A stretch of 56,236 nucleotides of DNA from NCBI GenBank assembly GCA_029571985.1, contig JAKQVC010000046.1:1-56236 (forward strand), written 5' to 3'. Position 1 is the stretch's first letter. Every line of letters starts with the position of its first letter. The position numbers and the translations under genes are program-made. The stretch is from Bacteroidota bacterium. Its GTDB lineage: Bacteria; Bacteroidota; Bacteroidia; Chitinophagales; BACL12. Shown here in pieces: positions 1-56,236 of this stretch. The notes under the pieces were generated by a model that saw only the letters and a list, made by a program, of their open reading frames with translations, had not been told where the DNA came from and searched no databases.

Positions 1-186
1 CCCAATCACCACACCATTTGTTTCGTTGGTAAAATAGATTTGATTCAGGTCTTTTCCGACATTAAATTCTTTTTCAAACCGGACAGTATGGATAAATATT
101 GATTCTCCGGTACATCCGTCGAGTATCAATAAACTGCAGAACACAACTAAGCTGATAGGGTAATATGCAAATTTAACTAGGCGCAT
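1..186 (-). CDS. Lipoprotein, N-terminal part only (possible Ycf48/BNR-repeat protein)
   Basis: The reading frame starts at an ATG on the minus strand (position 186) and runs off the left edge, leaving 62 residues. The N-terminus has two basic residues, a hydrophobic stretch and a Cys at about residue 29 preceded by LLILDG, a lipoprotein-like signal although the lipobox is not ideal. The last visible residues (IYFTNETNGVVIG) resemble the first blade motif of Ycf48-like/BNR propeller proteins, which are common secreted proteins in Bacteroidota. That assignment rests on one motif and is an inference. A TATCTTCG element lies about 30 nt upstream of the start. Confidence 0.55.
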   Translation of the reverse strand, partial: MRLVKFAYYPISLVVFCSLLILDGCTGESIFIHTVRFEKEFNVGKDLNQIYFTNETNGVVIG

Positions 187-291
187 ACGCGTGCTGTGTA
201 GGGGTTATGAGCATCGAAGATACATATTCTTTTTCAAGGTAGGTGGATTGACAAATAGCCAAAACCGCTTCACATAGCTCCCTTACCAACT

Positions 292-858
292 TCAGGAGGT
301 TAAGGTAAATACCAAATCAATATAGGTCTGGGCGTTTCCTTTTTGTACAGTTGGTTCGCCGGTATTTCCACCCAAGGCCAGAATCGGCACAAAGGTGAAT
401 ATTTCATGTTTCGCAAGCGGACCATTTGCGGTGATTAATTCAATAAAAAATTCTTCTCTAAAAATATCGTTCCGATTATCCTCATTCGTAAGATATTCTT
501 GTAAAAAACGATCAAAATTCAGACAGAGCACGCTTGTTTGTCGATATTGAATATCAACCATACATACATCTTCCTCTGTTTCGGTTAACTTTCTATAATA
601 CAGTAATTCGCCAAATCCAGTGATGGCAAATGGTATATAATGCGGTTGGTCTTTGCCCAGCCAGGTGATGAGGTTGGGTTTAAACTCGTTAGGATTTACG
701 AATTCAATAAGGCCATTTCGATATTTACCAAGTCCGGTAGTGCGCCAAATTTCCATAAGCGAAGCGGGCGCAACAGGTTGGTATTGTGCAATAACATCTT
801 CGGGAGCCGGGGTGCAATCAATTGCCGGACTGTACATTAAGTGAAACGCTGATTGCAT
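292..858 (-). CDS. GAD-like / DUF1851 (Tdi1-type immunity-like) protein
   Basis: This 188-residue cytoplasmic protein has no signal peptide. The N-terminal half (about residues 10-100) fits the GAD-like domain, and the C-terminal part with FVPILALGG near residue 157-165 fits the DUF1851/T6SS_Tdi1_C domain. Known members with this two-domain layout include the immunity protein Tdi1, which neutralises a type VI secreted DNase, and many orphan copies of unknown role. It follows the Rieske oxygenase gene by 28 bp on the same strand, so the two may be co-transcribed. No toxin gene is visible next to it. A second in-frame Met at residue 8 is an alternative start. Family assignment is by motif recall; an immunity role here is only an inference. 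Confidence 0.65.
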   Translation of the reverse strand: MQSAFHLMYSPAIDCTPAPEDVIAQYQPVAPASLMEIWRTTGLGKYRNGLIEFVNPNEFKPNLITWLGKDQPHYIPFAITGFGELLYYRKLTETEEDVCMVDIQYRQTSVLCLNFDRFLQEYLTNEDNRNDIFREEFFIELITANGPLAKHEIFTFVPILALGGNTGEPTVQKGNAQTYIDLVFTLTS

Positions 859-886
859 ACTTGAATAAAAAAAGGTGGGTTATACA

Positions 887-1972
887 TTAAGTATTCATAA
901 ACTGCGCAAGTAGCTGATGAAAATGATGTGTACCGGTTTCACGTTTTGGCGCATATCTGCCGCCTCGATAGAAGCGGCTGTTTATGCCTTTTTGAACTGT
1001 TTCAACGATAGCTTCATCTTCGCGTTCAACTTTATCGAGAAGTGCTCCGGCGGAATGATCATTATCCCCATTTCGGTATACATATGTGAGGAACGACACC
1101 TTTGTTAAAGCTGGTCCGAGTGGCTTTACAATATTGATGGATAATCCCCAGGTATAAAAATTGAACATGATATTCGGAAATATCCAAAAGTAATAGGCTG
1201 AAATTTGTTTACCATAATCGTGCGAATCTTTAGGAATATCGAATACATCTTCTCCACCCTTCGCAATTCCGACTTGTACATTCGAATACTTAAATAATTC
1301 GGTATGGTAAGCACCATAATCCAACACCGCATTCAGGTCGTGGTGAATAAAAGGAATGTGAAAACCTTCCAGATAATTTTCGCAATACAACGCCCAGTGG
1401 GCTTTTACCAGATAATCGCGGGATTTTACCTTATCGTGTTTTAATTCATGTAAAGGCAGGAAAGAAACGCGCTTCATCATTTCTCCAATGGCCTGCTCAA
1501 TGGTTATAGATGGGGCAATGCCTGCAAAAACAAATTTTTCCCAGATATGAAATGGCACCTTGTTGAGGCGATCATTTGGTCCTGGAAAATTTTCTACCTG
1601 ATCAAATTCAGGCATATGTTTAAAGGTGCCATTTAATTCAAAGCGCCGGCCATGATAGCGACAACGAATTTGATTATCGGTACAGGGATTTTCCACTAAT
1701 AAATTTCCCCGATGTGTGCATACGTTTGATAAGCAATGCAGTTGATCAGATTTATCGCGCACCAATAAAACAGGTTCATCTAAAAACCCCGGTAAAAGCG
1801 TATGCGGAAGTAACTGGCCGCTAAGTTTAAGGTCGTCTGTATCGCCTATTAATTGCCAGGTTCTGGCAAATATTTTTTCCTTTGATAAGATAAAATTTTC
1901 CGGTGCATTATAAAAGGATGCATCCAGCGTTGAAGCCTTTCGAATATCCGGGTCAATATAAAAAACAGTCAT
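887..1972 (-). CDS. Rieske [2Fe-2S] aromatic ring-hydroxylating oxygenase, alpha subunit
   Basis: A 361-residue cytoplasmic oxygenase subunit. The Rieske cluster ligands are visible as Cys85-X-His87 and Cys104-X2-His107. The mononuclear iron site is visible in the ENYLEGFHIPFIHHDL segment, with His205 and His210 spaced as expected. Members use electrons from a reductase to hydroxylate or demethylate small substrates. Sequence style and length resemble the choline/glycine-betaine monooxygenase branch (conserved C-terminal HHFHQLL-type ending), but the substrate cannot be read from sequence. No reductase or ferredoxin gene lies nearby, so the electron donor must be encoded elsewhere. The gene heads a possible two-gene unit with the GAD-like gene. 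Confidence 0.88.
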   Translation of the reverse strand: MTVFYIDPDIRKASTLDASFYNAPENFILSKEKIFARTWQLIGDTDDLKLSGQLLPHTLLPGFLDEPVLLVRDKSDQLHCLSNVCTHRGNLLVENPCTDNQIRCRYHGRRFELNGTFKHMPEFDQVENFPGPNDRLNKVPFHIWEKFVFAGIAPSITIEQAIGEMMKRVSFLPLHELKHDKVKSRDYLVKAHWALYCENYLEGFHIPFIHHDLNAVLDYGAYHTELFKYSNVQVGIAKGGEDVFDIPKDSHDYGKQISAYYFWIFPNIMFNFYTWGLSINIVKPLGPALTKVSFLTYVYRNGDNDHSAGALLDKVEREDEAIVETVQKGINSRFYRGGRYAPKRETGTHHFHQLLAQFMNT

Positions 1973-2127
1973 ACCGAATAAGTGTTTATATACTCAATGT
2001 AGAAGGCTAAGGTAAGGAAAAGCCATGAGAAGGATTTATGCGGGCAATACAACAAAGCATTACAACTCACGCAAATCCATCCAGTCAAAATAAATTGTTC
2101 TTAAAAACAGAAAGTAAATTTCAGCAT

Positions 2128-2163
2128 AAAAAAAGGCTGGCTCTACATCAGAGCCAGCCTTTT
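2128..2163 (-). terminator. Rho-independent terminator after the adhesin gene
   Basis: A perfect 14-bp inverted repeat (AAAAGGCTGGCTCT and its complement) with a 5-nt loop is followed, on the minus strand, by a run of seven T. It lies 20 nt past the stop of the large adhesin gene and so ends that transcript. Confidence 0.9.
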
Positions 2164-2182
2164 AATGGCAGATAATGTTTAT

Positions 2183-5100
2183 TTATTTTTCAACGATCAA
2201 TGTTTGATACATCTGTGTTCCGTCTGCCAGTTGCAGAGAAACCAGGTATGCACCTGAAGGTAATTGATCTGTTGCATAATAAACAGTTTGTTCGCCCGGA
2301 GTAGTGGTAATGACTTCGGAAGCAACAACACTACCTGAGATTGTTGTTATACGCAGAACAGCATCATCGCTTTGTGCAGCAGTAAATACAATTTCAAAAT
2401 AGTCGGCTGCCGGATTTGGCATTAACATCATTTCAGCGGCGATGATTTCTCCTTCACGGCATCCTTCTGTTACGATTAACGCACTGGTAACCGTAGAGCA
2501 ATCATCTTTTGTGGCTATACAATAAAATTTGCCTTTAACGGTTGTGGTATAAGTGCTAGATGTTGCACCGTCAATAGCCACATTGCCTTTATACCATTGA
2601 TAAGATGCACCTGCAACAAAAGAAGCAGACATCATTACTTCTCCACCGCAAAGCCCAACTGTTCCGGATGGTGTGATGGTCAGGCGTTCAATGTATTTTA
2701 ATTTAATATCATCACTAATTGCCTCACAATCACCAGTTGACACTACAGCGCGATATTTTCCTTTAATGGATGCATAATATATAGCATCGGTAGCACCTGG
2801 AATATCCTCACCATTTCTTTGCCATTGAATATTTGTTGCATCGGTAGTTGCTGTTAACATGACAGAAGATTCAAGACAGATAACAGGGCCGTCAGATGCA
2901 ATACTTACAGTTGGTGCAGCTGTTGCTTCAACATGTATTGTGTTTGAAGTTCCTGCACAACCGGCCTGCTCGACAGTTACGGCATAATCACCGGTTGTTG
3001 AAGTGGTAATGGAAGGTGTTGTTTCGCCGGTATTCCAAAGATAGCTGTCATATTCGCCATCAGTATTCAGCGTTACATCTGCACCACAAAACACAACAGG
3101 ACCATCTGCGCTGATGGTTGGATCAGGAATTGGATTTACGGTTACAGTTGTTGCATCCGATGTTGCAGAGCAGCCGTTTTCGTCGGTAATGGTTACTGAA
3201 TAATCACCGGTAGTTTCAACAACAATTGATGGAGTTGTTTCACCGGTATTCCATACATAACTACTTGCGGCGGATGCATTGAGTCCAACAGATTCGCCTG
3301 CACAGAAAGTTGTTTCTCCATCAGCTGTAATACTGGCAACCGGATTATTATTAACGAATACGGAAATAATATTTGACGTGTTGCCGGCATTTATACAATA
3401 ATAATCGCCGCCCGAAGTCACCACAATACTTTGTGTTGTTTCGCCGGTATTCCAAACGTTGCCGGTTAATTCAGATGAGGTTAATATTACGGAACCGCCA
3501 TCACAAAAAGTAACAGGGCCATCAGCAGAAATGGTAACGGTAGCGCATGGCTCTACAACAACTTCAATGGTTGTGGTATTATCGCTACAACCTGCAGCAT
3601 TGTAAACAGTAGCAGAATACATACCGGATTCTGTTACCAGAATAGATGCCGTAGTTGCACCGGTATTCCACAAATAAGAAGTACCGCCTGTTGCAGAAAG
3701 ACTTACGGATCCGCCGGTACAAAATGTTGTTGGACCATCCGCACTAATTTCCCCAATAGGATTTGAATTTACGGTTACGGAGGTAAGTGCAGATGTGCTG
3801 GAGCAACCATATGCATTAAATACAGTTACGGCATAATCGCCACCAGAAGTTACGGTTATAGCATCTGTGGTTTCGCCGGTGGTCCAGGCATAAGTAGTTC
3901 CCGGAGAGGACATCAGGGTAACGCTTCCGCCATCACAAAAAGTTGTTGAGCCATCAGCTGTAATAGTTGCATCAGGAAGTGCATAAACGGTAATGTGTAA
4001 TGGATCGGAGATAGCAGAACAATCGTTTTTCGTTAATACAACGCTATAGTCGCCGGTAGCATCAACTGTAATGGAAGCGGTTGTTTCGCCGGTATTCCAT
4101 AAATAGCTGTCGGCAACTGCCGGGACACTTAATGTTACACTTCCGCCGGCACAAAATTCAGTTGGGCCATCCGCTTCAATAATGGCAACCGGTAATGGGG
4201 TTGATTCAGTCGTAATTGTATTTGAAACACGTACACATCCACCACCATTATCGATGGTTAAGTATTGATCTCCCGACAGGGTAACGGTATTTGTTTCAGT
4301 AACAGAACCATCACTCCACAAATAGTTTAAATGATGATCCGGTGTGCTGAGTGTAATCGATTCTCCATCACAGAAAGTTGTTTCGCCTTCAGCTATGATG
4401 GTTATCTGGTCCGGGCAATAATTATTCGTGAGCGTATATCCTCCGAAGTGAGTTGTTGAGTAATAATTCACAAGCGCATAATATGTACCGGCAGCTAAAT
4501 CGGTTTTTGTAATGCTGAAATTTCCATAATTACTGCCAGATGCCAGTGAAGTTCCTGCATTGTTCAGAATATACATGCTGTTATACTGAGAAGGACCTTT
4601 AGCAATGCTTAATGTTAAATCGCCCGGCTCGCTTAAGATAATTTCATAATAATCATTTTGGTCGTAAATCGTGCCATTATTTCTGTATCCAATGTGACCA
4701 TCAACAGTAGAGTTGGTGAGCATTGGCGATGCTGTTTCGATTGTTCCATTTGGTTCAGGATCGTTTGCGTACGGCGGAGGGGTTACCGATAGCGATAACG
4801 AATAGGAAGAATAATAAGTACTGCTGTAATTATCTACTTTGGCATAGTAATCGCCTGCAGCCAGGTTGTTTACTGTAATGGTTGTAGTGGTATAATTAAA
4901 ATCGCTTGAGAGTATCGTAGTACCGTTGTTATCATACATGTAAATACCATGATATACACCCAATGGCTGATTCAGGGTTAGGGTAACCGCACCATCCTCG
5001 GTTGTGGTAAATGTATACCAGTCGTTAGCATCATAGCCGCCACCATTTTCATAAAATCCGATATGACCATATACGGTTCCACCTACCGGAATAGCAGTTG

Positions 5101-6292
5101 TTGCTTCCGTATAGATGTCATTTGGTTCAGCATCGTTGGCATAGGCTGTAGGTGTTACCGCACATTCAAGCGTATATCCTGAATAATACACAGTTGAGTA
5201 ATTATCCACTTTAGCATAATAGGTGCCGGCTGACAAATTGTTTTTTGTGATGGTGACATTTGTATAGTTAAAATCGCTGGTTAGAATAGTTGTGCCATCA
5301 TTATCATATAAATACAATCCATGATACATACCCAAATCCTGATGTAAATTCAGCACGAGTTGACCATCCTGAGAGAGGTTGATGACATACCAATCGTCCG
5401 TATCAAAAACACCACCATTGGCCCGGTGACCGATATGTCCGGTTACACTACCGTTTTCCGGAATGGTTGTATTGGTTTCTGCAAACACATTGTTGGGTTC
5501 GGTATCGTTTGCCAATGCCGTTGGTGTTACTGTATTTGAAATTGTATAGGCATTGAAATGCACAGGTGCATAATAGTGTAATCTTATATAATAGGTGCCG
5601 GCAGCTTTCCCATAAACAGAGATACTTCCACTTGAGTAGGCCGACTGTGAACCCAGTATTGTTGTTCCGTCGTTGTCGTAAATATATATCGTATTGTATT
5701 TTCCGGTTTCATTTGTAAATGTTGCCGTTATGGTTCCATCGGAAGTAGTCGTTACCGAATACCAATCGTCGGTGTCGTAAGAGCCACCATTGTTTCTATA
5801 TCCAATATGCCCGTTAGCGCTGCCATTTTCGGCAAGAGTTAATGCGTTGGTGTAGGTATCGTTTGGTTCGCTGTCATTTGCAAAGTTTGCCGGCGTAACA
5901 GTAGCTGTGAGCGCATAATTTCCGGAATAGGCGGCGTAGGCCACAATGGAAGCGTAATAATTTCCAGCAGCGAGGTTGCTGACGGATATGGACAGAGGGG
6001 CATAGTTTGTAGTGGTGCCTAAAATAGTTGTGCCATCCGCATCTAAAATCTGGATAGTCAGATAGTTTACATCACCGGTCATGGATAAATTGATTTGTCC
6101 ATCATCCGTTGTAGTAAATGCATAATAATCCACTAAATCACCGGCAAAATTGAGCGTTCCGTTTTCCGGAATATCCAGGCTAAGATTATCAGCCCCGGCC
6201 GGGGTGTCGTTGTCGGGCTCTGTATCGGCCCACAACATGCTGCTGGTGCAAAATATGACGAGCAGTAGAGACAGTAGTTTTCGAAATTTCAT
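2183..6292 (-). CDS. Large T9SS-exported adhesin with PPC-like and Ig-like repeats
   Basis: A 1369-residue secreted surface protein. Residues 1-22 form a signal peptide. Five PPC-like (bacterial pre-peptidase C-terminal) beta-sandwich repeats of about 120 residues follow (about 23-625), recognisable by the NDxEPN start, GHIGYRxNGG and DWY motifs. About nine Ig-like repeats of some 70 residues (about 630-1285) share ADGPTxFCxGG and WNTGETT motifs with paired cysteines. The C-terminus from MPNPAADYF (about 1288-1369) is a type A T9SS sorting domain, so the protein should cross the outer membrane and be anchored or released at the surface. Its role is likely adhesion or matrix binding; no catalytic domain is visible. 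It lies downstream of a sensor kinase/response regulator pair and has its own likely promoter and a strong terminator. Confidence 0.9.
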   Translation of the reverse strand: MKFRKLLSLLLVIFCTSSMLWADTEPDNDTPAGADNLSLDIPENGTLNFAGDLVDYYAFTTTDDGQINLSMTGDVNYLTIQILDADGTTILGTTTNYAPLSISVSNLAAGNYYASIVAYAAYSGNYALTATVTPANFANDSEPNDTYTNALTLAENGSANGHIGYRNNGGSYDTDDWYSVTTTSDGTITATFTNETGKYNTIYIYDNDGTTILGSQSAYSSGSISVYGKAAGTYYIRLHYYAPVHFNAYTISNTVTPTALANDTEPNNVFAETNTTIPENGSVTGHIGHRANGGVFDTDDWYVINLSQDGQLVLNLHQDLGMYHGLYLYDNDGTTILTSDFNYTNVTITKNNLSAGTYYAKVDNYSTVYYSGYTLECAVTPTAYANDAEPNDIYTEATTAIPVGGTVYGHIGFYENGGGYDANDWYTFTTTEDGAVTLTLNQPLGVYHGIYMYDNNGTTILSSDFNYTTTTITVNNLAAGDYYAKVDNYSSTYYSSYSLSLSVTPPPYANDPEPNGTIETASPMLTNSTVDGHIGYRNNGTIYDQNDYYEIILSEPGDLTLSIAKGPSQYNSMYILNNAGTSLASGSNYGNFSITKTDLAAGTYYALVNYYSTTHFGGYTLTNNYCPDQITIIAEGETTFCDGESITLSTPDHHLNYLWSDGSVTETNTVTLSGDQYLTIDNGGGCVRVSNTITTESTPLPVAIIEADGPTEFCAGGSVTLSVPAVADSYLWNTGETTASITVDATGDYSVVLTKNDCSAISDPLHITVYALPDATITADGSTTFCDGGSVTLMSSPGTTYAWTTGETTDAITVTSGGDYAVTVFNAYGCSSTSALTSVTVNSNPIGEISADGPTTFCTGGSVSLSATGGTSYLWNTGATTASILVTESGMYSATVYNAAGCSDNTTTIEVVVEPCATVTISADGPVTFCDGGSVILTSSELTGNVWNTGETTQSIVVTSGGDYYCINAGNTSNIISVFVNNNPVASITADGETTFCAGESVGLNASAASSYVWNTGETTPSIVVETTGDYSVTITDENGCSATSDATTVTVNPIPDPTISADGPVVFCGADVTLNTDGEYDSYLWNTGETTPSITTSTTGDYAVTVEQAGCAGTSNTIHVEATAAPTVSIASDGPVICLESSVMLTATTDATNIQWQRNGEDIPGATDAIYYASIKGKYRAVVSTGDCEAISDDIKLKYIERLTITPSGTVGLCGGEVMMSASFVAGASYQWYKGNVAIDGATSSTYTTTVKGKFYCIATKDDCSTVTSALIVTEGCREGEIIAAEMMLMPNPAADYFEIVFTAAQSDDAVLRITTISGSVVASEVITTTPGEQTVYYATDQLPSGAYLVSLQLADGTQMYQTLIVEK
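2440..4405 (-). repeat. Array of about nine Ig-like repeat units inside the adhesin
   Basis: Units of roughly 200-220 bp recur in tandem. Short blocks are nearly identical at DNA level, for example GTTTCGCCGGTATTCCA-type blocks (encoding WNTGETT on the minus strand) near 3020, 3240, 3440, 3660 and 4085. The last two units toward the C-terminus diverge (WQRNGE, WYKGN) and lack this block. Confidence 0.8.
4420..6225 (-). repeat. Array of five PPC-like repeat units inside the adhesin
   Basis: Five units of roughly 360 bp begin at NDxEPN-type codons near positions 6225, 5880, 5510, 5130 and 4770. Units 2-5 carry the GHIG(Y/H/F)RxNGG segment; unit 1, next to the signal peptide, lacks it and is the most diverged. 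Confidence 0.75.
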
Positions 6293-6332
6293 AAAAAATG
6301 ATTTAGGTAAAAGCAGAATAGTTTGAATGTTT

Positions 6333-6340
6333 CAAAATTA
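6333..6340 (-). promoter_or_regulatory. Putative -7 element (TAATTTTG) for the adhesin gene
   Basis: On the minus strand TAATTTTG matches the Bacteroidota -7 consensus TAnnTTTG and ends 40 nt before the adhesin start. It suggests the adhesin can be transcribed separately from the kinase and regulator genes. No convincing -33 TTTG is visible. Confidence 0.45.
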
Positions 6341-6398
6341 ATTCCGCCCGCATGTTTTATGAACAGCGAAAACTAGTAGGAAAGCGATCTGCTTTACA

Positions 6399-7037
6399 CT
6401 AAATAATTTTTTCTTTTAGCGCTTTGGCAACGGCTTCGCTTACACTGTTTACATGTAATTTTTTATAAATATTCCGAATATGGAAATTCACGGTATGATA
6501 ACTGATATCTTGTTTGGAGGCAATCATTTTATAGCTCATTCCATCCACTAAATCGGCCAGCACTTCTTTTTCTTTATCTGTTAGTAACAAATCATTGGTT
6601 ACTTTCTGTTGTTCTTTTCCTCTAAAGAACTGGAGCACTTTGAGTGCAATTTCGGGCGTCATGGGCGCGCCCCCTTCGTGAATTTCGGTAATGGCTTCCA
6701 GTAGTTTTACGGGAGATGCTTTTTTAAGCAGATACCCGGAAGCCCCGGCCAGTATGCTTTCGAACACCTTATCATCTGTGTCGAATACCGTTTGCATCAT
6801 TACTTTTAGTTCGGGGAAATGTAATTTAATCGTTCTTACGGCTTCAATTCCGTTTATACCCGGCATATCAATATCCATGATGACTACATCGGGCAGCGTA
6901 TCGTTGATGTGTTGCACACCATCTGAAAAGTTTTCAAAGGTGCCGGCACAAATAAAACCTTCAGAGGTGTCTAACAGCAGCTTGACACCCTCTCTTCTGG
7001 TAGCGTTGTCGTCAAATATAATTACGCGAATCGCCAT
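6399..7037 (-). CDS. NarL/FixJ-family response regulator
   Basis: A 212-residue cytoplasmic transcription regulator. The receiver domain (about 1-125) shows the acidic pair DD at 9-10, the phospho-acceptor Asp55 in VVIMDIDMPG and the Lys of YLLKK. The C-terminal LuxR-type helix-turn-helix (about 148-208) reads LTDKEKEVLADLVDG...SYHTVNFHIRNIYKKL. It lies 61 bp downstream of the sensor kinase gene in the same direction and is surely its partner, because HisKA_3 kinases pair with NarL-type regulators. The adhesin gene immediately downstream is a reasonable candidate target; that link is inferred from position only. Confidence 0.92.
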   Translation of the reverse strand: MAIRVIIFDDNATRREGVKLLLDTSEGFICAGTFENFSDGVQHINDTLPDVVIMDIDMPGINGIEAVRTIKLHFPELKVMMQTVFDTDDKVFESILAGASGYLLKKASPVKLLEAITEIHEGGAPMTPEIALKVLQFFRGKEQQKVTNDLLLTDKEKEVLADLVDGMSYKMIASKQDISYHTVNFHIRNIYKKLHVNSVSEAVAKALKEKII

Positions 7038-7049
7038 GGTTTAATGTAC

Positions 7050-7057
7050 CAAAATTA
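7050..7057 (-). promoter_or_regulatory. Putative -7 element (TAATTTTG) for the response regulator
   Basis: Minus-strand TAATTTTG ends 12 nt before the regulator start, inside the 61-bp gap after the kinase gene. It matches the Bacteroidota -7 consensus and suggests an internal promoter. Confidence 0.4.
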
Positions 7058-7098
7058 TTATTTATCAAACGATGCGCACCCGCAAATTATAGTAGGTG

Positions 7099-10000
7099 CT
7101 ATAGCACAAAGCTCAGTTGCACGGTGGTGCCCTTGCCGCTTTTGCTTGTAATGGACAGACTGCCGTTTAGGGCACGGGCTCTCTCACGCATGGTAAACAT
7201 GCCGTTACCATCGTTAGGTGTTTCGGTATCAAACCCAACCCCATTATCTGTAATTTCCATGATCAGCAGGCTGCTCTCTTTTTTAAATTGAATATAGACA
7301 TCATCAGCCTGTGCGTATTTGAGCACATTGTTTATCGCCTCTTTATATATAAGAAACAGTTCCTTCCGTTTATTTGCGGGCACTTTTAATCCGGAAAGTT
7401 TTTCATCCTTTTCGAAACGGACCCGAACATTTTTAACAGACAGGTTTTCTAATGCGTATGATTTGATGCGTAGCATCATTTGATCGAAATTATCGTTGCG
7501 GGGCTGGAGGCTCCAGACAATATGCGTCATATTGTCCTGCATTTCAGAGCTAATACCCGTTATTTTATCCAGAATAGATTGCAGGTCAACATTGTTCGAT
7601 GATTTCTTTTTAGCCACCTCGCTAAACAAGCTGATGGTGCTCAGGGCGCTGCCCACATCATCATGTAAATCATTTGCAATTTTAGTGCGCATGGCAATCA
7701 GCTTTTTTAGTTGTTGCTCGCGATATCTGAAAATAGCATAAATAATACTGCCGGCAATTAAAAAGCAGATGGCAACGAACCACCATGTAGACCAGTAGGG
7801 TTTTAAAATTTGAAACTGAATCATTTGTATGGGTTCACTCCAGTCGCCCTGCGGATTTGTGACACGAACATATAGGGTATAGGAGCCAGGAGGTAAACTG
7901 GTAAAATTTATTGAGTTCGCATTTCCCAGATGCGTCCATTTGTTCGTTAATCCCGCAAGTTTATATGTGTATTTAACGGTTTTAGGTTGCGAGAGTTGCA
8001 GACTGGAGAAACTGATAGAAATAAAGTTTTCGTCATGATCAAAAACAAGATGATGCAGGTCTAAATCTTCATATAAATGCTTATCGCCCACAGACAAGTC
8101 TTTTATGTACAAATCGGGAAAGGATGTTTCAAAAACATAAGTATCCGGATTAAATGTGATGAGATAATTGCCGGCGCCATACATCCAGTTGCCATCAGAA
8201 GCTTTTAATAGCTTGGCCATGTTTTTCAGCGACCAACCGGCATTGATAATCGGAGCGAAGCGGAATTTTTTTTGTTGCATGTTAAACACTTCAAATCCGC
8301 CCTTAACCGGAATCCAGAGATTTCCATTATTATCCGGATATAACCCATACATTTGGGTGAGCCCGGAAACAGTTTCTGTATAGTGCTTAAAAACCTTTCC
8401 ATCAAAAGCGTTTAACCCATTGGCAGTGGTAACCCAAATAATTCCGTCGGGGTCCTCCCAAATACCGGAGATATTGCTATGTGAAATTGACAGGCTATCG
8501 CCAATGGAGTGCTTGTAGACCGTGAAGTTATTTTTTATTGGCCATTGTTTTTGCCATTTGTTTAATCCCTCTGATGAGCCTATCCAGATGTTTCCTTCCG
8601 CATCTTTATACATGCATCTGCAAAAATTATTGGAGAGCGTATTTTGATATTGTGTGTATTGAAAAAATACAGTAAATATTTTACTATCGGGATCAAACAT
8701 GCCTATTCCGGAACCGATCGTTGAAAAAACCTGCAGATGGTGATTGCTGAACGTGTCTAATATTGCCTGATACACCTGATAATTTTCTCTGATAATCGCA
8801 TCTGAATTATATGGTATTTTCGATTCTGGATTAATCACATCGCGCACTTCCAGAAAGTCGATATGCAGAGAATGTGTATCTATTTGAAATATACCGGATT
8901 CAGATGTGAGATAAAACAGATCTTTATTTACCTGAACGATTGATGTTGGGTTGATTGGCTTTTGCTGAAAGGTAAATGAGTGTAAATTAAACGACGATGT
9001 ATAGGCATCGTATCTATACATTCCTGAATTTGTAAGAATGCCAAATGTATGCGGATTAAATTCAAAAATGGAAAAATGTCCAATTTCTTTAGTAAAATCT
9101 GTGGATATTAATTGTGCTTTAAACTGCCATTGTTTGTCATTGTATTTGCATAAGCCTGAGGCCGTTCCAACCCATAATATGCCGCGACTATCCTTTAATA
9201 GACAGTTTACTTTATTATTGGCCAGACTAAAAGCATCACTTCGATCGTGTTGTAATACTATGTATTCAAATGTTTTCTTGTTGACCATATACAGACCATT
9301 TCCCTTGGTTGCGGCCAATATGATGTTTTCGTTCCAGGATAATACATGTATTACCTCTGCCGGAATATCAACAACTTTTTCAATGATGACTTTTGAGGTG
9401 TCTTTTTTATTCAGTGGGTTTTTTTGAATAAATAATCCCGGCTTCCAACCGCCAATCCAGAGCGTGTCACCATCTACTGCAAAATGCTGAATGCTACCTG
9501 CAGCAGCATTCGAGGCATATTCAGTTAAAATTGGGTTTTTGCGATCATAGCAATGCACATAGCCTCCTGCCAGCTTGGAAACATATATATGGCTTCCAAT
9601 GGGTTTGATGTGTTGCATCCACGCATTTCCGTCTGGCGCAGGCCGAGCTGTTCTATAATCAACCACTGCTGAATTTTCTTCAACAATGGTGTGATATGAA
9701 ATTTTAAAAGTTTTGCGGTTGATGAAGCCAGTTGAAATACCTTCTGCGCTAAACACAATATAGTTGTCATTTAGCTCTGCAATTGTAATAATCCGATTCG
9801 AATACAGGCTGGAGGAGTCGCCCGGGATGTGCATAAACCTACGAAATCGTTGAGAGGGCTTGGCATTTGGGTTGTAGCGCGTAATTCCGCCATCGCGCGT
9901 GCCAATCCAGATAACACCCGAATTGTCCTCTATTAAGGCAGAAATGAAATTACCGGAAATGGAGTTTTCGTTATCTTCCTGATAGGTGAAAACATCAAAT

Positions 10001-10347
10001 GTGGTACCATCATATCTGTTCAGCCCGTTGTTCGTGCCAATCCACAAAAAACCCCGGCTGTCTTCCATCAGACAGGTAATTGTATTATCACTTAATCCGT
10101 TTTCTGTGCTCATGTTTTCAAAGTGCACATCCGGAAAAACTTGTGCCCGGATGGTGGCGGGCGATAAAAACAGGCAACAACCTATGAGGAGGAGATACCA
10201 GCAAAATGTTCGGAAACCACATACCCGGCTATCGGTTTGAAGAGAGGTAAAACGTATCGGGACTTGCGTAGGGATATCGGCGGGATACAAAAAAGAGCTG
10301 TCAGGGTGCGAATGCACAACAAGCCTGAATTTAATTTGAGCCGACAT
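7099..10347 (-). CDS. Two-component-propeller sensor histidine kinase (HisKA_3 type)
   Basis: A 1082-residue membrane kinase. A hydrophobic signal segment at about 47-68 ends in RAQ. It is followed by a large periplasmic region (about 75-765) with Reg_prop beta-propeller repeats (DSRGFLWIGTNNGLNRYDG and relatives), then a Y_Y_Y domain (about 770-840), one membrane helix (about 850-872), a HisKA_3 dimerisation domain with His895 in NDLHDDVGSALS, and a C-terminal HATPase with EAINNVLKYA and DNGVGFD motifs. Such kinases often sense polysaccharides or other surface ligands. No receiver or AraC output domain is fused, so the signal passes to the separate NarL-type regulator downstream. The N-terminus is unusually long (about 45 residues before the hydrophobic segment); a -7 element 4 nt upstream supports this start. 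Confidence 0.92.
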   Translation of the reverse strand: MSAQIKFRLVVHSHPDSSFLYPADIPTQVPIRFTSLQTDSRVCGFRTFCWYLLLIGCCLFLSPATIRAQVFPDVHFENMSTENGLSDNTITCLMEDSRGFLWIGTNNGLNRYDGTTFDVFTYQEDNENSISGNFISALIEDNSGVIWIGTRDGGITRYNPNAKPSQRFRRFMHIPGDSSSLYSNRIITIAELNDNYIVFSAEGISTGFINRKTFKISYHTIVEENSAVVDYRTARPAPDGNAWMQHIKPIGSHIYVSKLAGGYVHCYDRKNPILTEYASNAAAGSIQHFAVDGDTLWIGGWKPGLFIQKNPLNKKDTSKVIIEKVVDIPAEVIHVLSWNENIILAATKGNGLYMVNKKTFEYIVLQHDRSDAFSLANNKVNCLLKDSRGILWVGTASGLCKYNDKQWQFKAQLISTDFTKEIGHFSIFEFNPHTFGILTNSGMYRYDAYTSSFNLHSFTFQQKPINPTSIVQVNKDLFYLTSESGIFQIDTHSLHIDFLEVRDVINPESKIPYNSDAIIRENYQVYQAILDTFSNHHLQVFSTIGSGIGMFDPDSKIFTVFFQYTQYQNTLSNNFCRCMYKDAEGNIWIGSSEGLNKWQKQWPIKNNFTVYKHSIGDSLSISHSNISGIWEDPDGIIWVTTANGLNAFDGKVFKHYTETVSGLTQMYGLYPDNNGNLWIPVKGGFEVFNMQQKKFRFAPIINAGWSLKNMAKLLKASDGNWMYGAGNYLITFNPDTYVFETSFPDLYIKDLSVGDKHLYEDLDLHHLVFDHDENFISISFSSLQLSQPKTVKYTYKLAGLTNKWTHLGNANSINFTSLPPGSYTLYVRVTNPQGDWSEPIQMIQFQILKPYWSTWWFVAICFLIAGSIIYAIFRYREQQLKKLIAMRTKIANDLHDDVGSALSTISLFSEVAKKKSSNNVDLQSILDKITGISSEMQDNMTHIVWSLQPRNDNFDQMMLRIKSYALENLSVKNVRVRFEKDEKLSGLKVPANKRKELFLIYKEAINNVLKYAQADDVYIQFKKESSLLIMEITDNGVGFDTETPNDGNGMFTMRERARALNGSLSITSKSGKGTTVQLSFVL

Positions 10348-10351
10348 CAGT

Positions 10352-10359
10352 CAAAAATA
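10352..10359 (-). promoter_or_regulatory. Putative -7 element (TATTTTTG) 4 nt before the kinase start
   Basis: Minus-strand TATTTTTG fits TAnnTTTG, and exactly 4 nt separate it from the kinase ATG at 10347. Transcription would begin at or next to the start codon. Confidence 0.5.
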
Positions 10360-10446
10360 TACATTTCTCCTTGCAAACACTAGTGAAAGCAAATGCGTCT
10401 ACAGGTTAGGGAAATGTTCCGGCTGTGTACGATTGGCCTTCCGGTA

Positions 10447-10937
10447 TTAATTATTTTTCTTCCTCTTTTTCTCGACGTCCTTTTTTATTTCTTCAAAGGC
10501 ATTCAAGGGCACCACTAGGTGGCGATTTTCTACACAATCCCAAATATTCAGATAGTTTTCTGAAACAACATTATGTGTTTTCCATTGAGTATACTCTGCA
10601 TACAGCATGAGCGTACAAATGTCGGTTGCTGTTATAAAATCACGCTCTTCTAATGAAACAACCGCCGAGTTTGGAGCATAGGTGCCATCGAAACGAATAG
10701 TGCCAATAATTTTGCCCGGTGCCGACTTGGAAAAGAATACACAAGTTGCTGTATCGTTTTCGATATAGGAAAAATACCCACCAATATTTTTCTGTTTTGG
10801 TATTTGGCTAAAAATAAATCTGTTCCTATCCAGGATGCTAATTCAGATTTAAATAATTGTTTGCCTTCTTGAACAATAGGCTGCGCATCCTCAGTTGGGT
10901 TTTTTTGAGCGAGTACATGAACTATGTTCACCACCAT
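10447..10937 (-). pseudogene. Small secreted protein of unknown function, broken by a frameshift
   Basis: Two frames read together give one protein. From ATG 10937 the frame encodes a short hydrophobic N-terminus ending LAQ, then KSELASWIGTDLFLAKYQNRK. After a run of five A on the minus strand (10787-10791) the coherent sequence continues in another frame: GGYFSYIENDTATCVFFSKS, then GTIRFDGTYAPNSA, ending in a Lys-rich tail with TAA at 10447. Adding one A to the run restores one frame (NRKNIGGYFSY). The pattern ASWxGTDxFL...GGYFSY...CVFFSK recurs in small secreted Bacteroidota proteins of unknown role, as I recall. A true mutation or a homopolymer sequencing error is equally possible. Upstream codons (from 10982) continue in frame without an ATG, so the N-terminus is also uncertain. 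Confidence 0.7.
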
Positions 10938-11037
10938 GAAAAGCGCACCTAAAATGTGTTTATTCGCGAAAACCAGGCATTATTTGTGCATAATATGCCA
11001 ACCACAAGTGAAAAACTCCCCACATACGACACGTAGG

Positions 11038-12354
11038 TTAATCAACCATAATCCCGGTCATAAAATTATTGAACATCAGACCTTGCAGTATAAACGAGCC
11101 AATAATAATCAAATAACCAACAGGCTTCCATCTATAGTAATGATACAGCCAATAGGCAAGCAAAAATCCTGTTACAATGCTCATTTCTAAAGTATATTGA
11201 ATGTGTTTGTAAAAAACCGGATAGACACATAACCAAACTAAATAAGTACCAACGAGCAAGGGAATAAAATGGACCGGTTTAAATTTTGGGAGACTAAATA
11301 TCCAAAGTACCACTATCAAAGCAAATGGCGTAGCCTGCATATAGCGATTGATACCGTTTAAATAGGTGGCGTTATACCCAATCTTTTGGTCATAGAACCA
11401 CTCCGGATTAAAGAAAACCACACTGAAGAAACTCATAACCAGGTATATAATGGCAAATAGTGTATAATTTGAAATTGTTAACGGTTTATGCAGAAGCCAT
11501 CTCACTAAGCATGCAAGACCCGCGACACTCACGAAGCATCCCAGCCAAAAATTAAAATAACTCAGGCGTGTTGCCCATACTTCTGTTGCGCGCCCCATAG
11601 GCAAGACAGGCCAGCCAAATTTCCGTCCCCAGGCCTCGGATTGTGTCTGATAATAGGCAAAAAAATTACCCGTTTGAACAAATTGTAAAACACTAACCAA
11701 CAACACCCCAAGCAGCACCGGCGCCAGATATATCAGCAGTATTTCGCGCCAGTTAACATTCCGAACGGATGATATGACCGGGGTTAACATTAAACTCATA
11801 CCGATAGCTGCGGGTAAAATAAATAGAGCACTGGCTCTTGTGAGCGAAGCCAGGAAAATACCCGTGAATATATATACCTTTTTATTTTGCTTGATTCCAT
11901 AAATCATCATTACGCCAAATAAGAAAAATGCAGATTCAGAAAGGGGGGTAATTAGAAAAAACATGAAGGGTAGCGACATAAACAACCCCAAATGAAGGAT
12001 ATCCGGTTTTAATTGTTTGCATAAGCAGCACAAACTCAAAAAATACACCAGTCCGTTAAGTATGCTTATGCCCAAGGCATTGAATCCTGTAGCCTTCCAC
12101 CAATAGGGAAACAAGGGTAAAAACCCGGCATTGCATGCGGAATTTGGAACAAAAGAATAATTATTGTCTTTAATAGATGCGTAAAATGTCGCATCCCATT
12201 TGAGCAAGGTTTCATGAGCGGGAATCGCCGTTACAATTTGTGTGGCATACAGTATATAATAGATAATAAAACCCAGAGTAGTATATAGCAGGATGGGCAA
12301 TACATAATATTGCTGTAACAGGGATATAACGCCCGTCTTGTTTTGAAACTTCAT
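11038..12354 (-). CDS. PIG-V-like GT-C membrane glycosyltransferase
   Basis: A 438-residue multi-pass inner-membrane protein with about ten hydrophobic helices. The first large loop contains KWDATFYASI and, further on, FLPLFPYWW. These correspond to the WDAxWY...xxFPLYP pattern of PIG-V/GT-C glycosyltransferases, whose acidic residue in the first loop binds the lipid-phosphate sugar donor. It probably adds a mannose-like sugar from a polyprenyl-phosphate donor to a glycan or protein on the periplasmic side. The acceptor is unknown and no other glycan genes are adjacent. Start ATG 12354 gives a normal N-terminal cytoplasmic tail before the first helix. Confidence 0.75.
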   Translation of the reverse strand: MKFQNKTGVISLLQQYYVLPILLYTTLGFIIYYILYATQIVTAIPAHETLLKWDATFYASIKDNNYSFVPNSACNAGFLPLFPYWWKATGFNALGISILNGLVYFLSLCCLCKQLKPDILHLGLFMSLPFMFFLITPLSESAFFLFGVMMIYGIKQNKKVYIFTGIFLASLTRASALFILPAAIGMSLMLTPVISSVRNVNWREILLIYLAPVLLGVLLVSVLQFVQTGNFFAYYQTQSEAWGRKFGWPVLPMGRATEVWATRLSYFNFWLGCFVSVAGLACLVRWLLHKPLTISNYTLFAIIYLVMSFFSVVFFNPEWFYDQKIGYNATYLNGINRYMQATPFALIVVLWIFSLPKFKPVHFIPLLVGTYLVWLCVYPVFYKHIQYTLEMSIVTGFLLAYWLYHYYRWKPVGYLIIIGSFILQGLMFNNFMTGIMVD

Positions 12355-12686
12355 GGAGAGTGTTTTTGGAAGCGTTAATTTCTATCCATTAAATATATCC
12401 TTTATTTTGCATAATTGTACAGATAAAACACGAGTGAAAGTATATGATATACAATCCGTCAATGAAAATGACACCACGGTGATAATTTATACTGATGTGA
12501 AATGCATATTAATCTGCATGATGCGTAAAAAATAGCCCTTTACAATAATAACGCAGTATGTAGATGACAATACGATGTGTGTTTTGCTATATATCTTACC
12601 ATATCCGTGATCATGATGTTCAGGTGACCGGGCTATAAAAGGTTTCATATGTTCTTGATGAACATATGAGCAGATTAAGCAATTCT
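12355..12686. other. Gene-free AT-rich stretch with one hairpin
   Basis: About 330 bp lie between the GT-C gene and the lipoprotein gene. I find no credible coding frame and no tRNA-like structure. A perfect 10-bp inverted repeat (TCATATGTTC, loop TTGAT) at 12645-12669 lies just past the stop of the lipoprotein gene. It has no T-run, so it is not a standard terminator. Confidence 0.5.
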
Positions 12687-13205
12687 TTAGCCGCGTTTAT
12701 AATGCCAGACACTTCCATCAGAAGTTTCTATTTCCAACACGTAGTCATCTATTCGATAAATGAGGCCGCAAAACGAGCGAGTATTGGAATACACCTGCCC
12801 TGTTCTGGTATTATAAGTATCCCGAATCTCTGCAAAGGTGATAAATGGTTTTGCTTGTTGATTGGAAGCTTCAATGGTAATAAAATATTCTCCTGTCCAA
12901 TTGATATATGGACATTTCATGCAATATTGTTTGATGGTAAAGTTTTGCAGGGAATCAAAAATAATTTCGGTCTCAGGAGGCGATGTCGTTAAACCTCGAG
13001 GAGCCATTGATGCTGAATCGATCAGCGTATCCCCTCCGGATAATTGTGCGGTATATTGCAGCCTCCAGGTTCCGGATAATTGATTTATCAACTCTTGGGA
13101 ATACCCCTCCGAGACTGCGTTATTCGTGTACACATCCCTAAGCGGAATCGTGCATCCCATGATACAATTAAGCACAACCAGTATGAAAACCGAATAAGCT
13201 AACAT
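12687..13205 (-). CDS. Lipoprotein of unknown function
   Basis: From ATG 13205 this is a 172-residue protein beginning MLAYSVFILVVLNCIMGC, a short signal with a lipobox-like Cys at residue 18, so it is probably anchored in the outer membrane. The frame stays open upstream to 13268, but the extra 21 residues would lie before the signal peptide and are unlikely. The mature part contains a GTWRLQY segment and a C-terminal beta-rich pattern similar to lipocalin-like Bacteroidota lipoproteins, but I do not recognise a named family. It lies downstream of the DUF4932-like gene in the same direction (67 bp from this start) and may share its transcript. Confidence 0.65.
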   Translation of the reverse strand: MLAYSVFILVVLNCIMGCTIPLRDVYTNNAVSEGYSQELINQLSGTWRLQYTAQLSGGDTLIDSASMAPRGLTTSPPETEIIFDSLQNFTIKQYCMKCPYINWTGEYFITIEASNQQAKPFITFAEIRDTYNTRTGQVYSNTRSFCGLIYRIDDYVLEIETSDGSVWHYKRG

Positions 13206-13272
13206 TCGAAAGCGCAAGGGGCTTCCTTTTATGCTATACAAACGGGTATCGGGCGCATCGTGAAGCATTTAG

Positions 13273-14349
13273 TTATTTAACAGGCGTGAAGGTTGTAGAG
13301 GTTTCTAAGCACCAGTCTAATAATTTTGGATACAAGTCGTTGATGTTTTCTGATGTTGATTTATTCTGATACAATTCAACCAGCTTTGCTCCGAATTGTT
13401 TGCTGGCGAAGAAGCCGCGACTCGCATTGATATCGTGCCATTCGGACGCAGCTTGTGCTGCATAGTCAGGAAAATACTGATACACAAAAAGATCATACAC
13501 CGCCCATGTCATATATTCATTAAAGGTGGCGAGCTTGTAATTTTCATATCCACTTCCCTTATCCCAAACAGCAGGGTCGAAGCAGGCTTTAATTTGCTTC
13601 TTATGTTTTTCAGAAGCCGGGTTCACATAATCATGGTCAATCTCAGTAAAGAACATATGCACGCCTATGGCGATATCGTACTCAGGAATATCACGCACAC
13701 GCGTTGCCGTAAAAAGCTGATCAGGAATATTAATAAAGCTGGTTGATTTATTATTAAAAGTGCGTTGACAATTCATTCTTCCCACCAATGGCGAAACAAT
13801 GATTTGATGGTTTAATTCAATGTTTTGATTGAAGGTTTCAGACAAAAAAGTGGTAATGGCCGGTATATATAAAACACTGTCATATAATACACGCAGTCGT
13901 TCGTAATAAGCTTTTTTGTCGGCGTAAAAAGCACGGAATCCAGAAATTCGAGCAAAATCTTCTACGAGTGCAAGGTTATCTTCAAATTCATTGATGTCTT
14001 TGCCCATCGCATAAAACTTGTGCACCCGGTGTAAGCTGCCCGCCGCGTCGAACTCAAACGCTACGGCATCCGTTCTGAAACTCAAAAGCTTGTCCCATAA
14101 TTCGCGGGAATAGTTGACTTTGGCCATAATCGGATGATCTTTATAAGGATCAAAATGCGCTAATATCTCCTGATAATAGTCTGAGTTTTTGTTTACTTCA
14201 TTAAAATCATTTTTGCCATATTCTGTAATGGCCAGTATAATATTGGCCAACTCGTATGTTTCATTAAATTGAATCACAGATTCACCGGCGTGGAGCTTGC
14301 CGGGACGAAGGGTGACAAGCGCAAGTAAGAGGAGGAAACTTGTTTTCAT
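13273..14349 (-). CDS. DUF4932-like secreted protein
   Basis: From ATG 14349 this is a 358-residue protein with a signal peptide (MKTSFLLLLALVTLRPGKLHAG). The frame is open for a further 42 codons upstream, but those precede the signal sequence. The body resembles the Bacteroidota DUF4932 family: an early ELANIILAITEYG segment, then HMFFTEIDHDYVNP at about residue 230-245, in which His, Glu and His could form a metal site. The function of the family is not known to me, and a peptidase-like activity is only a possibility. It is followed by the lipoprotein gene on the same strand. Confidence 0.65.
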   Translation of the reverse strand: MKTSFLLLLALVTLRPGKLHAGESVIQFNETYELANIILAITEYGKNDFNEVNKNSDYYQEILAHFDPYKDHPIMAKVNYSRELWDKLLSFRTDAVAFEFDAAGSLHRVHKFYAMGKDINEFEDNLALVEDFARISGFRAFYADKKAYYERLRVLYDSVLYIPAITTFLSETFNQNIELNHQIIVSPLVGRMNCQRTFNNKSTSFINIPDQLFTATRVRDIPEYDIAIGVHMFFTEIDHDYVNPASEKHKKQIKACFDPAVWDKGSGYENYKLATFNEYMTWAVYDLFVYQYFPDYAAQAASEWHDINASRGFFASKQFGAKLVELYQNKSTSENINDLYPKLLDWCLETSTTFTPVK

Positions 14350-14558
14350 ACTAGTAAAAATATTACAAATTATACATATAATGAAATAATCTATATATAG
14401 CTTAAGGGTTTCAGTGGAACATGATTTCGGGTAAAGAGGTGCATTGCCAACGGATTCTCTGCTTACCTGTTTCATAAGTTATCCGCATGTGAAAAGTATT
14501 TGCGATAATTAATAGTGAAATAACGAAGCTTTGCAGCGTTTTACTATCTGCAAGACGT

Positions 14559-16739
14559 TCAAATGGCAATAATTACTTTGTACAAATCACCATTCACCCA
14601 CCACAATTCAAAATCGTCTTGTACAGAGGATTCAAAAATAGCTTTCGCTTGTGCAAAGGTCATTGGCGGTTGACTAGGTTGCAGAAGTGGTACCAGCGAC
14701 TCGAGTATGCCGGCAATTGGGGTTGGCAAGGTGAGCGTAATTGTTTCGCCGAAAAGCGAGAAGTCAAGTTGTGTTTCAGCGTATTCAACGCCGCGCTTTT
14801 TTCTGATGCGCGTTTCTGTTTGTTTGCACGCGCCCATGCATAATAATCTTTGTGTCGGTTTTGGCAATCTGAATGGTTCTGTTTGCAGGATATGTTCGAT
14901 ATAATCCGGCGCATGCGTTGTAACCGGAACGTCATCAGCAAACCAATAGTGCAAAGGTAAATCCAGACCTGCACCCTGCATATAATTATACAGCGATACG
15001 CGCAATCCCTCTGAAAACATATCGTGATTTCCACCGGTCGGGTCGCTGTGTTCAATATCGTTATCAGCAAAGGTGATATTTGCTGCGCGATGTGCCTGCA
15101 CCTGAAATTTTTCCGGTTGTAATCCAACAGGACTATGTGCCGTCATGGCAAAGCGATGCCAGAACGCAGAGGCTAATACACCACTATCAAATAATTGCCG
15201 AACAATTTCTAAACTGTCAATGGTTTCCTGATCTGTTTGCGTGGGAAATCCGTACATCAAATACGCGTGCACTAAAATTTCCGCTTCTGTAAAATTACGC
15301 AACACATGTGTAACCTGTTCGATGGTGACGCCTTTATTAATGAGTGCCAGCAATCGGTCTGACGCCACTTCCAGACCACCACTCACGCCTACGCATCCAC
15401 TCGCCTTTAATAACAGACATAAATCACGCGTAAAACTTTTCTCAAAACGAATATTTGTCCACCACCGCACACTCAATTTTCTTTGCAGAATTTCAATAGC
15501 CACATCGCGCATTAATGCCGGCGGTGCGGCTTCATCTACAAAATGAAATCCATTATCACCCGTACTTTGCATTAAAGCTTCCATGCGGTCGACAATGCCA
15601 ATAGCAGTAAGTGGACTATAATCTGCAATATAGGGAAGTGACACATCGCAAAAGGTGCATTTGCCCCAATAGCAACCATGCGCCATGGTGAGTTTATTCC
15701 AACGACCATTGCTCCACAAACTATGCATGGGATTCAGTATTTCAATGGCCTGTATGTATGCAGATAAAGGCAAACCGGAATAATCCGGCGTACCGGTTTT
15801 ATCAAAGGCGTAGTCGGGACTTTCGGCATGATTGATAAACACGACTTGTTGATTCTGTAAAACGAAGGTGCGTTTTAATGCAGAAAGGGGAATATCCTGA
15901 TGCAGGTATCGCCAAATATTTTCTAAAGGTGCTTCGCCATCGTCTAAAGAAATAAAATCGAAAAACTCAAATACACGCACATCGCTAAGTGAACGTAATT
16001 CGGTATTGACAAATCCTCCACCAAATGCAATTTTTATTTCCGGATATTGCAATTTAATGTATTGTGCACAGCGAAACGCAGCATATACATTGCCCGGAAA
16101 AGGCGCGGTAATGGCTACAAGTATAGGATTCGTTTTCTGAATGTGTTCCGCCGTCAGCGCGAATAAAATTTCATCACCAAATGTCGGCGTAGTGTTAAGT
16201 GCTTCATACAGCGCATCAAAGGTATTTGCTGAACGAGCCAGTCTTTCGGCGTACCGGCTGAAGCCGAAATAAGGATCAATATGTTTTTTAATCAGATCTG
16301 CTAAATCTTCGAGATAAAGCGTGCACAGGTGTTTTGCCTGGTCTGCCGGATGCATGTTGCCAAATGCCCAATCTAATGTGTCCAGTTGTGCAAATCTGGC
16401 GCCTTCGGGCAAGATGTTCCGCTGTAAAATGCGTTCAGTTTGCTCCGGATTATTTCCTTGCATGTACGCAATTACCCAATTAATTGTTTCCAGATATTGT
16501 TCTTCCTGAGCTAATGCCTTTTGCGTGTCGGCATCGGCATCTTCCACTTCGCGCAGCGCATAAAATAATTGCCGCAAGGTGTCTGCACAAAAAATTCGAA
16601 GTGTGGCCTCAATGCCGAAGTCTGCCTGAAACGATACAATCCCCCGACTGTTTAAAAAACCCTTTAAGTAAGGTGTAGCCGGATAGGGCGTATTTAACTG
16701 TGTAAAAGGAGGTGTAATAAGCAGCAGCGAATCGGGCAT
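14559..16739 (-). CDS. B12-binding-type radical SAM protein
   Basis: From ATG 16739 this is a 726-residue cytoplasmic enzyme. An N-terminal region (about 1-330) looks like a B12-binding (Rossmann) domain, with VAITAPFPGN and IKIAFGGGFVN segments. A radical SAM TIM-barrel (about 350-600) starts with the cluster motif GCYWGKCTFCD (Cys356, Cys361, Cys364) and continues with the GVSGGLEVASD and YLMYGFPTQ strands. The cluster spacing is CX4CX2C, not the common CX3CX2C; I believe the same CYWGxCTFC form occurs in other B12-type radical SAM proteins. The substrate is unknown. Met8 of the longest frame is chosen because a TATTTTTA element lies 4 nt upstream and the sequence then begins MPDSLLLITPPF, typical of the family. 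Confidence 0.85.
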   Translation of the reverse strand: MPDSLLLITPPFTQLNTPYPATPYLKGFLNSRGIVSFQADFGIEATLRIFCADTLRQLFYALREVEDADADTQKALAQEEQYLETINWVIAYMQGNNPEQTERILQRNILPEGARFAQLDTLDWAFGNMHPADQAKHLCTLYLEDLADLIKKHIDPYFGFSRYAERLARSANTFDALYEALNTTPTFGDEILFALTAEHIQKTNPILVAITAPFPGNVYAAFRCAQYIKLQYPEIKIAFGGGFVNTELRSLSDVRVFEFFDFISLDDGEAPLENIWRYLHQDIPLSALKRTFVLQNQQVVFINHAESPDYAFDKTGTPDYSGLPLSAYIQAIEILNPMHSLWSNGRWNKLTMAHGCYWGKCTFCDVSLPYIADYSPLTAIGIVDRMEALMQSTGDNGFHFVDEAAPPALMRDVAIEILQRKLSVRWWTNIRFEKSFTRDLCLLLKASGCVGVSGGLEVASDRLLALINKGVTIEQVTHVLRNFTEAEILVHAYLMYGFPTQTDQETIDSLEIVRQLFDSGVLASAFWHRFAMTAHSPVGLQPEKFQVQAHRAANITFADNDIEHSDPTGGNHDMFSEGLRVSLYNYMQGAGLDLPLHYWFADDVPVTTHAPDYIEHILQTEPFRLPKPTQRLLCMGACKQTETRIRKKRGVEYAETQLDFSLFGETITLTLPTPIAGILESLVPLLQPSQPPMTFAQAKAIFESSVQDDFELWWVNGDLYKVIIAI

Positions 16740-16743
16740 GGTG

Positions 16744-16751
16744 TAAAAATA
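16744..16751 (-). promoter_or_regulatory. Putative -7 element (TATTTTTA) 4 nt before the radical SAM start
   Basis: Minus-strand TATTTTTA matches TAnnTTTG except for the last base. It sits 4 nt from ATG 16739 and lies inside the longer open frame, which favours the shorter start. Confidence 0.4.
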
Positions 16752-16882
16752 CAAGAACATTAGCAGAGGCGGTTAACAACATCGGCGTGGAAATGGCGCG
16801 TTGTTTTGCGGGTTTCGCGCTTGTAGGCAAGGCATCCTGTTTTTATTCTAACGAAAGCACTTCAGTATCGATGTGGTTTATC

Positions 16883-16890
16883 TAATTTTG
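16883..16890 (+). promoter_or_regulatory. Putative -7 element (TAATTTTG) 4 nt before the DUF3817 gene
   Basis: TAATTTTG is a full match to TAnnTTTG, followed by CACC and then the ATG at 16895. The transcript would start at the first codon. Confidence 0.5.
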
Positions 16891-16894
16891 CACC

Positions 16895-17221
16895 ATGTCA
16901 GAAAAAAATTCAAAAGCGTGGTATGCAACATCCATAGGCCGGTTCAGAACGGTGGCTATGGCAGAAGGTGTTTCGTTTTTAATTTTATTAGGTATTGCGA
17001 TGCCATTAAAATATGTGGCTGATAAGCCGGGCATGGTTGATGTTTTTGGCTGGATCCACGGCCTCTTATTTATTTCGTACATGATTACAGGACTTCAATT
17101 AAAAATTGAACACGAATGGCCTGCAGGCAAAACGGCACTGGCTGTTGTTGCGGCATTGATTCCTTTTGGGCCGTTTATTCTGGATAAAAAAATATTGCAA
17201 AAGGAAATGCAGGATGCCTGA
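16895..17221 (+). CDS. DUF3817 (YdzA-like) membrane protein
   Basis: A 108-residue protein with three hydrophobic helices (about 20-42, 48-68 and 78-98). The pattern GRFRTVAMAEGVSFLILLG, then PLKY, then VFGWIHGLLFISY is typical of the DUF3817 family of small integral membrane proteins. The function of the family is not established. It is transcribed alone from a likely promoter whose -7 element touches the start codon region, and it diverges from the radical SAM gene. Confidence 0.85.
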   Translation: MSEKNSKAWYATSIGRFRTVAMAEGVSFLILLGIAMPLKYVADKPGMVDVFGWIHGLLFISYMITGLQLKIEHEWPAGKTALAVVAALIPFGPFILDKKILQKEMQDA

Positions 17222-17339
17222 AAAGGCAGTTGCAGTTTTTGCCTAAGCGCATGACCGTTTTCAGTCGGTTTTGCATTTTTTGCAAATATCAACATCTACA
17301 TCTGGCAAAATACCGTAGCCTTTCCGCCGGCATCTCGTG

Positions 17340-17347
17340 TAATTTTG
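17340..17347 (+). promoter_or_regulatory. Putative -7 element (TAATTTTG) for the lipoprotein gene
   Basis: TAATTTTG matches TAnnTTTG and ends 21 nt before ATG 17369. It overlaps the first codon of the longer open frame (TTG 17345), which argues for the internal ATG as the real start. Confidence 0.45.
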
Positions 17348-17368
17348 TTGGATAACGATTATACTGTC

Positions 17369-17845
17369 ATGTATTCTCCTTCCAGACTTTTTTTCGTATT
17401 GATTGCGGCAGTGATTTCAACATCTTTTTTGTCCTGCAAAACGCAAATACCTCCGGCAGAAATAGCCGGACTTTATCAGGATTCCATGCAATTGACCTTG
17501 CGCACCCGTGAAAATGGAAAATGGATATTTACAGAAGCCACCAATAACCCGGTTTTTATGCAGCTTACCATTTCACCTGACGGCAAAGTGCAGGGAAATG
17601 TAGGCGATGCCGTATTTGAGGAGGCTATTTGCCGTACGAATCGCGGTAATCTGGGCCGAAAACTGCATATAAAAACGGATTATCTCATCATCGGAACCCT
17701 CAAAGGCAGTATTTTTCCTGAAGCGCCCGTAACTGAAATGGAAATCAGCCAACCATTTAATCTGGAGGCCGGCAACATCCACGGCACGCTATTTCAGCAT
17801 GGCAATCACGGCGTTTATCCAATGGCCGGACCGGGAGATGATTAA
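17369..17845 (+). CDS. Lipoprotein of unknown function
   Basis: From ATG 17369 this is a 158-residue protein with a signal peptide ending in the lipobox-like FLSC (Cys about residue 23), so it is probably a lipoprotein. The mature part is short and beta-rich (MQLTISPDGKVQGNVGDAVFE), reminiscent of small lipocalin-like Bacteroidota proteins, but I do not recognise a named family. The preceding eight codons of the open frame are excluded because a -7 element overlaps them. It precedes the amylase gene by 83 bp, but the amylase has its own promoter element. Confidence 0.65.
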   Translation: MYSPSRLFFVLIAAVISTSFLSCKTQIPPAEIAGLYQDSMQLTLRTRENGKWIFTEATNNPVFMQLTISPDGKVQGNVGDAVFEEAICRTNRGNLGRKLHIKTDYLIIGTLKGSIFPEAPVTEMEISQPFNLEAGNIHGTLFQHGNHGVYPMAGPGDD

Positions 17846-17916
17846 TGCGGTGCTCATTGTTTGGTAGCCAACACAACAATTCCTTATTTCCGGGCGGGGC
17901 TATAGCCTTTCTGTAG

Positions 17917-17924
17917 TAACTTTA
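17917..17924 (+). promoter_or_regulatory. Putative -7 element (TAACTTTA) 4 nt before the amylase gene
   Basis: TAACTTTA differs from TAnnTTTG only at the last base. It is followed by CCTA and then ATG 17929. Confidence 0.45.
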
Positions 17925-17928
17925 CCTA

Positions 17929-20712
17929 ATGAAATTCAGGATACTCTTAGGGCTCAGCCTTTTATCTACCAGCCTGTTGCAGGCACAGGTCGTTTACACC
18001 GATCCGATTTTCCCCACCCCGGATATACCGGTAACCATATATTTTGATGCTTCGCAGGGTAATGCCGCTTTGATGGACTGCGGTTGTGATGTGTATGCAC
18101 ATACGGGTTTGATTACGGATGAAAGTGATTCGCCGGTTGACTGGCAGATGGTTCAGGGTGTTTGGGGCACAGCAGATCCGGAAGTGTTAATGACATACGA
18201 GGGAGATAATATTTACTCCATTACCTATAGCAGTATTCTTGATTTTTATGGCGCCGCTGTTGATGATATTATTTATCAGATGGCATTTGTGTTTCGCGAC
18301 GCATCAGGCGCAACGGTTGGGCGCTCTGCGGATGGTTCTGATATTTATTATGATGTATATGCTCCTGGTTTAAACGTGGCCATCACAGCTCCCGACGCAG
18401 ACCCTTTAATTGTAGAACCCGGTGATAATATTCATATTGAAGCGTATGCCACTTATGTGGATAGTATGTATTTATATGTTGATGGAATTGAAGTTGCCGC
18501 AGTTGAAGACAGCAGTGTTGTTTATGACCATACTGCCGTGGATTTTGGCGCTTCCGAAATCATAGTAAAAGCCGTGGGCGATGGCGATGTGTTATACGAT
18601 ACCGTACGCTATTTTGTTATTGCGCCGGTGGTTACAGAAGCGGTGCCTGCGGGTTTACATCAGGGGATTAATTATATAGATGATAATACCGTTACGCTCG
18701 TGTTATATGCGCCGTTTAAAAATTACATTTTTGCTGTTGGAGAGCATAGCGACTGGCTGTTGAATGATGAGATTTATATGAAGCGCGATCCGGATGGAGC
18801 AACATGGTGGGTTACACTCAGTGGTCTGGAAGCCGGAAAGGAATATCCATATCAATATTTTATTGATGGGGCATTGTATGTGGCAGACCCGCTCACCGAA
18901 AAAGTGTTAGACCCATGGAATGACGGATTTATTCCGGAAGAAACCTATCCGGATTTAATTGATTACCCGACAGGAAAAGCCAGTGGAGTTGTTTCTGTAT
19001 TTCAAACAGCACAACCGGCATACACCTGGGCTGTGACCGACTTTACACCTGCACCAACAGAAAAATTAGTGATTTATGAATTGTTGATTCGCGATTTTCT
19101 GACCGCACGTAATTATCAAACGCTGACCGATACGCTTACCTATTTAAAAAATATGGGCATAAACGCTATCGAATTAATGCCTATTATGGAATTTGAAGGC
19201 AATGAAAGCTGGGGATATAACCCAAGCTTTTTTATAGCACCGGATAAATATTATGGCACACCGCACGCGTTAAAAACATTTATTGATAGTTGCCACGCGA
19301 ATGGCATTGCGGTTATTTTGGATATTGCATTAAACCACGCCTTTGGCCAGTGTCCTTTGGTGCAAATGTGGTGGGATGCAGAATTAAATGCGCCTGCGGA
19401 TAATTCACCCTATTTTAATCAGGTGCCAACTCATGATTACAATGTGGGCTACGACTTTAACCACATGAGTGCTGCAACCATTCAATTCCGCGACCGCGTT
19501 TTCGCGCATTGGTTAGAGGAATATCATGTAGATGGATATCGCTTTGACTTATCGAAAGGGTATACACAAAATAATACTTTGGGTGATGTGGGCGCATGGG
19601 GCGCTTATGATGCACAACGCATTGCTACCTGGGAAGATATAGGCGGGAAATTGTGGGCGATTAATCCAAACGCTGTTTTAATTCTGGAACACTTTGCGGC
19701 CAATAATGAAGAAGAGGTTTTATCGGATTTTGGATTTTTATTGTGGGGAAATATGAATTACAATTACGCTCAGGGAACAATGGGCTACGGCGGCAGCGAT
19801 TTAGCCTGGGGCAGTTATGTAACACGTGGTTGGAGCAATCCGCATTTAGTTACCTATGCGGAAAGTCATGACGAGGAGCGATTAATGTTCAAAAATCTTT
19901 CTTTCGGAAACACCAACGCAGATTATAATGTAAAGGACCTGAACACAGCATTAAAACGCATGGAACTTGCCGGCGCGTTTTTGTTTACCATTCCGGGACC
20001 AAAAATGCTGTGGCAGTTTGGGGAACTGGGTTATGATTATTCAATAGAATACGGTTGTCGCGTGTGTAATAAACCGGTTCGCTGGGATTATTACGATGTG
20101 CCGAATCGCGAACGCATTTATCAGGTTTGGGGTGAATTGATAAAACTGAAAACCACATATGATGTGTTTAGCACAAATAGCTTTTCATTAAATGTTGCCG
20201 GTTTCGGCAAGCGCATCAGCTTAAACAGTCCGACGATGAATGTTACGGTGCTTGGGAATTTTGATATTAACATGGCCAATGTTATTCCTGCATTTCAGCA
20301 TGTAGGTTGGTGGTATGAATATTTTAGCGGTGACAGCCTTTATGTGAATGATGTAAATGCCAGTATGACGATGATTCCGGGCGAATACAGGTTATATACA
20401 GATGTGCGATTGTCGACACCGGAAATTGTTGATGGTATTAACGATGGTGAAATAATTTCTGCTCAGGATATTCAAGCATGGCCAAATCCAACATCGGGAG
20501 ATGTGCAATTGCTCACGACGTTAAAAACACCATCGTCAGTAAGGGTTCAGATTGTTGATCAAACCGGCGTGCGTGTCCACACGGAAGATTTGGGCGTTCA
20601 GCCTTCCGGCGATTTGTTATATATCTGGAATCAGGATGTGCCGGCCGGATTATATACCATATCAATTACCACCGATAGCGCAAGCGGCGCTGTGCGAATT
20701 GTTCGCTTGTAA
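17929..20712 (+). CDS. T9SS-exported GH13 alpha-amylase family glycosidase
   Basis: A 927-residue secreted enzyme acting on alpha-1,4-linked glucans such as starch or glycogen. A signal peptide (1-19) is followed by N-terminal beta-sandwich domains (about 20-235), a CBM48-like E-set domain (about 240-330; TVTLVLYAPFKNYIFAVGEH) and the GH13 barrel (about 360-760). The four GH13 signature regions are present: DIALNH (465-470), GYRFDLSKG with nucleophile Asp540, ILEHF with acid/base Glu587, and ESHDEE with His647-Asp648. A C-terminal T9SS domain starts at AWPNPTSG (about 850-927), so the enzyme acts outside the cell. No SusC/SusD pair or transporter lies nearby. It converges with the DUF5686 gene, with 4 bp between the stops. 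Confidence 0.93.
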   Translation: MKFRILLGLSLLSTSLLQAQVVYTDPIFPTPDIPVTIYFDASQGNAALMDCGCDVYAHTGLITDESDSPVDWQMVQGVWGTADPEVLMTYEGDNIYSITYSSILDFYGAAVDDIIYQMAFVFRDASGATVGRSADGSDIYYDVYAPGLNVAITAPDADPLIVEPGDNIHIEAYATYVDSMYLYVDGIEVAAVEDSSVVYDHTAVDFGASEIIVKAVGDGDVLYDTVRYFVIAPVVTEAVPAGLHQGINYIDDNTVTLVLYAPFKNYIFAVGEHSDWLLNDEIYMKRDPDGATWWVTLSGLEAGKEYPYQYFIDGALYVADPLTEKVLDPWNDGFIPEETYPDLIDYPTGKASGVVSVFQTAQPAYTWAVTDFTPAPTEKLVIYELLIRDFLTARNYQTLTDTLTYLKNMGINAIELMPIMEFEGNESWGYNPSFFIAPDKYYGTPHALKTFIDSCHANGIAVILDIALNHAFGQCPLVQMWWDAELNAPADNSPYFNQVPTHDYNVGYDFNHMSAATIQFRDRVFAHWLEEYHVDGYRFDLSKGYTQNNTLGDVGAWGAYDAQRIATWEDIGGKLWAINPNAVLILEHFAANNEEEVLSDFGFLLWGNMNYNYAQGTMGYGGSDLAWGSYVTRGWSNPHLVTYAESHDEERLMFKNLSFGNTNADYNVKDLNTALKRMELAGAFLFTIPGPKMLWQFGELGYDYSIEYGCRVCNKPVRWDYYDVPNRERIYQVWGELIKLKTTYDVFSTNSFSLNVAGFGKRISLNSPTMNVTVLGNFDINMANVIPAFQHVGWWYEYFSGDSLYVNDVNASMTMIPGEYRLYTDVRLSTPEIVDGINDGEIISAQDIQAWPNPTSGDVQLLTTLKTPSSVRVQIVDQTGVRVHTEDLGVQPSGDLLYIWNQDVPAGLYTISITTDSASGAVRIVRL

Positions 20713-20716
20713 AACG

Positions 20717-23239
20717 TTAAATATCAAGATTAACACCCACGCGCACACCAAAATTTGGTGCGAGTGGGTTATTGCGATAAGTGAGTCGCCAGATGGCATC
20801 CACCCGAACTAACTTAAATATGTTTTCTACGCCAATGCCCGCTTCCATATAAGGCTTGCCGCCCATGGAGGTGTTGCCGATATAATATGGGGCCTGGTTT
20901 TTTGCAAAATCATTCATTTCCTGATTCCCTTCGCTTAAAGTACCGTAAGCCAGTTTGAATGTGGCCACCTCGCGCAGCTTTAAACGATTTACGTAAGGAA
21001 TTTTATTCAGGAAGAAACCGAAAAAGCTGTGTGTAATCATGACTTCAGCATACGTGTCATTAACGAATTCATATTCGTTCATGAGGTTGAAGTTGTTGTG
21101 GTTCATGAAATACGTTTCATTGCCACGTGGCGATTGCAATAACAGCGTTGGCAAAGTGCCAAAAATTTTCCCCGCACGAATCGTGTAGGAAGTACCGCCA
21201 AAACTGGCAAAGGTTGCGTAGTCCCAAATATTTACCTCCAGCGCTTGATAATTGAAATCGCCACTCAGAAAATCATGAATGCCGCGCTTGTAGTATAGTT
21301 CTATTTTGGGATATTTAGTGCCCAAACTATAGCGGCGATAATTATCAAACATAAAACGCTCGCGGTAAGCAAAGCGCAGTCCCAGACGCAATTCTGTGTT
21401 CGTGATATTGGTTACCAGGCTGTCGTTTCGATTGTAATAAAAAACAGGAAACAGCGGGTGATAAAAAGTATTGCTTAAAGAAATGCTGTTGCTTAAACCC
21501 CAATACCAGTCTTTTGTATATGTCCATTGAAGTTTTTCAATGTCCACTATTTTTTGGGGTGTTTCTTTGCGGCGATAAAATCCGGAAAGTAAATTATCCT
21601 CACCAAATGTTACGTTTTCATTATTCGCAACATCGAGGTCGTTGATGTAAACAAATTTAAATTCCTGCCAGGGCTTTTTCGCGATAACCAAATTCATATC
21701 GGCGCCATGTTTGAATTTTTTATCTTCAAAACCATAGGCCATATAGCCGCCAATGCTGAAACGTTTAGAAATTAAATCGCCGGTTTTACCGCCAACACGT
21801 ATACGCAGGCCTTCTATTTCGTTATTGCTGACCGCATTGGCAAATGGTCCCAGGCGCACATACCCAAGATTCCAGTATCCATACATTAAGGTGTTGTAGA
21901 CATCAACAACCGTCATAAATGACTTTATGTTTTGCAGGCTGTCTACTAATGCATAAACACCCTCTTCGTTGGCATTTAAGGAATCTGGTCTTGTTTGTTG
22001 CCAAAAGGCTTCTTCGTTATTGATAACATCATCTGAATACACAATGTCATCTTTAATATGTTCTACTTCTCGGAAAACTTCCGGACCAATCTGATGATTT
22101 TCGTAAACGGAAGTTCTTCTGCCAATAAAGCTCGTGGAATTTTTGACCGGTAAAAATTCTACCAGCATGCGATCTTCCACCAACACCCATACAGAGTCAT
22201 TTAAATGATCGAAGCGCTGATAAAAATGTGCGCGTTTGCAATAATTAATATTTACGGTGCTGTCGAGCGACATATAGACTTCCTTTACGGCATAGGAGCT
22301 GTCGGCAATCCACATGTAGCCGGAAAAAGTATTTTCCTGTTGTTGTCTGGGATAAAATCGAATTAAATAACAAAAATCATTATCAATCCAGGTTGAATCA
22401 GCTAAATCAACTTTGTAAAAGAAATTCCAGGAGTCGGTAATTGGCGGAATAAAATTTTTATTCAGGAGAAACCAATAATTATCGTAAATATTAAATTGCT
22501 GATAATAATTCCCCAAAATTTGCGAGGCGCTGGCATTGTTTATTCCGCTGGTGCGGCTCGCGTGAATAATTTCTTTTTTTGCTTTTGGATTGCTGCGCTG
22601 ATAATAATCAGAAACGGTTTCAGTTAAAAAGAAGGGGAGGAAATGCGTTTCGTCGCTGGTGGTATCAATATGGTCGAGGATAACCGCATAAGGATTTTCT
22701 TTCCGCTCTTTAACCGATACCGGTTTTTTACTTTGCTTCACCGGATCATCCTCCGCCAACGCTTCCAAATTGCCCATATCAATTTCAATTTTGTTATAGG
22801 AGCGCGTTTTGTAGGCAGAAATATGGTCGGGGTTGTTTTGATCTTTGTGTGCAATTACCTGTCGCATGATGGCTTTTGCCGGCTCCTCACGAACCTTTAT
22901 GACAACGGTATTTAATTCTACATTGCCCGGTTTAAGTGCGATGGTATAATATTGACTCGGTTGATTTGTGATAATGAGGGTGTCGACGGTATAGCCGATA
23001 AATGAGAACAAGACGGTGTCCTGGCCGTAAGGCGCTGCCAGGAAAAATTTTCCGTTTTCGTCCGAAAGGGTGCTGGTCTGGCTATTTTTGAGCACAACGG
23101 TGGTAAAGGGCACCGGATTATGGGTGGATGCATCCGTTACGATGCCGCTTATTGCCCGGGACTGTGCACGAAGCGATGATGCGAAGCAAATACCCCACAA
23201 ACACATTATGAAAACGATGTATACTTTTCCGACCCGCAT
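20717..23239 (-). CDS. DUF5686 outer-membrane protein with carboxypeptidase-regulatory-like domain
   Basis: An 840-residue protein. A signal peptide (1-25) is followed by a carboxypeptidase-regulatory-like (CarboxypepD_reg) domain (about 27-110; ISGIVTDASTHNPVPFTTV), then the DUF5686 body starting with KVREEPAKAIMRQVIAHK and SYNKIEIDMG. The C-terminal half consists of alternating aromatic/polar strands ending in GVRVGVNLDI, as in an outer-membrane beta barrel. The family is widespread in Bacteroidota and looks related to TonB-dependent receptors without a plug; its molecular function is not known. It stands alone, with no SusD-like partner. Confidence 0.88.
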   Translation of the reverse strand: MRVGKVYIVFIMCLWGICFASSLRAQSRAISGIVTDASTHNPVPFTTVVLKNSQTSTLSDENGKFFLAAPYGQDTVLFSFIGYTVDTLIITNQPSQYYTIALKPGNVELNTVVIKVREEPAKAIMRQVIAHKDQNNPDHISAYKTRSYNKIEIDMGNLEALAEDDPVKQSKKPVSVKERKENPYAVILDHIDTTSDETHFLPFFLTETVSDYYQRSNPKAKKEIIHASRTSGINNASASQILGNYYQQFNIYDNYWFLLNKNFIPPITDSWNFFYKVDLADSTWIDNDFCYLIRFYPRQQQENTFSGYMWIADSSYAVKEVYMSLDSTVNINYCKRAHFYQRFDHLNDSVWVLVEDRMLVEFLPVKNSTSFIGRRTSVYENHQIGPEVFREVEHIKDDIVYSDDVINNEEAFWQQTRPDSLNANEEGVYALVDSLQNIKSFMTVVDVYNTLMYGYWNLGYVRLGPFANAVSNNEIEGLRIRVGGKTGDLISKRFSIGGYMAYGFEDKKFKHGADMNLVIAKKPWQEFKFVYINDLDVANNENVTFGEDNLLSGFYRRKETPQKIVDIEKLQWTYTKDWYWGLSNSISLSNTFYHPLFPVFYYNRNDSLVTNITNTELRLGLRFAYRERFMFDNYRRYSLGTKYPKIELYYKRGIHDFLSGDFNYQALEVNIWDYATFASFGGTSYTIRAGKIFGTLPTLLLQSPRGNETYFMNHNNFNLMNEYEFVNDTYAEVMITHSFFGFFLNKIPYVNRLKLREVATFKLAYGTLSEGNQEMNDFAKNQAPYYIGNTSMGGKPYMEAGIGVENIFKLVRVDAIWRLTYRNNPLAPNFGVRVGVNLDI

Positions 23240-23300
23240 ATTTTTCGCAGCATAAAAATACCGATTTCAAACTGGAGTAAAAACCGGCCCTTGTCACATA

Positions 23301-23332
23301 TTGATTGTTCTGGCGCAGATGTGGTAGTTTTG
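23301..23332 (+). promoter_or_regulatory. Putative promoter of the T9SS metalloprotease gene
   Basis: TTG at 23301-23303 and, 21 nt on, TAGTTTTG at 23325-23332 fit the Bacteroidota -33/-7 pair. The -7 element ends 6 nt before ATG 23339. It excludes the longer open frame that begins at 23291. Confidence 0.5.
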
Positions 23333-23338
23333 AAGTAT

Positions 23339-24496
23339 ATGAAAACAGGAATTTCGATTGTCCTGGCAACGCTGTTGCACCTGCAAACAGCCCGTAGTCA
23401 GTCCGCAACCTTTGATATTACCTATGCCGGATTTACACCCGAAGCTGAGGCTGCCTTTGAGTATGCCGCCGATATCTGGAGCACCTATTTAATCAGTGAT
23501 GTGCCAATTAAGGTAAATGCCAAAATGGTTTTTTTATTACCCGGGCAATTAGGTATCACTTTTCCCAATGGTGAAAAAAATTTTTCCGGCGCGCCGTATG
23601 CAGATGTCTGGTATGCATCATGTCTGGCAAATGCAATAACCGGAGTAGAACTAAATCCGGGCGAAGCAGATATTGATGTTTTTTTAAATACTTCTGCAAA
23701 TTGGTATTTCGGAACAGATGGAAATCCGGGTCCAACGCAATATGATTTTGTGAGTACTGTTTTACATGAATTATGTCACGGATTGGGTTTCTTAAGCTTG
23801 GGAAATGTCGAGGATACAACGGGCTCGTTCGGACTTATTTTTGCTGAAAGTTTTGCGCCGCTAGTTACCTCATTTACCTGGCCGGATTTAGATACGCTAC
23901 CAGGGGCATTTGATATGTGGCTGCTTAATAATGCCGATGTTTTGTTAACTACATTAGATAATCCTTCAGCCGGATTAAAAACCGCATTTACTTCAAATGC
24001 AATTTATTTGGAAAGTCCTATGGTGTTAGCCACAAATGGCGAAAGCGGCAGAATTTACGCGCCCTCAACCTTTACGTTAGGCAGCAGTTTGTCGCATTGG
24101 AATGAAGGCACTTATCCTGTTGGTGATCCGAATGAGTTTATGACACCATTTGCTGCCGACGGACATGCGAATCACATACCCGGGCCATTGACACTAGCGG
24201 TTTTGGATGAAATTGGTTGGGAAATTACAGACGGGTTGCCCATAACCAATATTACGGCACCGGCCGCTCCGCTTATGGTATTTCCGAACCCGGCCACAAC
24301 AGGCATTTCATTAAGTGGTGATGCTATGCAGGATGCGGAATCTATTCAAATATTTTCTGCAACAGGAAACAGAATTTTAATCAGTGATGCTACCACAACA
24401 TTATCCATTTCACAATTGCCCGCAGGTTGGTACACGGTTTATGTGCAAACAGCAACAGCGATGTACACGTGCAGATTTACCATCTTGGAACATTAA
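23339..24496 (+). CDS. T9SS-exported zinc metalloprotease-like protein
   Basis: From ATG 23339 this is a 385-residue protein. A signal peptide (about 1-20, MKTGISIVLATLLHLQTARS) precedes a catalytic region with LHELCHGLGFL: His143, Glu144 and His147 form an HExxH zinc site, with a metzincin-like Gly150. The position where metzincins place the third ligand (six residues after His147) is Ser153, not His or Asp, so the third ligand must lie elsewhere. The C-terminal FPNPATTG... segment (about 315-385) is a T9SS sorting domain. It is a secreted protease-like protein of unknown target. It converges with the L,D-transpeptidase-like gene, with no bases between the stops. Confidence 0.82.
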   Translation: MKTGISIVLATLLHLQTARSQSATFDITYAGFTPEAEAAFEYAADIWSTYLISDVPIKVNAKMVFLLPGQLGITFPNGEKNFSGAPYADVWYASCLANAITGVELNPGEADIDVFLNTSANWYFGTDGNPGPTQYDFVSTVLHELCHGLGFLSLGNVEDTTGSFGLIFAESFAPLVTSFTWPDLDTLPGAFDMWLLNNADVLLTTLDNPSAGLKTAFTSNAIYLESPMVLATNGESGRIYAPSTFTLGSSLSHWNEGTYPVGDPNEFMTPFAADGHANHIPGPLTLAVLDEIGWEITDGLPITNITAPAAPLMVFPNPATTGISLSGDAMQDAESIQIFSATGNRILISDATTTLSISQLPAGWYTVYVQTATAMYTCRFTILEH

Positions 24497-25183
24497 TTAT
24501 TTGTCAGGTGCAAATTGGATGAGCACAGGTTTTTTATCTTCCTGCAACCAATAAATTAAACGCAGCATATTTTCTTTCGACATGGCCGTGCATCCCGAAG
24601 TTGGGGCGCCCGGACTTTTCCAGATATGTAAAAAAATACAGGACCCGTTTCCTGCAACAACAGGATCGGAATTATAATCTACCCACACGCCATATTCATA
24701 TTGTGCGTCACGTCGTTGCATGCGTTCGAAACTGGAATAATCTTTTGTCGATACCGTGTCGTCATCTACTAATTGATTGTAATAGACAGAATGCACATCA
24801 TCCACACATAAATCAGAGGTATCAACCTGTTCAAACGGCATGTGTAAATCGGTGAGTGGATGATAACTAAATACGCGGCTTAAATAAAATATTCCTTCCG
24901 GTGAACGCCCATCTCCCTCCTGTTTTCTGCCGGAAGTTGTGCTGTCCGGAGCGAGGCCGTTTCTGCCAACGGTAACCGGAAATGAATCGGCGCACACCCA
25001 GTTTGAATGCTCATTTTCGCGGGACCACAAATACAAAGTGGCTGATGTGCTATCTGGATGAACAGATACAACCTGCACCACCTGCAGGCTATCGGGGAAG
25101 AACCGGTTGTCGGGGGCCTCTTTCTGACTGCAGGATGCGATGATGAGTGCCGGCAGACAGCATATGAGATATAGAAAGCGCAT
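24497..25183 (-). CDS. L,D-transpeptidase (YkuD)-like lipoprotein
   Basis: From ATG 25183 this is a 228-residue protein starting MRFLYLICCLPALIIASC, a lipoprotein signal with Cys at residue 18. The C-terminal half carries the YkuD signature: His186 in FLHIW and the nucleophile Cys198 in TSGCTAMS. L,D-transpeptidases with this fold cross-link peptidoglycan or attach proteins to it. The subgroup with PTxGC instead of the usual SHGC is less well studied, so the exact reaction is uncertain. The frame is open for 34 codons further upstream, but those precede the lipoprotein signal. Confidence 0.82.
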   Translation of the reverse strand: MRFLYLICCLPALIIASCSQKEAPDNRFFPDSLQVVQVVSVHPDSTSATLYLWSRENEHSNWVCADSFPVTVGRNGLAPDSTTSGRKQEGDGRSPEGIFYLSRVFSYHPLTDLHMPFEQVDTSDLCVDDVHSVYYNQLVDDDTVSTKDYSSFERMQRRDAQYEYGVWVDYNSDPVVAGNGSCIFLHIWKSPGAPTSGCTAMSKENMLRLIYWLQEDKKPVLIQFAPDK

Positions 25184-25337
25184 ACGGTTGAAATACACCA
25201 TGTATAAAGTTGGTCTGAAATACGCAATGAAGGTATAGATAGCTGTTGAGCTGGTTAGCTTCCCATCCACAACACAAATGTGCACTGTATGTAATGGTTA
25301 TCGCGAGCCGCATCCGGATTAACATGCCGTTAAGGTG

Positions 25338-25345
25338 TATCTTTG
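25338..25345 (+). promoter_or_regulatory. Putative -7 element (TATCTTTG) 4 nt before the T9SS protein gene
   Basis: TATCTTTG is a full match to TAnnTTTG. The four bases TCTG separate it from ATG 25350. It overlaps the start of the longer open frame at 25335, so the internal ATG is preferred. Confidence 0.5.
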
Positions 25346-25349
25346 TCTG

Positions 25350-26417
25350 ATGAAAACCTTTTACGCCATAGTTGCCCTGATTCTCTCCACGGGCGTCATG
25401 CATGCACAATCTCCCATTGTAGTTGACCAGGATGATATGCCACAGGAAGAGCAAATTTTTCTGATGACAACGGTAACGCCGCTCCTCGAGTTTGATGCGA
25501 CAGAAACCGGAGCCGATTACAATTGGGATTATAGTGATCTGGAGCCGGCTTCGCAGGACACCTCACATTGGGTGGCTGATGACGAAACCGACCCGATTTA
25601 TTTTTTCCTTTGGTTTACCAGCGATATTGCTGAAACAGGCGCATCTGTTTTTAATAACGATTTCGTATCCATTGATGATTTATATAATTTTTATTGGTCG
25701 GATAATGATTATTTTGGATTCAGTGGTTTTGCCGGTAAAATCAGCGACATTCCATTTCCAATCTGGTTTAGTGATCCGGAAATGATTATTGAGTTTCCGG
25801 CTAATTACGGTCAGACGACATCTTCAGAAGTAGATTTTTCTTTTGATATTCCGGATTTGGGTGGATGGTCAGAGTATCGCGAGCGCAGCAACGAAATTGA
25901 TGGATGGGGAACGGTAACAACGCCAACGGGTTCTTATGATGTTTTGCGTCTTGCCAGTGAAATTCTGATTACAGATACATTCTCGTACGATTTCATTTCC
26001 ATTCCTATTCAATATACAACAAAAGAATATCGCTGGATTGCTAAAGAAGAAGGCGTGCCCGTATTACAAATAAATATGCAGGAAATTTTAGGCATTGAAA
26101 CAGTTTCAGCAATAACCTATAAATCGGCTGAGCTTACACCTGTATTTAATCATAACGCACCGGGTTCTACTGCCATCCATATTTCAGGCCCTGCACAGGA
26201 TATATTGCATGCCGTTATTGATATTCAATCTGACGACACTTATACGTTTATCCTGCACGATATCAATGGCAAAAAATTAATGGAGAGTTCCGCGTTTGTG
26301 GCGCAGGGACAATATCAATATACACAATCCGTGCAACAACTGGCAGCCGGTACGTACGTTTTACAGGTAGTACAATCCGGAGTAACAGTTGCGTCATCAA
26401 CTTGTATAATTCAATAA
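25350..26417 (+). CDS. T9SS-exported protein of unknown function
   Basis: From ATG 25350 this is a 355-residue protein. The signal peptide (MKTFYAIVALILSTGVMHAQ) is clear. The acidic, aromatic-rich middle (about 20-270) has no motif I can name. The last 75 residues or so (YTFILHDINGKKLM...LAAGTYVLQVVQSG) form a T9SS type A sorting domain in which the usual PNP start has been replaced by SGPAQD. It is probably a surface or secreted protein. The lipoprotein gene follows after 1 bp, so the two are almost certainly one transcript. Confidence 0.78.
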   Translation: MKTFYAIVALILSTGVMHAQSPIVVDQDDMPQEEQIFLMTTVTPLLEFDATETGADYNWDYSDLEPASQDTSHWVADDETDPIYFFLWFTSDIAETGASVFNNDFVSIDDLYNFYWSDNDYFGFSGFAGKISDIPFPIWFSDPEMIIEFPANYGQTTSSEVDFSFDIPDLGGWSEYRERSNEIDGWGTVTTPTGSYDVLRLASEILITDTFSYDFISIPIQYTTKEYRWIAKEEGVPVLQINMQEILGIETVSAITYKSAELTPVFNHNAPGSTAIHISGPAQDILHAVIDIQSDDTYTFILHDINGKKLMESSAFVAQGQYQYTQSVQQLAAGTYVLQVVQSGVTVASSTCIIQ

Positions 26418-26418
26418 T

Positions 26419-26853
26419 ATGCGAACAACTATAGCATTCATTTTTAGCCTGCTCATTCTCGCAGGATGTACAGAAAAGAAAGAAGAAAAATTACTGCCAA
26501 TTACCAATGAAAATATTTCCGGTGTTTGGAAAGCAAGTCGTTTTGTTAGTACGTTACCCGGATTAACAGAAGAACAGAAAAAAGGTGGTGAACTGGAATT
26601 TTTAAGTAGTGTTTACACCTTGCGCGCTGACCATAGCTTTAATTTAACCAGCGACGCTTATGCAGCAGGCGCAAACGGCAGATGGGAGTTAGATCCCAAT
26701 ACCTATTTACTCAGGATGTCGTATGAAATGGGGGGAGAAAGAGGTGTTGAAGAATTTACTGTTGAAGCATTAAAAGCCGACACGCTTACTTTGCGCATTG
26801 ATATTAAGGATATGAATGCATTTATCCAGCTTAAATTAAGCAGGTCGAAATAA
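26419..26853 (+). CDS. Lipocalin-like lipoprotein
   Basis: A 144-residue lipoprotein: signal MRTTIAFIFSLLILAGC with lipobox LAGC (Cys17). The mature part has a SGVWKASRF start, a central LRADHSFNLTSD segment and a GRWELDPNTYLLRMS segment, the layout of the lipocalin-like lipoproteins common in Bacteroidota. The ligand is unknown. It begins 1 bp after the stop of the T9SS protein gene and ends before a rho-independent terminator, so it closes a two-gene unit. Confidence 0.78.
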   Translation: MRTTIAFIFSLLILAGCTEKKEEKLLPITNENISGVWKASRFVSTLPGLTEEQKKGGELEFLSSVYTLRADHSFNLTSDAYAAGANGRWELDPNTYLLRMSYEMGGERGVEEFTVEALKADTLTLRIDIKDMNAFIQLKLSRSK

Positions 26854-26873
26854 TTCAACCGGCCACAAATAAT

Positions 26874-26902
26874 TGAGCCGCCTAATATGGGCGGCTTTTT
26901 TT
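26874..26902 (+). terminator. Rho-independent terminator after the lipoprotein gene
   Basis: AGCCGCC (26876-26882) pairs with GGCGGCT (26890-26896) and is followed by seven T in all. It lies about 20 nt after the stop at 26853. The remainder of the 300-bp gap up to the YceI gene (26903-27040) holds no credible gene. Confidence 0.85.
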
Positions 26903-27040
26903 ATGCCGCAGATAAGGAACATGCAAACCGATAGAAATGAAGTGCGGCTGAACATGTAGGAGTCATTGGTGCGAGGGCCCGACAGGCGACAGAAACCATC
27001 GTCCCGCCAATGCACTGCGTTTAATTCTACACAGGCCTGA

Positions 27041-27078
27041 ACAAAAAAATAAGCCGGGGAGCCTGAATCTCCCCGGCT
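27041..27078 (-). terminator. Rho-independent terminator after the YceI gene
   Basis: AGCCGGGGAG (27052-27061) pairs with CTCCCCGGCT (27069-27078). On the minus strand the stem is followed by TATTTTTTTG. It lies 76 nt past the YceI stop. Confidence 0.8.
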
Positions 27079-27154
27079 ATTGAAAAACAACCACTACTCT
27101 GAAAATTTTGACCCTTGGGTCGAATATTTACATCGTAAACACTTGAATGTTGAA

Positions 27155-27856
27155 TTAGTTCAAAGCTGTTTCAGCGGCAGGTAATTCTGCCTTAATGGAA
27201 ACACCAAACCAGATTAAATCCTGGATCAGGTCATCCGGCATACCCGGATACACGATGCCCCAATCTTTTCTGTTAATATTAAATTTAGCAACAGCACTTG
27301 CGTCAGTTGGATTAACGGTCACTTTTGCCGGGAAGGTAATTCCTTTTGTTATGCCTTTGATAGTTAAGTTGGCAGAGATGGTTACGTTAGGGTCGGAAAC
27401 TGAATATTCATTTATTTCAGCCTGATCGCCACCGGTGGTAGCAGCGCCGTCAAACGCTTTAACACTGGTAATTTCAAGAGATGCTTCCGGGTATTTAGCC
27501 ACGTCGAAGAAATCAGGCGACTGTAAATGTCCGGTGAGTTTTGCATCTGCTTCGTTACCCATTAAGGTTTTGAGTGTAGGCATATCAATTACGAATTTAC
27601 CTCCTGTTAACTGACCGTCTTTTACCATCAGGTTACCAGATTTAATAGCTACTGTTCCGGGGTGGTAGGTTGACATTTTAGTGCCAATCCATTCCAGGCT
27701 GCTGGCCGCTGTGTTTACGTCAACAGAAGCAGAACCCTCTGTTAAGGTCACGGTTTGAGCATCGCCGGTTTCGGCTACATCACCCTTTGGGGCGTCTTTG
27801 CAGGCCGACACGAATAATAAGCCGGCTCCAAGCAGTGTGAAAAGCGTTGATTTCAT
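27155..27856 (-). CDS. YceI-family lipoprotein
   Basis: From ATG 27856 this is a 233-residue protein: signal MKSTLFTLLGAGLLFVSAC with a lipobox Cys19, an Asp/Glu/Thr-rich linker, then a YceI lipocalin-like domain (about 45-225). Hallmarks are SSLEWIGTKMSTYHPGTVAI, MPTLKTLMGNEADAKLTGHL and FDVAKYPEA, followed by GITKGITFPAKV. YceI proteins bind long isoprenoid or other hydrophobic molecules in the periplasm; the ligand here is unknown. The gene stands alone with its own terminator. The frame is open for 11 codons upstream, but the lipoprotein signal marks the real start. Confidence 0.9.
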   Translation of the reverse strand: MKSTLFTLLGAGLLFVSACKDAPKGDVAETGDAQTVTLTEGSASVDVNTAASSLEWIGTKMSTYHPGTVAIKSGNLMVKDGQLTGGKFVIDMPTLKTLMGNEADAKLTGHLQSPDFFDVAKYPEASLEITSVKAFDGAATTGGDQAEINEYSVSDPNVTISANLTIKGITKGITFPAKVTVNPTDASAVAKFNINRKDWGIVYPGMPDDLIQDLIWFGVSIKAELPAAETALN

Positions 27857-27990
27857 TTTTCTGATTTTATAAGTTGTATGTATATACATATAATTAGTTT
27901 AAACAGTTCACGAAATGTGCTGTTTTGATAAAAAAATTCGGAAAGGCCGGTTTAGCGCGGATTGCACGCCTGGTCAAACATCAAAAATTC

Positions 27991-27998
27991 TATATTTG
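27991..27998 (+). promoter_or_regulatory. Putative -7 element (TATATTTG) 4 nt before the DUF1295 gene
   Basis: TATATTTG is a full match to TAnnTTTG. The four bases AACT separate it from ATG 28003. Confidence 0.5.
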
Positions 27999-28002
27999 AA
28001 CT

Positions 28003-28776
28003 ATGGTAACAATGGTATTGATAAGTGCGGCTATTGCGGCTGCTTTTATGACCGGGGTTTGGTTGTATAGCCTTTGGAGGCGGGATATGAGTGTGGTGGA
28101 TGTTTTTTGGGGATTGGGCTTTATGGCGGTTGCCTACCACTGGTTTGTTCGCTTAGAGGAGCCGGCGCTCCGTCAGTTTGCTGTTGTATATCTGGTTAGT
28201 ATTTGGGGGTTGAGGCTTGCGGCGCACATTTTCATCCGCAGCATCGGAAAGCCGGAAGATCCGCGATATACCGCATTTAGAAACGATTGGGGAGAAAAAA
28301 CCTGGTGGTTGAGTTATTTTAAGGTGTTTTTATTGCAGGGAGGATTGATGCTGACGATTTCGCTGCCAGTTTTAGCGATAATGCATGATACATCAACCGA
28401 CTTTACAAGCATCAATGGGATAGGATTGATAGTTTGGTTTTTGGGATTTGCATTTGAAACAACCGCAGATTATCAGCTGTACACCTTTAAAAAGAACCCA
28501 GCCAATAAAGGTAAGGTGATGCAATCGGGGCTTTGGTACTATTCAAGACATCCGAATTATTTTGGTGAAGTATGTGTGTGGTGGGGTATATTTTTAATTA
28601 GTTTGGGGGCATCACCCTGGTATATCAGTATTATTGGTCCGATATTTATTACCTATTTATTATTGCGGGTCAGTGGTATTACCATGATGGAAAAAAGATA
28701 TGTCGGCAATGATGCTTATACTCTGTATAAGCAAAACACATCACCCTTTTTTCCCTGGTGGCCGAGGAAAAACTGA
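28003..28776 (+). CDS. DUF1295 (steroid 5-alpha-reductase-like) membrane protein
   Basis: A 257-residue integral membrane protein with about six or seven helices. VVDVFWGLGF near the N-terminus and GLWYYSRHPNYFGEVCVWW near residue 178-195 are the signatures of the DUF1295/steroid reductase-like family, whose SRHPNYFGE motif belongs to the NADPH/substrate site in better studied relatives (ICMT and steroid reductases). The substrate in bacteria is unknown. The cupin gene follows after 11 bp and may be co-transcribed. Confidence 0.87.
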   Translation: MVTMVLISAAIAAAFMTGVWLYSLWRRDMSVVDVFWGLGFMAVAYHWFVRLEEPALRQFAVVYLVSIWGLRLAAHIFIRSIGKPEDPRYTAFRNDWGEKTWWLSYFKVFLLQGGLMLTISLPVLAIMHDTSTDFTSINGIGLIVWFLGFAFETTADYQLYTFKKNPANKGKVMQSGLWYYSRHPNYFGEVCVWWGIFLISLGASPWYISIIGPIFITYLLLRVSGITMMEKRYVGNDAYTLYKQNTSPFFPWWPRKN

Positions 28777-28787
28777 AATAAGCAAGT

Positions 28788-29321
28788 TTGGAAAAACACA
28801 CCAACATTTTTCAACCTATACAATTGGGCATGGAAACTTTCCATCCGATTTCTGCAGATGCAGATGCGTTTGTCATGGATTGGGAATTAGCTAAAGGCGG
28901 TTCAGTGCCGGCGCATTTTCATGCACACATGTCAGAACATTTTTCTGTAACGGAGGGCGAGGCTGAATTTATAGTGAAGGGAGAAAAAATTGTAAAGCGC
29001 GCAGGAGAGGAGTTGTTTGTACCGCTAGGAGATGTGGACGGCATTTGCAACAAATCAATGCATCCTGTGCGGATGCGCGTAACCTATTCGCCCGCTTCAG
29101 ACACCAGGCGAATGTTTGAAATTATTGTGGCGCTAACTGCAGAAGCACCCCGCAGCGCCATGAATATGGTAAAATATTTTTATGTTGCACCACGTATTGG
29201 TCTTAAGCCCTTTAGCACACCAAGCCCAGCCTTTATAAATGGTTTATTAAATGGCATTGCTTCTTTTATGGGATTTGTGGGTGGGTGGAAAAAGTATGTG
29301 CGCACATTTGGCAATACTTAA
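28788..29321 (+). CDS. Cupin-domain protein
   Basis: A 177-residue protein without a signal peptide. The first cupin motif is clear: GGSVPAHFHAHMSEHFSVTEG, with three histidines and a Glu that can bind a metal. The second motif (GEELFVPLGDVDGICN) keeps the Pro-x-Gly but lacks the usual His. The C-terminal 60 residues contain a hydrophobic stretch and may touch the membrane. The listed start is a TTG 11 bp after the DUF1295 stop; ATG 28830 (residue 15) is an alternative that still leaves the cupin intact. Cupins of this size act as small-molecule enzymes or sensors; the role here is unknown. Confidence 0.75.
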   Translation: MEKHTNIFQPIQLGMETFHPISADADAFVMDWELAKGGSVPAHFHAHMSEHFSVTEGEAEFIVKGEKIVKRAGEELFVPLGDVDGICNKSMHPVRMRVTYSPASDTRRMFEIIVALTAEAPRSAMNMVKYFYVAPRIGLKPFSTPSPAFINGLLNGIASFMGFVGGWKKYVRTFGNT

Positions 29322-29496
29322 CCAAACTAAAATGCGTTTACTCTATCGAACAGATAATATTACCTTAACGCGCATAGTACAAAGCCTGAAAAAGCCTGTT
29401 TGAATGTAAATAAAAAGTACTTGTGCTGCCGGGTATAGTCTTAGTGCAAAATACTTATATGACACATACAATAGTGAGCAGGTTTAACCATTTATC

Positions 29497-30633
29497 ATGA
29501 TACCTAACAGGGTGCATAATCGATATATCGTTTTATTGTCCCTTGTGGTACAAACGATTATGGTATATGCTCAGGATTGCTATCCTCTAGATGCCATTTA
29601 CAGGCCTGAGGAACATACATTAGACCGTGTTTATTACGCACAAATTAAAGACGTTTTATCAAGTGATTCGGGTTATGTGTTGTGGTTGGATACCTCTGCG
29701 TATCAAACAGTTAAAGAGGTATATACAACATCTAAAAAAACATGTATCGTTAATACCGCAGGCGATACGGTCATCTTTATTTCAGAAAGCGGTGACACCA
29801 TCATACAAAGCGAAATACGTGCGATTCAGACCTTAGCATCGTCTGATGCCATATGCTTGTTCGCAATAGATTATCATAAACGCAGGCTCACAAGAAATTT
29901 ACTGATTGTGCAGGATTCCGTAGCCGGTATGCAAACCCTGACCGTGCCAGAAGGATACTTTGTCGGCAAAAATGATACGTCATTATTTTTTGTAAGTAAG
30001 CGTTTCAAATGGAACAAAAAATGGTATCCCGAAGGCACTCTGTTTTATATCAACACATCAGGTATACACGTGATGGATAATCCCGAACTGACACAATTAA
30101 TTTCTTCCGGCCCGATATATCCTATGCATTATTATGCCGCGCCTTATTTTGTGCAGTACACTGGCTATACAACAGAAACATTTCAATGTAATACACTCGA
30201 CAGGTCGCGTTATTTAATCTGGTATAAGCAGCAGGTTGTGGATACCATTCAGGTCTTGAATAATTACACAACGCCGCTATCTGTAAACATAACTGGTGAT
30301 ACACTGCGATTAATGTACTACGCTTATACAGAGGATGGCCTGAATACCCACGGATTTGAGCGCGTATATGTTTCTGGTAATCAGGTGTATAATTGGGACC
30401 ACAATCGTTTGAAAGAGCCCATCAAAGGCTTCTCCTTTTATACGAGGGTTGGTAAATACGTCGTAATACGTTATACCCGGTTTATTCCTTTCCTACAAGA
30501 TGAAATAACGTATACAAGTGAAAACGGGATAACGCTTAGCGCACGTGGATATATGCCCGTTTTTTTGCTGTATCAAATCGACACCCAGGCGTTTTTGGGA
30601 TATCCCCGATTACAAGTGGACGAGAATCCCTAA
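29497..30633 (+). CDS. Secreted protein of unknown function
   Basis: A 378-residue protein with a signal peptide (about 1-25, ending VYAQ) and a mature sequence rich in Tyr, Thr and Asp. I see no catalytic motif, no lipobox and no T9SS sorting domain, so it probably stays in the periplasm or outer membrane. Repeating short beta patterns such as GDTVIFISESGDTIIQSE suggest a beta-propeller or beta-sandwich fold. It lies in front of the potassium-related genes but is separated from the sensor kinase start by 88 bp that contain a possible promoter, so it need not belong to that unit. Confidence 0.6.
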   Translation: MIPNRVHNRYIVLLSLVVQTIMVYAQDCYPLDAIYRPEEHTLDRVYYAQIKDVLSSDSGYVLWLDTSAYQTVKEVYTTSKKTCIVNTAGDTVIFISESGDTIIQSEIRAIQTLASSDAICLFAIDYHKRRLTRNLLIVQDSVAGMQTLTVPEGYFVGKNDTSLFFVSKRFKWNKKWYPEGTLFYINTSGIHVMDNPELTQLISSGPIYPMHYYAAPYFVQYTGYTTETFQCNTLDRSRYLIWYKQQVVDTIQVLNNYTTPLSVNITGDTLRLMYYAYTEDGLNTHGFERVYVSGNQVYNWDHNRLKEPIKGFSFYTRVGKYVVIRYTRFIPFLQDEITYTSENGITLSARGYMPVFLLYQIDTQAFLGYPRLQVDENP

Positions 30634-30721
30634 TCTTTAGTTGTTGGCCTCCCGGAAAGACCTCATCCGGTATATTGTACAACTTAATCTTTCTGTCACT
30701 ACTTTTACATACGTAATAGTC

Positions 30722-31798
30722 ATGGCATTTACTTCTATCAGAAAGAGACCCCTTAGCACGCAGATACTCATCAGCATGAGTGTTGTTACGGGCGTAAGTG
30801 TTGGCGCGTTCTTCCTGAAAGATGTGTTCGGATATCGTGAAATTGCGTTGATGTTATTAATGGCGGTTTCCATAATTGCCATGACTTTCGAAATTATCCC
30901 GGTGCTTATTTCTGCAGTGGCAAGTGCGTTGATTTGGAATTTCTTCTTTATTCCTCCCTTATTCACCTTTCATATTAACAACACAGAGGATACACTTTTA
31001 TTTTCTTTATATTTTCTGATTGCCTTAGTGAACGGCGTATTATCCACAAAAATCAGAGAAGCAGAAAAAAAAATGCGCGAAAAAGAAGAGAAGGCGCAAA
31101 GCGTTAAATTGTACGACACGCTGTTTAATTCATTATCTCATGAATTGCGCACACCGATATCTACCATTATTGGTTCTGTTGATGCATTGCAGGAAGAAAA
31201 GAGCAAACTATCAGAACAACAACAAGACATGTTATTATCAGAAATTGCTGAAGCAGGAGAACGATTAAACCGACAGGTTGGCAATTTACTCAACATGAGC
31301 AGACTAGAAAGTGGCATGCTGCAACCCAAACCTGATTGGTGTGATCCGGAGGAATTATTTAAACAGGTAACAGACAAATTGCCACCACACACACAAACCA
31401 TACACAGCCATCTTCCTGATCCGGCGCCATTAATTAAGATGGACAGCGGACTGGTAGAACATATTTTAGTCAACCTATTACACAACGCCATATTATATAC
31501 ACCTGATGCCACCCATATTCACCTGACACTGGAAACAGAAACAACAAGTTGTACATTTATTGTGGAGGATGATGGTCCCGGGTTTCCGGAAAATGAAATG
31601 GCGTTAGTTTTCGAAAAATTCCACCGACTGCCGCATTCAAAAGCAGGTGGGAGCGGATTGGGTTTATCGATTGTAAAAGGATATGTGGAGGCTATGCGCG
31701 GAACGGTGAATCTGGAGAATCGATTGTCGGGAGGCGCACGTTTTGTAATCACCATTCCGGTTGAAATATCATACATGAACCAATTGCAGCATGAATAA
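30722..31798 (+). CDS. KdpD-like sensor histidine kinase lacking the N-terminal KdpD/Usp part
   Basis: From ATG 30722 this is a 358-residue inner-membrane kinase. Residues about 10-110 form four helices of the DUF4118 type (KdpD membrane domain). A coiled linker is followed by HisKA with His140 in NSLSHELRTPIS and a HATPase domain with NLLHNAILY, DDGPGF and GGSGLGLSIVKGY. Full KdpD has an extra N-terminal cytoplasmic KdpD and Usp-like region of several hundred residues; here it is absent and is not encoded next door. The open frame extends upstream to a TTG at 30641, but those residues do not look conserved and a TACTTTTA promoter-like element (30700-30707) lies within. It overlaps the regulator gene by 8 bp. 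Confidence 0.85.
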   Translation: MAFTSIRKRPLSTQILISMSVVTGVSVGAFFLKDVFGYREIALMLLMAVSIIAMTFEIIPVLISAVASALIWNFFFIPPLFTFHINNTEDTLLFSLYFLIALVNGVLSTKIREAEKKMREKEEKAQSVKLYDTLFNSLSHELRTPISTIIGSVDALQEEKSKLSEQQQDMLLSEIAEAGERLNRQVGNLLNMSRLESGMLQPKPDWCDPEELFKQVTDKLPPHTQTIHSHLPDPAPLIKMDSGLVEHILVNLLHNAILYTPDATHIHLTLETETTSCTFIVEDDGPGFPENEMALVFEKFHRLPHSKAGGSGLGLSIVKGYVEAMRGTVNLENRLSGGARFVITIPVEISYMNQLQHE

Positions 31799-32468
31799 GG
31801 GAGAGATATTGGTTATAGATGACGAACCGCAAATTCGTAAACTGCTGGAGATAACCCTGAGCAGCAATGAATATGTGGTGTGGCAGGCTGAAAATGCACA
31901 ACAAGGGTTGATTATGGCGGCCAATCATCCACCGGATTTAATTTTATTGGATATTGCCTTGCCGGATAGAAGCGGACATGAAGTATTGCGTGAATTGCGC
32001 GCATGGTATAATAAAGCGATAATTATTTTATCTGTTCAAAACAGCGAAGCAGATATTGTGGCGGCATTAGATAATGGGGCCTCTGACTATTTAACCAAGC
32101 CATTCAGAAATGCAGAATTGCTGGCGCGAATCCGGTCTGCGATTAGAAGAAATATTCCGGAAAATGCGCAAACGGTTATTGAAACCGGAAGTTTGCAGGT
32201 TGATTTAGTAGCCAGGGTGGTCAGAAAGCAGGAGGTCGTTTTACGATTAACCAATACTGAATTCAATTTGATGGCGCTCTTTGCTCAAAATATTGGCCGT
32301 GTGCTTACCCATCAGTATGTGCTAAAAGAAATCTGGGGTGTTGGCTATCAGCAGGAAACCCAGTATCTGCGGGTGTTTGTACGGGCATTACGCAAAAAAA
32401 TAGAGGACGATGCCAATAATCCGCAGCATATTATAACGGAAAGCGGCGTGGGCTATCGTTTTGCCTAA
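31791..32468 (+). CDS. KdpE-like OmpR-family response regulator
   Basis: A 225-residue regulator: receiver domain (about 1-118) with DD at 10-11, phospho-acceptor Asp54 in LILLDIALPD and the conserved Lys in LTKPF, followed by a winged-helix Trans_reg_C DNA-binding domain (about 130-225) ending in ITESGVGYRFA. The best match in style is KdpE. Its ATG overlaps the kinase stop by 8 bp, so the two are translated together. The Kup potassium transporter gene follows after 98 bp, which makes Kup expression the natural target; this is inferred from position. Confidence 0.88.
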   Translation: MNKGEILVIDDEPQIRKLLEITLSSNEYVVWQAENAQQGLIMAANHPPDLILLDIALPDRSGHEVLRELRAWYNKAIIILSVQNSEADIVAALDNGASDYLTKPFRNAELLARIRSAIRRNIPENAQTVIETGSLQVDLVARVVRKQEVVLRLTNTEFNLMALFAQNIGRVLTHQYVLKEIWGVGYQQETQYLRVFVRALRKKIEDDANNPQHIITESGVGYRFA

Positions 32469-32566
32469 GGAAAGCCCGTTTTTATATTTTCTTTATATCC
32501 CCCTCTATATCATTTACAATTTCCAAATGCGGTAGTGTTGAACTTTGCTTTATAAGTTGACGCTAC

Positions 32567-34528
32567 ATGAGTAAAGCATTACACAGTGCAAAAGACCGCA
32601 TTACGGCGGCATCCTTATTAATCGCATTAGGTATTATTTATGGTGATATTGGTACTAGTCCGCTGTACGTATTAAAAGCCATAATAGGAGAGAGGCCGAT
32701 TGACACCGTGCTGGTTTATGGAGGCATTTCCTGTGTTTTCTGGACCATTACCTTTCAAACTACATTTAAATATATCTACCTGACCTTAAAAGCGGATAAC
32801 CGCGGTGAAGGCGGTATTTTTTCTTTATATGCTTTGGTGAGGCGCTACAGTAAAGTTTTAGTAATTCCTACCATTATCGGCGCGTCCATGTTGCTGGCAG
32901 ATGGTATCATTACACCACCTATTTCTGTAGCATCAGCTGTAGAGGGTTTGGCAAATATTCCGGCATTGGCACACATACAAACCGTTCCGATTGTTATTGC
33001 GATTTTATCGGGATTATTCTTTTTTCAGCGATATGGTACAAATAAAGTGGGTTTTGCATTTGGTCCCATGATGTTGGTTTGGTTTTCGATGTTAGCCATT
33101 TTGGGTATTGTGCAAATCGTTCAGCACCCAACTATTATTCATGCGTTGAACCCGGTTTATGCGTATCATTTTTTGCATGACTATCCTTCCGGATTTATTT
33201 TGTTAGGTGCGGTATTTTTAGCTACAACAGGAGCTGAAGCATTATATTCAGACTTAGGACACTGCGGAAGGAAGAACATCAGAACAACCTGGATGTTTGT
33301 AAAAACATGTTTGATCTTAAACTACATGGGACAAGCTGCCTGGACCATGCAACAGGGCGAAGGAAGTATTTTACAGGGCAGTAATCCATTTTATGCTATC
33401 ATGCCACAATGGTTTTTATTGCCGGGTATATTAATCGCAACCAGTGCAGCCATTATTGCGTCGCAGGCGCTTATCAGCGGTAGTTATACCCTCATTAACG
33501 AGGCTATGAACCTTAACTTCTGGCCACGGGTTCAGGTGCGACAACCATCTGAAACCAAAGGACAGATATATATACCGAGTGTAAATATTATGCTGTGGGC
33601 GGGTTGTGTACTTATTGTGTTATATTTTCAGAATTCAGCCAGTATGGAAGCTGCTTATGGATTAGCCATTACGCTTACCATGATGATGACAACCTATTTA
33701 TTATCTTTTTTCCTTTGGTATAAACTTAAATGGCCAAAAATGCTGGTGGTATTTGTGCTATGCATTTTTGCTACCATTGAAATCACCTTTTTTGTTGCCA
33801 ATATTCACAAATTTCCGGAGGGCGGTTTCATCACCATTATTATTTCCACAGTTTACTTCTTTATCATGTATACTGTTTATAATGGCAGAAAAATCAGTAA
33901 CCGATTCACCCGATTTACCGATTTGGGCCGACATGTGCAGGCCATACAGGAACTCAGTATTGACGACAGTATTCCAAAATTCAGCACGCACTTAATTTAT
34001 TTAACGAAAGCGAATCTGAGACATGAAGTTGAAGAAAAAATTATCAGAAGTATTTTCAGCAAGCGCCCAAAAAGAGCTGATGTATATTGGTTCTTACATA
34101 TCGACCGAACAAACGAGCCTTATACTTTACACTACGATGTTACGGAGCTGGTAGAAGATAAAGTGATTAAGGTGACAATTCATGTAGGCTTCCGCATTCA
34201 ACCGCGAACAGAATTGTACTTTAAAAAAATCGTGCAGGAGCTTATCCAAAACCAGGAGCTCAATTTACATATGCGTCCTGACGGCAGCACAAAATATAAT
34301 GCAGAGCCTGATTTCAAATTTGTGGTTATTGAAAAGTTCCTTTCAGTAGAAAATGAATTTACCTTGAAAGAAGGAATCGTATTAAATACCTATTTCTTAT
34401 TGAAAAAATACAGTCTCAGCGATGAGCGTGCATTTGGCCTGGATAAAAGCGATGTGGAGATTGAGTATGTGCCATTGATTTATCAACCGGTAGCCAATGT
34501 TGAATTAAAACGGTTTAAAAGAATATAG
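32567..34528 (+). CDS. kup: Kup-family low-affinity potassium transporter
   Basis: A 653-residue inner-membrane protein of the KUP/HAK/KT family, which moves K+ into the cell with protons. The N-terminal signature GIIYGDIGTSPLYV is intact, and YLTLKADNRGEGGIFSLYAL follows. About twelve helices (15-440) precede a cytoplasmic C-terminal domain (about 450-653), the normal length for the family. It lies 98 bp after a KdpDE-like pair and 16 bp before a small unknown gene, then an outer-membrane barrel. This suggests a potassium uptake module controlled by the kinase pair. Confidence 0.96.
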   Translation: MSKALHSAKDRITAASLLIALGIIYGDIGTSPLYVLKAIIGERPIDTVLVYGGISCVFWTITFQTTFKYIYLTLKADNRGEGGIFSLYALVRRYSKVLVIPTIIGASMLLADGIITPPISVASAVEGLANIPALAHIQTVPIVIAILSGLFFFQRYGTNKVGFAFGPMMLVWFSMLAILGIVQIVQHPTIIHALNPVYAYHFLHDYPSGFILLGAVFLATTGAEALYSDLGHCGRKNIRTTWMFVKTCLILNYMGQAAWTMQQGEGSILQGSNPFYAIMPQWFLLPGILIATSAAIIASQALISGSYTLINEAMNLNFWPRVQVRQPSETKGQIYIPSVNIMLWAGCVLIVLYFQNSASMEAAYGLAITLTMMMTTYLLSFFLWYKLKWPKMLVVFVLCIFATIEITFFVANIHKFPEGGFITIIISTVYFFIMYTVYNGRKISNRFTRFTDLGRHVQAIQELSIDDSIPKFSTHLIYLTKANLRHEVEEKIIRSIFSKRPKRADVYWFLHIDRTNEPYTLHYDVTELVEDKVIKVTIHVGFRIQPRTELYFKKIVQELIQNQELNLHMRPDGSTKYNAEPDFKFVVIEKFLSVENEFTLKEGIVLNTYFLLKKYSLSDERAFGLDKSDVEIEYVPLIYQPVANVELKRFKRI

Positions 34529-34544
34529 TAATAGCCAAACACCA

Positions 34545-34829
34545 ATGGACAGCTCACGTCAAATTTACGAGCTACAGAAAGGCAATAGATTTCGTTCCGC
34601 AACCTTTTATCTAACCGATGGACGTATTGTGGAAGGGGTAATTGTTGCCTATTGTTTAGGGGAGGTTGATGCCGGAGAAACTTATATCGTCATGTGGCAT
34701 ATTGTTCCTGAAGAAATAGCACAAAACGGTGGATGGGATTTTTTGGGGTTTATGGAAGGAGATATGATTTATCATTATCATGTTGATAAAGTGGTGTTTG
34801 AGGATGGCACGACTATTTACAATCAATAA
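34545..34829 (+). CDS. Small protein of unknown function in the potassium gene cluster
   Basis: A 94-residue soluble protein with no signal peptide. It has a beta-rich start (SATFYLTDGRIVEGVIVAY) and an acidic, aromatic C-terminal half (WDFLGFMEGDMIYHYHVDK). I do not recognise a family. It begins 16 bp after kup and ends 8 bp before the porin-like gene, all on the same strand, so it is almost certainly co-transcribed. The length, close spacing and coherent codon pattern support a real gene. Confidence 0.65.
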   Translation: MDSSRQIYELQKGNRFRSATFYLTDGRIVEGVIVAYCLGEVDAGETYIVMWHIVPEEIAQNGGWDFLGFMEGDMIYHYHVDKVVFEDGTTIYNQ

Positions 34830-34837
34830 TACAACCA

Positions 34838-36187
34838 ATGCAAGTTTTACTTTTATCGATGTTATTGTTGCCGTTTGATGGGCCTGCAGACAGCTTAAAA
34901 TTACAGACAGCCGGCATTACTGAGGCATCACATTCGCTGCCGGAAGGAGAGCCTTTTGCCTGGGGAGATTTTTCTTGGGTGCAGGGCAACAACAGACAGT
35001 TGAAACCCCTACTGACATCAAAATATGTTACGGGTGGGTTTACAATAGATGGTAATTATAATTGCAATTTTAATCACCCTATAGACCACACCAATAGTGG
35101 GAGCACAGCAACCTTCAGAAGCGATGAGTTTAATCTATCTTATATCGAAGCGGGTATAGAAGTGAATGAACCCGAATCAGGTGCAAGGGGTAAGTTGATG
35201 TTACAATTTGGCACCAGGTCAACCGGTATTCCAAGAAATGATGTAACGCCTTTGCGCGGGCAATTTCAGTTGGATAATGCACTCCGCTATGTGACGGAAG
35301 GATATGCCGGTATACATCTGAATAAAATGCATGGCATTAATATCGATTTCGGAATTTTTAAATCTTATGTCGGGTTGTTATCATATAACAATTTTGAAAA
35401 CTGGAATTATCAACCCTCATTTACCAGCGATAATACACCTTGGTTTTTTACAGGGTCGCGGGTGCAGCTATTTCCTACTGACAGATTGAAAGTGGAATTT
35501 TGGTTAATTAATGGCTGGCAAAGCTATGGCATGTTTAATGAATTACCAGGCACAGGCGTACAGCTCCAGTGGCGACCAACAGAAAATGTGTCCGTTTTAT
35601 CAAGCGCCTATATTGGATTTGATACGCCAAATAATTCTGAAAGAATGCGGTTACATTCTGATAATAGTTTAGTTATGCGCTATTACAAAAGGCCGCATGT
35701 TAAAGGTATTTCCCAAGCTGCATTTTCTGTAACAGCAGATCTTGGATTTGAACAAGGTGGAGGTGTTGTTGCATTTGGTGGAGATAAGGATACACCGGAA
35801 CAACATTTTATCAGCTGGATGGTATACCATCGTTTATGGTTTGGCGACAGGCAGCAATGGGCTTCAACTATCGGTGGTGGTTATATTAATAATCCGGGTA
35901 GATATTTGGCGTTATTACCGCCGGGAAATGCAGTACTCACACAAAACCCGGGCGATTTATTTGAAGGTTGGGATGCTTCAGCAAATGTGCAATATATGCC
36001 GAATGATTTTATGACTTTCGGAATAGAGTTTGTTACCCGTCACACATCTGTACCGTATTTCTCAGGCCCCGATGGCGTAACTTCTCCGAATGGTTGGCAA
36101 GCACCAATTGGAAATCCGGATGGGTTTATTGCTGACTTAGTACAAGATGAAAATCGGATTATCTTTTCAGTAATATTTCGATTTTAA
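34838..36187 (+). CDS. Outer-membrane beta-barrel porin (OmpL/Bbp2-like)
   Basis: A 449-residue protein with an N-terminal hydrophobic signal (MQVLLLSMLLLPFDGPA). The mature chain consists of alternating strands (GKLMLQFGTRS, HGINIDFGIFKSYVGLLSYN, LKVEFWLINGWQSYGMFNE) and ends in NRIIFSVIFRF, with a terminal Phe as in outer-membrane barrels. It resembles the putative porin family Bbp2/OmpL-like that, as I recall, accompanies kdp operons in Bacteroidota. Here it follows kup and the 94-residue gene, so a role in letting K+ through the outer membrane is plausible but unproven. Confidence 0.78.
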   Translation: MQVLLLSMLLLPFDGPADSLKLQTAGITEASHSLPEGEPFAWGDFSWVQGNNRQLKPLLTSKYVTGGFTIDGNYNCNFNHPIDHTNSGSTATFRSDEFNLSYIEAGIEVNEPESGARGKLMLQFGTRSTGIPRNDVTPLRGQFQLDNALRYVTEGYAGIHLNKMHGINIDFGIFKSYVGLLSYNNFENWNYQPSFTSDNTPWFFTGSRVQLFPTDRLKVEFWLINGWQSYGMFNELPGTGVQLQWRPTENVSVLSSAYIGFDTPNNSERMRLHSDNSLVMRYYKRPHVKGISQAAFSVTADLGFEQGGGVVAFGGDKDTPEQHFISWMVYHRLWFGDRQQWASTIGGGYINNPGRYLALLPPGNAVLTQNPGDLFEGWDASANVQYMPNDFMTFGIEFVTRHTSVPYFSGPDGVTSPNGWQAPIGNPDGFIADLVQDENRIIFSVIFRF

Positions 36188-36214
36188 TCAGCTGATACAA
36201 GTCGCCGAAATGAA

Positions 36215-37216
36215 TCAGGCCTTTCCATTGGCAATCAGCCATTCCGCAATTTGAACAGCATTTGTAGCGGCGCCTTTGCGTAAATTATCAGAAACAATCC
36301 AGCAATTCAGTGTATTTGCCTGCGTATAATCGCGACGGATTCTGCCAACAAACACTTCATCTTTTCCTTCTGCCTGCAGCGGCATGGGATATATATTATT
36401 CGCTAAATCATCTTCAATAACCACACCAGGCGTCTGGCGTAAAATTTCGTATACCTCTGCTTCTGTAAAATCGTGTACAAACTCAACGTTCACGCTTTCG
36501 CTATGACCGCCGCTAACCGGAACGCGCACGGTAGTGGCACTTACCATGATGGTATCATCACCCATTATTTTCCGCGTTTCGTTGTGCATTTTCATTTCTT
36601 CTTTCGAATACCCGTTATCTAAAAACACATCAACCTGCGGAATCACATTTTTATCAATCTGATGCGGATACGCCGGATTTTCAACCACGCGACAACCGCT
36701 TGAACGCTCACCATGCAATTGCATAATACCTTTTGCACCAGATCCGCTTACGCTTTGATAGGTGCTAACCACAATGCGTTTAATCGTATAGCGTTTATGT
36801 AATTGTGATAAAGCCAAAACCATTTGAATGGTAGAGCAATTTGGATTGGCAATTATTTTACGTTTATAAGTGTCGATATCCGATGCATTAATTTCCGGAA
36901 CAACTAATGCGCATGTATTATCCATTCGCCACGCACTCGAATTATCAATTACCCAACAGCCAATAGCTTCAAATTTTGGTGCCCATTCGAGTGAAGTGTT
37001 ACCGCCGGCGCTAAATAGCGCAATTTGTGGTTTCATCGCAATGGCATCTTCCATGCTCACAACCGTTACATCCTCACCCCTAAAATTCACCTTTTTGCCG
37101 ACAGAGCGCTCTGTAGCAACCGGAATCAGTTGTGTAACCGGAAAATTCCTTTCCTCCAAAATGCGGCGCATCATCTGACCCACAAGGCCCGTTGCACCAA
37201 CTACAGCGATTTTCAT
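36215..37216 (-). CDS. asd: Aspartate-semialdehyde dehydrogenase
   Basis: A 333-residue cytoplasmic enzyme that reduces aspartyl-4-phosphate to aspartate-4-semialdehyde with NADPH, the branch point to lysine/diaminopimelate, threonine and methionine. The N-terminal nucleotide site (VVGATGLVGQMM), the active-site Cys127 in NPNCST and the catalytic His238 in VPVSGGHSE are all present, and the length is normal. It converges with the porin gene (27 bp between the stops). The -7 element lies 4 nt before its ATG. Confidence 0.97.
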   Translation of the reverse strand: MKIAVVGATGLVGQMMRRILEERNFPVTQLIPVATERSVGKKVNFRGEDVTVVSMEDAIAMKPQIALFSAGGNTSLEWAPKFEAIGCWVIDNSSAWRMDNTCALVVPEINASDIDTYKRKIIANPNCSTIQMVLALSQLHKRYTIKRIVVSTYQSVSGSGAKGIMQLHGERSSGCRVVENPAYPHQIDKNVIPQVDVFLDNGYSKEEMKMHNETRKIMGDDTIMVSATTVRVPVSGGHSESVNVEFVHDFTEAEVYEILRQTPGVVIEDDLANNIYPMPLQAEGKDEVFVGRIRRDYTQANTLNCWIVSDNLRKGAATNAVQIAEWLIANGKA

Positions 37217-37220
37217 AACG

Positions 37221-37228
37221 CAAAATTA
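37221..37228 (-). promoter_or_regulatory. Putative -7 element (TAATTTTG) 4 nt before asd
   Basis: Minus-strand TAATTTTG is a full match to TAnnTTTG. The bases CGTT separate it from the asd ATG at 37216, a start that is fixed by homology, so this is a secure example of the close spacing. Confidence 0.55.
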
Positions 37229-37316
37229 ATATGCCTCGTGCTATATTCTCCTATTTGGACCAGATAGTCTTTTAATCTGACATAAAAGGTTATAACACGT
37301 GAGGTGATATTTGAAA

Positions 37317-37349
37317 TTTGCTCACTTTTCAGGCTATTCCGTAACTTTC
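37317..37349 (+). promoter_or_regulatory. Putative promoter of the lamin-tail protein gene
   Basis: TTTG (37317-37320), a 21-nt spacer and TAACTTTC (37342-37349) fit the Bacteroidota -33/-7 pair with one mismatch. The -7 element ends 16 nt before ATG 37366. Confidence 0.5.
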
Positions 37350-37365
37350 GGAACTTTTACGTGGC

Positions 37366-39966
37366 ATGAAGGCACATATCCTTATTTTGTTTTTGGTGAT
37401 GAGCGTGATGACGCTGAACGGCCAATCCTTCCTCGATGATTTTAACGACGGGGATTTAAGCGGTTGGACGGGCACGCCGGAATACTTTATCGCCAATGGA
37501 AGCGGTGAATTGCAATTGAATGGCGACTGCGTTTCGGGAGGTGATCATTACGTTAGTCAGCCCCTGCCTACGCTTGGTGCCGCTGAATGGTCGTTTCAGC
37601 TGCATCTGGATTTTGATCCTTCTGCTGCAAACCATACCCGCGTTTTTATGCAAAGTGATGTACCTGATTTAAGCGGAGATGTTTTTGGTTATTATGTCAG
37701 GGTGGGAGAAGATGGCGCTGCGGATGTCGTAAAAATATGGCGCTCAAACGGCGCATCCTCCAGTGTAATGGTAACCGGAACCACTTCTGTAGCCACCTCT
37801 CCAACGGTGGGCGTGAAAGTAGTGCGCACGGCTGATGCCGAATGGCAGTTATATGTTGATCCGGATGGTGGCACCGATTATGTGCTCGAAGGAACAGATG
37901 TGGATGATACATATACAGGCGGCAATTACGCCGGAATTTTATGCAGATACTCCAGCACGCGTTGCGATAAATTTTATTTCGACGATTTCTATATCAATCC
38001 GCTGTATTTTGATACTGACCCGCCGGTATTAGATGGCACAACTGTGCTGACCGCCTCTCAATTGCTCGTTGATTTTTCGGAACCGGTTGATGAAGTGACG
38101 GCAGAAACAGAAACATTTTATACAGTAACAGGTGGTGTAGGAAATCCGGTAGACGCAGTACGCGATGTAGCAGATCCTTCAAAAGTAACACTGACCTTTT
38201 TAACGGATTTTCCGGAAGGCGTTTTATTGACTTTAGCAATTAATGGTGTGCAGGATTTAGCCGGAAATGCCTGCAGTGGATTAACGGCTGATTTTTCAGT
38301 TTATACCATTCAATACGGCAACCTGGTGATAAACGAAATAATGGCCGATCCCGAACCTGTATTATCGCTTCCGGCAGAGGAATATATCGAAATACACAAT
38401 CCGACGGCTTTAGCTATTGATTTAACGGGTTGTTCATTTTCAGATGCGAGTAATACAACCGATCCGTTTACCGGATATGTGTTGCCCGCAGGAGGCTTTG
38501 TGATTATTTGTGATGATGGCAACCTGGATGCGTTTTCGGCCTATCCAAATGTTTTAGGCGTAGCCGGATTTCCATCCTTAAATAATGATGGTGATGTGTT
38601 GACACTGTATAATCCAACAGCAGAAATTGTTCATACTGTTGCTTATTCCAGTACGTGGTATAATAATGCAATAAAAGCCGATGGCGGGTGGAGTTTAGAA
38701 ATGATAGACCCGACGAATACTTGTCAGGGCATTGAAAACTGGACCGCATCAACAAGCCCATCTGGCGGAACACCCGGAACCGCAAATGCCGTTTTTGCCT
38801 CAAACCCGGATGAGGATGCGCCGCAATTATTATCTGTTTATCCGGTATCGTTCGACACGATTGCGCTGTCATTTAATGAAAACCTGATTTTAGATGACAT
38901 TGAACTCGGCAATGTGCAAATTACAGATGACGCAGGTGAAGCATTATCGCTTGCTCAACTTATTATAGACCCGGCGCATGCGGATAAATTTTCTGTAGTA
39001 ACCACCACAAACCTCCTGGAGGGAATTGTTTATACCTGCATCGTTTCTGATATCATGGATTGCAGCGGAAATATCATTACCTTATTTAATGAACAAAAAT
39101 TTGGAATACCACAGCCCGCTGAGTCGCAGGATATTATTATAAACGAAATATTATTCAATGCCGTTAGCGGTGGATTTGATTATGTAGAGTTATATAATCG
39201 CAGTTCTAAAATTATTGATTTAAGTACATTGGTAATTGCTGAATTAAAATTGGCAGATACAACTCAAGTTGACGGATTTGTTCCGGTGAGTGATGCCGGT
39301 ATTTTATTGTTTCCCGGTGAGTATGTTTGTGTAACGGAAAATATAGAGCAGGTAGTTGCACAATACTTTACGGTTGATACCGGAAATTTTATCGAAGCCG
39401 ACTTACCTAATTTTGATGACAGCGAAGGCATAATCATATTATATGATGCCGGATTAAACGAAATTGATCATTTGCATTATTTTGATGACTGGCATTATGC
39501 ATTACTTACCGATGAAGATGGCGTTTCATTAGAAAGAGTCAATTATAATTTTAGTACACAAGATGCCTCAAACTGGCATAGCGCCGCAAGCGATAAACAC
39601 TATGGCACTCCGGGATATCAAAATTCTGTTTTTGGAGAAATAGGCTCCTCAGCTGCATTTGCACTTGAGTATGCCGTATTCTCTCCGGATGGTGATGCCT
39701 GGCATGACTTATTAATGATTACCTACAATACTGACGCAGAGGGATATACCGCTACTATTATTGTTTTTGATGCCCAGGGTCGTACTGTGAAAAATCTGGT
39801 GAATAACACCAGCATCGGTCGCGAAGGTTTTATTACCTGGGACGGCCTCACGAATGATGATCGCGAGGCGCCCTCAGGCATTTATATTGTGTATGCCGAG
39901 ATATTTAATCTCGAAGGTCAGGTGCACCGTTTTAAGCTCAAGTGCACACTTGCCCGCAAGCAATAA
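37366..39966 (+). CDS. Lamin-tail-domain surface protein with gliding-type C-terminal domain
   Basis: An 866-residue secreted protein. A signal peptide (1-19) is followed by a beta-sandwich (about 22-215, FLDDFNDGDLSGW start), an Ig-like segment and two lamin-tail domains (about 325-470 with INEIMADPEPVL...EEYIEIHNP; about 610-745 with INEILFNAVSGGFDYVELYN). The C-terminus (about 770-866; FSPDGDAWHDLLMI...GREGFITWDGLTND) is a FlgD-like/type B sorting-like domain found in gliding-motility and T9SS cargo. It is likely displayed on the surface. The ligand is unknown. It converges with the alpha-2-macroglobulin gene, 5 bp between the stops. Confidence 0.82.
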   Translation: MKAHILILFLVMSVMTLNGQSFLDDFNDGDLSGWTGTPEYFIANGSGELQLNGDCVSGGDHYVSQPLPTLGAAEWSFQLHLDFDPSAANHTRVFMQSDVPDLSGDVFGYYVRVGEDGAADVVKIWRSNGASSSVMVTGTTSVATSPTVGVKVVRTADAEWQLYVDPDGGTDYVLEGTDVDDTYTGGNYAGILCRYSSTRCDKFYFDDFYINPLYFDTDPPVLDGTTVLTASQLLVDFSEPVDEVTAETETFYTVTGGVGNPVDAVRDVADPSKVTLTFLTDFPEGVLLTLAINGVQDLAGNACSGLTADFSVYTIQYGNLVINEIMADPEPVLSLPAEEYIEIHNPTALAIDLTGCSFSDASNTTDPFTGYVLPAGGFVIICDDGNLDAFSAYPNVLGVAGFPSLNNDGDVLTLYNPTAEIVHTVAYSSTWYNNAIKADGGWSLEMIDPTNTCQGIENWTASTSPSGGTPGTANAVFASNPDEDAPQLLSVYPVSFDTIALSFNENLILDDIELGNVQITDDAGEALSLAQLIIDPAHADKFSVVTTTNLLEGIVYTCIVSDIMDCSGNIITLFNEQKFGIPQPAESQDIIINEILFNAVSGGFDYVELYNRSSKIIDLSTLVIAELKLADTTQVDGFVPVSDAGILLFPGEYVCVTENIEQVVAQYFTVDTGNFIEADLPNFDDSEGIIILYDAGLNEIDHLHYFDDWHYALLTDEDGVSLERVNYNFSTQDASNWHSAASDKHYGTPGYQNSVFGEIGSSAAFALEYAVFSPDGDAWHDLLMITYNTDAEGYTATIIVFDAQGRTVKNLVNNTSIGREGFITWDGLTNDDREAPSGIYIVYAEIFNLEGQVHRFKLKCTLARKQ

Positions 39967-39971
39967 ACGGC

Positions 39972-42900
39972 TTACTTAACCACTACCCGCAAACCGGCGC
40001 TGTGGCTGGTAAATTCAGGAGCATACATACACTGAATAGTGCTGATGCCATTGCTGAACTGGCCTTTTTGCGACACGCGCACAGGATATTCAAACACATA
40101 CGTTCCTTTTGATAAATAGCTGATGAAGAAATTCGTACTCGCATCGCCGGTGGCTTCATAATAACCAAGGCCATCTTGCCATTTATATGAACTGAGTACA
40201 TTCAACGGTTCGAAGGCACTGGCCCGCATATCTTTCAGATGTACATATTCTAAATCGCGGTCGGATTTTAATTCTATCCGAACGGTAACCAAATCTCCGA
40301 TATGCAATTCGGTTTGTTCGGTAATGGGTTTCAAAACAGGACCTTTATCGGAATTTACTTTCAGGAATAATTGTTTGTTCAATTGCAGGTTCGTTGCAGC
40401 GGAGGTTACTTTATCCATATCCTCAAAATATTGCCAATACATAGCACCGTAGCTCAACAAATTTTCACTTGAAGGGGTGATGCTAATGTTGCCTAATGCA
40501 TTTTGAATATCCGCTCCCAGCCAATTGGTTTTAAAATAGCCGGTCCCCATTTCTGTTTTTTCAGGTTGAACTTGTGTGCCACCGGCAGTAATGATTGCCA
40601 ATTCGTTATTGCTCAGTAAATTTTTACCGCGGGATAAAATGGCATAGCATGCTTCTGCTGTTGCACGGGTTGTTTTCCAATCGGTAGTTTGTTTTTGGCG
40701 CAGCAACCAGATTTGCAAAGCATCAACAGCGTTTTTGTCATTAGCTACTTCACTGAACACTTCAACCATCAGGGCCTGTGTTTCGATGGGCGCCTGATAC
40801 CAATAGTAGCCGGCTGTATTATTTTTCCAGTACATACCCATTTCTTCGCTGCGTATACTTGTTTCGGTTAATGATTTAACAATATCCGCAGCGGTCTTCG
40901 AACGACCCGCACGATGCATAATAAGTGCAATCAGGCCTTTTTGATATAAATCATACTTTGTCCAATATTTTTCTGCCTGCGCCATAAAATAATCTTTCGC
41001 TGTTTTTTGTCCGGATGTTAATGCATCGGTATAATCCGTGTAATAGCCTGAAGTATATAAATATTGCAGGATGATATTGTCTGGAACGTAAGTCGACTTA
41101 TCTACTTTATATTTCTCCAGATTAGTATAAGTCGTTTCCATTTCTCGTGAACAATATTCAAATGCCTGTTTAAGCATCGAATTTGTTGAGGATTTATCGG
41201 CGTCATCCACTACATTTAATTGTTGCAAATGTGCAAATCCCGTTACAATATATTGTGTGATATACGCACTGCTTCTGTCGCCTTTAAACCAAGGCCAACC
41301 GCCATCTGCGTTTTGTTGTCTTTTTAGCTTGGTAAGAGCGGCAGATTGCTCGTTCTCCATGCGATTAACATCAAAGAGGAGTGCAAGACGTTTTTTGTTT
41401 TCAGTTTCATTTTGTGCTTGCAATACCCAAGGGGTTTCTTGCAGCAACAAGGATTTTAATTCTTGATTTTTTTCCAAATTGCTCGTCAACGATTCCGGAT
41501 TTGATTTCCAGCTATCAAATACGCGTTTAATTTCCGGATCGCTTTGTGCAATGCCGCTCGCGATGGTGTTCGCGTAGTAGCGACTAAACAGTTGTTCAGA
41601 ACATTCGTAAGGGTATTCCATCATATACGGTAATGCCTGAACAGCATACCAAGCCGGATTAGATGCGTATTCAAGCGTAACACGCTGATGCCTGAGTGTT
41701 GTTGAGGTATTATTTATTAGTTTGTTGAATGAAAAACTTTTAGGTGCTGAACCTCTCACCCACAAAGGCAGACTTTCGGTTACCAGAATCCGGTTACTGA
41801 GAACAGGCAATCCATTTTCTTCACCATCAGTAAAGGTGCCATCGCTCGCTTTAATGCGATATACAACGGCGTCAATCCCTTCGGGCACACTTATTTCCCA
41901 TTCAACGGATGTACTGCCTTTTTCTGCAGCAGCAAAATTCACTTCCGTTTTGTTGAGTCCAAATGCACTATTTAACGGTTGCATATTTGTAGCATTGAAG
42001 AACTCCAGCTTGGCTACACCGTTCATAGCTTTTTCACTCAGATTGGAAATTTTTGCGCTTATGTGCATACGATCGCCTTCTCGTAAAAAGCGCGGCATAT
42101 TTGGTTGAATCATTAATTCCTTTTGCGTAATTACCTGATCAACGAGTGTACCGCTGCGCATGTCTTTTGTATGGGCAAAAGCAATAAACTTCCAGGTGGT
42201 AAGCGCCTCTGGCATGGTGAAACTAAAAATCAGCGAACCATTACTGTCGGTTTGCAATTGGGGATAAAAGAAAGCTGTTTCATTAAAGTTTGTGCGCACC
42301 TGAACTTGCTCCAAATCAATCGGAACGTTGCGGTTGCTATCCAAGGATAATGCAGACGATTGAATATATTCGTTTGCTTTATATTTATCAACATCACCAT
42401 CATACATTGGGCTCATTGCCACAAAGCCTGATTGTTGTTTTCTGGTTAAGTTGAGCACAGCAACTTCTTCAAGTTTGCCTTCTGAGTTGGAAGAAATGCT
42501 TATGCCGTCTATTAAATAAGTATAATCATCGGAACGAGAACCTCTTATATTAATATAACCACCATAAGTAAATGCGCATGACAACAGTTCGTAATATTCA
42601 GTATATCTCTGAAGGTCTTCGGCATAAAAACCGGGTTCCGCTAACAATTCGGCGTACCTGCTTTCAAACCCGCCGCCGGTCATGGTGGAGGACAAATAGT
42701 TTTGCGGCCAGGATATGGCATCCCATTTATAATAGCCTTTAAATGCATCTAAGGATTTATCATACATGGAAGCGAGTAGTTCCGCAGCAACCGCCTCGCC
42801 ACCGTCGCCGGTGATATTAATTTTCCAGGTTTCCTGCGCTCCGGGTTGCAGTTTATCACGATGTGTTTCAACAGACAACTTGAGCTCCTTGTTGTTATAG

Positions 42901-45900
42901 GGCACAAAAATGTAAATTGATTCGGAGTGCCAACGGCCGTCTTTTACATGGCTGATTTGAATATGCATACCACCTCGATCTGCCTCCGTTACGGGAATTT
43001 CAAAATCGGTCATGCTGCCACCTTTTTTGTCCGCCACTTGTTTCAGTGTTACCCATTTAGTTTCAGTTCCGGTACGGCGATAGATTGAAACTAATGCCTG
43101 TACATTATCTGCGCTGCTACCTACAGCAAATACAGCATTAGAACCGGGTTTAACCGTGAGATATTGTTTATCAACAAACAGATAATCCGGAATAGCTACT
43201 TCTGAGGACTGACTCACCACGGACACATCGTGCGTTTGTTTAATATGATTACCTTGTTTGTCAATTGATTGAATTTCTATACGGTACACACCGGGTTTCA
43301 ACTTTGTTAACGGCAATTGTATGGAATCTGCAACTTTGGTATCCCATTTCACTTCATACAATTCAGGTCCCGCGGTCCACAGTTCCTGATTGTTTTCCTG
43401 GCGATACTGATCATGTGGAAACAAGGCATGAAATTCTTTTTCGCTCATTGTAAATTGATCAGGCACGTCCCAAAGTCGCTCGCGATATAATTTATTTGGT
43501 GCTGAGAGCGCATAAATTGAAACGGTACCACTTGCCGACAGCGGCGATCCGTTCAAATTGCTTGTTTTAATGGTAATCCATTCGTTCTTAGCGTTTACAT
43601 AAGATTCAGACACATCGGCGGAAACGGATAGGCTATGATATCCGATAGAAACGGAGCCATTTGAAGAGCGTGTTTCTCCGGAGAGGTCGGTTACATCAAC
43701 TGAAACCGTGTACGTGAAAATCGGCAAACCGGCTTTATCACTGCCGGGATCCGGAATTGCTTTAAAAGGTATTATAAATGCACCGGCACCATCTGTTTTT
43801 ACTTCGCCAAAGGCAATTTCAACATCGTTAGCATAGGCCGGCATCATTTTCCTACCGAATGTATAAAACGGATAGGGATAGGAAACGCTGCGAGTTACAC
43901 GATACTGAACAGTAGCCTGATCAATTACAGCTCCGCTATAGGCGGTTGCTTTTCCGGTAACCTGCACGCTGTCATTTACGGCATAATCTCCTTCAAGCGG
44001 ATTAACCTCTACCGCAAATGTAGGTCGCTTGTACTCTTCAACACTGAAACTTACGGAGCCAAGTTCATTTCTAATTTGCATCTGACCGGTAAGTGTTCCA
44101 ACAGGAGCTGTAAACGAGCCGCTAAACGAACCGTATTCGTTGGTTGTAAATACCTGTTCGCCTATGCGTTGATAATTGGCATCATAGAAGTACACAATAG
44201 TGGAATATCCGGGAACCACTACTTCGTTGCGACCGCCTTCTGATTTTTCAACAACAATTCCTTTAAAATAAATTGTTTGACCGGGGCGATATATTTTTCT
44301 GTCAGTAAAAAAGTAGGTGCTTTTGTAGGCGTAGTATTTACTTTTTTCAGCTTTCGCAATGTAGTAATTGTTATCGGCCTCGAGCTGATCTTTTCCGTTG
44401 GTAAGCAGGAAGCTAAAGTCATAATAATCGCGTATGAGGGGATCGCGCACTATGAACAAGCCATTAGCATCTGTAACATATGTTTGTAATGGTTTGTTTT
44501 CATATCTGTTTTTAATGCTGCTATAATCCTTTTTAAATGTTTGCACTTTTACGCCCTTTAATGGCTTGCCGGTTGTGCGGTCGGTTACATAAAATTGTTT
44601 GCCAAATTCATCATCATTATAGCCGCCAACAGCTATAAAACTCATATTTGAAATCCAAAAATCTGTATAGCTCATCAGCTTGGCTGAAGTGGTGTCTTTG
44701 CCGTTACGAATAACCATGAGGTAATTACCAAATGGAAGTCCATCTGCTTTTATTTCCGCGATGTGTAAATTGTAATCTTCAGAACCGGGCAGTGTTTGCT
44801 CCCAGCTGCGTATTGGTTCTAATTTATCTATTTCAGCAATTCTTTCATCATACGACAATGATTCCAGATAGTATGTGGTTTCAGCATTTGTTGGGTATAC
44901 GGTACACCAAACCGTGTCGGTGTTTTTATATTGAACCGACATCCGGAATGGCAAGTCGGCCACATTAACACGCTCCATATTCAGCTGAATCATTGGGGAA
45001 ATGATTTCATTTTTTAGGGCAGTACATAGTAACCCACCCATACTATTCGGGTATTTTGCAATAGCCTTATCAAGATATTCGAGAGCGGTTTTGTTTTCCC
45101 ATTTATTAGGACCATCATCCAATCGTACGTAGCTGCCTGCTTTTTCACGATGCCACAATCCGATGAGATGAGAAATTCTGGCAGAGGAGCTGTCGTTTAT
45201 AAATTGTTTTTCATCGCGCAGCAACGCATTCAGATAAACACTATCTTGATTATCAACTATGCCATTCGCCTTTGCATACGCGTATCTGGTTAGTGTAACA
45301 TCAACCAGTGCATCCGGATACGGGTCGTATAAATGTGCCGTTGTGAGATCTTGCAATAATCTTACTGCGTTGAATTTAACACCTGATTTACCTGCCACAT
45401 CAAAGGTATATCCGGAAAACTGTTTAGGCGATGCAAACAGATTGGGGTCTGACCAGGTAAAATCATTTACCGAGCTTGGTAAATAATAATTTCCCGTCAA
45501 ATAAAACTCCAGTGCCCGATGACCCAATAAATCAAATAAGGTAGGTCGGAATAATTCTCCATATGCATTACCCGGAATTAATATCTCCGCATAATTTTTT
45601 GATTTTATTTTTTTTAATACTTCTCTGTCACGAATACTTTCCTGATAAAGCGAAAGTGCTTTATTATACAGGGTCAGCTTATCCCAGGTATTGATGTCAT
45701 CACTAACAAGCGTGTCGGTATAAGTTCTGGCGCTGATGCGCCATTGATTAATCGTGAAATAGCTCCAATACATTTCGGCCAATTGGCTTTGCAAAATATT
45801 TTTCTCAGGAGCGACGGCATTCTTTATTTCGTTTTCAAAAATCTGAATGGCAAGTGCTTCGCCATTTTCATTGAGCGCAGAGGTGTATTTGGCTTTATAA

Positions 45901-46136
45901 CTGGTCGACTTGATGGTTTGCGGACCATTTTTTTCTGCTTTCGCATGCGCATAAATATCTTCAACCACCTTTAAGGCAGACTCAGGCAATAGCAATTGAT
46001 CAAGAGAGTCAACCGTCTTCCATGCAGCCTCATAACCGGTCCATTCTGTTTTTTCTAATTGTTGCAGTGTTCCTACAGCGGCAAAGGCAGTTAATCCTGC
46101 CATACTAAGTCCTATAATCCAGTGTTTCATTGTCAT
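39972..46136 (-). CDS. Thioester alpha-2-macroglobulin family protein with plug-like insertion
   Basis: A 2054-residue exported protein. The N-terminus (MTMKHWIIGLSMAGLTAFAA) is a signal or anchor without a lipobox. A helical, TPR-like N-terminal region (about 30-400) precedes MG domains, including the MG2 start DRKIYRPGQTIYFKG near residue 610. The A2M core begins near 1275 (FSFTMPEALTTWKF). The thioester motif CSEQ is at 1512-1515 in YPYECSEQLF, followed by the helical thioester/complement-like domain. Bacterial A2M proteins are thought to trap invading proteases in the periplasm. Between them, residues about 1197-1212 read IRGSRSDDYTYLIDGI, close to the plug motif of SusC/TonB-dependent receptors. 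No pbpC (PBP1C), the frequent partner, is adjacent. A second Met at residue 3 is an alternative start. Confidence 0.92.
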   Translation of the reverse strand: MTMKHWIIGLSMAGLTAFAAVGTLQQLEKTEWTGYEAAWKTVDSLDQLLLPESALKVVEDIYAHAKAEKNGPQTIKSTSYKAKYTSALNENGEALAIQIFENEIKNAVAPEKNILQSQLAEMYWSYFTINQWRISARTYTDTLVSDDINTWDKLTLYNKALSLYQESIRDREVLKKIKSKNYAEILIPGNAYGELFRPTLFDLLGHRALEFYLTGNYYLPSSVNDFTWSDPNLFASPKQFSGYTFDVAGKSGVKFNAVRLLQDLTTAHLYDPYPDALVDVTLTRYAYAKANGIVDNQDSVYLNALLRDEKQFINDSSSARISHLIGLWHREKAGSYVRLDDGPNKWENKTALEYLDKAIAKYPNSMGGLLCTALKNEIISPMIQLNMERVNVADLPFRMSVQYKNTDTVWCTVYPTNAETTYYLESLSYDERIAEIDKLEPIRSWEQTLPGSEDYNLHIAEIKADGLPFGNYLMVIRNGKDTTSAKLMSYTDFWISNMSFIAVGGYNDDEFGKQFYVTDRTTGKPLKGVKVQTFKKDYSSIKNRYENKPLQTYVTDANGLFIVRDPLIRDYYDFSFLLTNGKDQLEADNNYYIAKAEKSKYYAYKSTYFFTDRKIYRPGQTIYFKGIVVEKSEGGRNEVVVPGYSTIVYFYDANYQRIGEQVFTTNEYGSFSGSFTAPVGTLTGQMQIRNELGSVSFSVEEYKRPTFAVEVNPLEGDYAVNDSVQVTGKATAYSGAVIDQATVQYRVTRSVSYPYPFYTFGRKMMPAYANDVEIAFGEVKTDGAGAFIIPFKAIPDPGSDKAGLPIFTYTVSVDVTDLSGETRSSNGSVSIGYHSLSVSADVSESYVNAKNEWITIKTSNLNGSPLSASGTVSIYALSAPNKLYRERLWDVPDQFTMSEKEFHALFPHDQYRQENNQELWTAGPELYEVKWDTKVADSIQLPLTKLKPGVYRIEIQSIDKQGNHIKQTHDVSVVSQSSEVAIPDYLFVDKQYLTVKPGSNAVFAVGSSADNVQALVSIYRRTGTETKWVTLKQVADKKGGSMTDFEIPVTEADRGGMHIQISHVKDGRWHSESIYIFVPYNNKELKLSVETHRDKLQPGAQETWKINITGDGGEAVAAELLASMYDKSLDAFKGYYKWDAISWPQNYLSSTMTGGGFESRYAELLAEPGFYAEDLQRYTEYYELLSCAFTYGGYINIRGSRSDDYTYLIDGISISSNSEGKLEEVAVLNLTRKQQSGFVAMSPMYDGDVDKYKANEYIQSSALSLDSNRNVPIDLEQVQVRTNFNETAFFYPQLQTDSNGSLIFSFTMPEALTTWKFIAFAHTKDMRSGTLVDQVITQKELMIQPNMPRFLREGDRMHISAKISNLSEKAMNGVAKLEFFNATNMQPLNSAFGLNKTEVNFAAAEKGSTSVEWEISVPEGIDAVVYRIKASDGTFTDGEENGLPVLSNRILVTESLPLWVRGSAPKSFSFNKLINNTSTTLRHQRVTLEYASNPAWYAVQALPYMMEYPYECSEQLFSRYYANTIASGIAQSDPEIKRVFDSWKSNPESLTSNLEKNQELKSLLLQETPWVLQAQNETENKKRLALLFDVNRMENEQSAALTKLKRQQNADGGWPWFKGDRSSAYITQYIVTGFAHLQQLNVVDDADKSSTNSMLKQAFEYCSREMETTYTNLEKYKVDKSTYVPDNIILQYLYTSGYYTDYTDALTSGQKTAKDYFMAQAEKYWTKYDLYQKGLIALIMHRAGRSKTAADIVKSLTETSIRSEEMGMYWKNNTAGYYWYQAPIETQALMVEVFSEVANDKNAVDALQIWLLRQKQTTDWKTTRATAEACYAILSRGKNLLSNNELAIITAGGTQVQPEKTEMGTGYFKTNWLGADIQNALGNISITPSSENLLSYGAMYWQYFEDMDKVTSAATNLQLNKQLFLKVNSDKGPVLKPITEQTELHIGDLVTVRIELKSDRDLEYVHLKDMRASAFEPLNVLSSYKWQDGLGYYEATGDASTNFFISYLSKGTYVFEYPVRVSQKGQFSNGISTIQCMYAPEFTSHSAGLRVVVK

Positions 46137-46268
46137 AAATACGATTCCGTTAAATGGTAAACAGTAATAGTTCGCTTCTTATAAGATGCGTGTCATTCGT
46201 GAATTGCATAAGGCTTGTTATAAAGGTAATCAGGCCGATGCACAATAACATCCGCTCTATGTCAAAAC

Positions 46269-46850
46269 TTATGCCACATGCGCCTGATGTTTGCGCAGGT
46301 AATAGAGAAGAGCCACATCAATCCAGAAGTGTGCAATCATGGCCGCAGGGAGTGAATACTGCTGACATATCCATCCGAACCCAAAACTTACGCCGCTTAA
46401 AAAAATACCATAAATGAAAAGCGGTCTGTTTAGCGGATTCAGATATCCGTGCAAAAAAACAAATAAGATGGCTGTGATGCCGATTCCCAGGTATTGCTGT
46501 ACAAAGCCGCGGAAGAGCAATTCTTCGCCAACGCCGGCGCAGAAAGACAAAACCCAGATATGCCAGGTTTGCACGCGATAATCTGTCATCAAACCGGCAA
46601 AAAAAGCACGTGTACCGCGCAAATAGGGGGTTTGCAGCAGCAAAAGGAGCGGAATTAGAGAAAAAGAGGCAAAAAGAGTGCCAATTCCAAGGGATTTCAC
46701 ACATTCGCCGGTGCTGGCGGGCATCAGCCGGGGCAGTGCATCGGGTATAAAAATGGTCATCAAAGCCAACCCCAACCCGCCAAGGCCGAACAAGGTAACA
46801 GCCATGGCGATGGCTAAAGCACGATGTGGGTTAACGGGAGGAGCAGACAC
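46269..46850 (-). CDS. CPBP-family intramembrane metalloprotease
   Basis: From GTG 46850 this is a 193-residue multi-pass membrane protein. Its CPBP (Abi/Rce1-like) motifs are EELLFRG in the third helix region, the His of FLHGYLNP and the His/Asp of AHFWIDV, which together form the Glu/His active site of these proteases. Bacterial members are linked to bacteriocin self-immunity or protein maturation, but the target is unknown here. The open frame extends upstream to another GTG at 46919; ATG 46805 is a shorter option. The 46850 start is chosen because a CAACTTTG element (TAnnTTTG-like) lies about 11 nt upstream, but it is uncertain. Confidence 0.78.
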   Translation of the reverse strand: MSAPPVNPHRALAIAMAVTLFGLGGLGLALMTIFIPDALPRLMPASTGECVKSLGIGTLFASFSLIPLLLLLQTPYLRGTRAFFAGLMTDYRVQTWHIWVLSFCAGVGEELLFRGFVQQYLGIGITAILFVFLHGYLNPLNRPLFIYGIFLSGVSFGFGWICQQYSLPAAMIAHFWIDVALLYYLRKHQAHVA

Positions 46851-46938
46851 GATGTGAAGGTAGACAAAGTTGTTTGGCAATACCTGACAGCTATAACAGG
46901 CTAACCCGGTTGCCGACACAGGAAAATAGAGGCAACCT

Positions 46939-47952
46939 TTATTGAATGAGCCGGATGGTTGTAGTGCCGCTTTGCTTGGAGTGTGTTTTTACCCCCTGAT
47001 AATCGTCATTAACTTCCATAGCCTGAGTTACCTGCATAACAATCGGGAAGCCGGTGGATTCATTAATCTGACCCGCACCCTTTATCCAGGCATCGAATTT
47101 AATTTTGTCAACCTCGGCAGCAAAATCACTCGGGAGTTTAGATTTGTCGACTGAAATGGCAGTTGTGAAATTGATATAGGCAACACCATCTTTCCTATCG
47201 GCAAGGGTATAAGTAGTGTACAGGGTAATGGGCACGCCCTGCATGATAGAAGGTGTTTCCTGCGTCCAGGTGTCACCAATCTTTAATGCTTTTTCAGGAT
47301 AGGTGATAAAAAAATATTCTACATTTTCTGTTGGAGAACCAAGGTTGGATGCAATGAGTTGATCGGGCATATTTTCACCAACAATAGCCTTCACTTTTTT
47401 GAGTATGGCTTCATATCCCTGCACATCGCTACCGGTTCCAAATTTATCCAGCTTAAGGGTTAACGGCGAATTGATGAGGCAGTCTTCAATTTTACGATCA
47501 ATTTCCTGGTCAGGATTGCTATTGGGTTTACCGTATTGATAGGTAAGTTGCATGCTGTCGTTTTTCACATTTTTGCGTTCATCGGTGAGCATGTATTCAA
47601 AAATTACCTGCTTTTCATTATTGTCTTTTACGACCAACTTGCTTTTAACCCATTTTGAACTATTGCCTTTCATGCGCAGGGTGTCCATACGTTCATCGCT
47701 TGTAAAACTGGCGGTTGTTTCAATCCAATAAACGGTTCCTTTTGGTGGATTTAATCGAAGGGTAATAGCCTCATCGGCTAAAGGGTTGTTGAGGTTCACT
47801 TCGAAAGCGGTGTCAAGTGTTTCGGAAGTGGTGGCAGTATTTAAGTCGCTGCTTTCTTTATCTGTATCTTTGGAGTTATCCTGTTTGCAGGCATTAAAAG
47901 CGGTAACCAGCGCAAAGCTGATAACAATCAGGATGTTTTTATTTGATAACAT
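46939..47952 (-). CDS. DUF6263-like lipoprotein
   Basis: A 337-residue lipoprotein with signal MLSNKNILIVISFALVTAFNAC (Cys22) and a Ser/Thr/Asp-rich linker. The beta-rich mature part contains LRLNPPKGTVYWIETTASF near residue 65-85 and ends with THSKQSGTTTIRL. This LxPxKGxxY...KQxxxTTIRL layout is that of a Bacteroidota family I remember as DUF6263, of unknown function. It diverges from the helicase gene (46 bp between the starts), and its -7 element TAGCTTTG lies in that gap. Confidence 0.7.
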   Translation of the reverse strand: MLSNKNILIVISFALVTAFNACKQDNSKDTDKESSDLNTATTSETLDTAFEVNLNNPLADEAITLRLNPPKGTVYWIETTASFTSDERMDTLRMKGNSSKWVKSKLVVKDNNEKQVIFEYMLTDERKNVKNDSMQLTYQYGKPNSNPDQEIDRKIEDCLINSPLTLKLDKFGTGSDVQGYEAILKKVKAIVGENMPDQLIASNLGSPTENVEYFFITYPEKALKIGDTWTQETPSIMQGVPITLYTTYTLADRKDGVAYINFTTAISVDKSKLPSDFAAEVDKIKFDAWIKGAGQINESTGFPIVMQVTQAMEVNDDYQGVKTHSKQSGTTTIRLIQ

Positions 47953-47980
47953 GCGGTAGATGAATGATGAAACTTCTCCG

Positions 47981-47988
47981 CAAAGCTA
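47981..47988 (-). promoter_or_regulatory. Putative -7 element (TAGCTTTG) for the DUF6263-like gene
   Basis: Minus-strand TAGCTTTG matches TAnnTTTG and ends 28 nt before ATG 47952. It lies in the 46-bp divergent gap shared with the helicase gene. Confidence 0.45.
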
Positions 47989-47998
47989 AGGGAATACA

Positions 47999-50900
47999 AT
48001 GGAAATTAAGTTGCGTAATTCGACAACCTACAATAAGGCCTATGCCGGGCTCAATGACCAGCAGCGAAAAGCGGTTGATCATATTGAAGGACCTGTGTTG
48101 GTTGTTGCGGGTCCGGGCACGGGAAAGACACAGATTTTAGCTGTGCGCATTGGCAAGATTCTGATGGAAACCGATGCCATGCCGGAGAATATTTTGTGTT
48201 TAACGTACACGGATGCCGGAACAGTGGCTATGCGCAAAAGATTGCTCGAATTTATTGGAGCGGATGCACATCGGGTACATATTTATACTTTTCATGCCTT
48301 CTGTAATGATGTTATTCAACAAAACCTGGATTATTTCGGCAAGCGGGAACTTGAACCCATTACAGAGTTGGAAAATGTTTTATTGATAGAAGATATTTTA
48401 TCCTCGCTGCCTCCCGGTCATGTGCACAGAAAGTTAAAGGGCGACCTGAGTTATGAAGTGAGCCGCATGCACAATCTGTTTCGCATGATGAAGGAAGAAA
48501 ACTGGGATGAGGTGCGCATAGGTTCGGCTATTGATGCGTATCTGGCAGATTTACCCCTGCGTGATAATTATATCTACAAAAAAGGAAACGCCAAAACAGG
48601 CGTAAAAGCCGGTGATGTGAAAGTGGGTGATATAAAAAAGGAAATGGAAAAAATGGAAAAGCTCCGCGCAGCTGCCGAATTGTTTCCTATATACACCCGC
48701 CGCATGCGCGAAATGGGCCGTTATGATTATAGCGATATGATTCTTTGGGTTGTGAAAGCTTTTCGGGATACATCACCCGAAGGGGAACATATTCTTCGAA
48801 ATTATCAGGAGCGTTTTTTATATATGTTAGTGGATGAGTTTCAGGATACCAATGGGGCACAAAATGAAATTCTGCAGAGCTTAATTAATTATTGGGATGT
48901 ACCCAATGTGTTTGCAGTAGGCGACGACGACCAGAGTATTTATGAGTTTCAGGGAGCACGGGTAAAAAATATTATGGATTTTTATCAGGCGTACCGCAAT
49001 CATGTTGAAGTGGTAGTGCTAACTGAAAATTATCGTTCGCACCAGGGAATTTTAGATGCGTCTAAAGTCATCATCGAAAATAATGAGGAGCGACTGATTA
49101 ATAAGCTCGATGGTTTATCTAAACAATTAACGGCCGCAGCGCGCGTGCATGTAACAGAACCAGGTGTAACCGAATTTGAAAGCGAGGCACAAGAGCATGC
49201 CGGCATTTTACAGGATATTGAAACGATTATCGCATCTGGTGTGCAGCCTGAAGAAATAGCCGTATTGTATTATAAACACAGACAGGCCGATAATCTGATC
49301 AGTGCCATTGAAAAAAGGGGCATTCCTTATCAGGTAAAGAAAAAAGTAAATGTATTGGAGGTGCCTGTTGTGCATCATATGGTTCAGCTGTTGCATTATT
49401 TGCAATCAGAAGCAAACGAGCCACATAGCGCCGAGCATCTGCTCTTTGAAATTTTGCATTATCCGTATTTTCAAATACATGTGCACGATATTGCAGCTAT
49501 TTCAGCCTGGATAAGTGCGCGCAGAAATGATGCGATTACCTGGCGCGCAGTTATTGGTGATCCGGAATTATTGAAGGAAATCAAACTCCGGAGTTATGAT
49601 GCCATTTTGCAATTTGAAAAAAAACTATCCGGTTGGCTGCGCGATGCATTTAACTTAACGCTACAAATGTTGTTTGAGCGGGTAATGAATGAAAGTGGTT
49701 TGCTGCAACATGCACTTCAGCAGAACGACCGCGCTTTTCGACTGGAAGCCTTACACACTATTTTTGATCATATTAAGGCAACGGCATTAAGTCATCCGCG
49801 ATTAACTATTCAGTCGTATCTGGATGTGTTGGACCAAATGTTGGTGCATGATTTAAAACTTGAAATACATCGATCGGGTGCGGCAAAAGGAGGCGTGCAG
49901 TTTATTACCACACACTCCAGCAAAGGACTTGAGTTTGAATATGTTTTTTTGTTGGGATGCACGCGCAATAATTGGGAGGCAGCCAGGGGCGACACCCGGA
50001 ATTTTTCAATGCCCGACACCCTTACGTTTAGTACAGAAGAAAACAAATTGGAGGCCATGCGCCGATTGTTTTATGTGGCCATGACACGTGCAAAACAACA
50101 TCTGCACATTTCTTATGCCGCCCAAAGCAATGAAGGTAAAGACCTGGAGCCATCCACCTTTATTTCAGAATTGCTTTCCGGCACTGACCTGGTGGTGCAG
50201 AAAAGACAAGTTGCGCATGACGTATTACTGCAATACCAAATAACCGGATTGCAGATGGCGCCCGAGGTGCATATCGATTTGTTTGACAAACAATATATTG
50301 CCGAAAAACTGGATCACTTTGTATTGAGTGCGAGTAAGCTCAATGCCTATATGGATTGTCCGGTTCGATTTTATTTTGAGCAAATTGTACGTGTGCCTTC
50401 AGCAAAAAGTGACACGCTCGCATTTGGTAATGCTGTACACGCCGCCTTGCATCAATTGTATGAACGCATGAAGCGCGACCCGAAACAGCAATTTCCCACG
50501 TTAGAGGTATTTATTGGTGATTTTGAACGTGAAATGCACAGAACGGAAGATGCGTTTACGGTTAAACAGTTTGAAAATCGTATGGTGCTCGGACATCAGT
50601 TGCTGACTGATTTTTATACGGAATATGTTCACCGCTTAAACAAGGTGGCAGTTACCGAATATATGGTAAGCAAAACAGTTATGGATGGTGTGCCGATAAC
50701 CGGACGGTTTGATAAACTTGAATTTAATGGTAAGCACGTGCATGTGGTTGATTATAAAACAGGCGGCATAAAAAATGCAAAACCTTCGCTGGATGGTCCT
50801 TCTGATAAAAATCAGGATGGCGGCGACTATTGGCGGCAAATTATATTTTATAAAGTATTACTCGATGCGCAAAAGCAAAAAGACTGGAAAATGACCAGTG

Positions 50901-51100
50901 GTGAAATGTTGTTTTTAGAACGAGATGAAAAAGGAGAAGTTTTTAGCAGGCATTACGATATAACGCCCGAAGAGGTGGGCATTGTTAAAGCACAAATAAA
51001 AGACACCTACGAACGCATCATGCGCATGGAGTTTACAACAGGTTGTGGCGAGGAGGATTGTAACTGGTGTAATTTTGTTAGGGGTTTGGAGCGTAATTAG
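47999..51100 (+). CDS. UvrD-type helicase fused to PD-(D/E)XK nuclease with probable Fe-S cluster
   Basis: A 1033-residue DNA repair enzyme. The superfamily 1 helicase core is complete: Walker A GPGTGKT (38-44), LVDEFQDTN, VGDDDQSIYEFQGA, LTENYRSHQGI, THSSKGLEFE and YVAMTRAKQ. The C-terminal third is a RecB-like nuclease with Asp905 in GRFDKLEF and DYK at 918-920. Cys787 in YMDCPVRF and Cys1016, Cys1021, Cys1024 at the very end flank the nuclease, as in AddB and related enzymes that hold a 4Fe-4S cluster. It probably processes DNA ends or stalled forks. It is encoded alone, without an AddA/AddB partner nearby. Confidence 0.93.
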   Translation: MEIKLRNSTTYNKAYAGLNDQQRKAVDHIEGPVLVVAGPGTGKTQILAVRIGKILMETDAMPENILCLTYTDAGTVAMRKRLLEFIGADAHRVHIYTFHAFCNDVIQQNLDYFGKRELEPITELENVLLIEDILSSLPPGHVHRKLKGDLSYEVSRMHNLFRMMKEENWDEVRIGSAIDAYLADLPLRDNYIYKKGNAKTGVKAGDVKVGDIKKEMEKMEKLRAAAELFPIYTRRMREMGRYDYSDMILWVVKAFRDTSPEGEHILRNYQERFLYMLVDEFQDTNGAQNEILQSLINYWDVPNVFAVGDDDQSIYEFQGARVKNIMDFYQAYRNHVEVVVLTENYRSHQGILDASKVIIENNEERLINKLDGLSKQLTAAARVHVTEPGVTEFESEAQEHAGILQDIETIIASGVQPEEIAVLYYKHRQADNLISAIEKRGIPYQVKKKVNVLEVPVVHHMVQLLHYLQSEANEPHSAEHLLFEILHYPYFQIHVHDIAAISAWISARRNDAITWRAVIGDPELLKEIKLRSYDAILQFEKKLSGWLRDAFNLTLQMLFERVMNESGLLQHALQQNDRAFRLEALHTIFDHIKATALSHPRLTIQSYLDVLDQMLVHDLKLEIHRSGAAKGGVQFITTHSSKGLEFEYVFLLGCTRNNWEAARGDTRNFSMPDTLTFSTEENKLEAMRRLFYVAMTRAKQHLHISYAAQSNEGKDLEPSTFISELLSGTDLVVQKRQVAHDVLLQYQITGLQMAPEVHIDLFDKQYIAEKLDHFVLSASKLNAYMDCPVRFYFEQIVRVPSAKSDTLAFGNAVHAALHQLYERMKRDPKQQFPTLEVFIGDFEREMHRTEDAFTVKQFENRMVLGHQLLTDFYTEYVHRLNKVAVTEYMVSKTVMDGVPITGRFDKLEFNGKHVHVVDYKTGGIKNAKPSLDGPSDKNQDGGDYWRQIIFYKVLLDAQKQKDWKMTSGEMLFLERDEKGEVFSRHYDITPEEVGIVKAQIKDTYERIMRMEFTTGCGEEDCNWCNFVRGLERN

Positions 51101-51181
51101 TAGGGTGAATAGATGTTCGTTTGAATGTAAATGCATCTACTCTTTTTTTAAAATTAATTGGCACATTATTTCAGAAAGGTC

Positions 51182-52489
51182 ATGAGGCTGAGATTTATTT
51201 TCATGGTGCTTATTTGTATCCGTTTATCACCTGTGACAGTTGCCCAGCAACCTGTTCAAATATATACCGCCGATATCCACCATTTTTGGGATGCTTATGA
51301 TAAAATCTGGTCGACACCAGACACTTCGCTGCATATGCAGATATTAGACAGCTTGTTTTTGTCAAAAGCAACACCCGGCCTCACAGCTATTCGTGAGCGG
51401 CGCAATTATACAGCTCAGGAATATTTAAATGCTATTCGTAATTATCCGAAATTCTGGACATCCATCCGACCCAATACGCTTAAAGCGGATGCATTAGGCA
51501 CTGAATTGCAGCACGGGGTTGAGGCGTTAAAAAAAGTATACCCTGATTTGCGCCCGGCAAGTATATATTTCACAATTGGGGTGTTTCGCACAAATGGCAC
51601 CACCTTAGATAGTATGATTTTAATAGGCAGTGAATTGGCTATGGCCGACAGCCTGACGGATTATTCTGAATTTCCGGAAGCCGAACAAAGCGCAAGGAGT
51701 GCTTTTTTTAAAACAAACCCGTTGCATGATTTGGTTTTATTAAATGTACATGAATATGTACATACACAACAAAACCCGCCGGTTGACAATCTGCTTTCCT
51801 ACGTTATTTTTGAAGGTGTAGCAGAATTTGTTTCAACATATGCTATGCAATTGCCCTCTGCTTCGCCGGCCATCGCCTTTGGCAAAGCGCATGCGCAACA
51901 GGTTCGTCTCGCATTTGAGCGCGAAATGTATTATTATAATAATTATCCTAAATGGTTGTGGAGCAATGCAGATAATGAATTTGGTATCCGCGATTTAGGC
52001 TATTACATTGGCTATCAGATGTGCGAAAATTATATGCAGTCAATGGATGCTGCTGATGCCATTAAGTACATGATCAATTTGGACTACACGCAGGATGCAC
52101 AAATTGGGGCATTTGTAAGTCAGTCTGCATTTTTTAGCCAATCGCTGGATTCACTCTACAGCGCGTTTCAAGACAGAAGACCTTTTATCCTTGGCTTTGA
52201 AGAATTTCCTTCTGGTGCATCCAGGGTGCCATCTCAAACACAAACCATTACGGCCGTGTTTTCGGTACCACTGAATGGATTAAATACGGGTATTGACTAT
52301 GGACCGCTTGGCGCAGCGGCATTTCCAAAAGTTACTGACAGATATTGGAATGCTGACAATACCTCGTGGACACTTGTTGTTGAGTTGGAACCGAATAAGG
52401 CGTATCAATTGCAATTCTCCAATAATTTCAGAACATCAGATGGACTTCCTTTAAAACCCTTTTTACTTGAGTTCAGCACGGTTGAATGA
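51182..52489 (+). CDS. Secreted zinc metallopeptidase-like protein (HExxH...E)
   Basis: From ATG 51182 this is a 435-residue protein with a signal peptide (MRLRFIFMVLICIRLSPVTVAQ). A helical N-terminal region precedes VHEYVHTQ, where His190, Glu191 and His194 form an HExxH site. EGVAEF (Glu211 and Glu215) follows about 20 residues later and can supply the third ligand, the gluzincin pattern seen in DUF2268-like and GldB-like Bacteroidota proteins. No T9SS domain is visible, so it probably acts in the periplasm. The C-terminal 100 residues (about 335-435, with IDYGPLGAAAFPKV) look like a beta-sandwich. The longer open frame from TTG 51158 is less likely. Confidence 0.75.
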   Translation: MRLRFIFMVLICIRLSPVTVAQQPVQIYTADIHHFWDAYDKIWSTPDTSLHMQILDSLFLSKATPGLTAIRERRNYTAQEYLNAIRNYPKFWTSIRPNTLKADALGTELQHGVEALKKVYPDLRPASIYFTIGVFRTNGTTLDSMILIGSELAMADSLTDYSEFPEAEQSARSAFFKTNPLHDLVLLNVHEYVHTQQNPPVDNLLSYVIFEGVAEFVSTYAMQLPSASPAIAFGKAHAQQVRLAFEREMYYYNNYPKWLWSNADNEFGIRDLGYYIGYQMCENYMQSMDAADAIKYMINLDYTQDAQIGAFVSQSAFFSQSLDSLYSAFQDRRPFILGFEEFPSGASRVPSQTQTITAVFSVPLNGLNTGIDYGPLGAAAFPKVTDRYWNADNTSWTLVVELEPNKAYQLQFSNNFRTSDGLPLKPFLLEFSTVE

Positions 52490-52531
52490 TAATGGATAAA
52501 ATGCACGATGTGCTTAATGTTAAGATTGCAT

Positions 52532-52539
52532 TATCTTTA
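52532..52539 (+). promoter_or_regulatory. Putative -7 element (TATCTTTA) for the sulfatase gene
   Basis: TATCTTTA differs from TAnnTTTG at the last base. It lies downstream of the first ATG of the open frame (52508) and 7 nt before ATG 52547, so it argues for the later start. Confidence 0.4.
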
Positions 52540-52546
52540 TATGACC

Positions 52547-55090
52547 ATGAAAAATCTGAGCGCACATCGTATATCATTTTTACTATTGTGTTTATTTGTG
52601 CAGATTAAGTGTTATGCCCAGACAGAGGCTAAGCCAAACATTATTTTTATCATTCTAGACGACCTGAATGATTACACCACAAGTCTTGGCGGACACCCAC
52701 AAGCGCTTACACCCAACATCCAGCGCATTGAGGATGTTGGAACCACTTTTACAAATGCACACGCACCGGCTCCCAAATGCGCACCATCCCGCACCAGTTT
52801 TATGACGGGAAAAGATCCGTCGTATACCGGTATTTATTTCAATATGGCCTGTAAGCCGTTACGAGATTTTTTCACAGTTGAGGATGGAAATGAAGAAGTG
52901 TTCACCCTACCCGAATATTTAAAGGATTATGGCGGATATTACACTTACGGTATTAATAAATCATTCCATTGCTTTGACACATATTTTGATTTTGATAGTG
53001 CAACAGTTAACCCTTGCGATAAAGAGCTAAGCTGGAGTAAATACAGCATCTTTGATAATGGTGAGGATTCTGTAATTTTTCACTATGGCATTGAAAACAG
53101 TGATGATATAGCAGGTCTTGCGGGTCAACCCATTCCGGATAGTCTGGAAAGCCAGATGTATGATTATCGCGCTGTTGATAGTGTTGGATTGTTCCTGAGC
53201 CAATATCAGTCGGGCGATTTGGATGCCTGTGGCAAGCCATTTTTTATTGCAGTGGGTTTTCGAAAACCACATGAGGTGCGATTGATTCCGGAAAAATATT
53301 TTGAGCCATATTATTGTTATAATTTTTACCAGGTGCCGTTTGATTATCCATACAACACGCCCAACAACGCCTATCCATATAATGGTATTGTCATGCCACC
53401 TCAACCGGATACACTCTACAATGATTTTTATCAACTACCTGAAAATGGCCTTGGTCAATTTATGGCAGCCTACGACAGTGTGTATTTTGAAATAGAAAAC
53501 GATATTGATGAGTTTCACCCACTACCTTATTTTAATGGCGCATTCTCTGAGGAGGATCGAAGGGCTGTTGCGGCACAGACGATAAATGCAAACTTTGTAT
53601 CCACTTATGTAGCAGCGGTTAAATTTATTGATGCACAAGTAGGTCGCCTTTTGGATACACTGGCTTTGTATCCTGAAATTGCAAACAATACCATTATTGT
53701 GCTGGTGGGCGATCATGGATATAGTATTGGTGAAAAGAGGCATTGGAAAAAGGGAACCTTGTGGGAGACAGATTTGCGTGTGCCCTTTGTTATTAGTGAT
53801 TATAGATTTCCTCAGCCACAAACAGCACATGTGTCGGTTGGATTAACAGATATTTTTCCCACTCTTTGTGATCTTTCTGGGATTGAACAACCCACATTTT
53901 CAGATGGAACACCCTATTTAGATGGCGAAAGTTTAACACATATTCTTTCTAATGCAGCGCTGCAGATGGAACGGCCTGTTTTAGGTACTTATATGGAAGG
54001 AAAGGACTTTCAATTAAGTTGCCGGCCTCAACATAGTTTACGTGGCAACAGGTTTCATTATATTCGGTATGCCTCTAATGGGCCGGCTGGAACATCTGAT
54101 TGTAATGATACCGCTTATTTTATCGAAGAGGAATTATATGAAATCGGAGAATTGCATAATGTAGATCCAAACGAATGGCATAATCTGGCATATAATCCTG
54201 ATTATCGACCCGTAATAAACTATTTACAACAATGGTTGCCGGATAGCGTATTATACATGCAAAAAACATTAATAGCGCGCATTCAACAACCAACAACAGC
54301 ATGCTTGCCAAGTCAAAAAGATATATTGTCGCTCTCCTTTAACATGTTTGATGAATTGGGAATGCCGATTTCTCCGCCGGATAGTTTGCAATATGTTTGG
54401 ACAAATAATTTTTCTGAAAATGTGATTATCGGCACACACGCCGATTTCCCGTTAAATGAGATGCCTGTTGACTTTTATACTACACATAACTCTATGTTGT
54501 GGTATATGCATGCTTATGGTGCAAATCAGGTTATTCGTGCATTTGATATTCGCGAAGTTTTGTTTAATCCTTCAACGGCACCAACAGTTAGCTTTAATTT
54601 GAAACGAACTGGCGACTTAACGGTTGAGGTAATCGATTTTATGGCAACTGGTCATTACACGAAATTACAATGGGATTTTGGTGAAGGCGTTGTGTTGACT
54701 CATGAAGTGCCGGGGCCATACACTTATGCTGCTCCTGGCAATTATACTGTTACCTGCCACTTATATTATGGAAATGATAGTTCTTGTGTAGATAGTACAT
54801 CACGACTCATTGAATTTACTAAAGTGCCTGAAACGCCTGCTGATTTGCTAACTGTTTATCCAAATCCCTCAACAGATATTTTATATGTTGCCGCAAGCGA
54901 TCCATTTAATTGTGGTGAGTGTTTAGTGTATGATCTTGCCGGCCGATTGGTGTTTCAGGAAGATATATCTCAATGCCCGATTTATCAGTTCTCCATACAT
55001 GTAGATGCTTTTCCGCAGGGCGTTTATCAAATTGTATATCGAAATGCATTGGAGCAAAGAGTTGGAGCCTTTATTGTTGCGAATAAATAG
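52547..55090 (+). CDS. T9SS-exported sulfatase with PKD domain
   Basis: From ATG 52547 this is an 847-residue secreted enzyme that hydrolyses sulfate esters, probably of polysaccharides (iduronate-2-sulfatase-like). Signal MKNLSAHRISFLLLCLFVQIKCYAQ is followed by the metal-binding ILDDLND, the formylglycine site Cys78 in KCAPSRTSFMTG (CxPSR form) and VGDHGYSIGEKRHWKK. The sulfatase domain runs to about residue 580. A PKD domain (about 680-765, QWDFGEGV) and a T9SS domain starting at VYPNPSTD (about 770-847) follow. The Cys form needs a formylglycine-generating enzyme encoded elsewhere. ATG 52541 or 52508 are alternatives; a -7 element at 52532 speaks against 52508. Confidence 0.92.
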   Translation: MKNLSAHRISFLLLCLFVQIKCYAQTEAKPNIIFIILDDLNDYTTSLGGHPQALTPNIQRIEDVGTTFTNAHAPAPKCAPSRTSFMTGKDPSYTGIYFNMACKPLRDFFTVEDGNEEVFTLPEYLKDYGGYYTYGINKSFHCFDTYFDFDSATVNPCDKELSWSKYSIFDNGEDSVIFHYGIENSDDIAGLAGQPIPDSLESQMYDYRAVDSVGLFLSQYQSGDLDACGKPFFIAVGFRKPHEVRLIPEKYFEPYYCYNFYQVPFDYPYNTPNNAYPYNGIVMPPQPDTLYNDFYQLPENGLGQFMAAYDSVYFEIENDIDEFHPLPYFNGAFSEEDRRAVAAQTINANFVSTYVAAVKFIDAQVGRLLDTLALYPEIANNTIIVLVGDHGYSIGEKRHWKKGTLWETDLRVPFVISDYRFPQPQTAHVSVGLTDIFPTLCDLSGIEQPTFSDGTPYLDGESLTHILSNAALQMERPVLGTYMEGKDFQLSCRPQHSLRGNRFHYIRYASNGPAGTSDCNDTAYFIEEELYEIGELHNVDPNEWHNLAYNPDYRPVINYLQQWLPDSVLYMQKTLIARIQQPTTACLPSQKDILSLSFNMFDELGMPISPPDSLQYVWTNNFSENVIIGTHADFPLNEMPVDFYTTHNSMLWYMHAYGANQVIRAFDIREVLFNPSTAPTVSFNLKRTGDLTVEVIDFMATGHYTKLQWDFGEGVVLTHEVPGPYTYAAPGNYTVTCHLYYGNDSSCVDSTSRLIEFTKVPETPADLLTVYPNPSTDILYVAASDPFNCGECLVYDLAGRLVFQEDISQCPIYQFSIHVDAFPQGVYQIVYRNALEQRVGAFIVANK

Positions 55091-55174
55091 AAACCCCGCT
55101 TCACATTACCCGAATAAATTTTCGGATCTACTGTTTTTTCAGCCTCAACGCATTAGGTGCATGGCTGATATATG

Positions 55175-55182
55175 TATATTTG
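55175..55182 (+). promoter_or_regulatory. Putative -7 element (TATATTTG) for the haloperoxidase-like gene
   Basis: TATATTTG is a full match to TAnnTTTG and ends 26 nt before ATG 55209. A weak hairpin with a T-run (CCGAA/TTCGG, 55110-55139) lies just before it and might end the sulfatase transcript. Confidence 0.4.
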
Positions 55183-55208
55183 TCTGCTAAATCAAGGGTC
55201 TGCTTAAT

Positions 55209-56236
55209 ATGCGATTGCTCGGATGTTTATTTGTTTTCTTATGTCAGTCGCTTTCCGGCCAAACGCTTATTGATTTTGCTTTGCAGGATATCACGCGTGT
55301 CATTATGTACGACATGTATTCTGCTCCGGGGGCATCGCGGGCTTATGCGTATATCTGTATTGCCGGATATGAAGCGTCTTGTGTAACCGACAAGCATTAT
55401 CCTTCACTAACAACACATCTGCAAGCAGCACCAAAGATTCGTCGTCCGGGTAAAACAAAAAAATTAGATCCTGAGCGAGTGGCAGCTTACGCGATGTATA
55501 TTACGGCACGCAGCTTTGTGTACTCGGAAGAATTGTTGTTAGAGGCGCAACAGAAAAATTTAGGTTTAACGGATACGGATGATATTAATTTTCAATTTGG
55601 GAATCGGGTAGCCGAGGCAATTTTAGATTGGGCTTCTACAGATGGTTACAGCCAGACGTTCAATATGGACCGATATAATCCGCTGTTGTTGCCTGGAACA
55701 TGGGAGCCGACACCACCCGACTTTGCGCCGGCGCTCGAGCCATATTTTGGCACGGTGCGGCGGTTTATTACAGGTACTGAATTTGTGCAACCGCTGCCGC
55801 CACTTCCGACGTTTTCAGTAAATCAAGAGGATGTTTGGCATACTTACGCACGTGCCGTTTACGACAGCTCGTTTACCCTCACGCAAAAACAACAGGCAAT
55901 CGTGTTTTTCTGGGATGATAATCCTTTTGAAATTGTTCAGAAAGGTCATTTGCAATATGCCATCAAAAAAGTAAGTCCTGCGGGTCATTGGCTTGATATT
56001 TGTCGCACCGCATTAGACAGCGTACACGCCGGTGCATTGCAGAGAAGTCAGGCATATGCCTTGGTGGCCGTGGCAATGGCAGATGCCGTTTATGCGGCCT
56101 GGGACACCAAATATGCGTATTCAGTATTACGGCCGGAGACGTATATTAATGCCAATATAGATGCCAATTGGCGACCGTTGATTCCTTCGCCGCCATTTCC
56201 GGAGTATCCGAGTGGGCATAGTTGCATTTCTGCCGC
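55209..56236 (+). CDS. Vanadium-dependent haloperoxidase / PAP2-family protein (C-terminus outside window)
   Basis: The frame is open from ATG 55209 to the right edge (342 codons). A signal peptide (MRLLGCLFVFLCQSLSGQ) is followed by a helical region. Near the edge YSVLRPETYI, then PLIPSPPFPEYPSGHS are the vanadate/phosphate-binding motifs of the vanadium haloperoxidase and PAP2 phosphatase superfamily; the final His-containing motif lies outside the window. The wider spacing and the PPFPEYPSGHS form point to the bacterial haloperoxidase-like group that occurs widely in Bacteroidota with unknown substrate. Exported by the Sec route. A T9SS domain may follow but cannot be seen. Confidence 0.88.
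   Translation, partial: MRLLGCLFVFLCQSLSGQTLIDFALQDITRVIMYDMYSAPGASRAYAYICIAGYEASCVTDKHYPSLTTHLQAAPKIRRPGKTKKLDPERVAAYAMYITARSFVYSEELLLEAQQKNLGLTDTDDINFQFGNRVAEAILDWASTDGYSQTFNMDRYNPLLLPGTWEPTPPDFAPALEPYFGTVRRFITGTEFVQPLPPLPTFSVNQEDVWHTYARAVYDSSFTLTQKQQAIVFFWDDNPFEIVQKGHLQYAIKKVSPAGHWLDICRTALDSVHAGALQRSQAYALVAVAMADAVYAAWDTKYAYSVLRPETYINANIDANWRPLIPSPPFPEYPSGHSCISA

Follow-up and report, generated by a model that had tools for sequence, protein, structure and literature searches.

Sequence comparison showed that the bait slot of alpha-2-macroglobulins (A2Ms) captures receptor modules in Flavobacteriaceae; in other Bacteroidota the same is seen more sparsely. The slot repeatedly takes up the N-terminal module, or only short parts of this module, from SusC/TonB receptors of the same cell, keeps it for a while and then replaces it. 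The case that led to this view is an A2M gene in a 56,236-nucleotide stretch of a Bacteroidota genome (contig JAKQVC010000046.1, assembly GCA_029571985.1), the whole of which is called the window here. Its protein carries a motif resembling the plug domain of TonB-dependent receptors. We confirmed both the motif and its surprising location; by itself it is likely, but not certain, to be a plug fragment.

The A2M gene of the window

The features of the gene, all on the minus strand, are the following.

39972..46136, minus strand: A2M gene, 2054 aa (ORF; Pfam MG2, A2M and bMG10, all over the cut-off)
44067..44318, minus strand: MG2 domain, residues 607-690 (Pfam PF01835, E 2.7e-17)
42300..42737, minus strand: bait-region slot, residues 1134-1279, flanked by YDxSLDxF and RTNFNETAFF blocks (alignment anchors)
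42492..42563, minus strand: plug-signature-like stretch GGYINIRGSRSDDYTYLIDGISIS, residues 1192-1215, which includes the motif at 42501-42548 (Pfam Plug E 0.0062; motif pattern; own-genome receptor match)
42456..42473, minus strand: weak Ton-box-like LEEVAV, residues 1222-1227, after the plug piece, the reverse of receptors (motif scan, loose pattern)
42018..42278, minus strand: Pfam A2M domain, residues 1287-1373 (PF00207, E 9.5e-21)
41592..41603, minus strand: thioester motif CSEQ, residues 1512-1515 (CXEQ is given as the thioester site in PMC4498604)
40014..40379, minus strand: bMG10 domain, residues 1920-2041 (PF17973, E 8.5e-32)

By these features the gene is a Type I bacterial A2M, with the CxEQ thioester, and a putative protease trap. 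Its N-terminus is hydrophobic, and a crude pattern found no lipobox. The Pfam scan of the protein revealed no outer-membrane beta barrel family, and the CarboxypepD-like domain (PF13715) was absent both from the whole protein and from the bait scanned alone.

The motif lies in the predicted bait region

In an alignment of 18 A2M segments, taken from relatives as well as from the window's genome, the motif fell in a hypervariable stretch between two well conserved blocks, one ending in YDxSLDxF and the next beginning with RTNFNETAFF. AlphaFold, run on residues 1029-1470 with an alignment of 50 rows, predicted residues 1135-1269 to be disordered (pLDDT <50) between confident MG strands. The top Foldseek matches of the model were members of the A2M family (CD109, C3, Salmonella A2M 4u48, E. 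coli A2M 5a42, 4rtd and 4ziq). Searching solved structures with a profile of the MG/bait segment gave no match at E 0.001; the bait is thus placed by the alignment, the predicted fold and the Foldseek matches. On this model an MG domain contains a disordered loop, the bait region, and the motif sits there. The bait-region domain of E. coli A2M is described as largely disordered and lies within MG8 (PMC4498604).

The initial annotation had proposed that the segment is an inserted plug-type or CarboxypepD-like module that could dock the A2M to the outer membrane or to a TonB system; against this would count a predicted ordinary MG-domain loop together with the lack of the motif in A2M homologues. 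The prediction did give a loop, the disordered bait, yet homologues do share the motif. Since the fragment sits in this loop, its default role would be protease bait rather than outer-membrane docking. The idea of an inserted module held for other Bacteroidota A2Ms, which carry plug and CarboxypepD-like sequence at the same place; the window has a fragment only. Taken as a whole, the earlier interpretation is partly supported.

The plug-like motif

The 16 residues IRGSRSDDYTYLIDGI occur exactly where they had been reported, at residues 1197-1212 (window 42501-42548, minus strand), about 75 residues ahead of the Pfam A2M domain. Their likeness to a plug was borne out when the bait was scanned alone: Plug was the sole Pfam family, at E 0.0062 and 17.5 bits, under the 23.9-bit cut-off. 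The match spans 33 of the 107 Plug positions, short of a complete plug domain, and Plug was unlisted at E<=0.01 when the whole A2M was scanned. The signature IRGxRSDxxxYYIDGI, originally attributed to the plugs of SusC/TonB-dependent receptors in Bacteroidota, fits a receptor group of the window's own genome (NIKGSRGDATEYIIDG) better than classical SusC, in which it reads IRGxxS...PLYVIDGV. The best other match in that genome aligned GGGLNIKGSRGDATEYIIDG with GGYINIRGSRSDDYTYLIDG (47% over 32 residues, E 0.0016), and the matching receptor bears CarboxypepD-like and Plug domains.

A loose motif pattern, [IVLM]x[ILVFK]RG-x(6-22)-[YFLI][VIFL][VIFL][DN]G[VIKTQ], devised after the motif was seen, was found in 2 of 200,000 shuffles of the window bait and was absent from the 388,733 residues outside the baits of 228 A2M ORFs. 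Of the 228 baits, some of them hand-picked, 18 contained it. Profile searches with the window bait alone failed as proof of plug origin. A SusC profile built from 19 receptor sequences gave it only 2.6 bits, and its score on a short SusC-signature profile was equalled by 265 of 20,000 shuffles. The NCBIfam SusC signature was absent from the window A2M and from a 101-aa piece of its bait, and the motif was absent from the closest relative, the congener L010 (55% identical overall). For the window protein alone, we therefore make the plug call with modest confidence.

Receptor sequence in the baits of relatives

The relatives' A2M baits hold convincing receptor-derived sequence, as judged from profile and domain matches. 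For a census of Flavobacteriaceae, 149 baits were extracted from the best 150 listed A2M matches of 299 genomes; L358 was left out because its bait could not be extracted. A profile of the SusC N-terminus scored at least 8 bits in 98 of the 149 listed baits, against 3 of 7450 shuffles. Among the matches listed, 22 combined a CarboxypepD-like domain with a Ton-box linker and a plug, 8 had a plug, 26 had the CarboxypepD-like domain with pieces and 42 had pieces only, and the remaining 51 gave no profile hit. A complete plug was thus present by the SusC profile in 30 of the 149 listed baits. Even among the 51 listed baits with no hit, 27 still have one of three motifs, where 1.2 were expected.

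A wider set of 218 distinct baits (228 extracted minus duplicates, with hand-picked long ones included) gave 62 with at least 15 bits on the SusC profile, a score that none of 4360 shuffles reached and none of 2052 stretches taken from elsewhere in these proteins. Receptor-like sequence was unevenly spread among these distinct baits: 1 of 28 from the window's relatives (pieces, and not the window itself), 15 of 80 from the named best matches (13 pieces, 2 plug), 0 of 26 from the class top-30 set and 12 of 25 from the family top-30 set (pieces). The thioester CxEQ was kept in 76 of the 78 ORFs with receptor-like baits.

The Pfam families that recur in baits are Plug, the CarboxypepD-like domain and a small number of beta domains similar to the latter. 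Other abundant folds were nearly missing. In 123 baits of the first collections, at E 0.1, Plug had 5 members and each other family 1, and the CarboxypepD-like domain was found in 39 of 89 relatives' baits of a partly hand-picked set. Another 75 listed census baits, previously unscanned, had 15 CarboxypepD-like domains and 7 Plug; other families were few, with 1-7 members each, and were mostly small beta domains, which we take to resemble the CarboxypepD-like fold. Plug exceeded the Pfam cut-off in the baits of Winogradskyella ludwigii (L077, E 1.5e-11) and Mangrovimonas spongiae (L117, E 1.5e-8). The bait of L226 matched the N-terminus of the solved SusC 8aa4_A (residues 34-236) at E 6e-37.

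Baits from genomes of the families f75 and f61 hold all or some of the receptor module's elements, namely CarboxypepD-like domain, Ton-box linker and plug. We infer that f75 corresponds to Flavobacteriaceae, because the A2M stretch of one member (L235, genome G474) is identical to that of M. spongiae.

Adjacent A2M paralogs a few kb apart were also seen. At G616:C9 and G618:C5 a paralog with a short bait stands beside one that carries a whole receptor module, and at G478:C1 one of the neighbours has a CarboxypepD-like bait.

The Ton-box-like piece and the order of short pieces

The element most often kept is the Ton-box-like piece, present in 96 of the 149 listed baits (56 by a stricter pattern). 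In the 42 listed baits of the pieces class it occurs in 33, IRG in 22 and GRVAG in 18. Only 2 of the 8 listed whole-plug baits that lack a CarboxypepD-like domain have the Ton-box motif. In the receptor Bt1763 the Ton box, DEVVVTG, is reported to be flexible and is thought to become exposed to the periplasm, and its loss impaired growth on levan much as losing SusD did (PMC7782687).

Short baits (L093, L192, L201, L203, L205, L207 and others) mostly run IRG, then GRVAG, then EVVV, the opposite of receptors. Among listed census baits without a whole domain, 26 had the permuted order (RE 12, RGE 8, GE 4, RG 2), 3 had the receptor order (EG, ER and GR, one each) and 1 was mixed (REG); a partly overlapping bait set gave 20 permuted, 3 native and 1 mixed. 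The window bait follows the permuted order as well, with IRG...IDG and then LEEVAV. We considered that the pieces are just decayed remnants of a whole module, and dropped this as the full story given 26 permuted against 3 receptor-ordered baits. The fixed non-receptor order would fit use at the level of motifs.

Capture and turnover of the bait

The bait cassette has been gained, lost or replaced repeatedly, because the nearest receptors of some modules are in the same genome, two close A2Ms differ in their bait tails and a scaffold tree needs at least 10 changes. The module of L226 shares 62% identity with a SusC encoded 34 kb away on the same contig of its own genome, against at most 51% with receptors of the other seven genomes. 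For L242, the nearest SusCs are in its own genome (57%) and in a congener (59%), followed by 51% in the congener and 49% elsewhere. On their two flanks, each compared over 300 residues, the Winogradskyella A2Ms L077 and L061 are 93% and 97% identical; the first 60 residues of their baits are near-identical and the tails are unrelated. The tail of L077 is a whole plug and that of L061 is an EEVVVVGY linker, both SusC-derived.

The scaffold tree, made with FastTree with the bait excluded and with gains and losses pooled, required the whole-module label to change 14 times, and well supported branches forced at least 10 of these changes; the module tree needed 3 label changes. In the module tree, 16 of the 17 modules from A2Ms form a group, with forks left open, that also takes in 2 receptor rows, and L242 falls among the receptors. 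A single ancient acquisition of the module is not supported by these trees. One fully supported scaffold clade of 11 rows, largely picked for long inserts, has the CarboxypepD-like domain in 11/11 and the plug in 9/11.

The bait tail evolves faster than the flanks in most pairs. Its dN/dS was 0.26, 0.58 and 0.26 in unsaturated close pairs, pairs with dS near or above 1 being left out as saturated. Since these values are below 1, the tail sequence is not free-running.

What the receptor sequence may do

We favor the explanation that the A2M is a protease trap whose bait copies the N-termini of the cell's own receptors as a decoy, a function on which the evidence leaves us evenly divided. In the A2M family, cleavage of the bait triggers collapse and attack by the thioester (PMC4498604, PMC9352918). 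A protease entering the periplasm would cut the long disordered loop, the A2M would collapse on it and the thioester would bind it covalently. The reported motif would be a piece of TonB-receptor plug sequence within that loop. Receptor N-termini presumably face the periplasm with a flexible Ton-box linker, so that proteases attacking receptors would spring the trap. A bolder version casts the A2Ms of Flavobacteriaceae as immune traps of the periplasm whose integrated decoy is repeatedly re-copied from their own SusC/TonB receptors, so that any protease that evolved to attack these would be caught covalently; short baits with IRG, GRVAG and EVVV pieces, the window's too, would be minimal decoys consisting of recognised motifs only. 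This we regard as possible but rather doubtful. Some observations count against a decoy. The congener L010 lacks the motif, and in most pairs the bait tail has evolved faster than its flanks. Only about 24 window residues are plug-like and two profile tests are weak; a whole folded plug would be an odd bait if disorder is required (the plug of L077 had about 50 pLDDT in AlphaFold). An A2M also does not need receptor sequence, because 51 of the 149 listed Flavobacteriaceae baits and 26 of the 26 class top-30 baits had no hit.

Capture could instead be neutral, if the slot tolerates almost any in-frame insert, abundant TonB-receptor N-termini are the commonest donor and only cuttability matters. 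Donors are indeed plentiful (21-56 Plug matches per genome in 10 genomes, 30 in the window's genome) and bait turnover is fast. We nevertheless consider this unlikely: the unsaturated pairs have dN/dS values under 1, hardly any bait contains another abundant fold, short baits draw on three recurring pieces that mostly keep to one order, different from that of receptors, and the 11-row clade kept its module, although this last point is weak since rows were picked for long inserts. Another possibility is that TonB, through its C-terminal domain, binds the Ton-box-like linker, so that the A2M would be tethered to the TonB machinery or the bait pulled on by it, which would give TonB an unexpected partner. 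The wide retention of this piece, its lead in the pieces class and the levan phenotype of Bt1763 speak for such docking, which we hold to be improbable, given that GRVAG and IRG plug pieces recur though docking has no need of them, that the LEEVAV of the window lacks the subsequent GYG, and that the Ton-box motif is missing from most baits that have a whole plug and no CarboxypepD-like domain. For the window alone, the motif might be a chance resemblance in a hypervariable bait, as its weak profile scores, its absence from L010 and the single receptor-like bait among 28 from the window's relatives would allow. This seems improbable to us beside the Pfam match to Plug and to no other family, the rarity of the loose pattern in shuffles, the match to a plug receptor of the same genome and the undoubted receptor sequence in the same slot of many relatives.

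If baits are copied from the cell's own receptors, they would point to the proteases that A2Ms guard against. They would form a readable record of what is attacked and a bacterial analogue of integrated decoys. The decoy explanation predicts that the same proteases cut receptor N-termini and A2M baits.

Relation to known systems

The Type I A2Ms of E. coli and Salmonella (ECAM and Sa-A2M) share the MG domains, a bait inside an MG domain and CxEQ; the description of their baits in PMC4498604 is of largely disordered regions, with no mention there of a receptor-derived module. MagD of P. aeruginosa (Type II) is likewise a bacterial A2M with a cut bait, and differs in being reported without the CxEQ thioester (PMC5764988). 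The N-terminus of SusC/RagA receptors (Bt1763, RagA) is described with a CarboxypepD-like NTE, the Ton box DEVVVTG and a plug, like the baits (PMC7782687). Relatives' baits match solved SusC/RagA chains. The A2Ms differ from these receptors in having no barrel, the window has only a signature fragment, and short baits have another order of pieces.

Some plant NLRs contain integrated decoys, in which a defence protein carries a copy of the attacker's target. The idea would be the same here, in unrelated proteins and with covalent protease trapping as the read-out. We found no description of receptor sequence in A2M baits in open-licence PMC full text, the literature covered; the receptor-derived bait would be a variant of the known Type I A2M design, apparently undescribed in that literature.

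Other observations on A2M loci

As a further difference from the E. coli and Salmonella A2Ms, no PBP1C gene was found among the window neighbours or among the ten neighbour genes scanned at five Flavobacteriaceae loci. An Rce1-like CAAX protease-family protein is encoded just upstream of the A2M on the same strand (window 46269-46919, minus strand), and a TPR-repeat protein is divergently encoded beside the A2M in four of four Flavobacteriaceae loci (L077, L093, L117 and L160). The window's own genome has a second, distant A2M-like ORF of 1800 aa (G000:C4:158337-159002). The A2M match of L026 (G004) spans one internal TGA, which may reflect a broken gene or an assembly error.

Records L050, L074, L079, L105 and L119, labelled Cloacimonadota, Calditrichota and Delongbacteria, contain A2Ms 44-50% identical to the query, which may represent transfer or mis-binned contigs. 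Three other window proteins (2183-6292, 17929-20712 and 52508-55090) have type IX secretion sorting domains, one of them together with a sulfatase domain.
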